Made by a program: the position numbers and the translations under genes
Source: Alphaproteobacteria bacterium
Lineage (GTDB): Bacteria > Pseudomonadota > Alphaproteobacteria > Rhizobiales > Rhizobiaceae
Direction: 5' to 3'
Length of the DNA: 64,000 nt
Assembly: GCA_024280375.1 (NCBI GenBank)
Contig: JAJRQF010000123.1
Location: 1-64,000 of the forward strand
Notes under the pieces: generated by a model
The model's database searches: none
The model's input: only the letters and a program-made list of their open reading frames with translations
Told to the model about the DNA's origin: nothing
Shown: positions 1 to 64,000 of the stretch, in pieces
How the letters are laid out: each line of letters starts with the position of its first letter
How positions within the stretch are numbered: position 1 is the stretch's first letter

Positions 1-40
1 CCTGATCGAATGAGGTGTTGTCCAAAGAAGGGCCGTACAT
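1..40 (-). CDS. Possible 5' end of a divergently transcribed gene (cut by window edge)
   Basis: An ATG read leftwards from position 40 opens a frame that stays open to the window edge (MYGPSLDNTSFDQ). An AAGGA Shine-Dalgarno-like stretch lies about 7 bases upstream of it. This would be divergent from the acyl-CoA ligase that follows. Only 13 residues are visible, so no family can be assigned, and the reading rests on the ribosome binding site alone. Confidence 0.35.
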   Translation of the reverse strand, partial: MYGPSLDNTSFDQ

Positions 41-238
41 GTATAATTCCTTAACTCGTATTCAACATATTCGCAGCCCCCATAAGGAAACTATGTGTCA
101 GAGCATGGCCGGAATAAGGCGTACACGTTCACGCTGTAATTCAAATTGAAATAATTGCAAATATACACAACCTTTTGCTGGACGCTCGCATGCGGAATGA
201 TCAATAGTAAGCAAAACAATATTATAAGGGAGAAAAGA

Positions 239-1867
239 ATGCTTGGACTGATGCAGGACTGGCCGTTGCTATGCCATAAGATTATTGATCATGCGGCAAT
301 ACAGCACGGTGAGCGTGAAATTGTATCAAGGTCAATTGAGGGTCCAATCCATCGCACCAATTATCGCGAAGTACGCGCTCGCTCCTTAAAACTTGCCCAG
401 GCGCTTGAGCGTGATGGCTATAAATTGGGCGATCGCATTGCGACACTCGCGTGGAACACCTGGCGACATCTTGAATGCTGGTATGGCATTATGGGCATCG
501 GCGCGGTTTATCACACGCTTAATCCACGGCTGTTTCCAGAACAAATTGCCTGGATTATGAACCATGCAGAAGACAAGTTGATTTTTGTAGATCTGACATT
601 CCTGCCCATCATCGAAGCGATTGCCGCAAGTGTTCCAAGTTTGGAAAAAGTCATCGTGCTGACTGACGATGCTCATATGCCTGAATCCAAATTGCCCAAT
701 ATTGTTTCCTACGAAAGCTGGCTTGCGGCCGTTGATGGTGATTTCACCTGGAAAACTTTCGATGAAAATACCGCCGCAGGCATGTGCTATACGTCCGGCA
801 CCACCGGCAATCCGAAAGGCGTGCTTTATTCTCATCGCTCCAATGTAATCCATGCTTTGGTTTCCACCCAGCCAGACGCCTTGGGAATAGCCGCGAAGGA
901 GGCTATTTTGCCTGTTGTGCCGTTATTTCATGCCAATGCCTGGGGTATTTCGTTTACCGCGCCAATGGTGGGTGCAAAAATGGTCATGCCCGGTGCGCGC
1001 ATGGATGGCGAGGGTATTTATGAGTTGCTGGATTCAGAAAAGGTGACGTTTTCGGCAGCCGTTCCAACCGTGTGGCTGATGTTGCTGCAATATCTGGAAG
1101 AGACGGGCAAAAAGCTGCCGCATCTTACCCGGGTGGTGATTGGCGGGGCCGCTTGCCCGCGCACGATCATTCAAAAGTTCCAGGATAATTATGGCGTAAC
1201 CGTATTCCACGCCTGGGGCATGACAGAAATGAGCCCGATCGGGACTGTAGGTTCGGTAAAACCTCAATTCCAGCACTTAAAAGGAGACGCATTGCTCGAT
1301 CTTCAGGAAAAGCAGGGATATACGCCGTTCAGCGTTGAAATGAAGGTGACCGATGATGAAAACAATGAAAAGCCCTGGGATGGAAAATCATTCGGCATTT
1401 TGAAAGTACGCGGCCCGGCAATTTCCAGCGGCTATTACGGTGGTGACGGCAAAGAGCAGTTCGACGACGATGGCTTTTTCAATACAGGCGATGTGGCCCA
1501 TATTGATAAAGACGGTTATATGCAGATTACCGACCGCGCAAAAGATGTAATCAAATCTGGCGGCGAGTGGATTTCTACCATTGATCTGGAAAATCTTGCC
1601 GTTGGGCACCCTGATGTGGCCGAGGCTGCGGTGATTGGTATTTATCATCCAAAATGGGACGAACGCCCGTTACTGGTTATTGTCAGGAAAGCCGGGTCCG
1701 ACCCATCGAAGGAAGAAATTCTTGGATTTATGAAAGGTAAAATTGCCAAATGGTGGATGCCTGATGACGTGAGTTTCGTTGATGAGATTCCCCATACCGC
1801 AACTGGAAAAATACAAAAAATGGATTTAAGAAAACAATTTGCAGATTACAAATTGCCAACCGCGTAG
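239..1867 (+). CDS. Medium/long-chain acyl-CoA ligase, AlkK type
   Basis: ATP-dependent fatty-acid activation to acyl-CoA through an acyl-adenylate, probably cytoplasmic and feeding beta-oxidation. I place the start at 239, not the longer in-frame ATG at 155: GGGAG stands just before it, and the N-terminus [11 protein letters not shown] is the usual one for this family, giving 542 residues, the normal length. The AMP-binding signature [11 protein letters not shown] begins near residue 184. Further motifs are WGMTEMSP (about 325), TGDVAHID (about 416), [10 protein letters not shown] (about 435) and the C-terminal TATGKIQK with the catalytic lysine. The exact chain-length preference cannot be read from the sequence. 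A short palindrome, TTCAA-A-TTGAA, lies at 140-150 in the upstream region. Confidence 0.93.
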
Positions 1868-1898
1868 GAGAAATTGCGCAGCTTAATCAAGGCGTTTC

Positions 1899-3152
1899 AT
1901 GGAAAAAATAAAGTATTGGGAAGGCGCAGAAAAAAAGCCTGCCTATTGGACTGTATTTGTGCAACGCGGGGAAAGCCAACTTTCCAGCCTGTCCATTCGT
2001 GGTGTGATGTTGATGGTTGTAACCCTTGGCCTTTACCGGTTTTGGTTTGTCAGCGATTTGCGCCGGTTCTTCTGGTCGCGAACATTGGTGGATGATAGTC
2101 CGCTGGAATATACCGGCCGCGGTCTGGAATTATTTATCGGGTTTTTGATTGCCGTATTAATATTACTGCCGCTCGGACTGGGGCTGTTTGGCCTGTCGCT
2201 GATTTCTCCAACAGTCGCGATCACAAGCAACATTGCATACTTTATATTGCTTACATTTCTTGGGCAATATGCGCTTTATCGGGCCCGCAGATACAGGCTG
2301 AACCGGACCGTTTGGCGTGGTTTGCGATTGCATTTAACCGGTTCCGCCTGGAAATATGCATTCAAGGCCATGGGTTGGTTTGTACTTTCAATTATTACCA
2401 TCGGCCTTGCGTGGCCATGGGCCTCCGCCTCGCTTGAGCGCCACAGGGTAAACAATACCTGGTATGGTAATCTGCAACTTCACTCAACCGCAAAATCATC
2501 GGATATTATCAAGCCATATTTACTGATTTGGGCAGTGCTCATATTTCCGATTCTGGTGTTTTCAGCAATCGGCTTGTGGGTCTACATACAAGGTGCAAGC
2601 GAGCTCCAATTATTGCCAAGCAGCTTGCAAGACTCAGGAATGAATGGGGCGATAGGGCTATATTTTTCAACCGCTCCTTTCATTGGGCTGATTTTGTACC
2701 CCTGGTACAAGGCGGTGATTATGCGGACCTATTTTTCCCGCATTAACGCAAAGACGGCCTCGTTGAAAGCTGAGTTTTCAACCGGGCTGATTTACAAGGT
2801 CTGGATTAAATCTGCTTTGGTAATGTCACTGGTCACAATGCTTTTGGGATTGTTGGGTTTCATGCTGTTTACCGGAGCGACTATTATTCTCCCCACCGCA
2901 ATTGTCCAAGATCCCGCATTTTTAGCCGTGGTTGGCGGAATTGCCTATATAGTCTGGATTGCCGTCAACTATGTGGTTTCCATTACGATTTATCATTTTG
3001 GTATCTGGTTTTATGTTGGAAATTCAATGTTGATACAAAACCCCGAATGCATAGAGGAAACTGTTGCCGGCGCCAAAGACCCGGTAAGTGGTGTTAGTGA
3101 AGGATATGCTGATGCGCTTGATATGGGAGGTGGGTTTGAAATCGGTCTCTAA
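1899..3152 (+). CDS. DUF898 (YjgN-like) multi-pass membrane protein
   Basis: A 417-residue integral membrane protein of the DUF898/YjgN family, whose function is unknown. The family pattern is visible: an N-terminal FxxRGE-like segment (VQRGESQL), repeated units of the type TLGLYRFWF and TIGLAWPWA, and charged loops such as RRYRLNRTVWRGLR between hydrophobic spans. I count roughly eight hydrophobic segments. It starts 31 bases after the ligase and is followed after 18 bases by an M48 peptidase gene, so the two are almost certainly co-transcribed. DUF898 next to an M48 peptidase recurs in proteobacteria as far as I recall, which hints at a joint envelope role. That role is inferred. Confidence 0.85.
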   Translation: MEKIKYWEGAEKKPAYWTVFVQRGESQLSSLSIRGVMLMVVTLGLYRFWFVSDLRRFFWSRTLVDDSPLEYTGRGLELFIGFLIAVLILLPLGLGLFGLSLISPTVAITSNIAYFILLTFLGQYALYRARRYRLNRTVWRGLRLHLTGSAWKYAFKAMGWFVLSIITIGLAWPWASASLERHRVNNTWYGNLQLHSTAKSSDIIKPYLLIWAVLIFPILVFSAIGLWVYIQGASELQLLPSSLQDSGMNGAIGLYFSTAPFIGLILYPWYKAVIMRTYFSRINAKTASLKAEFSTGLIYKVWIKSALVMSLVTMLLGLLGFMLFTGATIILPTAIVQDPAFLAVVGGIAYIVWIAVNYVVSITIYHFGIWFYVGNSMLIQNPECIEETVAGAKDPVSGVSEGYADALDMGGGFEIGL

Positions 3153-3170
3153 AACGATTATTCAATTGCA

Positions 3171-4277
3171 ATGAGTTTAAACAAAATCGAATCTGCCTAT
3201 CAGGGCCTTTATTTTGACGGCAAAAGTGCCAAAGCCACCAAGGTAATAATTACCTGCGGCATGGTGCTTAAAATGCAATCGGAAGACGGCAGGGCTTTTA
3301 AAAAATGGCAATGGAACGATCTTCGTGAAGAGGATGCGCCATCCGGATATTTCAGAATCAGCAATGATAGCGATAATCCGCTGGCGCGACTGGAGACAAC
3401 CAATCGGCAATTGATTGATATAATACGCCATGCGGCCCCGGCACTGGAAAAAAAGCAACAATTGAAGCGATCAGGGCGCACCAAAATTATTGCCCTGTCG
3501 GCGGCCGCAATAGTCTCACTGCTCGCTATAATCATATACGGCATTCCAGCTATTGCCACCAGAATTGCACCATTGGTGCCGCTTTCGTGGGAGGCCAGGC
3601 TGGGCGAATTGATTGAGCCGCAAATCGCAGAAGTATTTAAGGTAAAGCCTTTAAACGCCTATATTTGCCGCAGCCCAAACGGCGATGCGGCGGTTGCTAA
3701 AATGGCAAAAATGATCAGGGGCAGCGCCGAATTACCATTTGAGCCGCGCATAAAAGTTATTCGCCATAATATGAAAAATGCTTTCGCCTTGCCCGGTGGT
3801 ACGATCTACCTGATGCAGGGACTGATTACAGCTGCAAAAAGTTCCGAAGGCGTGGCCGGTGTGCTTGCCCACGAAATGGGGCATGTAAAATCACGCGATT
3901 CAATTAGGAAGATCGCCGAAAGTTCCGGCCGCTCATTTATCCTTAGCCTGCTTTTGGGCGATGTTACCGGCAGTACGGTTGTGATTTTTGCCGGGGAGGC
4001 ATTGTTGGGTGCGGCCTATTCACGTGATATTGAGAAAAGCGCCGATAATTTTGCTATCGCCCGGTTGAATGAGGCAAAAGTTTCAGCCGAATCAATGATT
4101 GAATTGTTCAAAACATTCGATAAAAATTCAGACAAGAAAGAGCGTAACCTGTTTTCTTCTCATCCACTTACCCGCGAACGTATCGAACATTTGCGCGATA
4201 AAGTCGATCACAATCAAAATCAGGCTGTGTTGACTAAACAGGAATGGGAAGCCATGAGGAACATCTGCAAAAAATGA
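3171..4277 (+). CDS. M48-family membrane-associated zinc metallopeptidase
   Basis: Probable envelope zinc endopeptidase of the Ste24/HtpX/BepA clan. Residues 1-90 form a soluble N-terminal domain. A single hydrophobic segment follows at about 105-127 (ALSAAAIVSLLAIII). The catalytic domain carries HEMGH at 234-238, and the likely third zinc ligand is the glutamate of EKSADNFA near residue 288. The tail has the common SSHPLTRERI motif, which follows the peptidase core. No cleavable signal peptide is seen, so the catalytic domain is probably anchored at the inner membrane. The gene is 18 bases behind the DUF898 gene and ahead of a DUF1499 protein, which suggests an envelope quality-control unit. 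Confidence 0.9.
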   Translation: MSLNKIESAYQGLYFDGKSAKATKVIITCGMVLKMQSEDGRAFKKWQWNDLREEDAPSGYFRISNDSDNPLARLETTNRQLIDIIRHAAPALEKKQQLKRSGRTKIIALSAAAIVSLLAIIIYGIPAIATRIAPLVPLSWEARLGELIEPQIAEVFKVKPLNAYICRSPNGDAAVAKMAKMIRGSAELPFEPRIKVIRHNMKNAFALPGGTIYLMQGLITAAKSSEGVAGVLAHEMGHVKSRDSIRKIAESSGRSFILSLLLGDVTGSTVVIFAGEALLGAAYSRDIEKSADNFAIARLNEAKVSAESMIELFKTFDKNSDKKERNLFSSHPLTRERIEHLRDKVDHNQNQAVLTKQEWEAMRNICKK

Positions 4278-4366
4278 GTGGTTTATCCAGCCTGCAACAC
4301 ATAGTTGCAGCACCTTGCCGCAATGATATGAACGGCAAACTAAAAAATGAACGGGAATAGAATTTA

Positions 4367-5290
4367 ATGCCAGCATATTTGGAAAGACGGCAATCCTGGG
4401 CAGCCCTTTGGTGCCAACGCCTTGCTGTGTTTCTTTTGTTCTATTTTCTGGTCACAATTGCGGGCCAGCGGTGGGAATTGATAGATACTCCTTCGGTCCT
4501 TGGTCTCATCGCCTGGGGGTTGGTTCTATTGTTGGCCACGCTCGGATTGGGCGTGATTGGCATGTATCACCTCTGGGAATTCGGCCATAAAGGTGGCATG
4601 CAATCGGTTCGAGGAATTGCGCTGGCATCGTTGATGCTCATTCCCTTTGGTTGGGCCGGTTGGCAGGCTTTCAATTTGCCCACATTGAACGACATCACAA
4701 CGGACAGATTTACCCCGCCCGGATACGATCAAGCGCTGAGCCTGCGCACTGAAAAGATGAACGTGTTGGATGATTTGAGCGATCTGGAGCTGGAAACCCA
4801 AGCTATCTCATACCCTCACATAGGGTCGCGCCGCTATACCACATCCACCGACCGGGTTTATTCTGCTGCGAAAAAACTCATCGAAGCCAGAGGCTGGAAG
4901 ATTATTGGAGAAGAGGTTCCTGAAGAAATTGATTTGATAGATATCGAAGGATCGGCCAACGCCAAAACCCTTCAGCTTTCTGTAACTATCCCCAAGCCAA
5001 AGCCTGAAATACCGATTGTTCCTGTTGCCGGTGCCGGGTCTTTGCCGGCGATTGATAATGCGGGTGGTGGCATCAATGTCACCAGTATTGAGGCCGTTGC
5101 CACGACCATGATCATGCGGTTTACAGATGATGTGGTTGTAAGAATTATTGAAGAAGAGGGGGGCGCTTTGGTCGATATGCGATCTTCCTCCAGATGGGGC
5201 GTCCACGATCTGGGCGGTAATGCACGCCGCATTGCCAAGTTCATGCGCGATCTCGATGCAGCTTTGATCGGCGTGGCAGGCGAGGGTTAG
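4367..5290 (+). CDS. DUF1499 domain membrane protein
   Basis: A 307-residue protein with three hydrophobic segments in the first ~105 residues (about 14-35, 46-70 and 84-104), followed by a soluble DUF1499 domain. That domain is recognisable by YTTSTDRVYSAAKKLIEARGW, the TTMIMRFTDDVVVRI stretch and the closing DMRSSSRWGVHDLGGNARRI, which is the family hallmark. The function of DUF1499 is not known. It lies 89 bases after the M48 gene on the same strand, so co-transcription is plausible but less certain than for the preceding pair. The convergent MBL gene ends only 24 bases away. Confidence 0.88.
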   Translation: MPAYLERRQSWAALWCQRLAVFLLFYFLVTIAGQRWELIDTPSVLGLIAWGLVLLLATLGLGVIGMYHLWEFGHKGGMQSVRGIALASLMLIPFGWAGWQAFNLPTLNDITTDRFTPPGYDQALSLRTEKMNVLDDLSDLELETQAISYPHIGSRRYTTSTDRVYSAAKKLIEARGWKIIGEEVPEEIDLIDIEGSANAKTLQLSVTIPKPKPEIPIVPVAGAGSLPAIDNAGGGINVTSIEAVATTMIMRFTDDVVVRIIEEEGGALVDMRSSSRWGVHDLGGNARRIAKFMRDLDAALIGVAGEG

Positions 5291-5314
5291 ACCGTTTCAC
5301 GTTTAAAGGCATGA

Positions 5315-6223
5315 TCAGGGCGTTTGATATTCCCCGTCAATTGAAACTGCACCCTCGGTAATTACCGCACCACGGGCGACGAGGTCTTCAATATGGGCCA
5401 AAACGGAAAGGCTTGCTGCACCATGCAGGCGCGGGTCCGTATCTCGGTAAATTCGCGCAACCATATTTGTAATCAATCTGTCGCCCGCCTTTATTCGTTC
5501 AAGAATAGCCCGCTCCCGCATTTTGCGGTGGGTTCGAAGTGCGCGCACAAACTTCTGCGCATCCTTTACGCGGCCACCATGCCCAGGAAAATAGATCGTC
5601 TCTTCGCGCTGCAGCAGGGTTTCAAGCGATGCCATATAATCAACCATTGCCCCATCCGGCGGCGCAACAATGGACGTTGCCCACGCCATCACATGGTCAG
5701 CAGAAAACAGGATGTTTTCACCCAGCAATGCGAAAGCCATGTGATTTGCCGTATGGCCGGGGGTAAAAACCGCCTCAATTGACCAGTCCTTGCCCTGAAC
5801 AATGTCACCATGTTTTAGCACTTCGTCGGGAGAAAATTCGTGATCGGCACTCGCATCAAGTGGATTTTGTTCGCCAATATGCAGTGCGCGGGCTGGCCTG
5901 TGCGGGCCTTCAGCATAGATCGGAGCGCCGGTGGCCTCTTTTAATCTGCGGGCCAGTGGCGAATGATCCATATGGGTATGGCTGACAAAAATATGCGTGA
6001 CCTTTCGGCCGGAAAGAGCCGCCATTAGTGCATCAAAATGTTCAATGTTTTCAGGCCCAGGATCAATAACGCCAACCTCGGTTTCCCCGATGATGTAAGA
6101 ATTAGTCCCATGATAGGTGAACGGACTTGGATTATTAACGGTCATTCGCTGAATGCCCGGTTGAAGTTCCACAGCCTCGCCATATTGCGGGGCAAATGAT
6201 TTGTTGAACTCAGGAGTTGCCAT
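5315..6223 (-). CDS. MBL-fold metallo-hydrolase (LACTB2/RNase Z-like)
   Basis: A 302-residue metallo-beta-lactamase fold hydrolase. The metal site is seen in SHTHMDHS (around residues 82-88), then PGHTANHMAF and FPGHGG. The C-terminal ~70 residues (HRKMRERAILERI..., then ARIYRDTDPRL) look like the winged-helix tail common to LACTB2-type proteins, which are nucleases or thioester hydrolases. The substrate cannot be told. I chose the start at 6223 because AAGGA sits 9 bases upstream and the N-terminus MATPEFNKSFAP is family-like. A longer frame to 6337 has no such site. It is divergent from the next gene. Confidence 0.88.
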   Translation of the reverse strand: MATPEFNKSFAPQYGEAVELQPGIQRMTVNNPSPFTYHGTNSYIIGETEVGVIDPGPENIEHFDALMAALSGRKVTHIFVSHTHMDHSPLARRLKEATGAPIYAEGPHRPARALHIGEQNPLDASADHEFSPDEVLKHGDIVQGKDWSIEAVFTPGHTANHMAFALLGENILFSADHVMAWATSIVAPPDGAMVDYMASLETLLQREETIYFPGHGGRVKDAQKFVRALRTHRKMRERAILERIKAGDRLITNMVARIYRDTDPRLHGAASLSVLAHIEDLVARGAVITEGAVSIDGEYQTP

Positions 6224-6393
6224 GCCGATTGGTCCTTGTGGATATTGGTAGCCAAGGGTTCTGACCCTAAATGCGGCACTCTCTTGCCCTTGCTGGCCGA
6301 TGTCAATATAAACTGAGGTTTGAGGTTTTTGGATCAATTGCTTGGATACAAATATCTCCGGATATAGATCAACCAGCCTCAGAATCGAAACCT

Positions 6394-7737
6394 ATGAATA
6401 TTCTTGGATCGACCCTCCATTCAACCGGAATAACAGCATTGACCGGTTTGGCTGCCGATCTGGCCGAGCGTGAGGCAATTGGAAAACCAGTGCGAATTGG
6501 TATTATCGGTGCAGGTGAAATGGGCACAGATCTTGTGACCGCCGTTGCTCATATGCCGGGGGTTGAGATCGCCGCAATTGCCGATCGCCGATTGGCAGGC
6601 GCGCCCCAGGCCATTGAAATCGCTGGTTATGACGCTGACAAAGGGGCGATTTGCGAATCTCCCATGCAAATGAATTTAGCGATTGAAAACAACCAGATAG
6701 CAATAACGCGTGATGCAGCGGATGTGGTATCTAATGAACTTGTTGAAGTGGTGATCGATGCAACTGGTCGCCCTGCCGCCGGTGCTGAAATTGGCCAGAG
6801 CGCCATTGATAACGGCAAACATCTGGTGATGATGAATGTCGAGGCTGATGTCACCATCGGGCCCTATTTAAAAAATCTGGCCCGGAAAAAAGGTGTCATC
6901 TATACGGTCGGTGCAGGTGATGAACCAAGCTCCACCATTGAGTTGATCAATTTTGTTACAGCGATGGGCTATCCCGTTGTTGCGGCAGGCAAGGGCAAGA
7001 ACAACGCGTTCAATGTTCAGGCGACACCAGACGATTACCGCGAAGAGGCCGAGCGGCGCAATATGAACCCGCGTATGCTGGTCGAATTTATCGATGGTTC
7101 AAAAACCATGGTGGAAATGTGTTGCATCGCCAATGCCACTGGCCTTGTGCCCGACAAGCCGGGTATGCACGGACCGGATTGTTCGCTGGAAGAATTGCAG
7201 GATGTGCTTTGCCCGGTAGAGGATGGCGGCATTCTCTCTCAGAAGGGCTGCGTGGATTTCACCGTCGGCAAGGGGGTGGCGCCGGGAATTTTTGTTATTG
7301 CTGAAATGTCTCATCCGCGGATTCGCGAACGGATGAATGATTTACACCTTGGGCCGGGACCCTATTACCGGTTTTATCGGCCCTACCATCTTACCAGTTT
7401 GGAAGTGCCATTGTCGGCGGCCCGCGCGGTGCTCTATGGAACGGCAGATATGCAGCCGATGGACCGGCCTGTGGCTGAAGTTTGTGCATTGGCAAAACGG
7501 GATTTGAAAAAGGGCGAAAAACTCGATTTTATCGGCGAATATTGCTATCGTTCATGGGCCATGCGCGCAGATGACGCACGTGACCAGCAGGCCATACCAG
7601 TGGGGCTGTTGGAAAACGGTATTATGACGTGTGATGTGAAGATGGGAACACTGCTCACCCGCGCAAATTGTAACGTTGATGAGGCCTCGACGCTTTATAA
7701 AATGCGAAAAATGCAAGATGAGATGTTAGGCTACTAA
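6394..7737 (+). CDS. Homoserine dehydrogenase-like NAD(P)-binding protein with SAF domain (COG4091 type)
   Basis: A 447-residue oxidoreductase-like protein. The N-terminal Rossmann fold is seen as IGIIGAGEMGTDLV at about residues 32-45, and a homoserine-dehydrogenase-like middle part follows (VVIDATGRPAAG, TVGAGDEPSST). The C-terminal ~90 residues (EVCALAKRDLKKGEKLDFIGEY onwards) match a SAF domain, as found in sugar-acid dehydratases and antifreeze-like proteins. Proteins of this build are called predicted homoserine dehydrogenases, but as far as I know they are often linked to sugar-acid or C4-C5 polyol catabolism, so the true substrate is uncertain. The start at 6394 has only a weak ribosome site. 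A longer frame from 6271 adds a low-quality N-terminus overlapping the divergent gene region. Confidence 0.8.
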   Translation: MNILGSTLHSTGITALTGLAADLAEREAIGKPVRIGIIGAGEMGTDLVTAVAHMPGVEIAAIADRRLAGAPQAIEIAGYDADKGAICESPMQMNLAIENNQIAITRDAADVVSNELVEVVIDATGRPAAGAEIGQSAIDNGKHLVMMNVEADVTIGPYLKNLARKKGVIYTVGAGDEPSSTIELINFVTAMGYPVVAAGKGKNNAFNVQATPDDYREEAERRNMNPRMLVEFIDGSKTMVEMCCIANATGLVPDKPGMHGPDCSLEELQDVLCPVEDGGILSQKGCVDFTVGKGVAPGIFVIAEMSHPRIRERMNDLHLGPGPYYRFYRPYHLTSLEVPLSAARAVLYGTADMQPMDRPVAEVCALAKRDLKKGEKLDFIGEYCYRSWAMRADDARDQQAIPVGLLENGIMTCDVKMGTLLTRANCNVDEASTLYKMRKMQDEMLGY

Positions 7738-7867
7738 CGCATAAGCTATTCAGATCGTAGATAAAATTAGTATTTTGTTAACGATGATAAAATTTTATTT
7801 TCGATTGTAAGGTTTCTGTCAGCTTTAATTTTGTAAATCCTAGGTATCGAAAACCAGGCAACACAAA

Positions 7868-9028
7868 ATGAGCGATATCAGTTTAATCAGTGGCACGGAC
7901 CACGGAAATATTTCAACCAGAGGTATTCGTGTTTGGGATTTACCCGTGCGATTGTTTCACTGGGGGCTTGTTGTTGGCGTATCGACGGCACTGGTTACCG
8001 GATTTCTGGCTGAGGAATGGTATCTCGATATCCATAGTTGGGCCGGATATACAATTGCATTCCTGATTTCATTCAGATTGATTTGGGGCTTTGTCGGGTC
8101 AAAATATGCCCGTTTTGCAAGTTTCATTTTCACCCCAAAAGAGACCATTGGCCATATCAAAGAATTTGCCCGCGGAAACTCAGCTCATTATTCCGGACAT
8201 AATCCTGCGGGCGCGCTGATGGTCTTTACGCTGTTGGCGGTGCTTTTCCTGCTCACTGTTTCGGGGGTAATAATCCTTGGCGGGCAAGAAAATCTGGGTG
8301 CTTTGGCAGGATTTATTTCATTCGAAATTGGCGCGTTTCTGGTCGAAATTCACGAATTGCTGGCCTGGTCACTGATTCTTCTCATCATCGCCCATGTGGC
8401 CGGCATGATTATTGAAAGCCGCATTAGTAATGAAAACCTTGCCTTGGCAATGGTCACCGGCAAGAAAAAGGATACCAGCAGCGAACCGATTACCATGTCG
8501 GTTTCAACGATTGCCCTGCGCGCTGTGGTGATTGCAGCAATTGTTGGAGGGGCAGGGTTTACTCTTTATCAAAAATATTCGGCCGTACCCGCCAGCGGGC
8601 TGGTAAGGCTTGTGCCAAACGAGACCTATAACAGCGAATGTGGTGATTGCCATTATGCCTATCACCCAAGTCTTTTACCAAAAAGTTCGTGGCAGGGCAT
8701 CATGGCCAACCTCGATGATCATTTTGGTGAAGATGCTTCCCTTGATGCTGAAACGGTTAAATCCATATCTGCTTGGCTGAATGAAAATTCATCCGAGGCG
8801 TGGGATACCGAGGCCGCCAATAATCTGCGCGAGGTTTCTCCAAAATCTCCGTTGAGCATATCTGAAACACCCTATTGGCTGCTCAGACATTCCGAAATCG
8901 ACAAAAACATATTCAAGCAAGCCAATATTGGAACCAAAGGAAATTGCGTTGCCTGCCATAGCGATGCGAAAACCGGGCGCTTCGATGATGCCGCAATTTC
9001 AATTCCACCTCCCAAGCCAAATACCTGA
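7868..9028 (+). CDS. Cytochrome b561 fused to a diheme cytochrome c (DHC) domain
   Basis: A 386-residue membrane electron-transfer protein. Residues 1-~200 are a cytochrome b561 (Ni/Fe-hydrogenase b-type) domain with four hydrophobic helices and likely heme-ligand histidines in LFHWGL, DIHSWAGY, EIHELLAW and IIAHVAGM. A fifth helix near 217-233 (AVVIAAIVGGAGFTLY) leads to a periplasmic diheme cytochrome c domain with CGDCH at 258-262 and CVACH at 360-364. The second half closely resembles the separate DHC gene downstream (shared HFGEDASLD-type motif). In Rhodobacter sphaeroides the cytochrome b, DHC and SHP are separate genes of one operon; here b and DHC are one polypeptide. Role: passing electrons from the quinone pool to SHP is inferred. 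Confidence 0.88.
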   Translation: MSDISLISGTDHGNISTRGIRVWDLPVRLFHWGLVVGVSTALVTGFLAEEWYLDIHSWAGYTIAFLISFRLIWGFVGSKYARFASFIFTPKETIGHIKEFARGNSAHYSGHNPAGALMVFTLLAVLFLLTVSGVIILGGQENLGALAGFISFEIGAFLVEIHELLAWSLILLIIAHVAGMIIESRISNENLALAMVTGKKKDTSSEPITMSVSTIALRAVVIAAIVGGAGFTLYQKYSAVPASGLVRLVPNETYNSECGDCHYAYHPSLLPKSSWQGIMANLDDHFGEDASLDAETVKSISAWLNENSSEAWDTEAANNLREVSPKSPLSISETPYWLLRHSEIDKNIFKQANIGTKGNCVACHSDAKTGRFDDAAISIPPPKPNT

Positions 9029-9046
9029 GATATAAAGGATACTCCC

Positions 9047-9448
9047 ATGAAAAAAATTCTACTTGTACTTTCAACCGCAGTAATGGTTGCGCTGGCGGCA
9101 CCTGCATTTGCCGGCGCCAAACAAGACGCTGTAATGGATCATTACAAAAAACTGGCAAAAGGCAGTTTTTCCGCATCACGCGGCAAAGCATTCTTCGGTG
9201 CAACCCACACCGGCGGCAAACCGGCAACACCTTCTTGCACATCATGCCACACGAAGTCGCCAGCCAATACCGGCCACACCAGAGCAAACAAACCGATTGC
9301 CCCAATGGCATTTTCCAAGTCACCAGATCGTTTTGGCGAGTTGAAAAAAGTCGAGAAATGGTTTGGACGCAATTGCCGCAGCGTTTTGGGGCGCGAATGC
9401 ACCGTGCAGGAAAAAGGCGACTTCCTGGCCTTCATGTTTAGTCAATAG
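9047..9448 (+). CDS. DUF1924 monoheme cytochrome c, SHP-type
   Basis: A 133-residue periplasmic cytochrome. The Sec signal peptide MKKILLVLSTAVMVALAAPAFA is cleaved probably after residue 22, and a single heme motif CTSCH lies at 64-68. The segment WFGRNCRSVLGREC holds an Asn next to two Cys residues eight apart. In the sphaeroides heme protein (SHP) an Asn ligates the heme iron and a nearby disulfide exists, so this fits SHP. SHP binds oxygen and NO-type ligands, and its physiological role is unsettled. It sits 18 bases behind the cytochrome b-DHC gene, and a second DHC gene follows, as expected for an SHP redox partner. Confidence 0.9.
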   Translation: MKKILLVLSTAVMVALAAPAFAGAKQDAVMDHYKKLAKGSFSASRGKAFFGATHTGGKPATPSCTSCHTKSPANTGHTRANKPIAPMAFSKSPDRFGELKKVEKWFGRNCRSVLGRECTVQEKGDFLAFMFSQ

Positions 9449-9483
9449 CCACCGATCCCATACCTTTACTGGAGAAAATTATT

Positions 9484-9927
9484 ATGAAAAAGACATTAGT
9501 AATGACTGCAATGATAGCCGCAATGGCGTTGACGCCAGCCAACACTTGGTCGAAAAACCGTGGTGTAAAAGATGAGTTGACCAAAACAGAGTGTGGCGCT
9601 TGCCACATGGTTTTCCAGCCACGCTTTTTGCCTGCCGTATCATGGACCAACATCATGTCTGATCTTGGCAACCATTTTGGTGAAGATGCAACGCTTGATG
9701 AAGAAACCAGAATCAAGATTGAGGCCTATCTGGTCAAAAAGGCCAGAAAGAAAGAGTTTAAAAAGGTAATAGACGGCAAGCAGCCAATTCGTATTACCGA
9801 AATTCGATGGTTCAAACGCGAGCATCGCCGCGAAGTTTCAAAGCGGGCGATGAAACGCGCTGGCACAATGTCAAATTGTGTGGCTTGTCATAAGGGTGCC
9901 GAAAGAGGCCAATATGACGACGATTGA
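9484..9927 (+). CDS. Diheme cytochrome c (DHC), secreted
   Basis: A 147-residue periplasmic diheme cytochrome c. The signal peptide runs to about residue 23, and the heme motifs are CGACH at 37-41 and CVACH at 132-136. The central part (SWTNIMSDLGNHFGEDATLDEET) is paralogous to the DHC half of the fusion protein two genes upstream. A GGAG site precedes the start. DHC is the known electron donor to SHP in R. sphaeroides. Here two DHC modules exist, one membrane-tethered and one free, so an electron relay b-DHC(fused) to DHC(free) to SHP is a reasonable inference. A strong terminator follows directly. Confidence 0.9.
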   Translation: MKKTLVMTAMIAAMALTPANTWSKNRGVKDELTKTECGACHMVFQPRFLPAVSWTNIMSDLGNHFGEDATLDEETRIKIEAYLVKKARKKEFKKVIDGKQPIRITEIRWFKREHRREVSKRAMKRAGTMSNCVACHKGAERGQYDDD

Positions 9928-9955
9928 GTTGTATTAATCTCTAGCAAGTTATTTT

Positions 9956-9994
9956 GCGGCGGTTATCCTTTTCGGATTGCCGCCGCTTTTTTTT
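9956..9994 (+). terminator. Rho-independent terminator of the cytochrome operon
   Basis: GCGGCGGTTATCC and GGATTGCCGCCGC form a long GC-rich stem around a short TTTTC loop and are followed by eight T. It lies 28 bases after the DHC stop codon. It overlaps the 3' end of the convergent zinc-ribbon gene, whose stop codon is inside the left arm. Confidence 0.85.
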
Positions 9995-10286
9995 CTGCAA
10001 TTTTTCGGGATTTAGGAATATTCGCAGAACGACATTCAATCAATCCATCATATTCGGGCGTTTCAAATTCGACGTTGAAAGGCAGGTTTAAAAGTTCCTG
10101 CAAATAGGCTGATAGGCCGCCAACAAATTGATTAAGATTGCCGCAAATATCGCAAAGAACATAAACCTGGCCATCAATGCGCCGGGGCCGCCAGCGACGT
10201 GGCAAGGTTTCTTTCACCGCAACAGGGCCGGATTTTGGCATATCGAGTTCCACCTCAATCTTGCAGGCATCACAGCAGACTTTCAT
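9963..10286 (-). CDS. Small protein with two CxxC zinc-ribbon-like motifs
   Basis: A 107-residue protein of unknown function. CDAC near the N-terminus (residues 5-8) and CDIC about 40 residues later make a probable four-cysteine zinc site. A basic segment PRRWRPRRIDGQ sits just before the second motif, and the tail is lysine-rich. The start at 10286 has AAGGAG seven bases upstream; a longer open frame to 10385 lacks one. The stop codon lies inside the terminator of the convergent cytochrome operon, so the two transcripts overlap at their ends. I do not recognise a named family. Confidence 0.7.
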   Translation of the reverse strand: MKVCCDACKIEVELDMPKSGPVAVKETLPRRWRPRRIDGQVYVLCDICGNLNQFVGGLSAYLQELLNLPFNVEFETPEYDGLIECRSANIPKSRKIAEKKAAAIRKG

Positions 10287-10447
10287 GGAAACTCCTTTGG
10301 AATTTATATACGATTTTTTGAATATACGTTTTCCCCAAAATCTGCAACCAGCGGAAACGGATGAGGGGAACTTGAGCCGTTGCACTGAGCGCCTTCATGT
10401 GCAAATGCTGCGGCCAGATCAATCGAGCAACAGACGAAAATATCCCA

Positions 10448-10987
10448 ATGAGTAACATACTGGCCCTTTATACATTTGGTGTTTTTATTGAACCCTCGGA
10501 GCATCCATCTAACGATGGGTTTCACCAGAGAAATGACCCCATTCTGGATGATGTTGCAAACGCGTCAGGCTTTATTGCGCGCTCGGGCTATGAGGGCGAT
10601 CCTGGCCCCGAAAGTTGGGGGGTGCAGGTCCAGCCCCGTTTTTATCAGGAGCGGGGTGATGGTTGGTCGCCTGCCACTTTGTCATTGTGGCGTGATCTGG
10701 AATCGATGATGGCATTTAGCTATTTTGGCCTGCATGCAGAGGCGCTGTCCAAAGGGCGTGAATGGTTTGAGAAACCAAAATGGCCACCTTATGTGACCTG
10801 GTGGGTAGAGCAAAACCATGTTCCACAATGGAGCGAAGCGGTGGAGCGGCACGAATATTTGCACGCACAAGGCCCGACACCGAAAGCGTTTAATTTCAAA
10901 CAGCCATTTGATGCAACAGGTGCCGCAATCTCAATCCAGCGAGAGAAAATCAAACAGCTGGTAGCGAATGCTTCAAAAAGTATTTGA
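10448..10987 (+). CDS. DUF3291 domain protein
   Basis: A 179-residue soluble protein. The body (DPILDDVANASGFIARSGYEG..., TLSLWRDLESMMAFSYFGLHAEALSKGREWF, WPPYVTWWVEQNHVPQWSEAVERHEYLHAQGPTPKAF) has the layout of DUF3291 proteins, which are relatives of the dimeric alpha-beta barrel/monooxygenase-like group. No catalytic function is established for the family. The start at 10448 is chosen because of family-like MSNILALYTFGVF; the frame is open further upstream to 10397. It stands alone between the divergent zinc-ribbon gene and the purine catabolism genes. Confidence 0.75.
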   Translation: MSNILALYTFGVFIEPSEHPSNDGFHQRNDPILDDVANASGFIARSGYEGDPGPESWGVQVQPRFYQERGDGWSPATLSLWRDLESMMAFSYFGLHAEALSKGREWFEKPKWPPYVTWWVEQNHVPQWSEAVERHEYLHAQGPTPKAFNFKQPFDATGAAISIQREKIKQLVANASKSI

Positions 10988-11068
10988 TAAAAATTTAGAG
11001 ATTGTCGTTGTATTCAATCGCTATGATCGCACAATGTGACTTGTATGAAATAAAACGAAAGACAGTTT

Positions 11069-11977
11069 ATGACTGATTACCCGCGCGATATGGTTGGCTA
11101 TGGCCGCAATACACCTGATCCTAAATGGCCTGATGGCGCAAAAATTGCCGTTCAATTCGTGATCAATTATGAAGAGGGTGGTGAGAATAACATTCTGCAT
11201 GGCGATGCGGCCTCTGAAGCATTTTTGTCTGAAATTGTCGGTGCCGCCGCATGGCCCGGCCAGCGCCATATGAACATGGAATCAATCTATGAATATGGTT
11301 CGCGCGCCGGGTTTTGGCGGTTATGGCGCATGTTCACTGAAAGAAATATGCCGGTCACCGTGTTTGGGGTTGCAACGGCTTTGGAAAAAAACCTGGAAGC
11401 GGTAGCCGCCATGAAAGAGGCAAATTGGGAAATCGCCACCCACGGATTGAAGTGGATTGAATATAAGGATTTCACCAAAGAAGATGAACGCAAACATCTG
11501 GAAGAGGCGATCCGCATTCATACGGAAGTGACCGGCAGCCGCCCCAAAGGCGTTTATACCGGGCGCTCGTCAATCAATTCGCTGGATATAGCGATGGAGG
11601 AGGGCGGCTTTACCTATTCGGCCGATGCCTATTCCGACGATCTGCCCTATTGGGTTGATGGGCCAAACAAGCCGCATCTGATTGTGCCCTATACGCTTGA
11701 TGCCAATGATATGCGCTTTGCAACGCCGCAGGGATTTAATTCCGGTGATCAGTTTTATGCCTATCTAAAAGATAGCTTCGATGTGCTTTATCAGGAAGGT
11801 GGCGAGGGCCGCGCAAAAATGATGTCGATTGGCCTGCATTGCAGGCTGGTGGGCAGGCCCGGGCGGGCGGCTGCTCTGGCACGTTTTCTCGATTACATTC
11901 AAGGCTTTGAAAAGGTGTGGGTTTCTCGCCGCCTTGATATTGCCGAACATTGGCATGAGCATCACGCACCAGAGTAA
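11069..11977 (+). CDS. puuE: Allantoinase of the polysaccharide-deacetylase family (PuuE)
   Basis: Hydrolyses allantoin to allantoate in ureide catabolism. It is a 302-residue cytoplasmic protein of the NodB/polysaccharide deacetylase fold. The opening YPRDMVGYGRNTPDPKWPDGA and VQFVINYEEGGENN is the characteristic PuuE N-terminus, followed by EYGSRAGFWRLWRMF, ATHGLKW and the C-terminal SIGLHCRLVGRPGRAAAL. It belongs to the metal-independent/PuuE branch, not the amidohydrolase AllB family. It lies 124 bases upstream of xdhA, which has its own likely promoter region, and four further purine-breakdown genes follow, which supports the assignment. Confidence 0.93.
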   Translation: MTDYPRDMVGYGRNTPDPKWPDGAKIAVQFVINYEEGGENNILHGDAASEAFLSEIVGAAAWPGQRHMNMESIYEYGSRAGFWRLWRMFTERNMPVTVFGVATALEKNLEAVAAMKEANWEIATHGLKWIEYKDFTKEDERKHLEEAIRIHTEVTGSRPKGVYTGRSSINSLDIAMEEGGFTYSADAYSDDLPYWVDGPNKPHLIVPYTLDANDMRFATPQGFNSGDQFYAYLKDSFDVLYQEGGEGRAKMMSIGLHCRLVGRPGRAAALARFLDYIQGFEKVWVSRRLDIAEHWHEHHAPE

Positions 11978-12047
11978 ACCTGAATAAAATTCCGTTACTT
12001 ACAAGTTTTCTTTGAAACACCTATTGTGCCAATTTACTGAAATTAAT

Positions 12048-12066
12048 GTTATGGTTCGCCCATAAC
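12048..12066. promoter_or_regulatory. Inverted repeat upstream of xdhA (probable operator)
   Basis: GTTATGG-TTCGC-CCATAAC is a perfect seven-base inverted repeat with a five-base spacer, 35 bases before the xdhA start. A weak sigma70-like pair (TTGTGC at 12025, then TGTTAT 17 bases on) ends inside the left arm, so a regulator bound here would block initiation. It could instead be a hairpin in the leader. The regulator is not identified. Confidence 0.5.
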
Positions 12067-12101
12067 AGAGCAAATAAATAGCCACAGGAGGATATGCTGC
12101 T

Positions 12102-13520
12102 TTGAACCCGATCAGGTTTCACATTAACGGCAGATTGACCGAGGCATTCGTGCGCGCCGATATGACGGTGCTGGAATGGCTTCGTTCAAATCCACAAACA
12201 TGCGGTTCAAAAGAAGGTTGCGCCGAAGGTGATTGTGGTGCCTGCTCGATCTTGCTGGCAAATCCCGGCAGCGATGCGGGCGATTTTGGTGCCGTTAACA
12301 GCTGCATCATGTTGATGGGGCAGATCGAGGGTTGCTCGCTGATTACAGTAGAAGGCCTGTCACCGAATGAAAGTGAACGCCACCCGGTTCAGGTGGATAT
12401 GGCTGAAAATGGCTCCTCCCAATGCGGATTTTGTACACCCGGTATCGTGATGTCGCTCGCGGGACTGCTGAACAGAAATTCAAATCCCAATGACGAACAA
12501 ATTCATGATGCGCTGGCGGGTAATCTTTGCCGTTGCACCGGCTATCGACCGATTGTCGAAGCGGCAAAATCAGCCGCAGATAAAAGCATCGACCGGCTGG
12601 CCAAACTGGCCGGAAGTGCAATCGCCTCGGATGATGCTTCCAATGTCATCGGGAACGAGGATTCGGTATTTTTCCGGCCGAAAACACTGACTGAACTCTG
12701 CACAATCCGGTCTGAGCACCCAAGTGCTGCCCTGCTTGCCGGTGGCACGGATTTAGGCCTTGGTGTGGCTGAGGCAAAAACCCGCTGGCCGATGGCGATT
12801 GTCACCGCTGGCGTTGGTGAAATGCTGCAAATTAATGAGTATGACGATCATATCAGTTTTGGTGGTGCGGTAACCTGGGAACGCGCCTTGCCGTATTTGC
12901 ACAGGCTTTATCCCTCATTTGCCACCATGGTGCGGCGCTTTGGTTCCACGCAAGTGCGCAATATGGGAACCATTGCCGGAAATATCGGCAATGCCAGCCC
13001 AATTGGCGATGGTCCACCGGCGCTGATTGCGCTTGGCGCAATCATTGTTCTTGCAAGTGTTGATGGTGAGCGCGAGATATTGCTAGAAGATTTCTGCACC
13101 GGCTATCGTCAAACCGTTTTGGCAGATGATGAGGTTATCTCACAGATCAAATTGCCGCTGCCAAAAGCCAGCCAACAATTCAGGGTCTACAAAATATCCA
13201 AACGATATGATCAGGATATTTCCACCGTTTGCGGGGCGTTCTCGATTGAGATCGTTGATGGCATCATTGCCAATGCCCATGTGGCCTTTGGTGGAATGGC
13301 CGCGACCAGCCAGCGCTGCCCGGGGGCGGAAGCTGCCCTAAACGGCAACCAGCTTGGCATGGAATTAATCGAAGCCGTATCAGCGGCCATCAACGCGCAT
13401 TTTTCTCCGCTGGATGACTGGCGCGGCAGTGCAAAATATCGGGATGTAGTTGCAGCAAACCTGTTTGAACGCTTTGTCCGCGATGTGGCGGGTGAAACAG
13501 TGGAGGTAATGGCGCTTTGA
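12102..13520 (+). CDS. xdhA: Xanthine dehydrogenase small subunit (2Fe-2S and FAD domains)
   Basis: Electron-transfer subunit of xanthine dehydrogenase, which oxidises hypoxanthine/xanthine to urate. It has 472 residues. The N-terminal plant-type ferredoxin domain has CGSKEGCAEGDCGAC, then the second 2Fe-2S domain with CGFCTPG and CRCTGYRP. The FAD-binding domain starts at about residue 190 (LLAGGTDLGLG) and holds RNMGTIAGNIGNASPIGDG. The start is a TTG at 12102, with AGGAGG nine bases upstream; the only nearby ATG is followed at once by a stop. The last four bases overlap the xdhB start, giving translational coupling. Confidence 0.95.
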   Translation: MNPIRFHINGRLTEAFVRADMTVLEWLRSNPQTCGSKEGCAEGDCGACSILLANPGSDAGDFGAVNSCIMLMGQIEGCSLITVEGLSPNESERHPVQVDMAENGSSQCGFCTPGIVMSLAGLLNRNSNPNDEQIHDALAGNLCRCTGYRPIVEAAKSAADKSIDRLAKLAGSAIASDDASNVIGNEDSVFFRPKTLTELCTIRSEHPSAALLAGGTDLGLGVAEAKTRWPMAIVTAGVGEMLQINEYDDHISFGGAVTWERALPYLHRLYPSFATMVRRFGSTQVRNMGTIAGNIGNASPIGDGPPALIALGAIIVLASVDGEREILLEDFCTGYRQTVLADDEVISQIKLPLPKASQQFRVYKISKRYDQDISTVCGAFSIEIVDGIIANAHVAFGGMAATSQRCPGAEAALNGNQLGMELIEAVSAAINAHFSPLDDWRGSAKYRDVVAANLFERFVRDVAGETVEVMAL

Positions 13521-15862
13521 ATATTCAGCAAAAACTTGGCAACCTTACCATGCAGCGAATGCATGTGGGCAAGGGTTATGCCCATGATTCCGCCGTCAAA
13601 CACGTTGAAGGCAAGGCCATCTATATTGATGATATGCCGGAATTGCCCCGCACCATGCATGCAGCTTTAGTGTTGTCGCCTGTTGCTCACGGGTCTTTGA
13701 ACGGCATTGATGCAAGCGAAGCGCTGGCCCTGCCGGGAGTGATAAAAGTAATCACCGCAAAGGATGTGCCCGGCCACAATGATGTGGCGCCGATACTTTC
13801 TGGCGAGGCGCTGTTTGCTGAAACCACGGTTGAGCATGTCGGCCATATTGTTGCAGCGGTCGCCGCCGATAGTTTTGAAATTGCCGTTCAGGCAGCACGG
13901 CTGGTTAAACTCGATATTACCCCGCTTGAACCGGTGCTTGATGTGGAGTTGGCCCACAAGAACAAATCCTATGCGCTTAAAGTTCAGCATTTGATTGAAG
14001 GCGATGCGGCAAGCGCCATTGCCGGGTCAGAAAAACAGTTTGAAGGCACATTTCGTATTGGCGGGCAGGATCACTTCTATCTCGAAGGCCAGATTGCCTA
14101 TGCCCATCCGGGCGAAGACCGCGATGTGACGGTCTACTCCTCTACCCAGCACCCAAGCGAAGTGCAGCACCATGTGGCCCATGTGCTGGGCGTTCCGGCC
14201 CACGCGGTCGATGTGCAGATACGGCGCATGGGTGGCGGCTTTGGTGGCAAGGAAAGCCACCCGACCATTATTGCAGCGATTGCGGCCATTTTTGCCGATA
14301 GTGAAAAGCGTCCCTGTCGACTGCGGTTGCGCCGCCATGATGACATGATGGCCACCGGCAAGCGCCATGACTACGTGATAAACTGGAAGCTTGGGGTAAA
14401 AGCCGATGGTCGTATTGTTGGCCTAAATGCCGAATGCCTTGCCAATGCGGGCAATGTCGCAGACCTCACCGGCCCGGTGATCACCCGCACGCTCACCCAT
14501 CTGGACAATTGTTATTCAATTCCGGCGGCTGATTTCATTGGCCATGCCTGCAAAACTAATACGGTTTCTAACACTGCATTTCGCGGCTTTGGCGGGCCGC
14601 AGGGCATTGTGGCGATTGAAGGTATCATTGACACGGTTTCGCGCAAACTGGGCATGGACCCGAACCATATGCGCGCGGTCAATTATTACGGCCCCGATAC
14701 GGGCGAGAAAACCCCTTACGATCAGCCGGTGGTTGATAACCGCATTAATGATGTGGTTGACCGGATTTTGCAAACCGCAGAATGGGAGCGCCGCCGTAAA
14801 GAAATTGACGCACATAACGCAACCAATCCGCTGCTGCGTCGCGGGCTGGCGATGATGCCGGTTAAATTCGGCATTTCGTTCAATCTGCCAACGCTCAATC
14901 AGGCCGGTGCGCTGGTGCATGTCTATATGGATGGTTCAGTTCATTTGAACCACGGCGGCACCGAAATGGGGCAGGGGCTGTTTACCAAGGTTGCCCAAGT
15001 TGTGGCCGAGGTTTTTCAGATTGATGCTGACAAAATAAAGATCACCGCCACCAATACCGGTAAGGTGCCGAACACAAGTGCAACCGCTGCATCCACCGGG
15101 TCTGATCTCAATGGCGCGGCGGCTTTCAAGGCAGCCAGCGAAATCAAGGCGCGGATGATCGAGGTTGCAGCCAAGCAACTGGATGCAAACCCGGACGATA
15201 TTATCTTTGCCGATAATTCGATCAGCGGCAATGGCAAGTCGATGACCTTTGCCGAACTGGCCAATCGCTGCTGGTTCAACCGTGTTTCATTGTCGGCCGC
15301 AGGCCATTATGCAACGCCGGAAATTCACTGGAATGCGGCAACGCTGAAAGGCCGTCCGTTTTATTATTTCACCTATGGGGCCGCTGTCGCCGAAGTGGCA
15401 ATTGATACGCTGACTGGCGAAACCCGCTGCCTGCGCGCCGATATTGTTCAGGATTGTGGTAAACCAATAAACCCGGCCATTGATTTAGGCCAGGTGGAAG
15501 GCGCATTTGTGCAAGGCATGGGCTGGCTCACCTGCGAGGAATTATGGTGGGACAAAGAAGGTGCGCTGCGCACCCTTGGGCCTTCGACCTATAAAATTCC
15601 CGGTTCCAGAGATGTGCCGGAAATATTCAACGTCGCCATTCTGGATGACAAGCCCAATCATGAAAACACTATCTTTCGATCCAAAGCCGTGGGTGAACCA
15701 CCTTTGATGTTGGCAATCTCCGTATGGCTTGCGCTGCGTGATGCGGTCTCGTCCATATCTGGTGGTAGGCTTGCTGCCAATCTTGATGCACCGGCGACAC
15801 CGGAGCGGGTGTTATTTGCCGTGGAAGATATGAAGCAACGCGTTACGGCAGGTAGCGAGTAA
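13517..15862 (+). CDS. xdhB: Xanthine dehydrogenase large subunit (molybdopterin domain)
   Basis: Catalytic molybdenum subunit partnering xdhA. It has 781 residues, normal for a bacterial XdhB. Visible family motifs include the N-terminal GKGYAHDSAVKHVEGKAIYIDD, the cofactor-binding RRMGGGFGGKES, TAFRGFGGPQG, GTEMGQGLFTKVAQV and the C-terminal FRSKAVGEPPLML containing the active-site glutamate. The start codon is TTG at 13517 overlapping the xdhA stop (TTGA), with GGAGG ten bases upstream. An ATG at 13551 is a less likely alternative. The XdhC insertion chaperone usually encoded next is absent from this cluster. Confidence 0.95.
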   Translation: MNIQQKLGNLTMQRMHVGKGYAHDSAVKHVEGKAIYIDDMPELPRTMHAALVLSPVAHGSLNGIDASEALALPGVIKVITAKDVPGHNDVAPILSGEALFAETTVEHVGHIVAAVAADSFEIAVQAARLVKLDITPLEPVLDVELAHKNKSYALKVQHLIEGDAASAIAGSEKQFEGTFRIGGQDHFYLEGQIAYAHPGEDRDVTVYSSTQHPSEVQHHVAHVLGVPAHAVDVQIRRMGGGFGGKESHPTIIAAIAAIFADSEKRPCRLRLRRHDDMMATGKRHDYVINWKLGVKADGRIVGLNAECLANAGNVADLTGPVITRTLTHLDNCYSIPAADFIGHACKTNTVSNTAFRGFGGPQGIVAIEGIIDTVSRKLGMDPNHMRAVNYYGPDTGEKTPYDQPVVDNRINDVVDRILQTAEWERRRKEIDAHNATNPLLRRGLAMMPVKFGISFNLPTLNQAGALVHVYMDGSVHLNHGGTEMGQGLFTKVAQVVAEVFQIDADKIKITATNTGKVPNTSATAASTGSDLNGAAAFKAASEIKARMIEVAAKQLDANPDDIIFADNSISGNGKSMTFAELANRCWFNRVSLSAAGHYATPEIHWNAATLKGRPFYYFTYGAAVAEVAIDTLTGETRCLRADIVQDCGKPINPAIDLGQVEGAFVQGMGWLTCEELWWDKEGALRTLGPSTYKIPGSRDVPEIFNVAILDDKPNHENTIFRSKAVGEPPLMLAISVWLALRDAVSSISGGRLAANLDAPATPERVLFAVEDMKQRVTAGSE

Positions 15863-16366
15863 ATGAAAATTGACGAATTAAATCAATGCGCTGATGCGGA
15901 GTTTGCATCAACATTGGCAACCATATTTGAGCATTCACCCTGGGTGGGCGAGGCGGTTTGTGGCTTGCGGCCTTTTTCTTCGACTGAAGACTTGCACAAA
16001 AATATGTGCCGCGCGGTGGACAAGGCGAGCTGTGATTTGCAATTGGCGCTGATAAAGGCGCACCCGGATTTGGCCGGCAAGGCGGCTCTTTCCGGCGAGC
16101 TGACGCAAGAATCCACCTCCGAACAGGCAGGCGCCGGGCTGGACCGGCTGAACGCTGAAGAATTTGAGATCTTTCACCAATTGAATGATCAATATCAGTC
16201 GAGATTTGGCTTTCCCTTCATTATTGCGGTGAAGGGCCACGACAAACACTCGATACTGGAAGCCTTTAAAACCCGGATTAAAAACAGCACTGAAGTTGAA
16301 AAGCAAACCGCACTCGAACAGATTTATAAAATTGCGGGCTTTAGATTGAATGATTTGATTATTTAA
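15863..16366 (+). CDS. uraD: OHCU decarboxylase
   Basis: Decarboxylates 2-oxo-4-hydroxy-4-carboxy-5-ureidoimidazoline to S-allantoin, the last step of urate breakdown. It has 167 residues, the usual size. Motifs seen: the N-terminal [16 protein letters not shown], the catalytic [11 protein letters not shown] near residue 58, [12 protein letters not shown], and [15 protein letters not shown]. The start codon follows the xdhB stop with no gap. Being in one run with xdhAB and uraH places it firmly in purine degradation. Confidence 0.95.
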
Positions 16367-16377
16367 AGGAGTATTTT

Positions 16378-16731
16378 ATGGGAAAACTTTCAACCCACGT
16401 ATTGGATACGGCTAATGGCTGCCCGGCAGAAGGCATGCGCATTGAGTTTTTCCGCATTGATGGCGAAAATTCTGTTCTTATAAAAGAGTATGTCACCAAT
16501 TCTGACGGGCGAACCGACGAATTGCTCATGGGTGGCGACGAGATGGCAGTTGGTGAATATGAATTGCGGTTTCATACCGCGGATTATTTTTCCAGGCGTG
16601 GCGATAAAATAGCCAATCCGCCTTTTCTCAATATTATTCCGGTGCGCTTTGGCATATTTGATGCCGATCAGGGCTATCATGTGCCCTTGCTGGTTAGCCC
16701 GTGGTCCTATTCGACCTATCGCGGCAGTTGA
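16378..16731 (+). CDS. uraH: 5-hydroxyisourate hydrolase (transthyretin-like)
   Basis: Hydrolyses 5-hydroxyisourate to OHCU, acting between uricase and UraD. The 117-residue length, the N-terminal [17 protein letters not shown] and the C-terminal tetrapeptide YRGS are diagnostic for the TLP/HIUase family. No signal peptide is seen, so it is cytoplasmic. AAAGGAG precedes the ATG. The uricase that would make its substrate is not present in the window. Confidence 0.95.
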
Positions 16732-16910
16732 TTGCGATCAATGCCCTGTTGCCGATGTAATTTGCCCGGCAGGTTTAACCCAGATACGAATAAATTACCT
16801 TATTCGAAAATCCACCATTGCAGCCGCGACAGTTAGCGGATATAGCTTGCCGCGTTCAATTTGAGGAAACTTTGTTCTCGAATCTGCTTTGATTAAAGCG
16901 TGGAACCGAT

Positions 16911-16985
16911 TGGGGCGTAGCCAAGTGGTAAGGCAGCGGCTTTTGATGCCGCCATGCGCAGGTTCGAACCCTGCCGCCCCAGCCA
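16911..16985 (+). tRNA. tRNA-Gln (anticodon TTG)
   Basis: A full cloverleaf can be drawn: acceptor stem TGGGGCG/CGCCCCA, D-arm GCC...GGC, anticodon stem GCGGC/GCCGC with a seven-base loop TTTTGAT (anticodon TTG), T-arm GCAGG-TTCGAAC-CCTGC, discriminator G and encoded CCA. It is free-standing between uraH and the efflux operon. Its 3' end is partly repeated at 25390. Confidence 0.96.
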
Positions 16986-17083
16986 ATCATTTTATTGATA
17001 ATACGTCGCCGTAATTCATTTGAAAGCGATATAAAAGTTGGAAATTGTTTTCGACCAGCAATATGCTTTGTTGCCTTTGAACT

Positions 17084-18208
17084 TCAGCGCGCCGACATGG
17101 TTGATCTAAACCGCATGAGCGAGATAACAAACAGCACCGTGCCGATAAGCAGCATCAAAGCCATTTGCGGCCAGACAATATCAATGCCCGCACCTCTGAA
17201 TAAAACAGCTTGGGCAAAACTGGTAAAATGGGTTGAGGGCGATGCCTGCATGATAATTTGCAAGACCTTCGGCATGCCTTCCAAAGGCGAAGTGCCGCCC
17301 GAAAGCATATTCATCACCACAAAGAAGGGAATGGCCAGCAGGGCAAATTGCGGCATGGATTTGGCAAAGGTCGATAAAACAATACCAAGCGCCGTCATGG
17401 CGTATAAAAACAGCGCTGTGCCGATAACAAACAAAACAATTGAGCCACTGATGTGTACGCCCAGAACGCCTTGAACGATTGCATAGAGTGATAAAATAAC
17501 TGCCAAAATAATAGCCAAACCATTGGCCCAAATTTTTGCCAGCATAATTTCGCCCGGGGTAACCGGCATAACCAGCAAATGTTCAATCGTGCCGCGCTCG
17601 CGTTCACGAATAACGGCCGCACCCGATAAAATAAGCGATAACATGGTGATGTTGGAGACCACCTGCATAACGGCCATAAACCAGCTCGATTCAAGATTGG
17701 GGTTAAACTTGGTACGCATTGAAATCGTCACGGCCTGTTGTATGGGCGTACCACTCTGGCTTACAAACTCACCGATTTGCCGGTTGATGATGGTCTGAAT
17801 ATAGGCGGCACCATTGCCCGCAAGGGTCATGGCTGTGGCATCCACATTGACCTGTAGAGTGGGGGTTTGCTGCGCCATCAAATTTGCCTGGAAATCGGGC
17901 GGAATATCAATGACAAACGCAAATTTACTGGCATCCATTGAGCTGTCGATTTCACCAAGGCCGATCTGCACGGGCGATTTGAAATAGGGTTTTAAAAACG
18001 AAGCGCTGATCTGGCGTGAAAGCTCTGAATGGTCCTCATCTACAATGGCAATTGAGGCATTGCGAAGTTCTGTCTGCACCCCGGTTGCCACCGTATAAAT
18101 GGCAAAGGTAAAGGTGAAAATGATCAAAAAAATCAACACCGGGTCACGCCGGAGGCTGTTGAGTTCTTTTACTCCAAGGCGGTAGGTATTTTTAAGCGAG
18201 CGGAGCAT
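17084..18208 (-). CDS. ABC-2 type transporter permease (YhhJ-like)
   Basis: A 374-residue inner-membrane permease. One helix lies near the N-terminus (VLIFLIIFTFTFAIY), then a large periplasmic domain, then five to six helices in the second half. RERERGTIEHLLVMPVTPGEIMLAK is the conserved ABC-2 loop. It is the last gene of the HlyD/ABC operon; its ATG directly abuts the stop of the fused ATPase gene and has GGAGG upstream inside that gene. It should pair with the permease half of the fused protein to form the membrane channel. The substrate is unknown; related systems export drugs or cationic compounds. Confidence 0.92.
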   Translation of the reverse strand: MLRSLKNTYRLGVKELNSLRRDPVLIFLIIFTFTFAIYTVATGVQTELRNASIAIVDEDHSELSRQISASFLKPYFKSPVQIGLGEIDSSMDASKFAFVIDIPPDFQANLMAQQTPTLQVNVDATAMTLAGNGAAYIQTIINRQIGEFVSQSGTPIQQAVTISMRTKFNPNLESSWFMAVMQVVSNITMLSLILSGAAVIRERERGTIEHLLVMPVTPGEIMLAKIWANGLAIILAVILSLYAIVQGVLGVHISGSIVLFVIGTALFLYAMTALGIVLSTFAKSMPQFALLAIPFFVVMNMLSGGTSPLEGMPKVLQIIMQASPSTHFTSFAQAVLFRGAGIDIVWPQMALMLLIGTVLFVISLMRFRSTMSAR

Positions 18209-20947
18209 CTATGCCTCCTGCTTTTTGAGTAACAGGGTCGCCAATATCCAAAACAGCACGCAGAAAAAGCCAATCCAAAGATAGCTTTGATAAAGCGAGG
18301 CAAAGCCCAACCCCTTGTTAAACACGCCGCTGGTGATCTGCTGGAAATAAAGCGCTGGAAAAGCATGGCCGACAAACCGCCCGCCGCCTTCAAGCGTCGA
18401 TACCGGATACATCATGCCGGAGAAGTTCAGGGTCGGGATCATAACAATGATGGCCGAGCCAAAAATTGCCGCCAACTGGGTCGAAACAAAGGATGATATG
18501 ACCAGCCCCAGCGAGGTTGCAGCAACGGCAAAAAACATCGCCCCAACCGCAAGCGCAAAGAAATTACCCGTTACCGGAACTTTGAAAAAGAACACCATCA
18601 ACGCTACCAGAGAAGCAAAACTGATTATGCCAAAGCCAATATAGGGCAATTGTTTGCCGACTAGAAATTCAATCTTTTTGGCAGGCGATGCATAAAGGTT
18701 GGTGATCGAGCCAAGCTCTTTTTCGCGTACCACGCCAAGGGCGGTAAGCATGGTTGAAAACATATACATCAACAACATCAACACGCCGGGTGATATGGCA
18801 AAAACACTCAGGAATGCCTGATTATAGCGAAACCGGGTTTCTATATTTGCTAAAGGTGGCACGGCTTGGCTGGCGCCTTCGCGGCGCGCATATTCCGCCA
18901 GATAATTGGCCAAAACCCCCTGCACATAGCCCCTCGAAGTTTCAGCCTGAAAGGTAACAGCCCCGTCAAACCATGCGCCCACGTTGGGAACATGGCCCTT
19001 GAGCAGATCGCGGCCAAAATCCGGGGGAATGATCAGTACAAACTTCAGCTCGCCGCTTTTTAACCGCCGGTCGAGATCGCTGCGAATGGCAATTTGTGGT
19101 TTCTGCTGAAAATAGCGCGAGCTTGAAAAGTTCTCTAAAAACCGGTGACTTTCCTGCGACTTGTCCTGATCAAGAACCGCATAATTGAGTTTCTCCACAT
19201 CAAATGAAATACCGTTGGCCATGGCAATCGCAAGAATGATCGGCCCGAGCAGGGCAAAGATCACACGAATAGGGTCGCGCACCAGTTCCATCGCCTCGCG
19301 CCGGGCAAAGGCCCAAGTTCGTGAAGGTGAAAAGAAGCTTGATGCCTTGGGTTTTGTTTTGGCGTTTTGGGGCACCTGTTCCGCTTGAGCCGTCTCAGCT
19401 TCCGGTACAATGCCGCTGGCCTCTTCGAGATATTCAATAAACGCATCTTCCAGAGTTGTGGCTCCGCGCGCTTTTCTCAACTCATCCGGCTTGTCCATGG
19501 CCAGAATTTTACCCGCATGCATAAGCGAAATCCGGTCGCAGCGTTCGGCCTCATTGATAAAATGGGTTGATATGAAAATCGTCACCCCGTCATCCCGCGA
19601 AAGCGCGATTAACATGCGCCAGAACTCATCACGCGCTATAGGGTCGACGCCTGAAGTGGGTTCATCCAAAATGAGCATTTCGGGTTGATGGATGACGGCG
19701 ACCGCCAATTGCAACCGTTGGCGCACGCCAAGTGGCAGGCTTTCCGGTAATTCATTTTGAACATCGGCAAGATCAAACCGCTCAATCATTTCATTGATGC
19801 GGGCTTTTCGTCCAGCCTTTGGCAGATCAAACAGGTCCGCATGCAAGGCAAGGTTTTGGCGCACGGTCAATTCGCCATATAGCGAAAAGGATTGCGACAT
19901 ATAGCCAACGCGGCGGCGGGTTTTCAGATCATTGGCATCGACCTCTTTGCCGAACAGTTTGGCGATGCCTTCACTTGGCGCAAGCAAGCCGGTTAACATT
20001 TTCATGGTCGTGGTTTTGCCGCAACCATTGGAACCTAAAAAGCCAAATATTTCGCCACGCTGAATTTTCACACTCACATGGTCAACGGCAGTAAAATCAC
20101 CAAACCGCATGGTTAAGTCCTTGGCTTCAATCGCCAAAACCCCGTCACTTTCAACTCTTGGCGGCAAGGTGACAACTTCATGACCGGCGCGCTTTTCTTC
20201 CGGTAACAGCGCAATAAAGCCCTCTTCGAGAGTTTTTGCCCCGGTTTTCTCCTTAATTTCATTTGAAGTGCCAACAGCCAAAACCCGGCCGTCATCCATG
20301 GCGATCAGATGGTCAAACCGCTCGGCCTCTTCCATATAAGCAGTCGCCGTAATCACACTCATTTCCGGGCGGCGTTTACGAATACGATCAATCAGCTCCC
20401 AGAATTGACGTCGTGAAAGTGGGTCAACGCCGGTTGTAGGCTCATCTAAAATAAGCAAGTCGGGATCGTGAATAAGCGCGCAACAAAGCGAGAGCTTTTG
20501 CTTCATACCGCCAGATAATTTGCCCGCCGGCCTTTTTGCAAAGGGGGCAAGCCCTGTCGATTCCAATAGGTCCTTGATGCGCCAGTCTCGCTCCTTGGCA
20601 GATTGCCCAAACAGGCGGCCAAAGAAATCCACATTCTCAAAAACGGATAGGGTAGGGTAGAGGTTGTGACCAAGACCCTGAGGCATATATGCGATTTGTG
20701 CGTAAACATTTTCACGGTGTTTACGGGTTGCCATATCACCACCAAGTACGTTCACATCGCCCTGCTGGATTTTACGAACACCAGCAATCAAGCCTAAGAG
20801 TGTCGACTTTCCAACACCATCCGGGCCAATCAACCCGACCATTTCGCCGCGTGGAACGGAAATTGAGACACCATCAAGAGCCAATGTCTCACCATAGCGG
20901 TGATTGACCGATTTTAGTGCTGCAACAAAATTTTGAGCATCAGCCAT
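18209..20947 (-). CDS. RbbA-like fused double ABC ATPase-permease
   Basis: A 912-residue efflux component with three parts. The first ABC domain has Walker A GPDGVGKST, signature LSGGMKQ and Walker B LLILDEPTTGVDP. The second has GSNGCGKTT, a variant signature LPLGVRQRL and MLILDEPTSGVDP. After a linker near residue 520-545, a C-terminal ABC-2 permease follows with an amphipathic loop VVREKELGSITNLYASPAKKIE and about six helices. E. coli RbbA (911 residues) has this order. The ATG at 20947 is used; an upstream in-frame TTG at 20965 is possible. It overlaps the end of the HlyD gene by eight bases, so it is translationally coupled. Confidence 0.93.
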   Translation of the reverse strand: MADAQNFVAALKSVNHRYGETLALDGVSISVPRGEMVGLIGPDGVGKSTLLGLIAGVRKIQQGDVNVLGGDMATRKHRENVYAQIAYMPQGLGHNLYPTLSVFENVDFFGRLFGQSAKERDWRIKDLLESTGLAPFAKRPAGKLSGGMKQKLSLCCALIHDPDLLILDEPTTGVDPLSRRQFWELIDRIRKRRPEMSVITATAYMEEAERFDHLIAMDDGRVLAVGTSNEIKEKTGAKTLEEGFIALLPEEKRAGHEVVTLPPRVESDGVLAIEAKDLTMRFGDFTAVDHVSVKIQRGEIFGFLGSNGCGKTTTMKMLTGLLAPSEGIAKLFGKEVDANDLKTRRRVGYMSQSFSLYGELTVRQNLALHADLFDLPKAGRKARINEMIERFDLADVQNELPESLPLGVRQRLQLAVAVIHQPEMLILDEPTSGVDPIARDEFWRMLIALSRDDGVTIFISTHFINEAERCDRISLMHAGKILAMDKPDELRKARGATTLEDAFIEYLEEASGIVPEAETAQAEQVPQNAKTKPKASSFFSPSRTWAFARREAMELVRDPIRVIFALLGPIILAIAMANGISFDVEKLNYAVLDQDKSQESHRFLENFSSSRYFQQKPQIAIRSDLDRRLKSGELKFVLIIPPDFGRDLLKGHVPNVGAWFDGAVTFQAETSRGYVQGVLANYLAEYARREGASQAVPPLANIETRFRYNQAFLSVFAISPGVLMLLMYMFSTMLTALGVVREKELGSITNLYASPAKKIEFLVGKQLPYIGFGIISFASLVALMVFFFKVPVTGNFFALAVGAMFFAVAATSLGLVISSFVSTQLAAIFGSAIIVMIPTLNFSGMMYPVSTLEGGGRFVGHAFPALYFQQITSGVFNKGLGFASLYQSYLWIGFFCVLFWILATLLLKKQEA

Positions 20948-21941
20948 CGTCAGAGCCTGAAACAACGGGCAGGTTGACCTTCAGGTTTTCCGGCCAGCTA
21001 ACATTGGATGAAAGTTTGACGTAGCCAATCCCGGTAATGCCCGCCTTCACCCGTTTTGCATATTTTTTCAAAACATCCACGGGCAGGCGCAGCTTGACCT
21101 TGAACATCAGCTTTTCCCGCTCGCTTTTTGTCTCAACATATTTTGGTGTGAATTGAGCATCTGAAGCCACAAATGATACCTTTGCCGGTATTACATATTG
21201 AGGGGCAGCATCAGGAACGATGCGGGCCTCTGCGCCAATTTCCAATTTACCTGCATCGGCGGTTGGCAGAAATATGGTCATATACACATCGGTCAGATCC
21301 AGGATTGTTACAATCTTGCCACCTGCACCAACAACCTCACCTGGCTGGGCAAGCCGGTATTGCACCCGCCCGCTTACCGGCGTTGTAAGTACATAGTCCT
21401 TGAGATTTTCCTCCAGTCTAAGTGCTCTGGCGATCGCCGCGGTAATGCCAGCCTTTGCCCGCTTAATACCGGCCTCTGCTGATATGACAGCTGATTGGGC
21501 CGCCAGTTGCGTGGCTTTTCTCTGGCCGACTTTTTCAAGTGTTGCGAACCCTTTTTTTACAAGAATCCTTGAACGCTCGTATTCCTGTTCTGCAAGTGTT
21601 AATTCGCTTTTGCGCTGGGATAAAAATGCAACCGCCTGATCAAGCTGCTGTTCGGCCTCTTCTGTTGCGGCATTTGCTTCTAAAAGCTGGGCATTAATTT
21701 CGGCCGCATCCATACGAACCAATATTTGCCCCGCCTCAACAGCGTCACCCTCTTTAACTAAAACCTCTTTGATTCGACCGGGAAATTTAGTGGCAATATC
21801 CGTGCGCTCGGCTTCCAGCCGCCCGTTCGAACTTGCAATGCCGGGTGGCAGGCCTTCCGGTTTAAATTTTTGCCAGGCAAAATAACCACCGCCGCCAATG
21901 GCAATTGCGACGAGTAAAAATAATCCGGTTTTCCAACGCAT
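20940..21941 (-). CDS. HlyD-family membrane fusion (periplasmic adaptor) protein
   Basis: A 333-residue adaptor that links the ABC transporter to an outer-membrane channel. It has an N-terminal anchor (GLFLLVAIAIGGGGYFAW), a lipoyl/barrel half-motif (RIKEVLVKEGDAVEAGQILVRMD), a long coiled-coil hairpin at about residues 80-175, and the matching VLTTPVSGRVQYRLAQPGEVVGAGG. AGGA precedes the ATG. It is the first gene of the operon HlyD-ABC-permease, the same order as E. coli ybhG-ybhF-ybhS-ybhR. No TolC-like outer-membrane gene is in the window. Confidence 0.92.
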   Translation of the reverse strand: MRWKTGLFLLVAIAIGGGGYFAWQKFKPEGLPPGIASSNGRLEAERTDIATKFPGRIKEVLVKEGDAVEAGQILVRMDAAEINAQLLEANAATEEAEQQLDQAVAFLSQRKSELTLAEQEYERSRILVKKGFATLEKVGQRKATQLAAQSAVISAEAGIKRAKAGITAAIARALRLEENLKDYVLTTPVSGRVQYRLAQPGEVVGAGGKIVTILDLTDVYMTIFLPTADAGKLEIGAEARIVPDAAPQYVIPAKVSFVASDAQFTPKYVETKSEREKLMFKVKLRLPVDVLKKYAKRVKAGITGIGYVKLSSNVSWPENLKVNLPVVSGSDDG

Positions 21942-22113
21942 AACAGGCTTTCCTTATCAATTTTTGCCTATCAGCCGGGGTTGATCGGTTGACGGGTATG
22001 GATCCATATTCTGACGCTCAACTCATTTCAGTGGAATAATACTATATTCAGTGATTCATTCTGACACAGATCAATATTTGAGTTGCGATCCATCTTGAAA
22101 TCGCTTGAGTGTT

Positions 22114-22142
22114 TATATAAGTTAGTTATCAGTCACTAACAA
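22114..22142 (-). promoter_or_regulatory. Promoter with inverted-repeat operator for the efflux operon
   Basis: Read leftwards, TTGTTA (22142-22137) and TATATA (22119-22114) are spaced by 17 bases, a good sigma70 pair. The spacer and -35 region carry the inverted repeat GTTAGT-N8-ACTAAC (22121-22140), the kind of site a TetR-family repressor binds between -35 and -10. The leader to the HlyD start would be about 165 bases. No TetR gene is encoded nearby. Confidence 0.6.
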
Positions 22143-22168
22143 GATGTATTACGTACTGGATTAAATGA

Positions 22169-22600
22169 ATGACAAATGAACTACTCAATTCCACCTCCAT
22201 GCCGATTATTGACAGGATGAACTTTCTATTTACCTCCATTGAAACTGGTAAGGTCAGGTCATTATTTTCAATAGGTTTATTAGGTGCAATGGTGGCTTTT
22301 TCATCGCCAGCATTTGCAGCGCAATTGACCAAAGATCAATTGTCGAACCAGATAATTGGCAAGACCCTGACGACCAAGCGCATGGGTATGAAGGTTCGGA
22401 TATTCTATAGCAAAGATGGCGGCGTAACGATGAAAATGCCTTTAATGTCGGGCAAAGGAACATGGAAGTTTAATGGTGATCAGATTTGTATGAACATGAA
22501 AAGCGGCCCCAAGCGCGGTAAAACCTGTTTGAGTTTTGAGCATGTGAAAGCAAATAAATACCGGAACTCTGAAGGCGTTGTTTTGTCCGTTGGGCAGTAG
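22169..22600 (+). CDS. Small secreted protein of unknown function
   Basis: A 143-residue protein with a hydrophobic signal-like segment SLFSIGLLGAMVAFSSPAFAAQ (residues about 30-51) and a probable cleavage at AFA-A. The mature part is about 93 residues, basic, with two cysteines (ICMNM and KTCLSF) likely to form a disulfide. LTKDQLSNQIIGKTL is reminiscent of DUF995-like rhizobial proteins, but I cannot assign it firmly. The start at 22169 gives an unusually long lead before the signal; the in-frame ATG at 22217 may be the true start. It is divergent from the efflux operon and so could share its control region. Confidence 0.6.
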   Translation: MTNELLNSTSMPIIDRMNFLFTSIETGKVRSLFSIGLLGAMVAFSSPAFAAQLTKDQLSNQIIGKTLTTKRMGMKVRIFYSKDGGVTMKMPLMSGKGTWKFNGDQICMNMKSGPKRGKTCLSFEHVKANKYRNSEGVVLSVGQ

Positions 22601-22750
22601 CTTTCTTAAACCAGTTTGAAAAAGGCTTTCCTCCCAGGACCCTTTTTTAAACAACAGGCCCGGGCGCATTGTATCAAATGTTCCCGGGTCAGGGGTCGAG
22701 ACCCTTAAAATCTCCAGTCGCGCCGTAATTTACGGATGAAGGAGTAAGTC

Positions 22751-23632
22751 ATGAAGACCGCTCAGTTTCATACAGCGTCCACGAATGCTGATATTCTTGC
22801 CAACCGTGTTAAAACGCTTGTTGAAAGCCCGGCCTATCGCCCGGCAACAGATGATCCAGAATTTCTGGAAACCAATGATTTACGGGCAGTTCGTCTACAG
22901 CTTGAATATATCAAACCTGAACTGTCGATGCGGCAGCAGGGCATCAGATCAACAATCATCGTTTTTGGCAGTGCCCGGTTGCTTTCTGCCGAGCAGCTGG
23001 AAACGCAGTTTGCCGAACTAAATGAGCAACTTGCCCTTTCACCAGAAGATGAAGACCTGCTTGCCAGGCAAAAAACCCTCAAGACGCGACAAAAATATGC
23101 CAAATATTATGACGAGGCGCGCAAGTTTTCTGCGATCGTTTCCAAGCGCTTTCAGGACGAACATCGGTGCGATTTTGTGGTGATCACTGGCGGCGGGCCG
23201 GGGATAATGGAAGCGGCAAACCGCGGTGCAGATGATGTGAATGCCCGCTCAATTGGGCTGAATATTGATCTGCCAAAAGAGCAGCAACCCAATCCGTTTA
23301 TTTCGCCGGAACTGTGCTTTCAGTTTCGCTATTTCGCCCTGCGCAAACTGCATTTTTTGATGCGGGCAAAAGCGCTTTTGGCTTTTCCCGGCGGGTTCGG
23401 CACTTTTGACGAATTGTTTGAGGTTTTAACCCTTGTTCAGACCAAAAAAGTAGCCCCCTTACCGATCGTTTTAATGGGCAAAGACTATTGGGCAAAGGCA
23501 GTAAATTTCGAATTTCTGGCGGAGGAAGGCTTTATCGGTGATGCGGATTTATCATTGTTTAAAATTACCGATTCTGCCGATGAAGCAGTGCAATTCATCA
23601 ATGATTTTTACCACGGTGTTCCACCGGAGTAA
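22751..23632 (+). CDS. LOG-family protein (TIGR00730-like nucleotide phosphoribohydrolase)
   Basis: A 293-residue Rossmann-like protein. The active-site motifs are GGGPGIMEAANRGA and PGGFGTFDELFE, the hallmark of LOG/YgdH proteins, which cleave nucleoside monophosphates (cytokinin-type or general) at the N-glycosidic bond. The N-terminal ~90 residues (including IVFGSARL) are the extension seen in the longer bacterial branch. GGAG lies before the ATG. It is followed 44 bases later by the beta-CASP protein gene, probably in one transcript. The physiological substrate is not known. Confidence 0.88.
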   Translation: MKTAQFHTASTNADILANRVKTLVESPAYRPATDDPEFLETNDLRAVRLQLEYIKPELSMRQQGIRSTIIVFGSARLLSAEQLETQFAELNEQLALSPEDEDLLARQKTLKTRQKYAKYYDEARKFSAIVSKRFQDEHRCDFVVITGGGPGIMEAANRGADDVNARSIGLNIDLPKEQQPNPFISPELCFQFRYFALRKLHFLMRAKALLAFPGGFGTFDELFEVLTLVQTKKVAPLPIVLMGKDYWAKAVNFEFLAEEGFIGDADLSLFKITDSADEAVQFINDFYHGVPPE

Positions 23633-23676
23633 CCAAACTTGAACAACAATAGCAAATTCAATCACGGAGCAGACAA

Positions 23677-25089
23677 ATGAGCGGTAATTCTACCTTGAAT
23701 ATTTCATTCCTCGGTGCCGCCGGTGAAGTTACCGGTTCTTGTTATCTGGTAGAAACGCCCTTTGTTCGATTTCTGGTCGATTGTGGCATGTTTCAAGGTG
23801 GCCGACAGGCGGATACGAAAAACCGAAAAGATTTTTCCTTTAAGCCGGAACAAATTGATTTTCTGGTTCTAACCCATGGGCATATCGACCATGGCGGCCT
23901 TATTCCAAAACTGTGCAAGGATGGTTTTCGCGGGCCAATATATACGACAGATGCAACCGCTGAGCTGCTCTCGATTATGTTGCGCGATAGTGCTCATATT
24001 CACGAATCAGGTGCTGAGCGTGAAAATAGAAAACGCAAGAATCGCGATAATCAAATTACCCCGCTCTATACGCTGGCCGATGCGAAAAAATCACTCGATC
24101 AGCTTGTTCCACAAAAATATGATGAGCGCTTTAGTCCGCATGAGGGCATTAAAATCAGAATGCGGGAGGCGGGGCATATTCTTGGCTCGGCCATTTTGGA
24201 AATCTGGATTACCAATCAGGGACAAACACAGAAAATTGTCTTTTCCGGCGATCTTGGCCAACCGGGTCGGCCGATTTTACGCGACCCTTCATATATCCAG
24301 AATACAGATTATCTGGTTGTTGAATCCACCTATGGCGACCGCGAGCACAAAGAGCTTGGACCATCGCTTGATGAGCTTGTTGAGGCCATCGACAACACAA
24401 TATTGACCGGCAAGGGAAATATAATTATTCCGGCCTTTGCGGTAGGGCGAACCCAGGAGCTTATTTACTATCTCTATAGTTTAACCAAGAAGAAGAGGGT
24501 TCAAAACCTGAGTGTTTTTCTTGATTCCCCCATGGCCCAAAATGTCACCAAACTAACCCGCCGGCATATCGAATTGTTTGACAAAGAAGCGAAAGAGCTG
24601 GCCGACTGGTATGAAAAACACGGCAACGAACTGACCTTGAAACTTACCGAAACAGTGCAGGAATCTATTGCCATTAACACCATACGTTCCGGCGCTATCA
24701 TTATTTCAGCAAGTGGCATGTGTAATGCAGGGCGTATTTTGCACCACCTTCGGCATGGGTTGGGCAATCGCGATAACACCATATTAATTGCCGGGTATCA
24801 GGCTTATGGCACGCTGGGCCGGCGGCTTGTGGACGGGGCCGAAAGTGTTCGGATTTTTGGTGATGAAATTCCGGTTCGGGCCAATATTATTACCATTGGT
24901 GGATTTTCTGCCCATGCAGATCGAAAAACTATTTTAAATTGGCTTGGCGGATTTGAAGCCCCTCCCAAACAAGTCTTTATTACCCACGGAGAGCCAAAAG
25001 CATCTTCAGCACTGGAAAGTGAAATTAACGCGCACTTTCATTGGAAAACAATTATTCCGGCCAATGGCGACAGGGTTGCTTTGGACTAA
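23677..25089 (+). CDS. Beta-CASP metallo-beta-lactamase (CPSF/YSH1-like) hydrolase
   Basis: A 470-residue RNA-specific MBL-fold hydrolase. Motif 2 HGHIDH lies at 67-72 and the fold opens with FLGAAGEVTGSCYL. Later motifs: AGHILGSAI, FSGDLGQPGRPIL with ESTYGDR, the beta-CASP domain (FAVGRTQELIYYLY, IIISASGMCNAGRILHHL), and the C-terminal IGGFSAHADR and FITHGEP. This set is typical of archaeal/bacterial beta-CASP ribonucleases related to CPSF-73, though bacterial members of this length remain mostly uncharacterised. Tandem placement after the LOG gene suggests nucleotide or RNA turnover. Confidence 0.9.
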   Translation: MSGNSTLNISFLGAAGEVTGSCYLVETPFVRFLVDCGMFQGGRQADTKNRKDFSFKPEQIDFLVLTHGHIDHGGLIPKLCKDGFRGPIYTTDATAELLSIMLRDSAHIHESGAERENRKRKNRDNQITPLYTLADAKKSLDQLVPQKYDERFSPHEGIKIRMREAGHILGSAILEIWITNQGQTQKIVFSGDLGQPGRPILRDPSYIQNTDYLVVESTYGDREHKELGPSLDELVEAIDNTILTGKGNIIIPAFAVGRTQELIYYLYSLTKKKRVQNLSVFLDSPMAQNVTKLTRRHIELFDKEAKELADWYEKHGNELTLKLTETVQESIAINTIRSGAIIISASGMCNAGRILHHLRHGLGNRDNTILIAGYQAYGTLGRRLVDGAESVRIFGDEIPVRANIITIGGFSAHADRKTILNWLGGFEAPPKQVFITHGEPKASSALESEINAHFHWKTIIPANGDRVALD

Positions 25090-25161
25090 AAGCGTCATGC
25101 AAGTAAGGCGGCCCGTAAGGCTTCAAACTTTGCTGGGACAATCTTTAGCGGCTTCCACACA

Positions 25162-25356
25162 TCAGCGTGGTGCGTGAATACTATTAAACGCAACATGCTT
25201 CAGCAATCGGCGGTATAGCGCTCTGGAAAAGCCAAGCCGGGCGTAATAAACGGTGCTGCGTAGTTCCAAATTAGGGGCAAATTTTGTTTTTCCATCTGTG
25301 ACCCGGAACACGTTGAACGTTACAGTTAGATAAATTTTGTGAGGAAAAACAAGTTG
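25162..25356 (-). pseudogene. Possible remnant of a coding sequence
   Basis: A 64-codon open stretch with no ATG and no ribosome binding site; a GTG at 25311 could give 49 residues (MFRVTDGKTKFAPNLEL...). The residue mix (several Arg, Tyr and Leu in helical spacing, KFAPNLELRSTVYYARLGFS) looks coding rather than random. It ends in a TGA at 25162. I do not recognise the parent family. Chance cannot be excluded. Confidence 0.2.
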
Positions 25357-25389
25357 TTATTTCAATTCACATAGTTATAAATATTTAAA

Positions 25390-25412
25390 TTCGAACCCTG
25401 CCGCCGCCAATC
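25390..25412 (+). repeat. Partial copy of the tRNA-Gln 3' end
   Basis: TTCGAACCCTGCCGCC here equals tRNA-Gln positions 16963-16978 exactly. After a three-base deletion the next seven bases, GCCAATC, also match (16982-16988). It includes the T-loop and the CCA end but no other tRNA part. Such 3' end copies are typical attachment-site footprints of integrated elements, yet no integrase is seen between the two copies. Confidence 0.6.
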
Positions 25413-25445
25413 TATATTTTTACTAAATTTATTAGGATAGAAATA

Positions 25446-25721
25446 ATGAAACATATAATTGCAGTTCTGGCCACCGTTACAATTTTAAGTATGGGTGCTG
25501 TTTCTCCCACCTACTCAGACTCTTTTTCCGACTATATATCTGATATATTGAATTCGCAGTACAATGGCATCAAACGAAAAGCCAAGGGCGATAAAAAGAA
25601 ACTAGCCAAATTGGCGAAAATTCGCTCTCGTGCCTTGAATAAAATAGATAAAGTGCAGGGAATGGCAGCCAGACCCATTGCCGTCTCAGCGCTAAAGGAA
25701 ATGGAAAAAGTAGTTGAGTAA
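25446..25721 (+). CDS. Small exported lysine-rich protein, unknown function
   Basis: A 91-residue protein with an N-terminal signal-like segment (HIIAVLATVTILSMGAVSP), then a short polar region and a strongly basic helical part (GIKRKAKGDKKKLAKLAKIRSRALNKIDKVQG). AGGATAG stands before the ATG. No cysteines and no recognisable domain. It could be exported and act as a small basic periplasmic protein. It ends seven bases before the convergent PhnA-like gene. Confidence 0.55.
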   Translation: MKHIIAVLATVTILSMGAVSPTYSDSFSDYISDILNSQYNGIKRKAKGDKKKLAKLAKIRSRALNKIDKVQGMAARPIAVSALKEMEKVVE

Positions 25722-25727
25722 CACTGC

Positions 25728-26321
25728 TTAACCGGATTTCTTGACGAACTCGGTCAATATCACAATCTGCTGACCGCTGATGCGGCCTTCGATGTGCTTT
25801 TCATTATCCGCCACCAGCGAGATATTGCGCACCGCCGTGCCGCGCTTTGCGGTAAAGCCCGCACCTTTGACGTTGAGGTCCTTAATCAATGTCACGCTAT
25901 CGCCAGCCTGTAGCTGCGCGCCATTGGCATCCAGATGTTTGACCGAATCGTTTTCATTACTTTCAGCAGCACCGGATATTGCCCCCGATTTGGCCAATGC
26001 GAGAGTTTCATCATCAAGATAGAGCATGTCGAGCAGGTCTTGCGCCCAGCTTTCTGCCTTCAGCCGATCAAGCATCCGCCACGCCATAATCTGAACCGGC
26101 GGAACCTGGCTCCACATGCTTTCATTCAGGCAGCGCCAATGGCGAATATCAATTTTATCCGGATTATCAATCTGACCGCGGCAAGTGGTGCAAAGCAGGA
26201 TATTGTTTTCCGCATTAGCATCCGTGGTTGGTGAAACCTGAAAGGCGGCAAGGCCTTCGCTGGCGCTGCACAATTCACATTTGTTTTCCGCGCGGGCGGT
26301 AAGGCTGGCCTCAAGGCTCAT
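25728..26321 (-). CDS. PhnA-like zinc-ribbon protein
   Basis: A protein of about 197 residues of the PhnA (alkylphosphonate utilisation operon protein A) family. The N-terminal zinc ribbon has CELC near residue 13-16 and CTTC about 33 residues later. The C-terminal PhnA domain is seen as LDANGAQLQAGDSVTLIKDLNVKGAGFTAKRGTAVRNI, ending in RISGQQIVILTEFVKKS. The middle ~70 residues are an extra helical part. Despite the name, PhnA is not known to act in phosphonate breakdown and its role is unknown. The ATG at 26321 is used; a GTG at 26354 is a weaker alternative. Confidence 0.85.
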   Translation of the reverse strand: MSLEASLTARAENKCELCSASEGLAAFQVSPTTDANAENNILLCTTCRGQIDNPDKIDIRHWRCLNESMWSQVPPVQIMAWRMLDRLKAESWAQDLLDMLYLDDETLALAKSGAISGAAESNENDSVKHLDANGAQLQAGDSVTLIKDLNVKGAGFTAKRGTAVRNISLVADNEKHIEGRISGQQIVILTEFVKKSG

Positions 26322-26511
26322 GGTATGCTCACTGATGATATTACAATTGCACACCTTTTGCCGCGATGAGCACTAATTTTCAAGCGGTTTCAATGGCGCT
26401 TGTAAAAAAAATCGTCGATATCTTCCGCTTCCAGTTCCAAGAATGCGCGATGGGTTGCCATCCAATTGACCGACAGGGTCAATCGGACAAATTTGCCAGA
26501 CTATCTGGAAA

Positions 26512-28806
26512 TTAAACTGCGATATAATCGCTGCCGAAATACAATTCAGCGGTTAGTGTTCCGGTCGGATCAAATGCAAAATTATCAGCAACGACATCTG
26601 CAAGTTCAACGCCTTCAAGTATGACCGTTGCATTGGCACCAAAGCGAACCCGAAGCTCGTCATTGCGGGTATAAAAATACAGATCTTCAAAGGCCGTAAC
26701 ACTTTCATTGTCGGCAAAAACAATCAGATCGCCGTTTGCACCAAATTCCATATCGGTAATGGTATCCAGCCCGTCACCGACGCGAAACAGGAACGTATCA
26801 CTGCCACCATTTCCGGTCAGTTTATCGCTCAAGGTGCCGCCAACAATATAATCGTCGCCAGCGCCGCCGATCAGTGTGTCATAGCCATATTTGCCGTTCA
26901 TATAAACGCCGCTGTCATTGGCATGGGCAATATCATTGCGGTTTACACCTTCGACATTGCCGAATGTGATTTTATTTTCCGCATAGGGGTCAATTGCAGC
27001 ATGGGTTGAACCACTGCCGCTGATGACAGTCCAGCCAGAGCCGCCATTGCCGTAAAACGGTACGTCAAAATCTAGAACGCTGTTATCAATTTCAACGACA
27101 TTGCCCCGATCCGGGCTACCGTGAAATCCGACATCGCGATTGGTATCGGCAATCTGAATGTAGTTGTCGGTCTCCGCACTCCATGCGGATGTGATGAACC
27201 CGTGGCGGGTGTCATAAATTTCCAGATTGGTTAGCGAGTTATTGTTGCTTTCATAAAGCAACAGGCCATAGCCATTGCCGCCGCCGCCCTTATTGTGAGC
27301 GCCGCTGGTATAAAGATCGTCAGCCTGCAAATCGATTGTAGAACCGATAACCAGGCCTTTACTGCCGATATCAACAACGCTAACCCGTTCAAGTGTCGCG
27401 CCGACCGTGCCCACCATGCTGAAAGCCGTGTTGGAAAGATAGGCAGGCAGAGTGTTGGTAAAGTCGTAACTGTTGGCCGTCCCCAAATTATGGGTCACGG
27501 TGAAGTCGCTGATGTTCAAACCCTCGAACATCTCGATATAATTGAGTTTTACTTTTCCCTGATCCATCGCGTAGGGAATTTCATGGGTGAAATGAACAAT
27601 ATCGCCTTCAACCCGGTCTACCTGCAAGATGACCTCGCGAAACGGGCGTCGGTCAGCGTCTTCCATGCTGACATTCTGCCAGCCATTTGCATCCAGCCAT
27701 TCGCGGGTGTTTTGCTGGAACATATAAATGGTATCGCCAGCAGCAAGGCTGTTTCCGGCAATCTCAATAGATGTGTCGCCGACATTTACGCCACTTGATG
27801 CGGTTCCAAGATAGGTGCGTGCGCCGCCGGTAACCTGCAGGCCGTCACTTACCTGGCCCTCTGGGAAATCAAATTGAATGATCGTTCCAGCTTCGCTCTC
27901 ACCTTTGAAATTAATGTTGCCGCGATCAATGATTATGCTTTCACTGAATGTGTGGGTGCCATTGGTCAAAATAAAGGTGGAGCCATCATTTACAGTGGCG
28001 ATTAAAGAATTGAGTTCGGCCGCCGTCGTTCCAACTTCTATCACATAGGTGTCAATTGCCAGCGCAACGCCTGCAATGGTGAAGTTCTGGGCGCCAAGGT
28101 CACCTAGTTTTACGTCTTTCAGCGTAATCTTATCGCCATTGGTGAGGTTGATAACCGTATCGCCGCCATCATCTACCGCAGCTGCCAGAATTTCACTGAC
28201 GGTGGCAAAGCCTGCATCGCTGAAATTTACCTGATCCTGGGTAATATCAAAGTCTTTAACCTTGTCAGCGCCGCTGCCTGCACCAAATACAACGACATCA
28301 GCACCATCGCCAAGTTTCAGCTTGTCATTGCCGCCGCCGCCATTGAGTACGGATCCATCATTTGCAGCCGTAATTGTATCACGGCCTGTGCCGCCAATTA
28401 CCTGAACGCTGGAATTATCAGCAATTGTGATTTCGTTCTCAAATCCATCGGCAAGTTGAACAACGCCAGTGCCACCAACAAACAAGGTGCCTTTATCATC
28501 AACTTCAGCCTGCAGCGAAGTAATGCCGTTTTCACCGGAAATAATAGTGAGTTCGTCGTCGTCGCTATCTTTGAGCAATGATTTATCAATATTGATGTTT
28601 AAAATATCGCCGGAAATACCAGTGAAATCCAGTATCTCTACGCCTTCAATATCGCGGTAGCTATCGGTGTCAAATGAATAGTCACCAGTCGATGTGATCG
28701 CCAGCGTATCCAGTCCGGATTTCAGCTTTATCTTTGCGTTTACCAGATCGACCGCATCAATTGTAATGAAGTCAGAACCCTTAGTCCCCTTGATTTTCAC
28801 GGCCAC
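26512..28806 (-). CDS. Secreted RTX (calcium-binding) protein with parallel beta-helix domain
   Basis: A 764-residue acidic protein without a Sec signal, as expected for type I secretion. RTX-like nonapeptides lie at about residues 135-170 (GGTGRDTIT, GGGGNDKLKLGDGADVV) and again near 655-690 (YDTLIGGAGDDYIVGG, LTGNGGSDTF). Between them, from about 250 to 640, is a right-handed beta-helix of pectate-lyase type: TFILTNGTHTFSESIII, GINFKGES-like opening and repeated NNSLTNLEIYDT-type turns. Such proteins include lyases and C5-epimerases acting on polysaccharides, and adhesins. The catalytic residue is not identifiable. No ABC/HlyD type I secretion genes adjoin it, so it must use a distant exporter. 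Confidence 0.85.
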   Translation of the reverse strand: MAVKIKGTKGSDFITIDAVDLVNAKIKLKSGLDTLAITSTGDYSFDTDSYRDIEGVEILDFTGISGDILNINIDKSLLKDSDDDELTIISGENGITSLQAEVDDKGTLFVGGTGVVQLADGFENEITIADNSSVQVIGGTGRDTITAANDGSVLNGGGGNDKLKLGDGADVVVFGAGSGADKVKDFDITQDQVNFSDAGFATVSEILAAAVDDGGDTVINLTNGDKITLKDVKLGDLGAQNFTIAGVALAIDTYVIEVGTTAAELNSLIATVNDGSTFILTNGTHTFSESIIIDRGNINFKGESEAGTIIQFDFPEGQVSDGLQVTGGARTYLGTASSGVNVGDTSIEIAGNSLAAGDTIYMFQQNTREWLDANGWQNVSMEDADRRPFREVILQVDRVEGDIVHFTHEIPYAMDQGKVKLNYIEMFEGLNISDFTVTHNLGTANSYDFTNTLPAYLSNTAFSMVGTVGATLERVSVVDIGSKGLVIGSTIDLQADDLYTSGAHNKGGGGNGYGLLLYESNNNSLTNLEIYDTRHGFITSAWSAETDNYIQIADTNRDVGFHGSPDRGNVVEIDNSVLDFDVPFYGNGGSGWTVISGSGSTHAAIDPYAENKITFGNVEGVNRNDIAHANDSGVYMNGKYGYDTLIGGAGDDYIVGGTLSDKLTGNGGSDTFLFRVGDGLDTITDMEFGANGDLIVFADNESVTAFEDLYFYTRNDELRVRFGANATVILEGVELADVVADNFAFDPTGTLTAELYFGSDYIAV

Positions 28807-29013
28807 ACCTGTGCTGTTATTCGTCTCACAAGGCTACATGAAATGGCTTTTTTTTCAATCTGAATTGGAAGTTGGTGTTAATTGCCGGTTGTTAAAAGGA
28901 ACGCGAATTTCAGCTAAATTTGATTAAAATTTTAGGTAGCTGAAAATTACCCAGTCAACTCAGATAGAAGCGTTAAAACCCTGATGAATTAGAAATAGTC
29001 GCTTAACCTGTCC

Positions 29014-30186
29014 CTATGGGCGCTCCAGACACATGGCAACGCCCATTCCACCACCAATGCAAAGCGTGGCAAGTCCTTTTTTTGCATCGCGACGCTGCAT
29101 TTCATGCAAAAGCGTCACTAAAATTCGCGCCCCGGATGCGCCAATCGGGTGGCCAATAGCAATTGCCCCGCCGTTGACATTGACCTTGTTTTGGTCCCAG
29201 CCCATTTCTTGGTTTACCGCGCAAGCCTGTGCTGCAAAGGCCTCGTTGGCCTCGATCAAATCAAGGTCTTGTGCGCTCCATCCAGCCCGCTCAAGCGCTT
29301 TCCTGGAGGCGGGTATCGGCCCTGTTCCCATGATTGACGGGTCAACGCCCGCTGTAGCGCGAGAAGCAATACGCGCCAGCGGTGTAATTCCGCGTTTTGC
29401 AGCGTTCTCGGCACTCATAATTACCAATGCCGCCGCACCATCATTAAGGCCGGAAGCGTTGGCGGCGGTCACCGAGCCATCCTTGGCGAACGCCGGGCGC
29501 AGTTTTGCCATGCCTTCGATGGTCGCGCCATGGCGGATATATTCATCCCTGTCGACAACAGTTTCCCCCTTGCGGGTTTTGATAGTGACAGGGGTAATTT
29601 CAGCCTCAAACAGGCCGGCCTTTTGGGCGGCTTCTGCCTTGTTTTGGGATTGAACGGCAAAAGCGTCCTGCACATCGCGGCTTATCTGAAATTTGTTGGC
29701 AACATTTTCTGCCGTATTGCCCATGTGATAGCCGTTAAAAGCATCCCACAAGCCATCGCGGATCATGGTATCAATCATTTGGTAATCGCCCATGCGAACG
29801 CCATTGCGCAGGTGCTGGCAATGGGTCGATTGCGACATGGATTCTTGCCCGCCCGCGAGCACGATTTCTGCGTCCCCGCCTTCGATCTGCTGCATGGCAA
29901 TGGCAACGGTGCGAAGGCCCGAGCCACAAACCTGATTGATGCCCCATGCGGAGGCCTCAACCGGAATTCCGGCAGCAATTGATGCCTGACGGGCCGGGTT
30001 TTGCCCTTGGCCGGCGGTTAAAACCTGGCCCAAAATTACCTCATCAACCTCGCGGGCCTCAATTCCTGCCCGCCCTATGGCGGCTTTCAAGGCTATTTCG
30101 CCAAGTTCGTGGGCTTTTAGCGGTGCAAGTGCGCCATTAAACGAGCCAACCGGTGTGCGCGTGGCACTGGCAATAACAATATCCAT
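29014..30186 (-). CDS. Acetyl-CoA C-acetyltransferase (thiolase)
   Basis: A 390-residue biosynthetic-type thiolase condensing two acetyl-CoA to acetoacetyl-CoA (PhaA/AtoB), or acting in the reverse direction. The nucleophile Cys sits in [12 protein letters not shown] near residue 89. The C-terminal motifs are [20 protein letters not shown] and the second catalytic Cys in [13 protein letters not shown]. No phaB or phaC neighbour is present, so polyhydroxybutyrate synthesis cannot be claimed. It is divergent from the second thiolase gene, with 220 bases between the starts. Confidence 0.95.
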
Positions 30187-30289
30187 GATTTGAATTCCTT
30201 TGGGTGTGCAAGGCCTGCTACTTTGTTAAAAAGTTTGGCTTGAATATTACTCAATTGGATTGACCATATATCATCGGGAGGAATACAAC

Positions 30290-30325
30290 ATGGTTCAAGA
30301 GATTGATAAACTATCGTCCAGCTGA
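30290..30325 (+). CDS. Possible 11-codon leader ORF
   Basis: GGGAGGA stands seven bases before an ATG that opens MVQEIDKLSSS followed by TGA. This is the best Shine-Dalgarno sequence in the thiolase intergenic region and lies 81 bases upstream of the downstream thiolase start. It could be a leader peptide or the decayed start of a gene. There is no attenuator hairpin that I can clearly see, so the function is open. Confidence 0.25.
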   Translation: MVQEIDKLSSS

Positions 30326-30406
30326 ATAGAAGTCCATTGTCACCTTGAATAATTCCCTTAAAAGAGACAGGCAAAACACGGCGGATGAATTTCGAAAGGA
30401 AAAGAA

Positions 30407-31570
30407 ATGACCGCATGTATCGTGGGTTGGGCCCACTCCAAATTTGGCAAACACTCAGATGAAACCGTTGAAAGCCTGATTGTCGGCGTTGTTGGCGCAG
30501 CACTGGAAAATGCCGGTTGCGAAGCGGGCGATATTGATGAGATTATTCTGGGTCATTTCAATGCGGGCTTTTCCAATCAGGATTTTACTGCAAGCCTGAT
30601 TTTGCAGGCCTCTGATCAGTTTCGCTTTAAACCGGCAACCCGGGTGGAAAATGCCTGTGCCACCGGTTCTGCGGCCGTTCAACAGGGCATTCGTGCCATT
30701 GATACCGGCGCTAAAAAAGTGCTGGTGGTGGGCGTTGAACAGATGACCACCACGCCGGGCCGTGAAATCGGCCAAAACCTGTTGAAAGCATCCTACCTGC
30801 CGGAAGATGGCGATACGCCCGGCGGTTTTGCCGGTGTATTTGGCAATATTGCCCAGGCCTATTTTCAAAAATATGGCGACCAATCCGATGCGCTGGCCCA
30901 TATTGCCGCCAAGAACCACAAGAACGGCGTCAACAATCCCTATGCTCAAATGCGCAAGGATCTGGGCTATGAGTTTTGCCGCGCCGAAAGCGAAAAAAAC
31001 CCGTTTGTTGCAGGGCCATTAAAGCGCACCGATTGTTCGCTGGTTTCCGATGGAGCCGCCGCCATTGTGCTGGCCGATACCCAGACCGCATTGAAAATGG
31101 ACAAGGCCGTAGCCTTTCGTGCAACTGCCCATGCGCAGGACTTTCTGCCGATGTCGAAGCGCGATATTCTGCAATTTGAGGGCTGCGCTGTTGCCTGGCA
31201 GCGGGCTTTGGCTGACGCTGGCCTTGCGATTGATGATCTTTCTTTTGTCGAAACCCATGATTGCTTCACCATTGCTGAATTGATTGAGTATGAAGCGATG
31301 GGGCTGGCAAAACCGGGTGAGGGGGCAGCGATTGCCATTGAAGGCCAAACACAGATGGGCGGGCGATTGCCGGTCAACCCATCCGGGGGGCTTAAATCCA
31401 AGGGTCACCCAATTGGCGCAACCGGGGTTTCCATGCATGTTTTGACCGCTATGCAGTTGACGGGAACCGCCGGTGATATTCAGGTGCCGGGTGCAGAACT
31501 TGGCGGCATATTCAATATGGGCGGTGCGGCCGTTGCTAATTATGTCTCGATCATGGAACGAATTAAATGA
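30407..31570 (+). CDS. Thiolase-family acetyl-CoA acyltransferase (SCP-x-like)
   Basis: A 387-residue thiolase of the lipid-transfer/SCP-x-related branch, distinct from the divergent PhaA-type gene. The catalytic Cys is C84 in ENACATGSAAVQ, the His motif is GLKSKGHPIGATGVSMH, and the ending is LGGIFNMGGAAVANYVSI. It lacks the second CxGGG cysteine of classical thiolases, which is normal for this branch. AAAGGAAA precedes the ATG. The stop overlaps the ATG of the asparaginase gene by four bases (ATGA), so the two are translationally coupled. The acyl substrate is unknown. Confidence 0.88.
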   Translation: MTACIVGWAHSKFGKHSDETVESLIVGVVGAALENAGCEAGDIDEIILGHFNAGFSNQDFTASLILQASDQFRFKPATRVENACATGSAAVQQGIRAIDTGAKKVLVVGVEQMTTTPGREIGQNLLKASYLPEDGDTPGGFAGVFGNIAQAYFQKYGDQSDALAHIAAKNHKNGVNNPYAQMRKDLGYEFCRAESEKNPFVAGPLKRTDCSLVSDGAAAIVLADTQTALKMDKAVAFRATAHAQDFLPMSKRDILQFEGCAVAWQRALADAGLAIDDLSFVETHDCFTIAELIEYEAMGLAKPGEGAAIAIEGQTQMGGRLPVNPSGGLKSKGHPIGATGVSMHVLTAMQLTGTAGDIQVPGAELGGIFNMGGAAVANYVSIMERIK

Positions 31571-32571
31571 GCAACCCGGTTCTGGTAGAAGTTACCCGTG
31601 GGCTCCTGGTGGAAAGTCGACACCGTGGAGCGGTGGCTGTCTTTGATGGTGACGGCCGCAAGGTTTTATCCATTGGCGATATTGACCAGCCAATATTTCC
31701 CCGTTCTGCGATCAAAGCTTTGCAGGCTTTGCCGTTGGTGGAAAGTGGCGCGGCCGATCGTTTTGGCTTGAGCGATGCGGAAATTGCACTTGCCTGTTCT
31801 TCCCATTCTGCTGAGGCCGATCACATTAAAGCGGTCAATTCAGTTCTGGGGAAAATTGACCTTAATGATAACGCACTTGAATGCGGTTGCCAGCGGCCGA
31901 TGAACCTGGAGGCCAGTCTTGATCTGGCAATAAAAGGGCATAAGCCTTTGGCAACGCATAATAATTGCTCTGGAAAACATGCGGGATTTCTGTGTCTGGC
32001 CTGCCATATGGGCGTCGATCACAAGGGCTATATCGGGCCTGAACACAAAGTTCAGCGTGAAGTGAAAGCGGTAATGGAAGCCATGACCGGCGCGCCCCAT
32101 GCGCAAGATCATTGCGGCACCGATGGCTGTTCTATCCCCACCTATGCGGTGCCGTTAAAATCTATTGCGGTGGGTTTTGCAAAGTTTGCCACCGGCATTG
32201 GCCTTGCGCCAGAACGCGCCAAAGCGGCCAGGCGCATCTATTCGGCCTGCACGGAAAATCCGTTTCATGTGGCGGGCACCGGGCGCGCCTGTACCGAAAT
32301 CATGCAAGTGGGCAAGGGCAGGGTGATGGTAAAAACCGGCGCGGAAGGCATGTTCTGCGCGGCCATTCCTGAACTTGGCCTTGGCATGGCGGTTAAATGC
32401 GATGATGGCACCGCAAGGGCGGCCGAAACCATTGCCGCAACTGTAATCGCCAATCTGTTGCCAAAGGGTGATGCGGAGGGCGAGGCCATTCGCCAGATTG
32501 GGCAGCATAAGCTCACCAACTGGAATGGCATTGAAGTGGGCGAAATAAGAGCTGCTGGAGAAATTGCTTAA
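31567..32571 (+). CDS. L-asparaginase of the Rhizobium etli (AnsA-II / ReAV) type
   Basis: Hydrolyses L-asparagine to aspartate and ammonia. The 334-residue protein belongs to the asparaginase_II class unrelated in sequence to E. coli enzymes. The family's known catalytic set is present, one number lower than in the R. etli enzyme as I recall its numbering: S47 and K50 (PRSAIK), S79 (ACSSHS), C134 and K137 (NNCSGKH), D186 and C188 (GTDGCS). The two cysteines and lysine are the zinc-site residues in that enzyme. It is cytoplasmic with no signal. Coupling to a thiolase gene is unusual, and I see no metabolic reason for it. Confidence 0.9.
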   Translation: MSNPVLVEVTRGLLVESRHRGAVAVFDGDGRKVLSIGDIDQPIFPRSAIKALQALPLVESGAADRFGLSDAEIALACSSHSAEADHIKAVNSVLGKIDLNDNALECGCQRPMNLEASLDLAIKGHKPLATHNNCSGKHAGFLCLACHMGVDHKGYIGPEHKVQREVKAVMEAMTGAPHAQDHCGTDGCSIPTYAVPLKSIAVGFAKFATGIGLAPERAKAARRIYSACTENPFHVAGTGRACTEIMQVGKGRVMVKTGAEGMFCAAIPELGLGMAVKCDDGTARAAETIAATVIANLLPKGDAEGEAIRQIGQHKLTNWNGIEVGEIRAAGEIA

Positions 32572-32604
32572 TGAGGTTTCCAAGAATGCCGGAATACGAG
32601 AGAT

Positions 32605-33054
32605 ATGTATTTACCGCGAACCAAAAACTATAATAAACTTGATCCGGTAATGCGCTGGAACCTGCCAGATCGGGTGTTTTTTGCTTGTGGTGCCTGCCAG
32701 GTTTTGGCCTATGCTTTTATGCAGCGCTTCAAACTGCCGGATGCAAAAGCAATCTGGATCAAGCCGGATAATGGCCATACCGGCAATCATATATATGTAT
32801 CATTTGGCGATCAGGTGTTTGATTATCACGGCTATTCTTTGCAGGAAAAGTTCATTTCTCACTATTGGAAAAGATCTCGGCAGCGATTTCCCGATTGGGA
32901 TGCGGTATTGATTGAGTTGCCCATTGATGTTTTGATTTCAAACGAAAAATCCCGCACATATGATGGTTTGTGGCTAAGGCAACCGGATCAATTCCTGGAA
33001 AATGCAATGCCGCGCGCGCTGGCCTATCTGGACAAGTTTCCATCACCTGAATGA
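32605..33054 (+). CDS. Uncharacterised protein with possible Cys-His hydrolase motif
   Basis: A 149-residue soluble protein that I do not recognise. FACGACQVLAYAF (about residues 26-38) followed by GHTGNHIYVSFGDQVFDYHGY (about 57-77) resembles the order Cys ... His ... Asp of papain/transglutaminase-like folds: the Cys on a helix, and the His and Asp on adjacent strands. The remainder is aromatic-rich with no transmembrane segment. It follows the asparaginase stop by 33 bases on the same strand and may be in its operon. The catalytic reading is inference only. Confidence 0.6.
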   Translation: MYLPRTKNYNKLDPVMRWNLPDRVFFACGACQVLAYAFMQRFKLPDAKAIWIKPDNGHTGNHIYVSFGDQVFDYHGYSLQEKFISHYWKRSRQRFPDWDAVLIELPIDVLISNEKSRTYDGLWLRQPDQFLENAMPRALAYLDKFPSPE

Positions 33055-33179
33055 GTCTCTGCCCAACATCTCGCCCCCCAATAATTTGGCCATCATCTTC
33101 TTGTCTATGATATTCATTGTGAAAAGCGGGCCAAATGAATCTGCGCTCCGTCTACAATACTATCTGCGATTGATGACCA

Positions 33180-33467
33180 ATGAAAATTGTTATTAAATTT
33201 AGTATTTATGTTTGGTTCGTGATTGGAAACGCGCTTATTTATGTACTTCCGTCCAATAGATATAGTTGGATGAATGAAATTAATGGCAACAATCTGCAAA
33301 TTCCTGTTGATGGGTCTGCGGGCGAAAAGCAGATTGTTATCGTCTTAATTATTGCCACGATTGCATTGAGCCAAGGCTATATTTTTCTTAGATCAAAAAA
33401 CCTGTGGGTGAGAGTTTTATCAATCCTGTTGGTTTTACTTGCCGTGGGACTATGGATTTTGAAGTAA
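33180..33467 (+). CDS. Small two-helix membrane protein
   Basis: A 95-residue protein with hydrophobic segments at about residues 3-20 (FSIYVWFVIGNALIYVL), 51-66 (IVIVLIIATIALSQGYIF) and 76-93 (VLSILLVLLAVGLWILK). The loop after the first contains a short polar stretch. No family is recognised and the ribosome binding site is poor, so the exact start is uncertain. It stands alone between the cysteine-motif protein and the toxin-antitoxin pair. Confidence 0.45.
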   Translation: MKIVIKFSIYVWFVIGNALIYVLPSNRYSWMNEINGNNLQIPVDGSAGEKQIVIVLIIATIALSQGYIFLRSKNLWVRVLSILLVLLAVGLWILK

Positions 33468-33536
33468 ATATTGATGAATGAAGTTGCGGCTTATGCAGGA
33501 AATAAGGGATTATTGCGATAAATCTTCAATTGCCGA

Positions 33537-33872
33537 TCAGATTGTAAACATTTCAATGAGAGCCTTTGATATTTCTTCACTCGTGGCGGGTTTTACATTA
33601 CCCAGTTTCTTTACAAGTCTGGATTTGTCAATCGTTCGCAATTGATCAAGCGCTGCTTGCCCCTGTTTGCCTTGAAATTTGATGCCAATGCGTGATGGAT
33701 AGGGGCGTTCGCTGGTCGTCATTGGTGCTATAATCACCGTTCGAAGCCAACGGTTAATTTCATCGGGTGAGATAATAATGCAGGGGCGGGTTTTCTGGAT
33801 TTCAGAGCCCTTGGTCGGGTCGAGCGTAACCAGCCAAATTTCAAATCGGTTAGCAGATTTCACCATTGCCAT
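33537..33872 (-). CDS. mazF: MazF/PemK-type endoribonuclease toxin
   Basis: A 111-residue growth-inhibiting mRNA interferase. The family N-terminus FEIWLVTLDPTKGSEIQKTRPCIIIS, the TVIIAPMTTSERPYPSRI segment and the QGQAALDQLRTIDKSRL motif are typical of PemK/MazF. The ATG at 33872 overlaps the antitoxin's end by 13 bases; a second ATG at 33866 is possible. This overlap couples toxin to antitoxin translation. It should be neutralised by the AbrB-type protein encoded immediately before it. The cleavage sequence cannot be predicted. Confidence 0.93.
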   Translation of the reverse strand: MAMVKSANRFEIWLVTLDPTKGSEIQKTRPCIIISPDEINRWLRTVIIAPMTTSERPYPSRIGIKFQGKQGQAALDQLRTIDKSRLVKKLGNVKPATSEEISKALIEMFTI

Positions 33873-34120
33873 TCATTTTGGTCGAAAGCCGCCGAACCGG
33901 TATCATCCATCAGAATTTCATCGTCGCCATCATGGTCGCTGTCAGCCATTGTTTGAAATGCCTCATTCCAGCCTTTGCGAACAGATTGAGAGGCCGCAAT
34001 AATCAGTTGATTATTTTCAACATTCATCTCGACCTGACCGGAGAGACCGCATTGCTCAAGCACGGGTTTAGGGATTCTGACACCGTGTGAATTTCCAATT
34101 CGTATGATCTCTGCTTTCAT
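33860..34120 (-). CDS. mazE: MazE-type antitoxin (SpoVT/AbrB domain)
   Basis: An 86-residue antitoxin. The AbrB-like swapped-hairpin DNA-binding domain is residues 1-~48 (IIRIGNSHGVRIPKPVLEQCG, then VEMNVENNQLIIA). The C-terminal half is acidic (DSDHDGDDEILMDDTGSAAFD) and should wrap around MazF. AAAGGG lies seven bases before the ATG. A perfect inverted repeat overlaps its promoter, so autoregulation is likely. Confidence 0.93.
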   Translation of the reverse strand: MKAEIIRIGNSHGVRIPKPVLEQCGLSGQVEMNVENNQLIIAASQSVRKGWNEAFQTMADSDHDGDDEILMDDTGSAAFDQNEWQW

Positions 34121-34135
34121 TGTTACGCCCTTTCA

Positions 34136-34170
34136 TAATTACAATGTAATTACAAATGCAGATATGTCAA
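34136..34170 (-). promoter_or_regulatory. Promoter and operator of the mazEF-type operon
   Basis: Read leftwards, TTGACA (34170-34165) is a consensus -35, and TACATT (34148-34143), 16 bases on, is a fair -10. The -10 overlaps the perfect inverted repeat TAATTACA-A-TGTAATTA (34136-34152), which ends 15 bases before the mazE start. AbrB-type antitoxins bind such palindromes to repress their own operon, so this is very probably the autoregulatory site. Confidence 0.75.
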
Positions 34171-34181
34171 CTGTGATGAAT

Positions 34182-34919
34182 TCACCCGATCCGCCCAAAT
34201 CCCGGTAAGAGCAATGCCGGACGATACCAGTCTATACCGGCAACAAGCCCCAATAAATTCAGTTCAAACCCGGATTTTAATCCAACCAGAATGCCCGCAT
34301 AGCCATAGAGCGACAGGCGCAGCGAATTTCGGCCGCGATCAAGATCAATAAATTTTCCAAACACCGGGAAATCTTTGCCAATCGCGGTTGCTGGTAGCTT
34401 GGCATTGAAACCGGGGACGCCGCGTATAATGCTCGCAACAAAGGTGTTGGAGTTCGGGCCGGGCCAAATTATGTAATCACCGCGCTTTTTCCAGCGATAG
34501 GCGGCAATTGCATTCTCAATTTTAGGAATAAGAATTTCGGCCTGTTGACCGCTGGCTTCAAATTGAATTTCCGGCAGGTTTGAATACCATTTCCCATCAG
34601 CCGGATAGGCATTCAAACGCACCGGTCTGCCCCAGCCAACCACGTCATAACGCTCATACTGATTTGCTCCAGGCTTCTTCAGCACAATCCATGAGTGCTT
34701 CGAAATCGCACCTTTCAATCCACCGGTTCGGGCCGACATCACATAGATTTTCGCAGAATTGCTGGCGGCAGCCTCCGGTAAAATTCCCGCACTTGACCAA
34801 TCTGCCTCACGCCAACTGGTCGGGCGATCGGTTGCTGCCCATATCGCCAGATGTGTGAGGCTCGGGATTACAAATAAAACGAGTATGAAAATTGAAAATC
34901 GATAGATAAAGCGCTTCAT
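34182..34919 (-). CDS. DUF3750 domain membrane-anchored protein
   Basis: A 245-residue protein with an N-terminal hydrophobic anchor or signal (IYRFSIFILVLFVIPSLTHLAIWAA) followed by a globular region. KHSWIVLKKPGANQYERYDVVGWG and WPGPNSNTFVASIIRGVPGF match DUF3750, a family of unknown function reminiscent of cysteine-peptidase-like or lipoprotein modules. It is the last gene of the minus-strand run 34919-33537 by orientation, but the TA operon has its own promoter 12 bases downstream of its stop, so the two are separate units. Confidence 0.82.
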   Translation of the reverse strand: MKRFIYRFSIFILVLFVIPSLTHLAIWAATDRPTSWREADWSSAGILPEAAASNSAKIYVMSARTGGLKGAISKHSWIVLKKPGANQYERYDVVGWGRPVRLNAYPADGKWYSNLPEIQFEASGQQAEILIPKIENAIAAYRWKKRGDYIIWPGPNSNTFVASIIRGVPGFNAKLPATAIGKDFPVFGKFIDLDRGRNSLRLSLYGYAGILVGLKSGFELNLLGLVAGIDWYRPALLLPGFGRIG

Positions 34920-35083
34920 GAAAATACAGCAATATTATTCTGGAGGAATTTGGGGGCATTGTGCGCCGCAGAGTGGCAATATCAAGGCAAATTTTTGTGA
35001 AAATAAGTTTGGCCAAATTGCGCCGGGTTGTCGGATGAGATAGTCTCAACCCTTATGCAAAAATAGCAGAAAGAATATTTCAA

Positions 35084-37078
35084 ATGCTGAAGAAGATTTC
35101 TTACCTGTTTGTTGCCCTGATTATTACACTGGTTGGCGCAGGTGCCTGGGTAAATCGATCAATATCTCCAACCCATTCAGCGCTGGTTAGTGCCGATCTT
35201 CCGCCGCTAATTCCAATGCGCGAGCTCTATGCAAATACGGCTTCCAGTTGGCGCTACAGGTTATCACCAGACGGCACAAAAATGTCCTGGCTGGAATCCA
35301 AATGGTTCAAACCAGCCCTTTGGGTAAAATCCATAAATGGCGATAAGACAAATATTTTCAATACCGATGATGAAGTGCGCTGGTATGCTTGGTCGAGCGA
35401 TAGTCGGTATCTGGTTTATCAGGCAGACCGTGACGGGTGGGAAAACGATGTGCTTGTCTCGATTGATACCCAGAAACCAAATTCAAAGCCCCGCAGCTAT
35501 GAATTTGGCAAAGATGTAAAATCATTCTTTTATAAAATTCCCAAGGATTCCGGCTCCACAGTTTTAATTGGCCACAATGCGCGAGACCGGTCGCGGTTTG
35601 ACCTGTTCAAGCTCGATTTATCGAGCGGCGAAACCACATCTATTGATATTAGTGTTGAAGAGGGAGTGTACTGGCATATCACCAGTTCCGGCGAGGTTTA
35701 TGCCCGGACCAGATATATAAGCGGTGCAGACTGGCGTTTTGAAGTTAAGGAAAAGGACGGCTGGCGGGAAATTCTACGAGGCACATTTGAAGATATTTTC
35801 GACCCGGTTTCAGACCCGGATGAAAATGGAGTTTCCTATGCAATATCCAATCTTGGACGTGATAAATCAGCACTTGTGAAGGTCGACTTAAAAAATGGTA
35901 AAGAAGAGCTGGTTGATCAGCATCAAGATGTTGATTATGGGCGGATCATTTTAGATGTGAAAACACAAAAGCCGCTAATGGCAATGCTTAATCCTGGCTA
36001 TCAGGAGCGGCGGTATTTTGATGACAATTACAAGGCGATGATCAAGCCACTCAAATTGCCCAAAAATGCAGCGCTTCATATCGTTTCTGCCACAAAGGAC
36101 CAATCGAAGTTGCTGGTTCTAGTTGAGGAGGCGGAAGCAGGTTTCGAAACCAGATTGATTGATCGTAAATCCGGCAAGGTTTCAATTGTTTCAACACCGA
36201 CCATTGCAAAGCTCAGAGATCAGATACCCCCTGTGAAGCCCGTATTTATTACCGCTAAAGATGGCTTGAAAATACCTGCGTTTTTGTCCGTGCCCAAAGG
36301 CGTCAAAGGTCCGGTGCCCTTGGTCATTACAATTCACGGAGGCCCGGTGGCCCGTGCCTATGGTGGTTGGAAAAGCTCACGGATTTGGATGAACAATCGC
36401 GGTTATGCGGTCCTTGATGTGAATTACCGAAGTTCATCCGGCTATGGCCGTAAATTCCGCGAGGCAGCCATTGGTGAAGTCTCGCGAAAGATGGATCAGG
36501 ATATTTTGGATGCACGGCAATGGGCGATTGATCAGGGCATTGCTGATCCTGAAAAAGTCGCCGTGTTCGGCGGTAGCTTTGGCGGGTTGAAGGTTTTAAC
36601 CGCCATGAGCCGTAATCCCGATCTCTATGCAGCAGGAATTGACATCAATGGTATCAGCGATATTTTGTCGATGTTGCAGGAAGTGCCGGTCTATTGGCGC
36701 GGCTGGCCGGATTGGTATCGCAAATATATCGGCAACCCAGATAATGCCGAGGATAAAAAGAATATTATTGAGCGTTCTCCGCTGACCTATGCGGAGAAAT
36801 TGAACAAGCCGTTGCTTATTATTCAAGGCACAAATGATGTGCGGGTAATTCGCAATCAGGCTGATAAAATGGTGAATGCACTGAAAAAACACAATGCGCC
36901 CTATGAATATGTGTTGCTAAAGGGGGCCGGGCACCAGTTTCGCAATTGGGGTTGGCAAAATCGCATAATTACAGCGCGGATTATGGAACGGTTTTTGGCT
37001 AAACACCTTGGCGGCCGGGCCGATGGTTTCGATTACGCAGAGACCGGTGCTCATATTTTGAAATTTGTCGGACTGTAA
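35084..37078 (+). CDS. S9-family serine peptidase (acylaminoacyl/prolyl oligopeptidase type)
   Basis: A 664-residue peptidase. An N-terminal hydrophobic segment (ISYLFVALIITLVGAGAW) makes it exported or membrane-anchored. A beta-propeller part with WD40-like repeats follows (for example ASSWRYRLSPDGTKMSWLESKW, YAWSSDSRYLVYQADRDG). The alpha/beta-hydrolase domain starts near residue 390, has the nucleophile S498 in GGSFGG, the acid in GTNDVRV and the His in GAGHQF near the end. It probably cleaves short peptides in the periplasm. Nine bases separate its stop from the convergent Tat protein gene. Confidence 0.92.
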   Translation: MLKKISYLFVALIITLVGAGAWVNRSISPTHSALVSADLPPLIPMRELYANTASSWRYRLSPDGTKMSWLESKWFKPALWVKSINGDKTNIFNTDDEVRWYAWSSDSRYLVYQADRDGWENDVLVSIDTQKPNSKPRSYEFGKDVKSFFYKIPKDSGSTVLIGHNARDRSRFDLFKLDLSSGETTSIDISVEEGVYWHITSSGEVYARTRYISGADWRFEVKEKDGWREILRGTFEDIFDPVSDPDENGVSYAISNLGRDKSALVKVDLKNGKEELVDQHQDVDYGRIILDVKTQKPLMAMLNPGYQERRYFDDNYKAMIKPLKLPKNAALHIVSATKDQSKLLVLVEEAEAGFETRLIDRKSGKVSIVSTPTIAKLRDQIPPVKPVFITAKDGLKIPAFLSVPKGVKGPVPLVITIHGGPVARAYGGWKSSRIWMNNRGYAVLDVNYRSSSGYGRKFREAAIGEVSRKMDQDILDARQWAIDQGIADPEKVAVFGGSFGGLKVLTAMSRNPDLYAAGIDINGISDILSMLQEVPVYWRGWPDWYRKYIGNPDNAEDKKNIIERSPLTYAEKLNKPLLIIQGTNDVRVIRNQADKMVNALKKHNAPYEYVLLKGAGHQFRNWGWQNRIITARIMERFLAKHLGGRADGFDYAETGAHILKFVGL

Positions 37079-37087
37079 ACGGGGCTT

Positions 37088-38479
37088 CTAGCTCACCAGA
37101 TTGCCTTTGACGGTTAGATGATCAAACCCGCTGGAACTTGCAAGCGCCAGATCCTTGGTGACTGCTTTTGACCATTCGTGACCGACAATCGCACCGCCCG
37201 GTGCATCGCGGATGACATTATTGGTAATCAACGCTTCGCCGGCCCCTTTTACCACTGATACGGCGATGCCTTCGCCCGCATTGCGAATAACATTGGCATT
37301 GGCGACCACATCACGCAGATAAGGCCCCCAGCCGAGATTAATGCCATAAAGCGGGGCGTTTTCAATCACATTACCGGTGACGCTGGTATCGGCCTCAACC
37401 GAAATGCCAATGCCAAAGCCCGGTTGATCAGCATCATACGGCCCTTTGGTTTTCAAGTTGCGAATGAGGTTGTTGGAAACGACCGACATGCGCCCGCCCT
37501 GCAGAAAATTGGCGACCGAAACGCCCATTGTGGCGCTGTCGACGATATTGTTGGAAATAACCGCCCCTTCAAACTCAAATTCTGAATAGAGCGCAGTCTC
37601 CCCAAGTCTGGTGCAATTATTACCGAGAATTTGCACATTATTACCGCCATTGGAGCGCACAGCCGAAAACGCGCAATCGCTGATGCGGTTATTGTTCACC
37701 AGCACCGAATGAGCGCGGAAAATATTAATCCCGTTGCCCCATTGGCCAGTGCCACCATTGACGGATTTAATTCGCTCAACCCGGTTGCCGGTAACAATGG
37801 AATTGTCTTCGCCCGCCGTCCAGCGATGCACAAGTATGCCGCCATTGGCGCAATCGGCGACCACATTATTGATAATTTGCAGGCCTGTGGCTTCAACCGA
37901 ATAGATGCCTGCATCACCTCCTGCACCGGTAATGCTGCAGCGTTCAATGCGCCCGCCCGAGCGTTCCAGCTTTATGCCGCTGGTCATCGAGCCTATAATG
38001 TCGCAATTATCAATCACCACATGACGGCAATTTATGGCATGAACCAGCCCGCCGGCGGGGTCGTTGAAGCGTCGGTTTGCCCCGTCGATCACCAGCCCGG
38101 TAAGCGAAAAATGATCGCAGTTTTCAGCCGTTAGAAAATGGCCGTCACCCCCATATACCAGCTTGGATGCACCGGGCACGCCGGTAATTCTGGTGCGCTT
38201 TGGCAATTTTAGATTGGAGGCCACATAGGTGCCGGGTGGCAGAAACAGCGGTTTATCCTCTTCTGCGGCCCGATTCAGTACATTTTGCAGAACCTTGCTT
38301 TGGTCATCCCATGCCCCCGGGCGCACGCCAAATTGAGAGGCGTCCAAAGACCCGCGCAGCGAAATGTTTTGAAACAACGGAATTTCGGCTTTGGCAACAG
38401 CAGGTAGCGTTGTTGCGAGCGCTGCAAGACCAGCACTTTTGCCAAAACCCTTTAAAAAACGTCTTCTGTCCAGTGCCAT
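37088..38479 (-). CDS. TIGR03808-type Tat-exported right-handed beta-helix protein
   Basis: A 463-residue protein with a twin-arginine signal (DRRRFLKGFGKSAGLAALATTLPAVA) and a long right-handed beta-helix made of repeated NNVI/GN-type coils such as GNRVERIKSVNGG, NNNRISDCAFSAV and NNLIRNLK. The N-terminal part, FGVRPGAWDDQSKVLQNVLNRAAEEDKPLFLPPGTYVAS, is the pectate-lyase-3-like entry. Proteins of this family are common in rhizobia and of unknown function, probably periplasmic or surface polysaccharide-related. Being Tat-exported, it folds before export. Confidence 0.9.
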   Translation of the reverse strand: MALDRRRFLKGFGKSAGLAALATTLPAVAKAEIPLFQNISLRGSLDASQFGVRPGAWDDQSKVLQNVLNRAAEEDKPLFLPPGTYVASNLKLPKRTRITGVPGASKLVYGGDGHFLTAENCDHFSLTGLVIDGANRRFNDPAGGLVHAINCRHVVIDNCDIIGSMTSGIKLERSGGRIERCSITGAGGDAGIYSVEATGLQIINNVVADCANGGILVHRWTAGEDNSIVTGNRVERIKSVNGGTGQWGNGINIFRAHSVLVNNNRISDCAFSAVRSNGGNNVQILGNNCTRLGETALYSEFEFEGAVISNNIVDSATMGVSVANFLQGGRMSVVSNNLIRNLKTKGPYDADQPGFGIGISVEADTSVTGNVIENAPLYGINLGWGPYLRDVVANANVIRNAGEGIAVSVVKGAGEALITNNVIRDAPGGAIVGHEWSKAVTKDLALASSSGFDHLTVKGNLVS

Positions 38480-38646
38480 CTAGGTTCACTCCCACTAAGT
38501 TAGGGAATGAAATGCATTGATCGTGCCAGTTGTTTTGTCCCAAATCGGGATTCTTTTGTGTGGATATCCAAAACCAATTGCAGGATTGAAATCAGCGATC
38601 TATAAGCATGGATTGATCCAATCCACTTGCGTAAACGAGGTATAAT

Positions 38647-40200
38647 ATGGCCGTTGAATGGGGCTCTGCAAAAAAGGGCATGTTTGAAGAAGGAAAAATT
38701 TACCTCGGCACCAGTCGCAAGCCAGATGACAGTTTACAAAAACCAGAATTTTTGAAGCTGAAATATGCAAACCGTCACGGGTTGATTACCGGGGCCACCG
38801 GTACGGGTAAAACCGTATCGCTACAGATTTTGGCGGAAGGTTTTTCCAATGCTGGTGTGCCAGTATTCTGCGCCGATGTTAAGGGCGATCTGGCAGGTCT
38901 TGCAGCCGTCGGCAATATGGAAGATTTTCTGGTCGAACGGGCTGAAGATATTGGCCTTGACGATTATGAAGCCCAGGAATTTCCAGTCGTATTCTGGGAC
39001 CTTTTCGGCAAACAGGGCCATCCAATCCGCACCACAATTTCCGATATGGGTCCGCTATTGCTGTCGCGGTTGATGGATATGTCTGTTGCCCAGGAAGGCG
39101 TGCTGAACATTGCTTTCCGCATCGCCGATGAAGACGGATTGATGTTGCTCGATCTGAAAGACTTGCAATCTTTGCTTGCCAATATGGCCAGTCGTTCAGA
39201 GGAAATTTCCGGCCGTTATGGCAATGTTTCCAAGGCCTCGGTTGGCGCAATTCAACGCTCGCTGCTGGTGCTGGAAAATCAGGGCGGCGCTAATTTCTTT
39301 GGCGAACCGGCGCTCGATATTAAAGATATCATGCGCACCACGCGCGATGGTCGAGGCGCGATTAACGTGCTTGCAGCCGATCAGTTGATGATGTCGCCAA
39401 GACTTTATGCAACATTCCTGCTGTGGCTTTTGTCCGAATTGTTTGAAGAGCTGCCTGAGGTTGGCAATACTGACAAACCTAAACTGGTTTTCTTTTTCGA
39501 CGAGGCGCATTTGCTGTTTGATGGTGCGCCAAAAATTCTGGTCGACCGGGTGGAGCAGGTGGTGAAACTCATTCGTTCGAAGGGCGTTGGGGTTTATTTT
39601 GTCACCCAGAACCCGCTGGATGTGCCAGATGGCGTGTTGGCCCAATTGGGCAATCGCGTTCAACATGCGCTTCGCGCCTATACGCCGCGCGAGCAAAAGG
39701 CGGTTAAAACTGCGGCGGATACTTTCCGCCCCAATCCGGATTTCGATTGCTTTGAAACAATCACCAAGCTGGGGGTTGGCGAGGCGCTGGTCTCGACCCT
39801 GATGAAAAAAGGCGTGCCCTCCATTGTGCAGCGCACGCTCATTCGCCCCCCAAGCTCGAGGCTTGGTGTATTGAGCGAACGCGAGCGTCGCAAAATCTTG
39901 GATATGAGCCCGGTATCGGGCTTGTATGACGAGACGGTGGATCGCGAATCGGCTTTTGAGGTTTTGAAAAAGCGTGCAAATGAGCGTGCCAAGGCTGAAG
40001 ATGCAGAACGAAAGCGCGAGGATGAAGAAAAAATCCGCAAGGCTGGCAGTCGCAAACGCGAGCGGGTATCAAAACCACGTCGTTCAGGGCGTCAGTCTGT
40101 TGCCGAGGCGGCGATTAAATCTGTGACCCGTTCAATTGCATCTTCGCTCGGTCGCGCGCTGGTGCGAGGCATATTGGGCAGCATTAAGCGCGGTTTTTAG
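38647..40200 (+). CDS. DUF853/HerA-like ATPase
   Basis: A 517-residue P-loop ATPase of the FtsK/HerA superfamily. The N-terminus EEGKIYLGTSRK is the family lead-in. Walker A GATGTGKT is near residue 49, Walker B FFFDEAHLLF near 284, and the sensor region TQNPLDVPDGVLAQLGNRVQHALRAYTPREQK follows. The C-terminal ~90 residues are basic and low-complexity (RKRERVSKPRRSGRQ), suggesting nucleic-acid or membrane contact. DUF853 proteins are widespread in alphaproteobacteria with no proven function; a DNA translocase role is inferred. Start: GAGGTATAAT before the ATG. Confidence 0.9.
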   Translation: MAVEWGSAKKGMFEEGKIYLGTSRKPDDSLQKPEFLKLKYANRHGLITGATGTGKTVSLQILAEGFSNAGVPVFCADVKGDLAGLAAVGNMEDFLVERAEDIGLDDYEAQEFPVVFWDLFGKQGHPIRTTISDMGPLLLSRLMDMSVAQEGVLNIAFRIADEDGLMLLDLKDLQSLLANMASRSEEISGRYGNVSKASVGAIQRSLLVLENQGGANFFGEPALDIKDIMRTTRDGRGAINVLAADQLMMSPRLYATFLLWLLSELFEELPEVGNTDKPKLVFFFDEAHLLFDGAPKILVDRVEQVVKLIRSKGVGVYFVTQNPLDVPDGVLAQLGNRVQHALRAYTPREQKAVKTAADTFRPNPDFDCFETITKLGVGEALVSTLMKKGVPSIVQRTLIRPPSSRLGVLSERERRKILDMSPVSGLYDETVDRESAFEVLKKRANERAKAEDAERKREDEEKIRKAGSRKRERVSKPRRSGRQSVAEAAIKSVTRSIASSLGRALVRGILGSIKRGF

Positions 40201-40239
40201 TCACTAAAAATTCAGGTTCAAATATATTGGAGTTCAGTT

Positions 40240-41730
40240 GTGAGTGATAATAACGCCTATGCGTCTCTGCTTGCCCATTTGAAGAAAACCAACGCCCTGT
40301 CGCAGGCCGCCGGAGTGATTTCCTGGGATCAGGAAACCATGATGCCAAAAAACGGGGCACCGGCACGCGCCGAACAAATGGCGGCTCTTGCTTCCATTGT
40401 TCACGAGCGTAACTGTGATCCCAAAATTGCTGAATGGTGTGCGGCAATTGATCAGAGCGATCTCGATCTTGTCGGCAAGGCTAATTTGCGTGAAGCCAAA
40501 CGCACCCACCAACGCGCAACCCGTATTCCCGCCCGCCTGGCTGAAGAAATAGCCCGCGCAACAGCACTGGGGCAGGGGATATGGGCAAAGGCACGGGCCG
40601 CAGAAAATGTGGATGATTTTCTTCCAACGCTTGAAGAAATTCTCAAGCTGCGCCGCGAAGAGGCCTCCGTATTAAGTGAAGCCGGTGATGATTTGTATGA
40701 TGCTTTGCTGGATGATTATGAGCCGGAAATGAAAACCGCGCCCCTGGCCGAATTGCTTGGGCGGTTGCGTCCGCATTTGACCTCTTTGCGGGAGAAAATC
40801 ACCGACAGCGGAAAAGAAATCAAGCCGCTCAAAGGCGATTTTAATGATTCTGCTCAGATGGAAATGGCCCGCAGGCTGGCCAGTGTTTTCAATTATGATT
40901 GGGATTCGGGACGTGTAGACAAGGCGGTTCATCCGTTTTCTTCCGGTTACCGCAGCGACAGCCGCATCACCACAAGGGTTGTGCTGGATCACGTTTTTGA
41001 TTGCATGTATTCGACTGTCCACGAAGTCGGCCATGCCAATTATGAAGCCGGTCGCGACCCAAAAATGGACCTGATGCCCGCCGGTGGCTATGCCTCAATG
41101 GGTATTCACGAAAGCCAAAGCCGGATGCTGGAAAACCAGATTGGCAGGAGCCATCCGTTCATGGATTGGCTCTATCCACAAATGCTGGAAGTCTTTGGTG
41201 ATATTGGTGTTTCTTCGCCGGATGAGCTTTTTGCCGTGGTCAATGAGGTCACGCCGGGCTACATTCGAACCGAGGCCGATGAGGTGCATTACAATTTGCA
41301 TGTGATGATGCGCTTTGATCTCGAACTTGCGATGATCCGCGGTGATTTACAGGTTGGTGATCTGGAAGGCGCATGGAATGAGCGCTATCTGGCTGATTTT
41401 GGCCGGGCTGTCGACAAACCCTCAAATGGTGTTTTGCAAGACGTGCATTGGTCGTGCGGATTGTTTGGTTATTTCCCAACCTATTCGCTCGGCAATATTT
41501 TTGCTGGAGAGATTTTTGCGACGATGAGCGGCGCAATTTCTGACCTCGATGGCAAAATTTCCAGCGGCAATCTGGATGAAATCTCAACCTGGCTGAACCG
41601 CGAAGTGCATCAACACGGCCATGTTTATTCAGCCCAGGATTTGATGCAAAAAATTTGCGGTAAAGCGCCGGATGAACTAGCCTTGGCCAAATATCTGGAT
41701 GCCAAATTTGGTGGGATGTATGGAATTTGA
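40240..41730 (+). CDS. M32 thermostable carboxypeptidase (Taq type), 3' end rearranged
   Basis: A 496-residue zinc metallocarboxypeptidase removing C-terminal residues from peptides. HEVGH is at 261-265 and the family sequences HPFSSGYRSDSRITTR, ESQSRMLENQIGRS and YVRTEADEVHYNLH-like stretches are present. The start is GTG at 40240 with GGAG seven bases upstream. The gene's last 66 bases are the first of three tandem copies: two copies end KFGGMYGI, the third (41977-42042) ends KFGELYEV. The GELYEV end is probably ancestral and this gene now ends on a duplicated, slightly altered tail. The change affects only the last residues, so activity is likely intact. Confidence 0.92.
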   Translation: MSDNNAYASLLAHLKKTNALSQAAGVISWDQETMMPKNGAPARAEQMAALASIVHERNCDPKIAEWCAAIDQSDLDLVGKANLREAKRTHQRATRIPARLAEEIARATALGQGIWAKARAAENVDDFLPTLEEILKLRREEASVLSEAGDDLYDALLDDYEPEMKTAPLAELLGRLRPHLTSLREKITDSGKEIKPLKGDFNDSAQMEMARRLASVFNYDWDSGRVDKAVHPFSSGYRSDSRITTRVVLDHVFDCMYSTVHEVGHANYEAGRDPKMDLMPAGGYASMGIHESQSRMLENQIGRSHPFMDWLYPQMLEVFGDIGVSSPDELFAVVNEVTPGYIRTEADEVHYNLHVMMRFDLELAMIRGDLQVGDLEGAWNERYLADFGRAVDKPSNGVLQDVHWSCGLFGYFPTYSLGNIFAGEIFATMSGAISDLDGKISSGNLDEISTWLNREVHQHGHVYSAQDLMQKICGKAPDELALAKYLDAKFGGMYGI

Positions 41731-42042
41731 AACAGGATAGCAGCACAAGTGCTGCCGGGCAATCAGCCCGCGCCATCGCAGGCGTGAACGCAGTGAACTG
41801 CCGTGAGATAATAATTCAAAGCGTCGGATGAACTAGCCTTGGCCAAATATTTGGATGCCAAATTCGGTGGGATGTATGGAATTTGAAACAGGAAAGCAGC
41901 ACAAGTGCTGCCGGGCAATCAGCCCGCGCCATCGCAGGCGTGAACGCAGTGAACTGCCGTGAGATAATAATTCAAAGCGCCGGATGAACTGGCATTGGCT
42001 AAATATCTGGATGCGAAATTTGGTGAGTTATACGAGGTTTAA
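41665..42042 (+). repeat. 156-bp tandem repeat at the end of the M32 gene (2.4 copies)
   Basis: The unit consists of the last 66 bases of the M32 gene followed by a 90-base non-coding element. Copy 1 is 41665-41820, copy 2 is 41821-41976 (about four substitutions), and a third 66-base gene-tail copy, 41977-42042, is more diverged and ends in TAA. Each 90-base element holds perfect hairpins: GCAGCAC-AA-GTGCTGC, CGGGC-AATCA-GCCCG and GCAGT-GA-ACTGC. Copy 3 abuts the stop codon of the convergent dehalogenase gene. Confidence 0.92.
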
Positions 42043-42699
42043 TCAATCAATTATCCCGTTTAAATCATCCACCACTTTAGCCGGCGAAAAGTCACGATAT
42101 TCATCTGGCTGCCTGGTACGGTTGATCCATATGGTGCGAAATCCGAAATTAACGGCTGCCGCCACATCCCAGCGATTAGACGATTGGTAGGATATCTCGA
42201 CCGCTTTCATGCCAAACTCTTCTTCGGTCATTTGATAAACCGCGCTGTTTGCCTTGAATGTGGATATCCGGTCGACAGAAATGACCGCATCCAAAAGTTC
42301 ATCGAGCCCGGCCGATTTAACCGCCGCTTCCAGCATGTCGCTTGAGCCGTTGGACAGGATTGCAAGTTTTGCCCCATCGGCTTTAAGTTTGGCCAGAACC
42401 GCCGGCACTTCGGCGTAGCAATCAAGTGTCCAATAGGCATCTAATAGAGATTGGCGGGTAGAGCGGTCGGCAGATGGCACCTTTTCAAATGCGAAATCGA
42501 GTGCCTGTTCGGTCAGCGACCAGAAATCCTTATAGGCGCCGATTGTGCCGCGTATCCAAGAATATTCCAGCTGCTTGATACGCCAAATATCAGACAATTG
42601 AGCAGCATCCTTGCCGATTTCATCGCTGTATCGGCGCACGGCCGCATGTACATCAAACAAAGTTCCGTAGGCATCAAAAACATAAGCTTTATAGGTCAA
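42043..42699 (-). CDS. Haloacid dehalogenase type II
   Basis: A 218-residue HAD-superfamily hydrolase of the (S)-2-haloacid dehalogenase branch. The nucleophile aspartate is in VFDAYGTLFDV at about residues 8-18, then LSNGSSDML (motif II), the lysine in STFKANSAVYQM and SSNRWDVAAAVNFGFRTIWINR (motif IV). Converting 2-halo acids to hydroxy acids is the family reaction, but many members act on other substrates. Its stop codon lies right at the end of the repeat array. It is divergent from the aminotransferase gene. Confidence 0.88.
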   Translation of the reverse strand: MTYKAYVFDAYGTLFDVHAAVRRYSDEIGKDAAQLSDIWRIKQLEYSWIRGTIGAYKDFWSLTEQALDFAFEKVPSADRSTRQSLLDAYWTLDCYAEVPAVLAKLKADGAKLAILSNGSSDMLEAAVKSAGLDELLDAVISVDRISTFKANSAVYQMTEEEFGMKAVEISYQSSNRWDVAAAVNFGFRTIWINRTRQPDEYRDFSPAKVVDDLNGIID

Positions 42700-42804
42700 A
42701 TCACTCTCCCCTAATTGTTTTTATTTGACGGCAGGAATTTGATTGCGTCAAGCCGCATTTGAGGATTACAACTACATTAAGATTTCAATTCGGAGTGATG
42801 AAAA

Positions 42805-43662
42805 ATGGTAGAATGGTCTGAAACCTGGACATATATTGACGGCGACTGGCTTGAGGGAAACCCACAGATCATTGGCCCAAGAGATCATGCGGCGTGGCTT
42901 GGTACAACCGTTTTTGATGGCGCGCGTTCTTTTGAAGGTGTTACCCCTGATCTCGATTTGCATTGCGAGCGGGTTAATAAATCGGCCCTTGCGCTGGGTT
43001 TAAAGCCGACCATGGATTCAGATGAAATATATTCGCTTGCCAAGGAAGGGGTTGCGAAATTCTCCGCTGATACGGCACTTTATATTCGCCCCATGTATTG
43101 GGCGGTTGACGGGCTTGCCAATGCGGTGGCCGCCGATCCGGAATCCACACGGTTTTGCCTTTGTTTGTATGATACGCCGATGCCGGATATGCCAACCGGG
43201 TTTTCGGTCAATGTATCGTCATTTCGCCGCCCGACACTGGAATGCATGCCGGTTAATGCCAAAGCCGGTTGCCTTTATCCAAACAATGCGCGCGCGCTCA
43301 CCAAGGCCCGCGCCGAAGGTTATGATAACACTTTGCTGCTTGATATGCTGGGCAATGTGGCAGAACTTGCCACCGCCAATATTTTCATGGTCAAGGATGG
43401 TGTGGTTTTAACGCCCGCACCAAATGGTACATTTTTATCCGGCATTACCCGTCGGCGCAGCATAATTTTGATGCGTGAAGCGGGCCTTGAAGTGGTGGAA
43501 ACCACATTGTCAGTTAAGGATTTTGAAGAAGCTGATGAGATTTTCTCAACCGGCAATTATTCCAAAGTCATGCCGATAAATAAGTTTCTTAATCGGGAAT
43601 TGCAGCCCGGTCCGGTCGCGGCCAAAGCCAAGAAAATGTATTGGGATTGGGCCCACGCCTAA
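42805..43662 (+). CDS. Class IV (branched-chain) aminotransferase
   Basis: A 285-residue PLP enzyme of the IlvE/DAAT/ADCL fold. The start MVEWSETWTYIDGDWLEG and the GTTVFDGARSFEGVTPDL segment are those of alphaproteobacterial branched-chain aminotransferases. The PLP-binding lysine is K153 in NAKAGCLYPN, and phosphate-binding TANIFMVKDGV and TFLSGITRRRSIILM follow. Most likely it transfers amino groups between branched-chain amino acids and 2-oxoglutarate; D-amino-acid transaminase activity cannot be excluded. It is a single gene with GGAG before the ATG. Confidence 0.88.
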   Translation: MVEWSETWTYIDGDWLEGNPQIIGPRDHAAWLGTTVFDGARSFEGVTPDLDLHCERVNKSALALGLKPTMDSDEIYSLAKEGVAKFSADTALYIRPMYWAVDGLANAVAADPESTRFCLCLYDTPMPDMPTGFSVNVSSFRRPTLECMPVNAKAGCLYPNNARALTKARAEGYDNTLLLDMLGNVAELATANIFMVKDGVVLTPAPNGTFLSGITRRRSIILMREAGLEVVETTLSVKDFEEADEIFSTGNYSKVMPINKFLNRELQPGPVAAKAKKMYWDWAHA

Positions 43663-43788
43663 AGTGGGGTTAAAATCGGTCATCTCTTAATGGAAACAGT
43701 TTGGTCGATAAGTTCGACCCGGTGCTTATGCGCCGCACCCACGTAGGCCGTGCGAAGCACGAATTGCCGTGAGTGAAAACAAACTTGA

Positions 43789-43813
43789 GCGATTCCATCT
43801 AAAAATGAATCGC
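43789..43813. terminator. Bidirectional hairpin between aminotransferase and msrB
   Basis: GCGATTC and GAATCGC form a perfect seven-base stem around an 11-base AT-rich loop, placed one base from the msrB stop codon and 126 bases after the aminotransferase stop. The whole 43663-43788 stretch before it is hairpin-rich (GGTCGA-TAAGT-TCGACC, CGTGC-GAA-GCACG) and shares GAA(C/T)TGCCGTGAG with the 41731 element. The lack of a T-run makes termination by this hairpin uncertain. Confidence 0.45.
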
Positions 43814-43814
43814 C

Positions 43815-44342
43815 CTAGCTCACTGTCGGATTGAACTGCAACGCGATGCCATTCAGGCAATGTCGCTTGCCGGTTGGTTCTGGTCCATCGTTGAATATGT
43901 GGCCAAAATGGCTGCCACAACGGCGGCAATGCACTTCCAGCCGGGTTGAGAAAAACGTGTTGTCTTCCTTGGTGAGTACCGCGTTTTCAAGCGATTGCCA
44001 AAAACTTGGCCATCCGGTTTTGCTGTCATATTTGGTTTGTGAAGAATAGGCAGGCAAATCGCATCCGGCGCAGTGATATGTGCCCGGGCGTTTTTCGCTG
44101 AGCAGCGGGCTTGAGCCTTTTCGCTCTGTCGCTTCTTCACGCAAAATGGCAAACTGATTGGGCGTTAGCAGCGCCTTCCATTCTTTAATAGAACGTGTGA
44201 TTTCAAATGCTTTTTGGGTTTCTGCAGCCGTCGCTGTTTTTGCTGGTGCAAGCCCAAAGGTCACCAGTCCGGCCAGTGCAGATGAACGCTTCAGAAATTC
44301 ACGACGGCTGGTCTTTGTTTTGAGTTGAGATTTATTTGACAT
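43815..44342 (-). CDS. msrB: Tat-exported peptide-methionine (R)-S-oxide reductase
   Basis: Reduces methionine-R-sulfoxide in proteins. The 175-residue precursor has a twin-arginine signal (TSRREFLKRSSALAGLVTFGLAPA), so it folds and acts in the periplasm. The MsrB domain has zinc cysteine pairs CAGC and CRRC, TGWPSFW, FGHIFNDGPEPTGKRHCLNG with the catalytic Cys in RHC. A periplasmic MsrB is less usual than cytoplasmic ones, and it needs an electron donor not visible here. It follows the fasciclin gene on the same strand after 117 bases, in line with the sigma/anti-sigma genes. Confidence 0.93.
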   Translation of the reverse strand: MSNKSQLKTKTSRREFLKRSSALAGLVTFGLAPAKTATAAETQKAFEITRSIKEWKALLTPNQFAILREEATERKGSSPLLSEKRPGTYHCAGCDLPAYSSQTKYDSKTGWPSFWQSLENAVLTKEDNTFFSTRLEVHCRRCGSHFGHIFNDGPEPTGKRHCLNGIALQFNPTVS

Positions 44343-44459
44343 GATATTCTCCGGTAATTTCAGACCCTAAAATTGTGCCTCGCCCGCCAGGCTTTACCCC
44401 AGCCATATCAGCGGCGAGCGAGGATATACTAAGATTTCAAGTGGGTTGAACTCTTAGTA

Positions 44460-45020
44460 CTATTTAGGCAACAACACATTGTTGATGACGTGAATGACGC
44501 CATTGGACTGATTAACATCAGCCACGGTGATTTTGGACGCGCCGCCACTTTCATCGAAAATATAGAGATCGCCGTTTTTGATAACCGCAGTCAATGCATC
44601 ACCGCTGACGGCTTTCATGTTGTAGCGGCCACCATTGGCTTTCGCCATCTTCATCAATTTGCTGGCCGAAAGTTTGCCTGAAACCACATGTGAGGTCAGA
44701 ATTTTGGTCAACATGGCTTTGTTTTCAGGCTTCAACAGTGTTTCCACTGTGCCTTTTGGCAATTTGGCAAAACCTGAATTGACCGGAGCAAACACGGTAA
44801 ACGGTCCAGGGCTCATCAGTGTTTCAACCAGACCTGCAGCTTTAACGGCAGCAACCAGCGTTGTGTGGTCTTTGGAATTAACGGCGTTTTCAACAATGTT
44901 TTTGCTTTCATACATTGGTGCGCCACCAACCATCGGGTTGGCAGCAAATGCCAAAGTTGAAACGGCAAGTGATGCCGCAACACCAAGAGCAGCAGTAAGA
45001 CGAATTGATTTGGTAAACAT
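44460..45020 (-). CDS. Secreted fasciclin (FAS1) domain protein
   Basis: A 186-residue protein with a Sec signal (SIRLTAALGVAASLAVSTLAFA) and one FAS1 domain: NIVENAVNSKDHTTLVAAVKAAGL, GPFTVFAPVNSGFAKLP, LTKILTSHVVSGKL and NGVIHVINNVLLPK. FAS1 domains mediate adhesion or protein contacts at the cell surface. The ATG at 45020 has GGAGAAG upstream; a longer frame to 45104 lacks a signal at its N-terminus. It is 107 bases behind the anti-sigma gene, across a 10-base palindrome. Confidence 0.93.
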   Translation of the reverse strand: MFTKSIRLTAALGVAASLAVSTLAFAANPMVGGAPMYESKNIVENAVNSKDHTTLVAAVKAAGLVETLMSPGPFTVFAPVNSGFAKLPKGTVETLLKPENKAMLTKILTSHVVSGKLSASKLMKMAKANGGRYNMKAVSGDALTAVIKNGDLYIFDESGGASKITVADVNQSNGVIHVINNVLLPK

Positions 45021-45102
45021 TTTTTCTTCTCCATTAGTTTTTATCTTTGTCGCTGGAGCGTGGATTTGATCCAAGTGACAAAACAGTAACGGAGGGGGGT
45101 GC

Positions 45103-45123
45103 AAAAAAGTTTCAAACTTTTTT
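45103..45123. repeat. Perfect A/T palindrome between anti-sigma and fasciclin genes
   Basis: AAAAAAGTTT-C-AAACTTTTTT is a perfect ten-base inverted repeat with a one-base centre, four bases beyond the anti-sigma stop codon. It is A/T-rich with T-runs on both sides, so it might act as a weak terminator or transcript-end structure. It might also mark where a promoter for the fasciclin gene begins. Confidence 0.5.
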
Positions 45124-45127
45124 ATTT

Positions 45128-45832
45128 TTATAGGCGGCGTAATTTTCCGCTGGCAATAACAGGACCGGTAGGCGCGCCGGTGGGTGATCCACCTTTCGGT
45201 TCAAGGCTGATTGCCAAAGTGCCGCCTTCGCTCATCAACCGGGAAACATCATTGTTGAGGTTAAATTGCATTGCAGCTTTATCCAGCAGGCCAAGCGAGC
45301 GCGGAACACCGTCTGCAGGTACAAGCCAAAGTTCCGCAACCTTGGTCTGTTCCATTTCCGGCAATACGGCACGAAGCATAAGTGTTTTGTTGTCGGGCGA
45401 AAAACTGGCCAAAAGGGTAGGGGCATCACCTTTCGCATTGAGTGTTGCGACCAATGGTGACAGTGATTGCGGGGTAAGCAAACCTTGGCCCGGTAAATAG
45501 AGCAGCGCCGCAAGCGATGCCAGCGCCACCGCGCTTGAAAAAACCGCCAACCCACGCCAGAAAGCACGACTTCCCCAGGATGCGGATTTTTTCGGGCCAG
45601 AAGCAACCCCTGTACTGGCCGCAATAGCATCCCAAACCTTTGGATCAGGCGCAACCGAAGGCACCTCATCGAGCATTGGTGTGAGCTGGTTTTGCCATTC
45701 ATCAACCGCAGCGCGGAACAGCGGGTCATTCTCAAAACGTTGTTCAGCTATTTGCATATTTTCACGGTCGAGTGCACCCAGAGCAAACTCGGCAGCAAGC
45801 CATTTATCGTTATCGTTTAATTCCTGGGTCAT
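45128..45832 (-). CDS. RskA-like anti-sigma factor
   Basis: A 234-residue single-pass membrane anti-sigma factor. The cytoplasmic N-terminus (KWLAAEFALGALD, then the FENDPLFRAAVDEWQNQL helix) resembles the anti-sigma helical bundle. A transmembrane segment lies near residue 95-115 (AVFSSAVALASLAALLYL). The periplasmic RskA domain follows: LLASFSPDNKTLMLRAVLPEMEQTKVAELWLVP. No CxxC zinc motif is present, as for RskA and unlike ChrR. The ATG at 45832 overlaps the sigma stop as ATGA; a frame open to 45877 is less likely. It should hold the sigma factor until a periplasmic signal triggers proteolysis. Confidence 0.9.
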   Translation of the reverse strand: MTQELNDNDKWLAAEFALGALDRENMQIAEQRFENDPLFRAAVDEWQNQLTPMLDEVPSVAPDPKVWDAIAASTGVASGPKKSASWGSRAFWRGLAVFSSAVALASLAALLYLPGQGLLTPQSLSPLVATLNAKGDAPTLLASFSPDNKTLMLRAVLPEMEQTKVAELWLVPADGVPRSLGLLDKAAMQFNLNNDVSRLMSEGGTLAISLEPKGGSPTGAPTGPVIASGKLRRL

Positions 45833-46371
45833 TTTCTCAAACAATCTTGTAGTGAAATCAGACTGCGCCTGATCCATGTTCTAACTGTATTCAGCGGTAT
45901 ATCGAGCAAATCGGCGGTTTCCTGATAGGACAACCCGCCCAGATAGGTGCTTTTAACTGCATTGGCATGATCGGGGTTTAGTTGCTCAAGACAGTTTTTT
46001 AACCGCTGATTTTCATTCGTGCTAACCGCATTGTCTTCCGGCGAAGGTTTTGTATCCGCCAGATATTCCTGTTCCTCGATATCCACATGGCTTAATTTTC
46101 GAGCCCGCAATTTGTCTATCGCCTGATTACGCGCAATCATCGAAAGCCATGCAACGGCTGATGCTCGTCCCGTTTGGAAGGTCGCAGCCTTGTTCCAGAT
46201 TTTTACGAACACCTCTTGCAAAACGTCCTCCGCATCAGCTTTGTTACCTAATATACGAAGCGAGATGCCGAAAAGTTTCGCGGACATGGTGTCAAACAGC
46301 CGGGCAAAGGCCGCCTGATCGCGCATTGCGACGCGTGATAATAGCTCTGCAATGGGGTCCGGATTGCTCAT
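45829..46371 (-). CDS. ECF-type RNA polymerase sigma factor (SigK-like)
   Basis: A 180-residue sigma-70 family factor with region 2 (FDTMSAKLFGISLRILGNKADAEDVLQEVFVKIWNKA) and region 4 (LGGLSYQETADLLDIPLNTVRTWIRRSLISL), and no region 1 or 3. With the RskA-like partner it forms a membrane signalling pair. The ATG at 46371 is chosen; a longer frame to 46449 exists but its extra N-terminus is not family-like. The ribosome binding site is weak. It is divergent from the Fe-SOD gene. In mycobacteria SigK-RskA controls fasciclin proteins, as neighbours here suggest. Confidence 0.93.
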   Translation of the reverse strand: MSNPDPIAELLSRVAMRDQAAFARLFDTMSAKLFGISLRILGNKADAEDVLQEVFVKIWNKAATFQTGRASAVAWLSMIARNQAIDKLRARKLSHVDIEEQEYLADTKPSPEDNAVSTNENQRLKNCLEQLNPDHANAVKSTYLGGLSYQETADLLDIPLNTVRTWIRRSLISLQDCLRK

Positions 46372-46530
46372 CGCGCCTATAAAACACAGATTTGATAATT
46401 TGCCTATAGTGTGTTGATTAGCAATATATTTCATTGCTGAAATGCCCAATGCAAACTACAATGAAGAGGAACACCCCATTTGTGGCGGCAGTATTTTGTC
46501 GCCAATTTTGTTCTATCAAGGAGACATTTG

Positions 46531-47133
46531 ATGGCATTCGAACTACCGGAACTACCTTATGCATATGATGCATTGGGCGAATTTATGTCAGCTGAAACGC
46601 TGGAATATCACCATGACAAACATCATCAGGCCTATGTTGATAATGGCAATAAACTGGCTGATGCAGCAGGCATGTCAGGCAATAGCCTGGAAGAGATTGT
46701 AAAAGCCAGCTTTGGCACCAATGCTGGCCTGTTTAACAATGCAGCCCAACACTATAACCATATGCATTTTTGGCACTGGATGGCGCCAAATGGTGGCGGC
46801 ACAAAAATTCCGGGTAATCTGGAAGCTGCAATCAATTCAGACCTTGGTGGCTATGATAAATTCAAAGCTGACTTCATGGCAGCTGGCGCCACACAATTCG
46901 GTTCTGGCTGGTGCTGGATTGCGATGAAAGATGGCAAGCTGGAAATCATGAAAACACCAAATGGCGAAAACCCGCTGGTGCATGGTGCAACGCCAATTTT
47001 GGGCTGCGATGTTTGGGAACATTCCTATTACATCGATTATCGTAATGCGCGTCCTAAATATCTGGAAGCCTTTGTTGATAGCCTGATCAATTGGGAATAT
47101 GCGAGCGAGCTATTTGAAAAAGCATCTGCGTAA
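46531..47133 (+). CDS. sodB: Iron-type superoxide dismutase
   Basis: Dismutes superoxide to peroxide and oxygen, cytoplasmic. The 200-residue sequence has all metal ligands: the His in LEYHHDKHHQAYVDN, the His in AAQHYNHMHFWHWM, and the Asp/His of GCDVWEHSYYIDYRNARPKYLEAF. Tendency is towards iron, but Mn use cannot be excluded from sequence. AAGGAG is seven bases before the ATG at 46531. It is transcribed away from the sigma operon across a 159-base intergenic region, so both may share control. Confidence 0.95.
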   Translation: MAFELPELPYAYDALGEFMSAETLEYHHDKHHQAYVDNGNKLADAAGMSGNSLEEIVKASFGTNAGLFNNAAQHYNHMHFWHWMAPNGGGTKIPGNLEAAINSDLGGYDKFKADFMAAGATQFGSGWCWIAMKDGKLEIMKTPNGENPLVHGATPILGCDVWEHSYYIDYRNARPKYLEAFVDSLINWEYASELFEKASA

Positions 47134-47158
47134 TTAAATTGAATTTAACAAATAAAGA

Positions 47159-47181
47159 ACCGGGCGAAAGTCCGGTTTTTT
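47159..47181 (+). terminator. Rho-independent terminator of sodB
   Basis: ACCGGGC-GAAA-GTCCGGT, a seven-base stem with one G-T pair and a GAAA tetraloop, is followed by six T in a row. It lies 25 bases after the sodB stop. Confidence 0.85.
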
Positions 47182-47398
47182 GTTGGGAATCAACGAAAAC
47201 GTGATTTGGGAAAATCGCAATGAATTAATAGAGTTACGGATTGATCATGAATCGTCAGTTCATTGAATTGGCGATCAATAAAAACTATAAGATGAGGGAA
47301 TAAATCCGAATTATTATAAATTTGACGCTGAGTGTTAAAAGAAATTCAAAGATCAATCGCGTCAGAAAAATCAGTTAAATTCGATTTGGGAGAAAAAA

Positions 47399-47854
47399 GT
47401 GAAAAAATCTGTAATTATATTGGCAACCGGTGCAGCACTGTTCGCGGGCTCAACAATTGCCGCAGAAAATCCGATCGCTGCCCGTAAGGCGATGATGCAA
47501 AATGTCGTTCAGGCCACCAAAATGGGTGGGGCGATGTTGAAGGGTAAAATGGACTATAGCCCGGTTGCCGGCCAATTGGTTTTGCGGGTGATGAACCAGG
47601 CATCGTTGAGCTTTGGAACCTTGTTTCCAAAAGGCTCTGAAACCGGCATGGAAACAACCGCCAGCCCAAAAATCTGGTCTGATATGGGCGGATTTGACAA
47701 AGCTTTGGTTAAGTTTCAGGCGGATACTTCCGCCGGATTCATGAAAGTGGAAGACCTTGAGTTTTTTGACAAAGATGCATTTGGCGAAGCCTTTGGCAAG
47801 GCTGCTGCAAATTGCAAATCCTGCCATCAGGAATATCGCGTGAAAAAGAACTGA
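47399..47854 (+). CDS. Cytochrome c' (class II c-type cytochrome)
   Basis: A 151-residue periplasmic cytochrome. The signal peptide is about 21 residues (KKSVIILATGAALFAGSTIAA) and the single heme motif CKSCH at 139-143 is near the C-terminus, as in class II cytochromes. The four-helix features (AARKAMMQNVVQATKMGGAMLKGK, LEFFDKDAFGEAFGKAAANCKSCH) are typical. Cytochromes c' bind NO. The start codon is GTG, with GGGAG upstream. A diheme cytochrome gene follows 22 bases later and probably shares the transcript. Confidence 0.93.
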   Translation: MKKSVIILATGAALFAGSTIAAENPIAARKAMMQNVVQATKMGGAMLKGKMDYSPVAGQLVLRVMNQASLSFGTLFPKGSETGMETTASPKIWSDMGGFDKALVKFQADTSAGFMKVEDLEFFDKDAFGEAFGKAAANCKSCHQEYRVKKN

Positions 47855-47876
47855 CTCTCCTGAATGGGATAAAATT

Positions 47877-48806
47877 ATGTTAAAGAAACTGGCGATACTT
47901 GCGGTCGGTCTCGGTGTTATTGTCGCCGGTTTTTTATGGTTCTTGAGTGCGCCATCCGTGCTTGAAGCCGACAGGCTGGCAAAGCTGCCCGATGGCGATG
48001 TGGCCAATGGCGAAATCATGTTTTGGACCGGCGGCTGCGCATCCTGCCATGCGGCACCCAAATCCAAGGGTGAGGCCAAACTCCAACTTGTTGGCGGTTT
48101 GGGATTAAAGACGCCATTTGGTACTTTTCGCGCCCCAAACATTTCTCCCGACGAGACAAATGGCATTGGTGGTTGGTCAAAGGGTGATTTCGCCAACGCA
48201 ATGCTAAAGGGTGTATCGCCCAATGGCAGCCATTATTTCCCGGCCTTTCCCTATACTTCTTATGCGCGTATGACGGATAAAGACGTTATGGATCTTTGGG
48301 CTTTTATAAAAACATTGCCAAAATCATCCAACAAGGTGGCCGAGCACGATGTGCCATTTCCATTTAATATACGCCGTGTCCAGGGGCTGTGGAAAATCCT
48401 GTTTTTCAAGCCTGAACCGGTCATGACCATTGCCAATGCCAGCCCTGAAGTTCTGCGCGGACAATATTTGGTCGATGGTCCCGGCCATTGCAGCGAATGT
48501 CATACGCCGCGAAATCTGATCGGCGGCTATGATTATTCCCGTTGGCTGGCAGGTGGGCCGGCACCGGAAGGTGATGAATTTATACCCAATATCACGCCGC
48601 ATAAAACCGGCATTGGTGAATGGGAAGAAAGCGATATTGCCTATGCGTTGGAATCCGGTTTTACCCCGTCTTTCGATTCCTTTGGGTCCAGCATGGTGGA
48701 TGTGCAGGAAAACATGGCGAAAATTCCAGCAAAAGACAGGGCCGCAATTGCCGCCTATCTGAAGGCCATTCCAGCGATTGAAACCATCAAGAAAAAGAAG
48801 AAATAG
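47877..48806 (+). CDS. Membrane-anchored diheme cytochrome c
   Basis: A 309-residue c-type cytochrome with an N-terminal uncleaved or signal helix (LAILAVGLGVIVAGFLWFL) and two class I domains with heme motifs CASCH at 54-58 and CSECH at 205-209. Downstream methionine-containing stretches (DKDVMDLWAFIKTLP, SSMVDVQENMAKIP) could supply axial ligands. The layout resembles the cytochrome subunits of alcohol or gluconate dehydrogenases, but those have three hemes. No dehydrogenase partner is near. It is a plausible electron partner of cytochrome c'. The tail ends in a lysine run, IKKKKK, whose DNA is partly repeated at 49330. Confidence 0.9.
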   Translation: MLKKLAILAVGLGVIVAGFLWFLSAPSVLEADRLAKLPDGDVANGEIMFWTGGCASCHAAPKSKGEAKLQLVGGLGLKTPFGTFRAPNISPDETNGIGGWSKGDFANAMLKGVSPNGSHYFPAFPYTSYARMTDKDVMDLWAFIKTLPKSSNKVAEHDVPFPFNIRRVQGLWKILFFKPEPVMTIANASPEVLRGQYLVDGPGHCSECHTPRNLIGGYDYSRWLAGGPAPEGDEFIPNITPHKTGIGEWEESDIAYALESGFTPSFDSFGSSMVDVQENMAKIPAKDRAAIAAYLKAIPAIETIKKKKK

Positions 48807-48835
48807 CTATTTTGAGTTTCTTCAAGTTTGGTGAT

Positions 48836-49216
48836 CTAAATCTTATGCCAAAGCCCGCAATAGGTGGTTCTGCCTAACAGACCCTTTGCTTTACTGTAGC
48901 TTATGGGCTTGTAGCCATATTTGAGAATTGGTTTTGCCACTTCGCGGTACTTGTTTCCCCAGGCCCAATACCACAGGATTTTTTTTGAGTTTTTTCTGTA
49001 GGTGACTTTAACCAGAGGTGGACCAGATCCCTCACTCCTTGTTTTACAAACAAACTTTGTTGGCAATAAATTTGATCGCCCCAGGCTTCGCATGAAATGT
49101 TTCACTTCACGGGTTTTCATCCATCCCGTTGATTTAGCGTTTACAATTTCAGATTGCCAAATGAGCAATGACGAAAACATGAGCAATGTTACAGTGATTT
49201 TTTTGGTTTTCAGCAT
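48836..49216 (-). CDS. Small secreted basic protein, unknown function
   Basis: A 126-residue protein with a Sec signal (ITVTLLMFSSLLIWQSEIVNA) and a basic mature part of about 98 residues (RYRKNSKKILWYWAWGNKYRE) with two cysteines (FVCKTRS and TTYCGLW), likely one disulfide. No named domain is recognised. It is convergent with the cytochrome operon, and its 5' flank up to 49356 carries a partial copy of that operon's 3' end, so the gene may have come with a rearrangement. Confidence 0.6.
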   Translation of the reverse strand: MLKTKKITVTLLMFSSLLIWQSEIVNAKSTGWMKTREVKHFMRSLGRSNLLPTKFVCKTRSEGSGPPLVKVTYRKNSKKILWYWAWGNKYREVAKPILKYGYKPISYSKAKGLLGRTTYCGLWHKI

Positions 49217-49329
49217 GAGGTTCTCCCCGATTCTGTTGTGTAAATTTATTCACACCAGTATGTCGGGAAAATGGCGAGTTACAACCTTTGGTAAGTTTTT
49301 CTTCTTTTCCCTGGTATCAATTATTGCGC

Positions 49330-49356
49330 GAAACAAACGTGAAAAAGAAGAAATAG
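49330..49356 (+). repeat. Partial copy of the diheme cytochrome gene's 3' end
   Basis: The 27 bases here match 48780-48806 at 23 positions, including 16 identical bases in a row, GAAAAAGAAGAAATAG, that contain the cytochrome's stop codon. The copies are 550 bases apart and flank the small secreted protein gene. The purine-rich character lowers the weight of the match. Confidence 0.45.
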
Positions 49357-49395
49357 AAACGGCTGCCCTTCCTCAAGCAGGGTACTGGCGTTCAT

Positions 49396-51489
49396 TTACA
49401 TCTTCCCGGCTGTTTTAATAGCAAAGGCATAAACCAGCGCAACTTCAACCAACCGCGCAAACCGGCCTGATGCACCGCCATGGCCTGCTTCCATATTGGT
49501 TTTCAGCATGATTGGATTGTTGCTTGAATTATGGGTTCGCAGTTTCGCCACCCATTTGGCCGGTTCCCAATAGGTGACCCTCGGGTCGGTCAATCCACCA
49601 ACCGCGAAAATTGCCGGGTAATCCTGCTTTGATACCTGATCATAGGGCGAATAGGCGGCCATATATTCATAGTCATCCTTGCTCTCGATCGGGTTACCCC
49701 ATTCAGGCCATTCAGGTGGGGTGAGCGGCAGCGTATCGTCAAGCATTGTGTTCAGCACATCAACAAAGGGCACCTCGGCAATGATGCCGCGATATTGGTC
49801 CGGTGCCATATTGGCAACAGCGCCCATTAACATGCCGCCGGCGGAACCGCCTTGCGCGATGATATTGCCCTTGGAAGTGAAATTTTCGCCAATCAGATAT
49901 TCGCCAGCGGCAATAAAGTCTTTGAAAGTATTGAGTTTGGTGCCTCGTTTGCCGTCTTCATACCATTGAAAACCCTTATCCATGCCACCGCGAATATGGG
50001 CAATGGCATAAACAAAGCCACGATCAACCAGCGAAAGCGCATTGGTGGAAAACGATGCCGGAATAGAAACACCGTAAGAACCATAGCCGTAGAGCAGGCA
50101 AGGGGCTGAGCCATCAAGCACTGTGTCAGCGCGATAGAGCAGCGAAATTGGCACCATGACACCATCATGCGATGGGGCAAATATTCGTTTGGTAACATAA
50201 TCCTGGCTGTTATGACCGCTGGGCACTTCCTGAGTTTTCAGCAAGGTCCGCTCACGGGTTTTCATATTATAGTCGAAAGTCTGGCTTGGGGTGGTCATTG
50301 ATGAATAGGTGAAACGAATGATGTCCGTATCAAATTCATAGCCACCGGCCAGCCCAAGCGAATAGGCCTCTTCATCAAAGGCGATTGCATGTTCTTCGCC
50401 GCTTGAAAGCTCGCGCACAACAATGCGTGGCAGCCCGTCGCGCCGTTCCAGCCAGACCAAATGACGCTGGTAAATCGTATGGCTTAGGATCAATCGACCA
50501 GCCTCATGCGGCACCAGGTCTCGCCAACCTTCTTTGCCCGGTGTGCCTACAGGTGCGGTGACAATCTTAAAGTCCTTGGCATCATCCGCATTTGTCAGAA
50601 TGTAAAACACTCCATCACCCTCATCGACAGAATACTCAACCTCGGTCTCCCGTTTGGCGATGCAAATGGGGTTGGGTTTTTCTTCATCAGCAGAAAAATG
50701 CCAGCATTCCGACGTTTGATGATCGTGAATGTCGATGATGATGCGTTCGCCAGATTGGGTTTTACCAACACCCATAAAAAAGCCCGCATCCTCTTCCTCA
50801 TAAATCATCACGTCTTCAGATTGCAAGGCACCAACCCTGTGTAAATACAAGGTCGATGGGCGATGGTTTTCATCCAGTTTCGCATAGTAAAGTTGCTGGC
50901 TGTTCTTGGACCATACACCGCCGCCAGCAGTGTCTTTTATCTCATCCGCGAGGTCTTTGCTGCTTTCGATGTCGCGCACCCGCATGGTGAAAAATTCCGA
51001 ACCCTTGTCGTCAACCGCCCATGCAAGGCGTTGATGGTCTGGCGAATGACTGGCAGACGCAATGCGAAAATAGCTTTTCCCTTCCGCTTCCTCATCGCCA
51101 TCAAGCATAATCTGTTCATTGACGCCCTTGCGTGGCCGTCGGGTAAACTTTGGTTGCTCGCCACCGGTCACATATTTAACCCCATAGGAATAGTCTCCAT
51201 CGGGCGAGGGGACAGAGCTGTCATCTTCTTTGATGCGGCCCTTCATTTCGGCAAATAGCTTTTTTTGCAGCGCGTCAGTGTCGCTCATCAATGCCTTTTG
51301 GTAGGCGTTTTCAGCTTCCAGATAGGTGCGGATATCCTCCTGCAACAAATCCGGGTCACGCATGACTTCCTGCCAGTTTTCTGCCCGCAGCCAGCCGTAA
51401 TTGTCGGTGCGCTCAATGCCGTGCCTCGCATCTTTTTGCGGGCGTATTTCGGCAATTGGTGCGTCTTTGGCAGAAAGGTCAAAGGTCAA
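49396..51489 (-). CDS. ptrB: Oligopeptidase B (S9A serine peptidase)
   Basis: A 697-residue trypsin-like oligopeptidase cleaving after Arg/Lys in short peptides, cytoplasmic. The N-terminal seven-bladed propeller is typical (EIRPQKDARHGIERTDNYGWLRAENW, DGDYSYGVKYVTGGEQPKFTRRPR). In the catalytic domain are YGYGSYGVSIPASFS, the nucleophile in AQGGSAGGMLMG around residue 548, the acid in GGLTDPRV and the His in EAGHGGASGR. The start codon appears to be TTG at 51489, two bases after the msrB stop, with GAGGA inside msrB. It is co-transcribed with msrB. Confidence 0.94.
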   Translation of the reverse strand: MTFDLSAKDAPIAEIRPQKDARHGIERTDNYGWLRAENWQEVMRDPDLLQEDIRTYLEAENAYQKALMSDTDALQKKLFAEMKGRIKEDDSSVPSPDGDYSYGVKYVTGGEQPKFTRRPRKGVNEQIMLDGDEEAEGKSYFRIASASHSPDHQRLAWAVDDKGSEFFTMRVRDIESSKDLADEIKDTAGGGVWSKNSQQLYYAKLDENHRPSTLYLHRVGALQSEDVMIYEEEDAGFFMGVGKTQSGERIIIDIHDHQTSECWHFSADEEKPNPICIAKRETEVEYSVDEGDGVFYILTNADDAKDFKIVTAPVGTPGKEGWRDLVPHEAGRLILSHTIYQRHLVWLERRDGLPRIVVRELSSGEEHAIAFDEEAYSLGLAGGYEFDTDIIRFTYSSMTTPSQTFDYNMKTRERTLLKTQEVPSGHNSQDYVTKRIFAPSHDGVMVPISLLYRADTVLDGSAPCLLYGYGSYGVSIPASFSTNALSLVDRGFVYAIAHIRGGMDKGFQWYEDGKRGTKLNTFKDFIAAGEYLIGENFTSKGNIIAQGGSAGGMLMGAVANMAPDQYRGIIAEVPFVDVLNTMLDDTLPLTPPEWPEWGNPIESKDDYEYMAAYSPYDQVSKQDYPAIFAVGGLTDPRVTYWEPAKWVAKLRTHNSSNNPIMLKTNMEAGHGGASGRFARLVEVALVYAFAIKTAGKM

Positions 51490-51491
51490 TC

Positions 51492-51893
51492 TTATTCATC
51501 CTCTGTGGGTGTAAATGTAAGGGCCGCACCATTCATGCAATAGCGCAGGCCGGTCGGTGCCGGGCCATCATTGAACACATGGCCAAGATGGGCATCGCAA
51601 TCGGCGCAGCGAACTTCGGTGCGCTTCATGAATAGTTTGCGGTCGGTATGTTCAGATACGGATGCATCGTCCGCCGGGGCGTAATAGCTCGGCCACCCGG
51701 TGCCTGAATCAAACTTTGACTTTGCGTTAAATAATGGCTTGCCGCAGCAAACGCAGTCAAACATGCCTTGGCGTTTCTCGTCATTGAGCGGGCTGGAAAA
51801 AGCGCGTTCCGTACCCTCCTCGCGGGTGACGCGATATTGTTCCGGCGTAAGAGTTTCCTGCCATTGCTGTTTGGTTTTTTCGATTTTTGCCAT
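51492..51893 (-). CDS. msrB: Peptide-methionine (R)-S-oxide reductase (cytoplasmic)
   Basis: A 133-residue MsrB without a signal peptide. Motifs: [74 protein letters not shown], with zinc cysteines CVCC and CADC and catalytic Cys in RYCMNG. The start at 51893 has GGGAG eight bases upstream. It is the second MsrB in the window, beside the Tat-exported one at 43815. It is followed by ptrB; pairing with an oligopeptidase may reflect clearing of oxidised peptides. Confidence 0.95.
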
Positions 51894-51928
51894 GGTCAAT
51901 TCTCCCGAATGGCTAGTTTTGAATGATT

Positions 51929-53632
51929 TCACATAAGATCGATGAAGCTAACAAGCAAGGTCGCGGCCAGCAACATGGCAATCCACAAGACCATTGAGCC
52001 GGTTGGCCAGACCTTGGCAATTGGCCCCTCGGGCCCGTGGGTTCGGTAGAGCCCGCTGATAATATTGTTGATCCGTCGCATGGCAAACCCAATTATTGCC
52101 GCCCAGATTGTTGAGGCAACAGCACTAACCGTGCCGATGATCTTGGGCAGCAACCGGCGATAGGTCCAGTCGAAATCAAGATTGATAGCGCGAAGTTCTG
52201 GCGGGTAAACACCGGCCCGCATCAACACGCCAAAGGCCAAAAGCGCAAAGAACAATAATTGCAACTGCGAGATCACATGGCTTGCGGTATAGGGATGATA
52301 TTCCACATCAAACGGCAGCAGGCTGTAGAGCATGGCCGGATAAACCCCGATGGCGACACATAAAAACGCCGTCAGCCCCATGGCCAGCAGCATGTGCGTT
52401 GGCGCTTCTTTCGGGCGTTTGCCGCTGTCATGGGCAAAGAAGGTGAAGAACGGAATTTTAATGCCCGAATGGCTAAGCACCCCGGCGGAGGCAAAGACCA
52501 GCACCAGCCAGACAATCCAGTGGCCGGTGGTGGCAGAGGCATCGAGAATGAGCGATTTTGAAACGAACCCGCTGAACAGTGGAAAAGCGGAAATTGAAGC
52601 CGCACCAACCACGCAGAAAATCATTGTCAGCGGCATGGTTTTATAAAGCCCGCCAAGTTCGGATGCCTTGGATGTGCCGGTTCGATGCAGCACCGCGCCG
52701 ACGCTCATAAACAAAAGCGCCTTATAGAGAATATGGGCAAAAGCATGGGCAGCTGTTCCGTTAAGCGCCATCGGCGTTCCAATGCCAATGCCAACCACCA
52801 TAAAGCCCAGCTGGTTATTCAAACTATAGGCCAGAACCCGACGCAAATCATTTTCGATCTCGGCAAAGAAGATCGGGAATATGGTCATCACCGCGCCGAT
52901 ATAGATGAGAATTTCCGTGCCGGGGAAACCACGCGCCAATGCATAAATTGCAAGCTTGGTGGTGAAAGCAGACAACACCACGGTGCCGGTAACGGTGGCG
53001 GCGGGGTAGGAATCCTGTAGCCAGTTATGCAAAAGCGGAAAAGCGCATTTAATGCCGAATGCCAGGAAGATCAGCCATGTGCCAAGGCTTTCCAAAACCA
53101 TTTTGTCAAAGGCGATCGAGCCGGTTTGCTGGTAGAGCAGACCAACACCGGCAATCAAAATCACACCAGAGCCGATCTGCACAATCAGATAACGCATGCC
53201 CGTATGATAGGCGCCTTCGGTCCCCCGGGCCCAGATGAGAAAGACCGAGGCAATCGCCGTTCCTTCCCAGAAGAAGAACAGGCTAATCAGATCGCCGGCA
53301 AAAACCGCACCAATGGCGGAACCTGCATAAAATAGCGTGGCCGACTGTTGAACTCTGTCGTGGACTTTGAAGGCGTAGAGCGAGGATAAAAATGCCGCCA
53401 CCGAGAAGATCAATCCGAATATCACGGAGAGCTTGTCGACCCGCATCAAGGTGAGTGTGAAGCCGAAAAATTCAAACTGCGCATCCATGCCGGTTGGCGC
53501 ATTCCAGATCAGCCAAAAGCTTGCGACCGGCACCAGCAGCATAATGGTTGCACGTACCGAGCCACCCGGTATCAGCGGCAGCAGCGTTGCGACAATCAGA
53601 AAGATAAAGGCAGGCGGAAAAGCGTCAATCAT
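51929..53632 (-). CDS. Mrp/complex I-like proton-translocating subunit (MnhD-type, third copy)
   Basis: A 567-residue multi-pass membrane protein of the NuoL/M/N-Mrp family (pfam proton_antipo_M). Family motifs: [14 protein letters not shown], the lysine-containing [33 protein letters not shown], and [27 protein letters not shown]. Its length and C-terminal extension (residues ~430-567) resemble NuoL/MrpA-type rather than MrpD. It is the last gene of the operon and overlaps the preceding small gene by eight bases. It probably supplies one proton or cation channel of the antiporter. Subunit naming by letter is uncertain. Confidence 0.9.
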
Positions 53633-53978
53633 CTTTATAACTCGCCTTGTCCAACCCGCTATCTGGATATTCTTCGGTATCTACTACATGCGGCGCGTAA
53701 TAATCCTCATCGCGTTTGATGAGGGTGCGCAGCGCTTTGGCTCCAAAAATCACAATACAAAATGCAATGAAACCAAAAGCGCCATAAAAACCCCAATACT
53801 GTTCGAATTCAAATTTTCCATGCCGCGCATAGATAAAATCTGAGAAAAACAGGCCAATGCAGATGAGAATTAAAACCTGAAACACCCGTTTGACATTGGC
53901 TGGATTATCAACCCACAGCAATTTACGGCCAAGCCAGGGCAGATTTTCAGCATCATCACCTATTTTTTTATCACTCAT
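53625..53978 (-). CDS. Small membrane protein of the Mrp-like operon
   Basis: A 117-residue protein with two hydrophobic helices (FQVLILICIGLFFSDFIY at about 33-50 and FGFIAFCIVIFGAKALR at about 68-84) between polar ends. The C-terminus is acidic (DEDYYAPHVVDTEEYPDSG). No family is named in my memory, but it is tightly built into the operon: 12 bases after the NuoN-like gene and overlapping the next by eight. It is likely an accessory subunit. Confidence 0.75.
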   Translation of the reverse strand: MSDKKIGDDAENLPWLGRKLLWVDNPANVKRVFQVLILICIGLFFSDFIYARHGKFEFEQYWGFYGAFGFIAFCIVIFGAKALRTLIKRDEDYYAPHVVDTEEYPDSGLDKASYKDD

Positions 53979-53990
53979 AATATGCCCCTC

Positions 53991-55487
53991 CTATTTTCCA
54001 CTTGTCACAATTGGCATTAAAAACTCTTGAATATGCCCGGCATAGAAAAACAGCAGCAGGCAGCCAATCGCCGTAAGAACCGGCGGTAGAACCACCAGCA
54101 ATGGCGCTTCGGCAATTTTGCTTTTTGGCGAAATGGCAGCACCAATTGCGGCAGGCTTTGGTTCCGGGTTGGCAAGGAAAAAGCCCTTGCCGACAATCGG
54201 TAGCAGATAGGCCACATTAAGCAGCGAACTTATCATCAACACGGCAATGGCGACCTGCTGGCCGGCATCGGCCGCCCCGACAATCAACAGCCATTTGCCC
54301 CAGGAACCGCCCAAAGGTGGCAGGCCGATAATGGAAAGCGAGCCAATAAGAAACGCCGCAAAGGTGAAGGGCATTACCCGGCCAAGGCCGGTCATTTCGC
54401 TTACCTTGGTTTTGTGGGTCGCCACATAAATGGAACCGGCACACATGAAGAGGGTAATCTTGCCCATCGCGTGCATGGCAATATGCATGCCGCCGCCAAG
54501 TGCCCCCATAGATGTGGCAAGCGCCATGCCGAGCGTGATATAGGAGAGTTGCGAAATGGTCGAATAGGCGAGCCGGGCTTTCAGATTATCCTTGGTCATA
54601 GCAATCAGCGAGGCGATGAGAATGGAGGCTGAGGCCAACCAGATCAGCCATTCAGATGCGCCGGTGGTGCTTAAAAAATCAATGCCGAAAATATAAATCC
54701 CGACCTTAAGCATGGTGAAAACACCGGCCTTAACAACCGCCACCGCATGCAACAATGCACTAACCGGGGTGGGGGCAACCATCGCCGCAGGTAACCAGCG
54801 GTGAAACGGCATGATTGCCGCCTTGCCAATACCAAATACGTAAAGCGCCAAAAGGATGGCAACCAGCGGACCTTCAATTTTACCCTCAAGAATGCCGCCT
54901 TTAACAAAGTCCAGCGTGCCGGTGAGATGCCAGGTCCAGATGATAGCCACCAGCAAAAAACCGATTGAGGTGCCCATTAAAATGCCCAGATAGGTGCGGG
55001 CACCTTTTTTGGCATCCATGGTTTGCTTGTGGGCGACCAGTGGATAGGTTGAGATGGTCAGCAATTCATAGAAAATGAACAGGGTGAACATATTGGCCGA
55101 AAACGCGATGCCCATTGTGGCAAATATTGCCAGTGAAAACGAGGTGAAAAATCTCGTATGGTGGTCCTCGTTATTGCCGCGCATATAGCCGACGCCAAAT
55201 ATATGGGTGATGATCCAAAGACCCGAGGCGATGGTGGCAAATAACAGCCCCAGCGGTTCCGCCGACAGGGTAATGGAAAGCCCCGGCATTACACTGAGCA
55301 ATTCAACCGAAATATCCGGCGAGGCCGCGTGTTGGCGCAGCAGATTGACCACCACCCCAAACAGCACGATGGAGGCGATGAAAGTCGCACCATCTCGTAG
55401 GTTTTCGTGATTGCGGAATATCATATTGGCCCATGCCGCAAGTAGCGGAATGAGCAGGGTGAGGATAAGTGACAGTTCAACGCTCAT
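53991..55487 (-). CDS. Mrp/complex I-like proton-translocating subunit (MnhD/NuoN type, second copy)
   Basis: A 498-residue polytopic membrane protein. The key family glutamate is in LFIFYELLTISTYPLV, the lysine motif is in HRWLPAAMVAPTPVSALLHAVAVVKAGVF, and IAMTKDNLKARLAYSTISQLSYITLGMAL is the downstream lysine helix. These are the proton-pathway residues in the MrpD/NuoM/N group. It overlaps the mnhD gene by four bases. It is a second MrpD-type subunit in one operon, which is unusual for a standard seven-gene Mrp set. Confidence 0.9.
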   Translation of the reverse strand: MSVELSLILTLLIPLLAAWANMIFRNHENLRDGATFIASIVLFGVVVNLLRQHAASPDISVELLSVMPGLSITLSAEPLGLLFATIASGLWIITHIFGVGYMRGNNEDHHTRFFTSFSLAIFATMGIAFSANMFTLFIFYELLTISTYPLVAHKQTMDAKKGARTYLGILMGTSIGFLLVAIIWTWHLTGTLDFVKGGILEGKIEGPLVAILLALYVFGIGKAAIMPFHRWLPAAMVAPTPVSALLHAVAVVKAGVFTMLKVGIYIFGIDFLSTTGASEWLIWLASASILIASLIAMTKDNLKARLAYSTISQLSYITLGMALATSMGALGGGMHIAMHAMGKITLFMCAGSIYVATHKTKVSEMTGLGRVMPFTFAAFLIGSLSIIGLPPLGGSWGKWLLIVGAADAGQQVAIAVLMISSLLNVAYLLPIVGKGFFLANPEPKPAAIGAAISPKSKIAEAPLLVVLPPVLTAIGCLLLFFYAGHIQEFLMPIVTSGK

Positions 55488-57016
55488 GAGCCTGCCCCCG
55501 CCGCCAATGGTGCAGTACCCAAAAGCGCATCAGCCGCCGCGCGGGCTGAAGAAAGAGTGAGCTCCGTATCAAGACCAAAATAGATGCTGGCGATTACCAG
55601 TATCCAGGTAGGAATAAGCAGCGAAAGCGGGGCTTCTTTTACCACCACATCGCCCACGGGCTCTTTTAGATAAAGCGTTTCCACCACTTGCCAGACATAA
55701 ATGACCGCAATCAGCGAGGAGGCGACGATCAACATGGCCATCCACCACCAGCCTTTTTCAAGTGCTCCACTAATCAGCACCCATTTGGAAATAAACCCGG
55801 CCGTTGCCGGAATGCCGATTAGGCTTAAACCACCAGCTACAATGGCCGCACTTGTCCAGGGCATTTGCTTGCCTAGGCCAGCAAGTTTTGGAATAAATGA
55901 TGTGCCGGTTTGATAGACTATCGCACCCACGGCCATGAACAGGGCGGCCTTGGTCACCGCGTGATTGAACAGGTGGATCATCGTGGCGGTAATACCAGTA
56001 TGGCTGAAATAGCTGATGCCCAGCAACATATAGCCGATCTGGGCAATCGAAGAATAGGCCAGTGTTTTTTTCAAATCGGCCTGAAACACCGCAATGATTG
56101 ATGCTGCAAACATCGCGATCACCGCAAATGGCAGGATAATCAGGTTCAGCGCGCCGGTGGCGGCAGTAAAATCGGGGGCAAATACCGAAAACATAAAGCG
56201 CAGCAATACATAGATTGCAGCCTTGGTGGCAGTGGCCGCGAGAAAGGCCGTAACCGCCGATGGCGCATAGGTATAGGCATTGGGCAACCACAGATGCAGC
56301 GGATAGATTGCCAGTTTCAACCCCATGCCAACGACGATAAATCCCAAGGCGGTCTGAACGGTGCGATTGTCTGAAAGGGCAGGCAGGCGGTTCGCCAGAT
56401 CAGCCATATTCAGCGTGCCGGTCATCATATAAAGCAGGCCAAGACCAATGACGAAAAATGTGGCCCCAATGGTGCCCATGATGAGGTAATTGAAAGCGGC
56501 TGTCAGCGCCCGCTTGTCGCGTTCAGCCCCAAGCGCCACCAGCACATAGGTTGATAGCGACGAAATCTCCAGAAACACAAAGACATTAAACGCATCACCG
56601 GTGATCACCATGCCCAGCAGACCGGTAAAGCAGAGCAGGTAACAGGTGTAAAACAGCGTTTGCGCGCTGGCTCTGATCTCGCGCTCTATGCTGGTTTTTG
56701 CATAAGGAAGCACTACGGTGGAAATCGCCGAAAGGATCAGCAGCACAAAGGCATTGGCCGCATCAACCCGGTATTCAATGCCCCAGGGCGGTGCCCAGCC
56801 ACCAATATGGTAGGAAATTACCGAGCCATCTATCACCTGCATCAACATTGAATAGGAGATGATCAGCGACGTGATACTGGCGGCGAATGCCAATAGAAAG
56901 GCAATGCTGGTGACGCCGATAAACACCGCTAAAGGTGCTGCGATCAGTGGGATAACCACCTGCAAAATCGGAAAATGCTGGCTAAGGGCCGCAAATGTGA
57001 AAGGCGCAGAAAACAT
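55484..57016 (-). CDS. mnhD: Monovalent cation/H+ antiporter subunit D
   Basis: A 510-residue membrane protein with about 14 helices. The glutamate-containing FNVFVFLEISSLSTYVLVALGAE, the lysine helix KLAIYPLHLWLPNAYTYAPSAVTAFLAATATKAAIYVLL, and FQADLKKTLAYSSIAQIGYMLLG are present. The MnhC-then-MnhD order and length match MrpD. Its start directly overlaps the MnhC stop (one base). It should be one of the proton-transporting core subunits. Confidence 0.92.
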   Translation of the reverse strand: MFSAPFTFAALSQHFPILQVVIPLIAAPLAVFIGVTSIAFLLAFAASITSLIISYSMLMQVIDGSVISYHIGGWAPPWGIEYRVDAANAFVLLILSAISTVVLPYAKTSIEREIRASAQTLFYTCYLLCFTGLLGMVITGDAFNVFVFLEISSLSTYVLVALGAERDKRALTAAFNYLIMGTIGATFFVIGLGLLYMMTGTLNMADLANRLPALSDNRTVQTALGFIVVGMGLKLAIYPLHLWLPNAYTYAPSAVTAFLAATATKAAIYVLLRFMFSVFAPDFTAATGALNLIILPFAVIAMFAASIIAVFQADLKKTLAYSSIAQIGYMLLGISYFSHTGITATMIHLFNHAVTKAALFMAVGAIVYQTGTSFIPKLAGLGKQMPWTSAAIVAGGLSLIGIPATAGFISKWVLISGALEKGWWWMAMLIVASSLIAVIYVWQVVETLYLKEPVGDVVVKEAPLSLLIPTWILVIASIYFGLDTELTLSSARAAADALLGTAPLAAGAGS

Positions 57017-57429
57017 CAGATCATCGCCCCCGCATCCTGATCTTCCTTGCGCTGCATGGCATTTTCCAGATGCTGAATATTGTCCTCTTCGATGGTTTCA
57101 TATTCCTCGCGTATGCGCACGATAAGCGCCAGCCCCAGAGCAGTCGTGGCAATTCCCACCACAATTGCAGTCAATATCAAGACATGGGGCAGGGGGTTCG
57201 AATAGACCTCTTGCGGGTTGCCGGTAAAGATCGGTGCGGTGCCGCCGGTAATTTTACCCATGGAAATATAGAGCATGAAAACCGATGTCTGGAACACATT
57301 CAGCCCAACCACTTTTTTCACCAGATTACCCCGGCTGACCACCACAAAGAGACCGGTCATCATTAAAATAATGCCGAGCCAGTATTGAAAATGACCAATG
57401 ATAAAATTCACATCGAATAATTCGCTCAT
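57016..57429 (-). CDS. mnhC: Monovalent cation/H+ antiporter subunit C
   Basis: A 137-residue, three-helix NuoK-like subunit. The family's helix-1 IGHFQYWLGIILMMTGLFVVVSRGNLVKKVVGLNVFQ and the conserved PLPHVLILTAIVVGIATTALGLALI segment are clear. The C-terminal 25 residues are an acidic/polar tail (ETIEEDNIQHLENAMQRKEDQDAG). Start and stop overlap with MnhB and MnhD by one base each. Confidence 0.93.
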   Translation of the reverse strand: MSELFDVNFIIGHFQYWLGIILMMTGLFVVVSRGNLVKKVVGLNVFQTSVFMLYISMGKITGGTAPIFTGNPQEVYSNPLPHVLILTAIVVGIATTALGLALIVRIREEYETIEEDNIQHLENAMQRKEDQDAGAMI

Positions 57430-57869
57430 TACCAGTCCTCATCGCTAATGCGTGGAGGACGGCTGGCAAAGGCATAGAATATTGAAATCATTACCGCCGC
57501 AACGGTAGTGCCAACACCAAACTCAATAAGCAGCAGGCCCAAATGCTGGCCCTTTTGCGGAGTTTCGGCAAGAACCGAATAGTCCAGAAAATTACCACCC
57601 ATCATAAGCCCGGCGACGCCTGTGCCTGCAAAAATCAAAACGCCAAGCGCCATGAATTTATGAACCACCCATTCCGGCAAGACTTTTTTGGTTGGCCGCA
57701 GGCCAAAAACCAGACCATATAAAATAAATCCAACGGCGAAAATTATACCGGCTTGAAACCCGCCGCCGGGGCTGTAATCGCCATGAAACTGCACATAGAA
57801 CGCAAAAATCAAAATAGGAGCGATCAGAATTTTGGTGATGACACGCAAGATCAGATGATGTTCCATCAT
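57429..57869 (-). CDS. mnhB: Monovalent cation/H+ antiporter subunit B
   Basis: A 146-residue, four-helix MnhB-domain protein: LILRVITKILIAPILIFAFYVQFHGDYSPGGGFQAG is the characteristic start, followed by AVGFILYGLVFGL and QHLGLLLIEFGVGTTVAAVMISIFYAFA. In typical Mrp operons MnhB is separate and partly duplicated as the C-terminus of MrpA. It overlaps the DUF4040 gene by four bases. Confidence 0.93.
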   Translation of the reverse strand: MMEHHLILRVITKILIAPILIFAFYVQFHGDYSPGGGFQAGIIFAVGFILYGLVFGLRPTKKVLPEWVVHKFMALGVLIFAGTGVAGLMMGGNFLDYSVLAETPQKGQHLGLLLIEFGVGTTVAAVMISIFYAFASRPPRISDEDW

Positions 57870-58393
57870 GCTTTCTCCACGTCAGTTTTTTTGCGTTTTC
57901 TGCGTCGGCCCAAGCCGCTGATCAAAAGCACCACGCCAATGCCTGCGGTAAAAACAACCGCGGTTTCGCCCAACGTGTCATAGCCGCGATAGCTGCCCAA
58001 TATGGCGGTCACAATATTGGGCACGTCAATTTCTACCGGTGTGCGGGAAAAATATTCCGGGGCCACATGTGTGTGTATCGGCGCATCTGCAGCGCCAAAA
58101 TTTGGCATATCAAGCGTGCCATAAACCAACACCGCACCGGTTATGGTGACCACGATCAGCGGCAGGATAGATGAATGCGATGGTTTTTTCTCTGTCCGCG
58201 CGGTCAGTGCAATTGTGCCGAGCATCAACACGGTTGAAATGCCCGCGCCAACGGCCGCCTCAGTAAAGGCCACGTCAACCGCATCGAAGGAAACGAAGAG
58301 CAGCGCAGACAACAGGCTGAAAACGCCGGAAAGCATGACCACACCAAACAATTTGCGCACCCGCACAATTGAAATGGCTGTGACCACCAGCAT
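57866..58393 (-). CDS. DUF4040/MbhE-like subunit (detached C-terminal part of MrpA)
   Basis: A 175-residue membrane protein with about five helices. VVMLSGVFSLLSALLFVSFDAVDVAFTEAAVGAGISTVLMLGTIALTART is the DUF4040 signature, which in canonical Mrp lies in the C-terminal part of MrpA and in the membrane-bound hydrogenases is a separate subunit. The end NIVTAILGSYRGYDTLGETAVVFTAGIGVVLLI is MbhE/MrpA-tail-like. It sits between mnhG and mnhB. The large NuoL-like N-terminal part of MrpA is not fused here. Confidence 0.88.
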   Translation of the reverse strand: MLVVTAISIVRVRKLFGVVMLSGVFSLLSALLFVSFDAVDVAFTEAAVGAGISTVLMLGTIALTARTEKKPSHSSILPLIVVTITGAVLVYGTLDMPNFGAADAPIHTHVAPEYFSRTPVEIDVPNIVTAILGSYRGYDTLGETAVVFTAGIGVVLLISGLGRRRKRKKTDVEKA

Positions 58394-58413
58394 GATGAAC
58401 AGGGAAAAATGAA

Positions 58414-58821
58414 TCAGGTTTTCGATGTCAAATCCTCGCTCAAATTTGTGGGCATTTCAGGCGGTAGCGGCGGATCAATAACATCGGCCGGAACTACTGG
58501 CTTGCCGCTTTTATCTCCCAGTGGACGAGAGCCTGAAACAAAGGCCGCATTGGCGACCGCATGGGTTGCTGTGGGGCCGGTGATCAACAAAAATACACCG
58601 ATCAGCACCAGTTTGACCGTGACAAATGTAAGGCCTGCCTGCAACGCCATGCCAAAAAGCAACAGGCCGGCACCGGCGGAATCGACAATTGCCGCCGCGT
58701 GCAACCGTGACCAGAAATCAGGAAATCGGATAATTCCGGTGGCACCGATGATTAAAAATATCGATCCACTCACAATGGAAATCCAGGATAATCCGCTAAT
58801 GACAATATCGAAAATACTCAT
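58414..58821 (-). CDS. mnhG: Monovalent cation/H+ antiporter subunit G
   Basis: A 135-residue MnhG/YufB family protein with three helices: LSWISIVSGSIFLIIGATGIIRFPDFWSRLHAAAIVDSAGAGLLLFGMAL carries the hallmark GIIRFPDFWSRLHA. A polar proline-rich tail follows (DKSGKPVVPADVIDPPLPPEMP). The ATG overlaps the mnhF stop by four bases. A 20-base gap separates it from the DUF4040 gene, the largest gap before the NuoN-like genes. Confidence 0.93.
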   Translation of the reverse strand: MSIFDIVISGLSWISIVSGSIFLIIGATGIIRFPDFWSRLHAAAIVDSAGAGLLLFGMALQAGLTFVTVKLVLIGVFLLITGPTATHAVANAAFVSGSRPLGDKSGKPVVPADVIDPPLPPEMPTNLSEDLTSKT

Positions 58822-59111
58822 TGAGCATTCTCCCGATTGTCTTTGATGTTGGGTTGATCGCCCAATGCGCGGTAACGGAAAAACTTTAATATTGCCAAGG
58901 TGCCGACAAAATTGATCAGGGCATAAATGAGCGCAATGTCGAGGAATTCCGGGCGTTCAAACAAAAATCCAGATGCACCAATGAACAACACAGTGCAGGT
59001 GCCAAAGGTGTTAACCGCCAACACCCGGTCATAAAGCGTTGGCCCGGCAATAAGGCGGAAAAGCACCAGGACCATGGTTATAAATAATGATAGTACGGCG
59101 ACCTCAAACAT
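58818..59111 (-). CDS. mnhF: Monovalent cation/H+ antiporter subunit F
   Basis: A 97-residue three-helix MnhF/PhaF protein: LVLFRLIAGPTLYDRVLAVNTFGTCTVLFIGASGFLFERPEFLDIALIYALINFVGTLAILKFFRYR, with the family's conserved GPTLYDRVLAVN. Start overlaps the mnhE stop by one base. It is a component of the cation/proton channel complex. Confidence 0.94.
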   Translation of the reverse strand: MFEVAVLSLFITMVLVLFRLIAGPTLYDRVLAVNTFGTCTVLFIGASGFLFERPEFLDIALIYALINFVGTLAILKFFRYRALGDQPNIKDNRENAQ

Positions 59112-59599
59112 CAGGCGTCACCATCTTGGTGTTCAATTGCGGTGACGCGGCTATCCATTTCAGCGAGCGCATCCATATCGGCGGCGTCGTCAGTCAGCGC
59201 ATGGGTTAAAAAACTGCCATCCTCGGTTTCAACAGTTATTGTGCCGGGGGTCAGCGTGATTGAATTGGCAAACAAAACCTTGCCCAGATCAGATTGCTGG
59301 CTGGTCGGCACATTGAACAGTGATTGCTGCAGGGAAAGGGATCTGGCCAGAATTACTTTTGATACCGCCCAATTGGATTTGGCAATTTCAATGGCAAGCC
59401 AGCCCAGATATGTTGTAAACTTAACCACCGATTGGCGCGGGGTGCCGACGGTTCTTTTAAAAATCCCCATGCGGTGCGCAATGGCCATGGTGATGGCGCA
59501 GGACAAAACACCCAATCCGATAAGCAAAGGTTTGAACAGACCGGACAACAATAGCCATAATGCAAACAGCCCAAGACCCATTGCCAATAATCGCACCAT
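59111..59599 (-). CDS. mnhE: Monovalent cation/H+ antiporter subunit E
   Basis: A 162-residue MnhE-family subunit with two N-terminal helices (MGLGLFALWLLLSGLFKPLLIGLGVLSCAITM) and the soluble SLQQSLFNVPTSQQSDLGKVLFANSITLTPGTITVETEDGSFLTHAL domain, the latter typical of MnhE. The ATG at 59599 is chosen because GGA lies about ten bases upstream; a TTG at 59638 would add 13 residues. It is the first gene of the operon, which runs leftward to 51929. Confidence 0.92.
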   Translation of the reverse strand: MVRLLAMGLGLFALWLLLSGLFKPLLIGLGVLSCAITMAIAHRMGIFKRTVGTPRQSVVKFTTYLGWLAIEIAKSNWAVSKVILARSLSLQQSLFNVPTSQQSDLGKVLFANSITLTPGTITVETEDGSFLTHALTDDAADMDALAEMDSRVTAIEHQDGDA

Positions 59600-60214
59600 C
59601 AAATTATAATCCGTCCGGTTTCCGAGTATTCTCCACAATGTGGAAATCGGGCTCTGTTTGAATTGAGGAACTTAAAAAATGTTGCATTCCAAGTTTCTTT
59701 GAGATGTCAAATATTTGAACCATACGCAAGGCCGACCGGGGTAAAATCTGGAAATATCCAAACATAGTTTCGTGGTGTTCCGATCAAATGCGGGTAAAAT
59801 TCATGCTGTTTGATTTTATAGAATAGGCGACAATTGAGCAATTACAAATAAATTGGCGGTTTTTTGCAGGTTGAGGCCGATTTGCCACGTATATTTGATA
59901 TGTTCGCCAAAAATTGAGTAAATTGGATACGTAATATAATTGGCTAAAATTGATCGTTGTTACACATTTGTAATAAATCTGGAGATACAATGGCGATTAT
60001 GCTGCCTGCGACAAGTTAACAGTGTAATTCGCGCACAAATAACAATATTTAATGTGATTAATATTTATCTGGTTTGACTTTTGATGCAATTGTCAGGTAA
60101 CTGCAGTTAGTTTCTGTGATTTGGTGAGCATCATCCCTAAGAATTTAATTCTGATGCGCCAAATCTATCAGGAATGATCCCTATAACCAACTTACATTAA
60201 CAATGGATCATATA
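59600..60214. other. AT-rich intergenic region between the antiporter operon and mucR
   Basis: About 600 bases without a gene I can support. It is markedly AT-rich and presumably holds divergent promoters for mnhE (leftward) and mucR (rightward). TCAAAT-ATTTGA is a perfect 12-base palindrome at 59707-59718, about 110 bases upstream of mnhE, and could be an operator. A TTGACT at 60075-60080 is a possible -35 for mucR without a good -10. MucR proteins bind AT-rich DNA and regulate their own gene, so a self-regulatory site here is likely. Confidence 0.45.
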
Positions 60215-60655
60215 ATGGAAAATTCCGAAAAGCCGGACATCGCTGACGATGTCCTGTTGGATCTCACTACCGATATTGTTTCAGCCTATGTGGGCAACAA
60301 TTCGATCAATTCACATGACCTCTCATCAATCATTACTGAAGTATACAAGTCATTGGCTGAGGTTGCAGGTTCTTCACTGGCGCCCGCCGAGGCAGAAAAG
60401 CCAAAGCCTGCCGTTTCAGTTAAAAAGTCTCTTGGACATGAATATCTGATTTGTCTGGAAGATGGTAAGAAATTTAAGTCGCTGAAACGCCACTTGAAAA
60501 CCCATTACGATCTGACCCCTGATCAGTATCGCGAAAAATGGGGCTTGTCAGCGGATTATCCGATGGTTGCACCTGCTTATGCAGAGGCGCGCTCAAATCT
60601 TGCCAAGCAAATGGGGCTGGGACAAAAACGTCGCCGCAACCGCAAAAGCGACTAA
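60215..60655 (+). CDS. mucR: MucR family transcriptional regulator
   Basis: A 146-residue zinc-finger regulator of the Ros/MucR family. The N-terminal helical part LLDLTTDIVSAYVGNNSINSHDLSSIITEVYKSL is the usual oligomerisation region. The prokaryotic C2H2-like finger has ligands C80, D83, H93 and H97 (the second Cys replaced by Asp, as in many MucR), followed by THYDLTPDQYREKWGL and a basic tail. In rhizobia it controls exopolysaccharide, motility and cell-cycle genes. The ATG at 60215 is taken; an in-frame ATG at 60203 is possible. Confidence 0.95.
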   Translation: MENSEKPDIADDVLLDLTTDIVSAYVGNNSINSHDLSSIITEVYKSLAEVAGSSLAPAEAEKPKPAVSVKKSLGHEYLICLEDGKKFKSLKRHLKTHYDLTPDQYREKWGLSADYPMVAPAYAEARSNLAKQMGLGQKRRRNRKSD

Positions 60656-60711
60656 CAATTGGCCCCGAACGGGTACGCAGTTGTTGTGTGAATTACATTC
60701 TGTATTTAATG

Positions 60712-60743
60712 GGGCGGAACATTTGGTGTTTCGCCCTTTTTTT
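60712..60743 (+). terminator. Rho-independent terminator of mucR
   Basis: GGGCGGAACA and TGTTTCGCCC form a ten-base stem with one G-T pair around a TTTGG loop, followed by seven T. It lies 56 bases after the mucR stop. Confidence 0.88.
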
Positions 60744-60905
60744 AAGATGCGCCAATTATATCATCTTCTGTTGGATAATCATCTTCGTTCCTATTGTGAC
60801 TGGTTGTCCGCTAAGTGGTTGTATTTATGATGTAAAACATTACTCACCTCACATCAATTATCGCAGGTTTACAAGATTCTATCCTCGATTCAGAAATAAT
60901 ACCTA

Positions 60906-60929
60906 GTAATAGGATCAAATTCCTATTAC
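60906..60929 (+). promoter_or_regulatory. Perfect inverted repeat before the DnaA-like HTH gene
   Basis: GTAATAGGA-TCAAAT-TCCTATTAC is a nine-base perfect inverted repeat with a six-base centre, ending 22 bases before the start codon and just upstream of its AAGGAG. The size is that of an operator for a dimeric HTH regulator; as RNA it would form a hairpin beside the ribosome binding site. Autoregulation by the encoded HTH protein is one possibility. Confidence 0.6.
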
Positions 60930-60951
60930 GTTATTCTGAAAGGAGAGATGA

Positions 60952-61431
60952 ATGCCATTGGGAAAACAGGCGCTATCCGTTTCATATCGGACGACCACGC
61001 CAAAAACCGCCGATTATTGTACCGCCGATCAATCGAAGAAATCTGCCTTGCGAATGCTTGGGCCGGCTGAAATTGCATCAATAAGCGAATCTGGGTGTCG
61101 CCTTTCAATTGCAACAATCGTCGCCGTCACCAATACGGCCGAGCAGGAATTGCACGCTCAATCCAGATCGACCGCAGAAATAGCGCTGGCCCGACAAACG
61201 GCCATGTATCTTGCCCATACAAAATTTGGAATAACCTATTCAGAGGTCGGTAGTTTTTTTAATCGCGACCGCAGCACCGTTGCCCATGCCTGCCGGTTGG
61301 TCGAAGACCGTCGCGATATTGAAGAATTTGACGAGTGCCTTTGCCGGATGGAAAACTTGGTTGATGTGGCCTTGAGGGGCTCATTTGTTGTGCAGCAATT
61401 TGCCTCCAGCGAAGTGGGAAATGCCAAATGA
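60952..61431 (+). CDS. HTH protein resembling DnaA domain IV
   Basis: A 159-residue protein. The C-terminal half (ARQTAMYLAHTKFGITYSEVGSFFNRDRSTVAHACRLVEDRR, around residues 81-123) closely follows the DnaA domain IV pattern, in which the helix with DRSTVAHAC contacts DNA. The AAA+ part of DnaA is absent. The N-terminal ~55 residues are unlike DnaA. AAGGAG precedes the ATG. The stop overlaps the DUF6456 gene by four bases. As far as I recall this pair is conserved in Rhizobiales. It may bind DnaA-box-like DNA; that is inference. Confidence 0.85.
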   Translation: MPLGKQALSVSYRTTTPKTADYCTADQSKKSALRMLGPAEIASISESGCRLSIATIVAVTNTAEQELHAQSRSTAEIALARQTAMYLAHTKFGITYSEVGSFFNRDRSTVAHACRLVEDRRDIEEFDECLCRMENLVDVALRGSFVVQQFASSEVGNAK

Positions 61432-62264
61432 ATAAATCGGTTCAATCATCAAAAAATATGTTCATAAAAATACTGAAGTTTTGCGCATCTAAAAAAGGCA
61501 CAGTCTCAATCATTCCTGCAAAAATGGATGGATATATAACGCTTAAAAGCAAAGCCGCCTGCTTAAATTCAATCCCGATAATAGCAGTAGATGCGTTGGA
61601 AAAAGAGGGGATGGTTGTTGCGTCAAAGAACATTTTGCAAACAACGCCGGCTGGTAAAATGCACCTGCGCCGGGCGCTCTGTCAGGTTGACGAGTTTCAA
61701 CAACAACACCGGTTGACCGGGCATCGCAAAATAATGGTCGATAAAAATCTCGAAACTCTCATTTCGAATGAGGGTGAATCACCTCTGACGCGGCTGCGCT
61801 ATCGTCCGGCAAAGGATGGCAAATCCTATATTGACGATATGGAGTTTCAGGCGGGCGAACGTTTGCGGGTAGATTTCTCCAAAGGGCTACTGACCCGGCA
61901 ATTATCGTCAAACTGGTGCGTCACCGAAAACGAGGTTTCAGGCTCCAATGGTCGAAATGGCATTGTTGATTTGTCTGATACAGCACTTGCGGCAAGAAAA
62001 CGAACCACAGCGGCATTTATTGCTGTCGGGCCGGAGTTCTCGGGTGTTCTGATTGATATATGTTGTTTTTTGAAGGGGCTGGAGTTGGTCGAAAATGAAC
62101 GCCAGTGGCCACCACGTTCGGCCAAGCTTATGTTGAAAACCGGCCTGTCCATTTTGGCAAGGCATTATGGATTTACAAAGCCTGACAATAATAGAAGTCG
62201 AAATTCGTCACCCGTGCGCCATTGGGGAAGCGACAATTTCAAGCCGGAAATGTTCCCGGAATAA
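61428..62264 (+). CDS. DUF6456 domain protein
   Basis: A 278-residue soluble protein. The central and C-terminal part (NEGESPLTRLRYRP, YIDDMEFQAGERLRVDFSKG, GVLIDICCFLKGLELVENERQWPPRSAKLMLKTGLSILARHYGF) matches DUF6456, which resembles the rhizobial replication/transcription-related domain but has no assigned function. The N-terminal ~90 residues are basic and look DNA-binding. It is translationally coupled to the DnaA-like HTH gene (ATGA overlap), so the two should act together. It is convergent with sufE. Confidence 0.82.
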   Translation: MNKSVQSSKNMFIKILKFCASKKGTVSIIPAKMDGYITLKSKAACLNSIPIIAVDALEKEGMVVASKNILQTTPAGKMHLRRALCQVDEFQQQHRLTGHRKIMVDKNLETLISNEGESPLTRLRYRPAKDGKSYIDDMEFQAGERLRVDFSKGLLTRQLSSNWCVTENEVSGSNGRNGIVDLSDTALAARKRTTAAFIAVGPEFSGVLIDICCFLKGLELVENERQWPPRSAKLMLKTGLSILARHYGFTKPDNNRSRNSSPVRHWGSDNFKPEMFPE

Positions 62265-62281
62265 CGAATTTGATCGGCGCT

Positions 62282-62722
62282 CTAATTTGCCAGTGCTTTT
62301 TGTGCGTCATTTTTGATCCGCTCAATCATCGAGCGTAGCCCGTTGGAGCGCTGCGGGGTCAAATGCTCCTCAAGCCCGATTTTTGAGAAAACTTCAATCG
62401 CATTAATTTTTAAAATCTCACTGGCTTTTTTGCCTGAATAAAGTGCCAGGGTAATCGCTACCAGACCGCTGACAATATGGGCATCGGAATTACCGATTAA
62501 ATGAATTGCCGGATCGTCACCTTCGCCCACCTGCGCCCAAAGCCAGACCTGGCTAACGCAACCCTGAACCTTGTTTGCATCATTTTGGCGCGCTTCGGGG
62601 AGCGGCTCCAGTGTTCGGCCAAGCTCGATCAGATAGCGATAACGGTCATCCCAATCATCCAGCAGATCAAAATTATCAAAAACTTCCTCAATGGATAATT
62701 GTTCAGTTTCAGCGTCAGACAT
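62282..62722 (-). CDS. sufE: SufE-family Fe-S cluster sulfur acceptor
   Basis: A 146-residue SufE protein, accepting persulfide from SufS cysteine desulfurase and passing it to the SufBCD scaffold. The acceptor Cys is C55 in KVQGCVSQVWLWAQ; the C-terminal helix LTPQRSNGLRSMIERIKNDAQKAL is typical. The ATG at 62722 is used; GGGA lies ten bases upstream. The suf operon is not in this window, so this is an unlinked sufE. Confidence 0.94.
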   Translation of the reverse strand: MSDAETEQLSIEEVFDNFDLLDDWDDRYRYLIELGRTLEPLPEARQNDANKVQGCVSQVWLWAQVGEGDDPAIHLIGNSDAHIVSGLVAITLALYSGKKASEILKINAIEVFSKIGLEEHLTPQRSNGLRSMIERIKNDAQKALAN

Positions 62723-62839
62723 GAATTTTCCCAAGCGTTCCAGTTCAGCCGTTCCTATAGACAGTTTTAAGAGAAATTTGAAGCGCTTGTTTGCCTGTGT
62801 GACGAAAGAGCCGAGGGAAGAGTGGCATTGCGACCTGGT

Positions 62840-63166
62840 TCAGGATTTGTCTTTGCTGTTAACGCTGCCGGTAATTGTCAGATCGCTTTCGTTTGGTTTT
62901 TCGCCAAATTTATCATCCAGATATTCAAAGACAATTCGCGCACCATACCGGGCTTTTTGCCCGAAGGACGAAACTACCATGGAACCGGTATCGCAGGTTT
63001 CGGGATTCCGGTCGCAGAATTTTGAGAGGTCACCGACCGTCGATCTCGCAACCGACACGGCCTCTGCAGCACCTGCTATTTCCGCAGTAGAGCTGTTTTC
63101 GTCGTTACCAGCTGGTAAAAACAGAATTACCAGCGACAACCAAAAAGCTGTTCTGACTATAAACAT
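62840..63166 (-). CDS. DUF5330 secreted protein
   Basis: A 108-residue rhizobial protein of unknown function. An N-terminal signal-like segment (IVRTAFWLSLVILFLPAG) is followed by an acidic Ser/Ala-rich part and the conserved core VGDLSKFCDRNPETCDTGSMVVSSFGQKARYGARIVFEYL with two cysteines, probably disulfide-linked. It is in the same orientation as sufE, 117 bases upstream of it, so co-transcription is possible. Confidence 0.85.
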   Translation of the reverse strand: MFIVRTAFWLSLVILFLPAGNDENSSTAEIAGAAEAVSVARSTVGDLSKFCDRNPETCDTGSMVVSSFGQKARYGARIVFEYLDDKFGEKPNESDLTITGSVNSKDKS

Positions 63167-63543
63167 TGTCCCCGACCTTATATTTGTCCCGAAATCTTTT
63201 GCGGCACGCTAGTTTAAAGGTTGAAAGATCCAATTGAGGAGAAAGTGACAATTTTACTCAAAATTGATCGGCCGCTTTTTTTGGGACAATTTCAAGGGGA
63301 AATATGACCTTGATTCGCCAAAACCGGAATTGTTCATACAATATTTGCCCATGTGCCGCTTTTGGAAACCATTTGTTCACCATAACTTTCGAAATACCCG
63401 CGTGATTGATAAATAAACCCACGAAACCCCAATTATCCAACTTTTCCTCTCCGGGCCTTAGCTATCCATTAAATTTGCTGTGAGAATTTGATCAGGTAGT
63501 TTTTGCCGCCCTGTTGTTTGGACGCGGTAAGTTAGGATTTGTA
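63167..63543. other. Intergenic region with no supported gene
   Basis: 377 bases between DUF5330 and the sensor kinase. A GTG at 63255 with GAGGAG upstream opens only 20 codons, and a 60-codon minus-strand frame at 63258-63440 lacks a ribosome binding site, so neither is called. AGGA is followed six bases later by the kinase start at 63544. No repeat or strong terminator is seen. Confidence 0.4.
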
Positions 63544-64000
63544 TTGCGTACCATTAGTAAAATTGGATTTTTGACGGGGCTTGCATCCAGATGGGTGCAT
63601 CGTTCAATTCTGCATAATACAGAAATGGCCAATGCTCATGCACGGTTTATTGCGGGCCATTTGGCTGGCGGCATGCTGGCATTGCTGGTCTTTCCCCTGT
63701 GGCTTGCAGCAAAACAAGGCGTTACCGCTTTTGAAGCGGGTGTCTTTTTGTGGTTGGTCGTCCCAATCGCGCTTGCCACGCTTGTATCAACTACAGGCAG
63801 GCTAAATTGGGGCATTGTTGGCTCCTTGCTTGCCGCCAGCGGGTTTATCGCATGGTTTAGCGTATTGAGCGGAGGCTTAAACTCCGCTGTTTTGTTCTGG
63901 CTGTGCATATTGCCAATTGAAGCGGCTCTTTTTGGTGGCCGCAAAACTATTATTTATGGCCTTGCTGCTGCCGTTACCGGTTTTGCCGCCATATTGCTGG
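63544..64000 (+). CDS. N-terminal membrane sensor of a histidine kinase (truncated by window end)
   Basis: The frame runs from a TTG with AGGA six bases upstream to the window edge, so only 152 residues are seen. The translation begins RTISKIGFLTGLASRWVHRS and then HARFIAGHLAGGMLALLVFP, and continues with about five hydrophobic helices (LWLAAKQG, FLWLVVPIALATLVS, IVGSLLAASGFIAWF, VLFWLCILPIEAALFGG, IIYGLAAAVTGFAAIL). This opening matches the N-terminal sensing part of DivJ/PdhS-type cell-cycle histidine kinases in Rhizobiales as I remember it; no kinase domain is within view. Confidence 0.6.
   Translation, partial: MRTISKIGFLTGLASRWVHRSILHNTEMANAHARFIAGHLAGGMLALLVFPLWLAAKQGVTAFEAGVFLWLVVPIALATLVSTTGRLNWGIVGSLLAASGFIAWFSVLSGGLNSAVLFWLCILPIEAALFGGRKTIIYGLAAAVTGFAAILL

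Follow-up and report, generated by a model that had tools for sequence, protein, structure and literature searches.

The locus at positions 7868 to 9927 of the 64,000-nucleotide stretch of DNA analyzed here (the window) is an ordinary Rhodobacter-type SHP operon, of a kind that is already known. It consists of three genes on the + strand: a CytB/mDHC chimera gene (7868..9028; 386 aa, a single open frame), the SHP (DUF1924) gene (9047..9448; 133 aa), and a gene for a soluble diheme cytochrome c, termed sDHC (9484..9927; 147 aa). The order chimera, SHP, sDHC on one strand is the one that defines the Rhodobacter type in PMC2909971. In that paper, Meyer, Kyndt, and Cusanovich (2010) described the R. 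sphaeroides operon as a CytB/mDHC chimera, SHP, and soluble DHC; thus, the architecture is not new. An earlier note on this DNA had called the locus "rearranged," on the premise that R. sphaeroides carries three separate genes. That premise was wrong, since the paper gives the same chimera in the same order, and the fusion as a novel architecture was ruled out by it.

Domains and conserved residues of the three proteins

The gene content proposed in the earlier note (a 386-residue b561-DHC fusion, SHP, and a second free DHC) was borne out by open reading frames with strong Pfam matches. The chimera matched Ni_hydr_CYTB over residues 22 to 198 (E value of 7.3e-26; 91.5 bits against a cutoff of 30.1) and DHC over residues 254 to 372 (2.1e-35). 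The gene at 9047 to 9448 matched DUF1924 (9.7e-34), with 116.1 bits against a curated cutoff of 22.5, and the gene at 9484 to 9927 matched DHC (7.1e-36). Both DHC modules combine a PF09626 match with two CxxCH motifs, which are CGDCH at 258 and CVACH at 360 in the fused module and CGACH at 37 and CVACH at 132 in the free one. As had also been suggested, the two modules are related, with 38.8% identity over 129 positions (E value of 2.9e-31). Among solved structures, the free DHC matched 2fw5 (2.4e-39) as well as 2fwt and 3u99, while SHP matched chain 1dw0 (2.1e-31) and, more weakly, cytochrome c'' 1e8e. The genome itself has one DUF1924 match and two DHC matches, the latter both at the SHP locus.

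All heme-site Cys and His residues are invariant across 18 aligned fusion rows. In the b domain, His31, His56, His162, and His176 are likewise invariant in 18 of 18; by analogy with the family, they are presumably the heme ligands of a b561-type cytochrome. Hydropathy analysis of the chimera gave peaks at about residues 29 to 47, 119 to 137, 143 to 161, 164 to 182, and 208 to 226; the second b561 helix stayed below the threshold, so that the expected helices came out only partly clean. Positively charged residues follow the fourth b561 helix (185 and 199 to 201). Because of these charges and the further helix at about 208 to 226, we infer that the fused DHC domain lies outside, in the periplasm.

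SHP has a hydrophobic, signal-peptide-like N-terminal segment and a single CxxCH heme site, CTSCH at residue 64. Its WFGRNC motif and another Cys eight positions further along (W-x3-N-C and C-x7-C) fit Trp84, the Asn88 ligand, and the Cys89-Cys97 pair in the numbering of PMC2909971. In the ligand region of 21 aligned SHP rows, Asn and Trp are found together in 19, and Asp and Arg take their places in 2 (L030 and L037), neither of which has a fused DHC. The two Asp/Arg proteins resemble the Rhodospirillaceae type described in that paper, whereas the SHP studied here is of the Asn type.

Proposed electron path and its end use

With a high degree of confidence, we assign the locus to the SHP operons and propose a path of electrons from quinol to SHP. 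The b561-like domain would draw electrons from the quinol pool and pass them across the membrane via two b hemes, and the fifth hydrophobic segment would place the fused DHC in the periplasm. SHP would then be reduced by the fused DHC, either directly or via the soluble DHC. Upon reduction, the Asn ligand would leave and the ferrous heme would bind O2 (or NO), such that SHP could serve as an electron-fed periplasmic oxygenase, with conversion of NO and O2 to nitrate as a possible reaction. The earlier note had pictured a tethered electron wire that leads from membrane cytochrome b through DHC to SHP and is joined by a soluble DHC shuttle. That picture fits the anatomy of the proteins and agrees with the path proposed for R. 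sphaeroides, from quinol to CytB to the DHCs to SHP (PMC2909971). The sequences themselves show the genes, their domains, the heme motifs, the ligand residues, and how far these are conserved; the quinol donor, the membrane topology, and the physiological role in this organism are the parts that we infer.

The most likely function is a periplasmic quinol-to-SHP chain feeding a reaction with O2 or NO; taken by itself, the NO/O2 end step has about an even chance of being correct. For R. sphaeroides, work cited in PMC2909971 found that DHC reduces SHP, that SHP binds O2, and that it has NO dioxygenase activity, the NO role being traced there to a single report. The genome analyzed here carries a copper nitrite reductase gene (G000:C1:30622-31602; 487.8 bits against a cutoff of 296.3), and it may therefore make NO; a search of the genome for cd1 nitrite reductase found none. 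With this nitrite reductase gene, the genome would be a suitable background for tests of the proposed NO role.

The same operon and electron path could instead serve in redox stress caused by metals or minerals, in place of chemistry with NO or O2. SHP would then act as a sensor-like or shuttle heme protein, an end use that we consider possible but rather doubtful. In Allochromatium vinosum, genes for DUF1924, two diheme c proteins, and a b561 protein ranked among those induced most strongly on pyrite compared to sulfide (PMC11267869), and heavy-metal transport genes adjoin some SHP operons according to PMC2909971. Both observations count against a pure NO role and point elsewhere. In our own comparison, SHP has a cation diffusion facilitator gene nearby in Caballeronia and one for a copper ATPase in Ruegeria. 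However, no metal transport gene adjoins the operon here; its neighbors encode an oxidoreductase, a DUF3291 protein, a deacetylase-like protein, and a xanthine-dehydrogenase-like protein.

Our literature search returned PMC11267869 as the one further SHP study. Within its pyrite-induction table, the DUF1924 gene Alvin_0022 stands second, with a log2 change of 7.10, and is accompanied by the neighboring diheme c and b561 genes; this offers a lead on SHP function.

Genomic neighborhood and regulation

Upstream of the operon, positions 6391 to 7737 encode an NAD-binding oxidoreductase with a DRL catalytic domain (PF21135), which adjoins the SHP operon in both same-genus carriers. Downstream, positions 10397 to 15862 carry DUF3291, a gene resembling polysaccharide deacetylases, and a xanthine-dehydrogenase-like pair of genes, the second of which (13517 to 15862) is a putative assignment. 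The pair may act in purine breakdown. By Pfam annotation of the neighbors, the operon is free of sensor kinases and response regulators, and the regulator pair of Ruegeria had no match in the window. FNR-like sites numbered 61 in the window against 49.7 expected, with 8 of 100 shuffles giving as many, and none fell between 7738 and 7868. On this basis, we draw no conclusion about regulation. Scans for promoters and terminators gave results near chance.

Distribution and origin of the fusion

DUF1924 was found in 8 of 61 genomes in a sample of relatives (7 without our own genome) and in 12 of 385 in a sample of the class (11 without it). We left out two matches of the class sample that were weak (22.5 and 21.3 bits) and lacked matching neighbors. 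Of the 16 other genomes that remain, each with a strong match to DUF1924, 14 carry the fusion, always in the order fusion, SHP, sDHC. The earlier note had named, as evidence that would refute it, a fusion that is common and already described, and both proved to be so, given this survey and PMC2909971. The fusion is also present on two Ruegeria plasmids, and a contig search returned at least two named relatives (an Alphaproteobacteria and a Hyphomicrobiales MAG), both with the fusion. Judging by these named relatives, we take the sampled class to be Alphaproteobacteria. The SHP-locus genes of Caballeronia grimmiae are separate.

One of the two exceptions, L030 (4183-5172), has CytB fused to SHP, with a b561 match of 23.1 bits that falls under the cutoff; this fusion has the Asp-type ligand and lies near a two-component pair. 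In the other, L037, a stand-alone open reading frame of 188 aa upstream of SHP looks like a cytochrome b. The long N-terminal extensions of L025 (1003 aa) and L023 (524 aa) held no extra N-terminal Pfam domain, and we therefore took both as overlong open frames. The operon is patchy, with DUF1924 in 2 of 33 genomes from other genera of the family and 3 of 24 from other families of the order.

Using 39 DHC rows (18 fused and 21 free), we found all fused rows on one side of a single branch with support of 100/99, recovered in 100% of 200 bootstrap trees, in a tree that is unrooted, was built without an R. sphaeroides sequence, and has 12 of 36 inner forks open. The 2010 paper places the origin of the DHC fusion within the Rhodobacteraceae (PMC2909971). 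Our tree instead suggests that the DHC duplication and the CytB fusion predate the sampled families, which is wider than that. We give even odds to the reading that both happened once, early in the Alphaproteobacteria and not within the Rhodobacteraceae, and that the result was then inherited or transferred as a single unit. If the operon had been transferred whole, such a tree would show the same pattern. The broader sample suggests that the fused DHC is a lasting component that arose once in the class.

The fusion is also settled close to home. Two of three same-genus genomes have DUF1924 (the third, without a match, is 72% complete), and both carry the fusion in the same gene order (L026 and L024; 386 and 388 aa). 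The genes upstream of the operon are common to both, and we therefore regard the operon as an established feature of the genus. Against the nearer relative, L026, substitutions fall mainly at third codon positions, with differences at first, second, and third positions of 16/5/42 in the b domain, 5/3/15 in the linker (residues 201 to 250), and 11/4/25 in the DHC domain. A frame or assembly error merging two genes into the 386-residue product, for which the earlier note had singled out 8500 to 8600, is so improbable that we rule it out: the frame is open throughout 7868 to 9028, relatives carry the same fusion (both same-genus genomes and 14 of 16 other genomes overall), and the linker changes in a coding-type pattern.

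Comparison with known SHP systems

Taken alone, the locus has little significance, being one more conserved copy of a described operon. Its likeness to the R. sphaeroides operon extends to the three genes, the fusion, their order, and the lack of an adjoining regulator, as well as to an SHP with the Trp, the Asn ligand, and the disulfide cysteines. The two differ by sequence divergence, the comparison being made through the description in PMC2909971. The same source lists chimeras also in Rhodoferax, Campylobacter, Arcobacter, Sulfurospirillum, and Wolinella and gives CytB as unfused in most other species. The Rhodospirillum rubrum type described there has the same domains as the operon studied here, but SHP rather than DHC is fused to CytB, the DHC is separate, and the sixth ligand is Asp; with its CytB fused to SHP, L030 is of this type. 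The Caballeronia cluster (L042) also shares the three domains, but there SHP, DHC, and CytB are separate genes in that order, followed by regulator genes, with a single DHC and no fusion.
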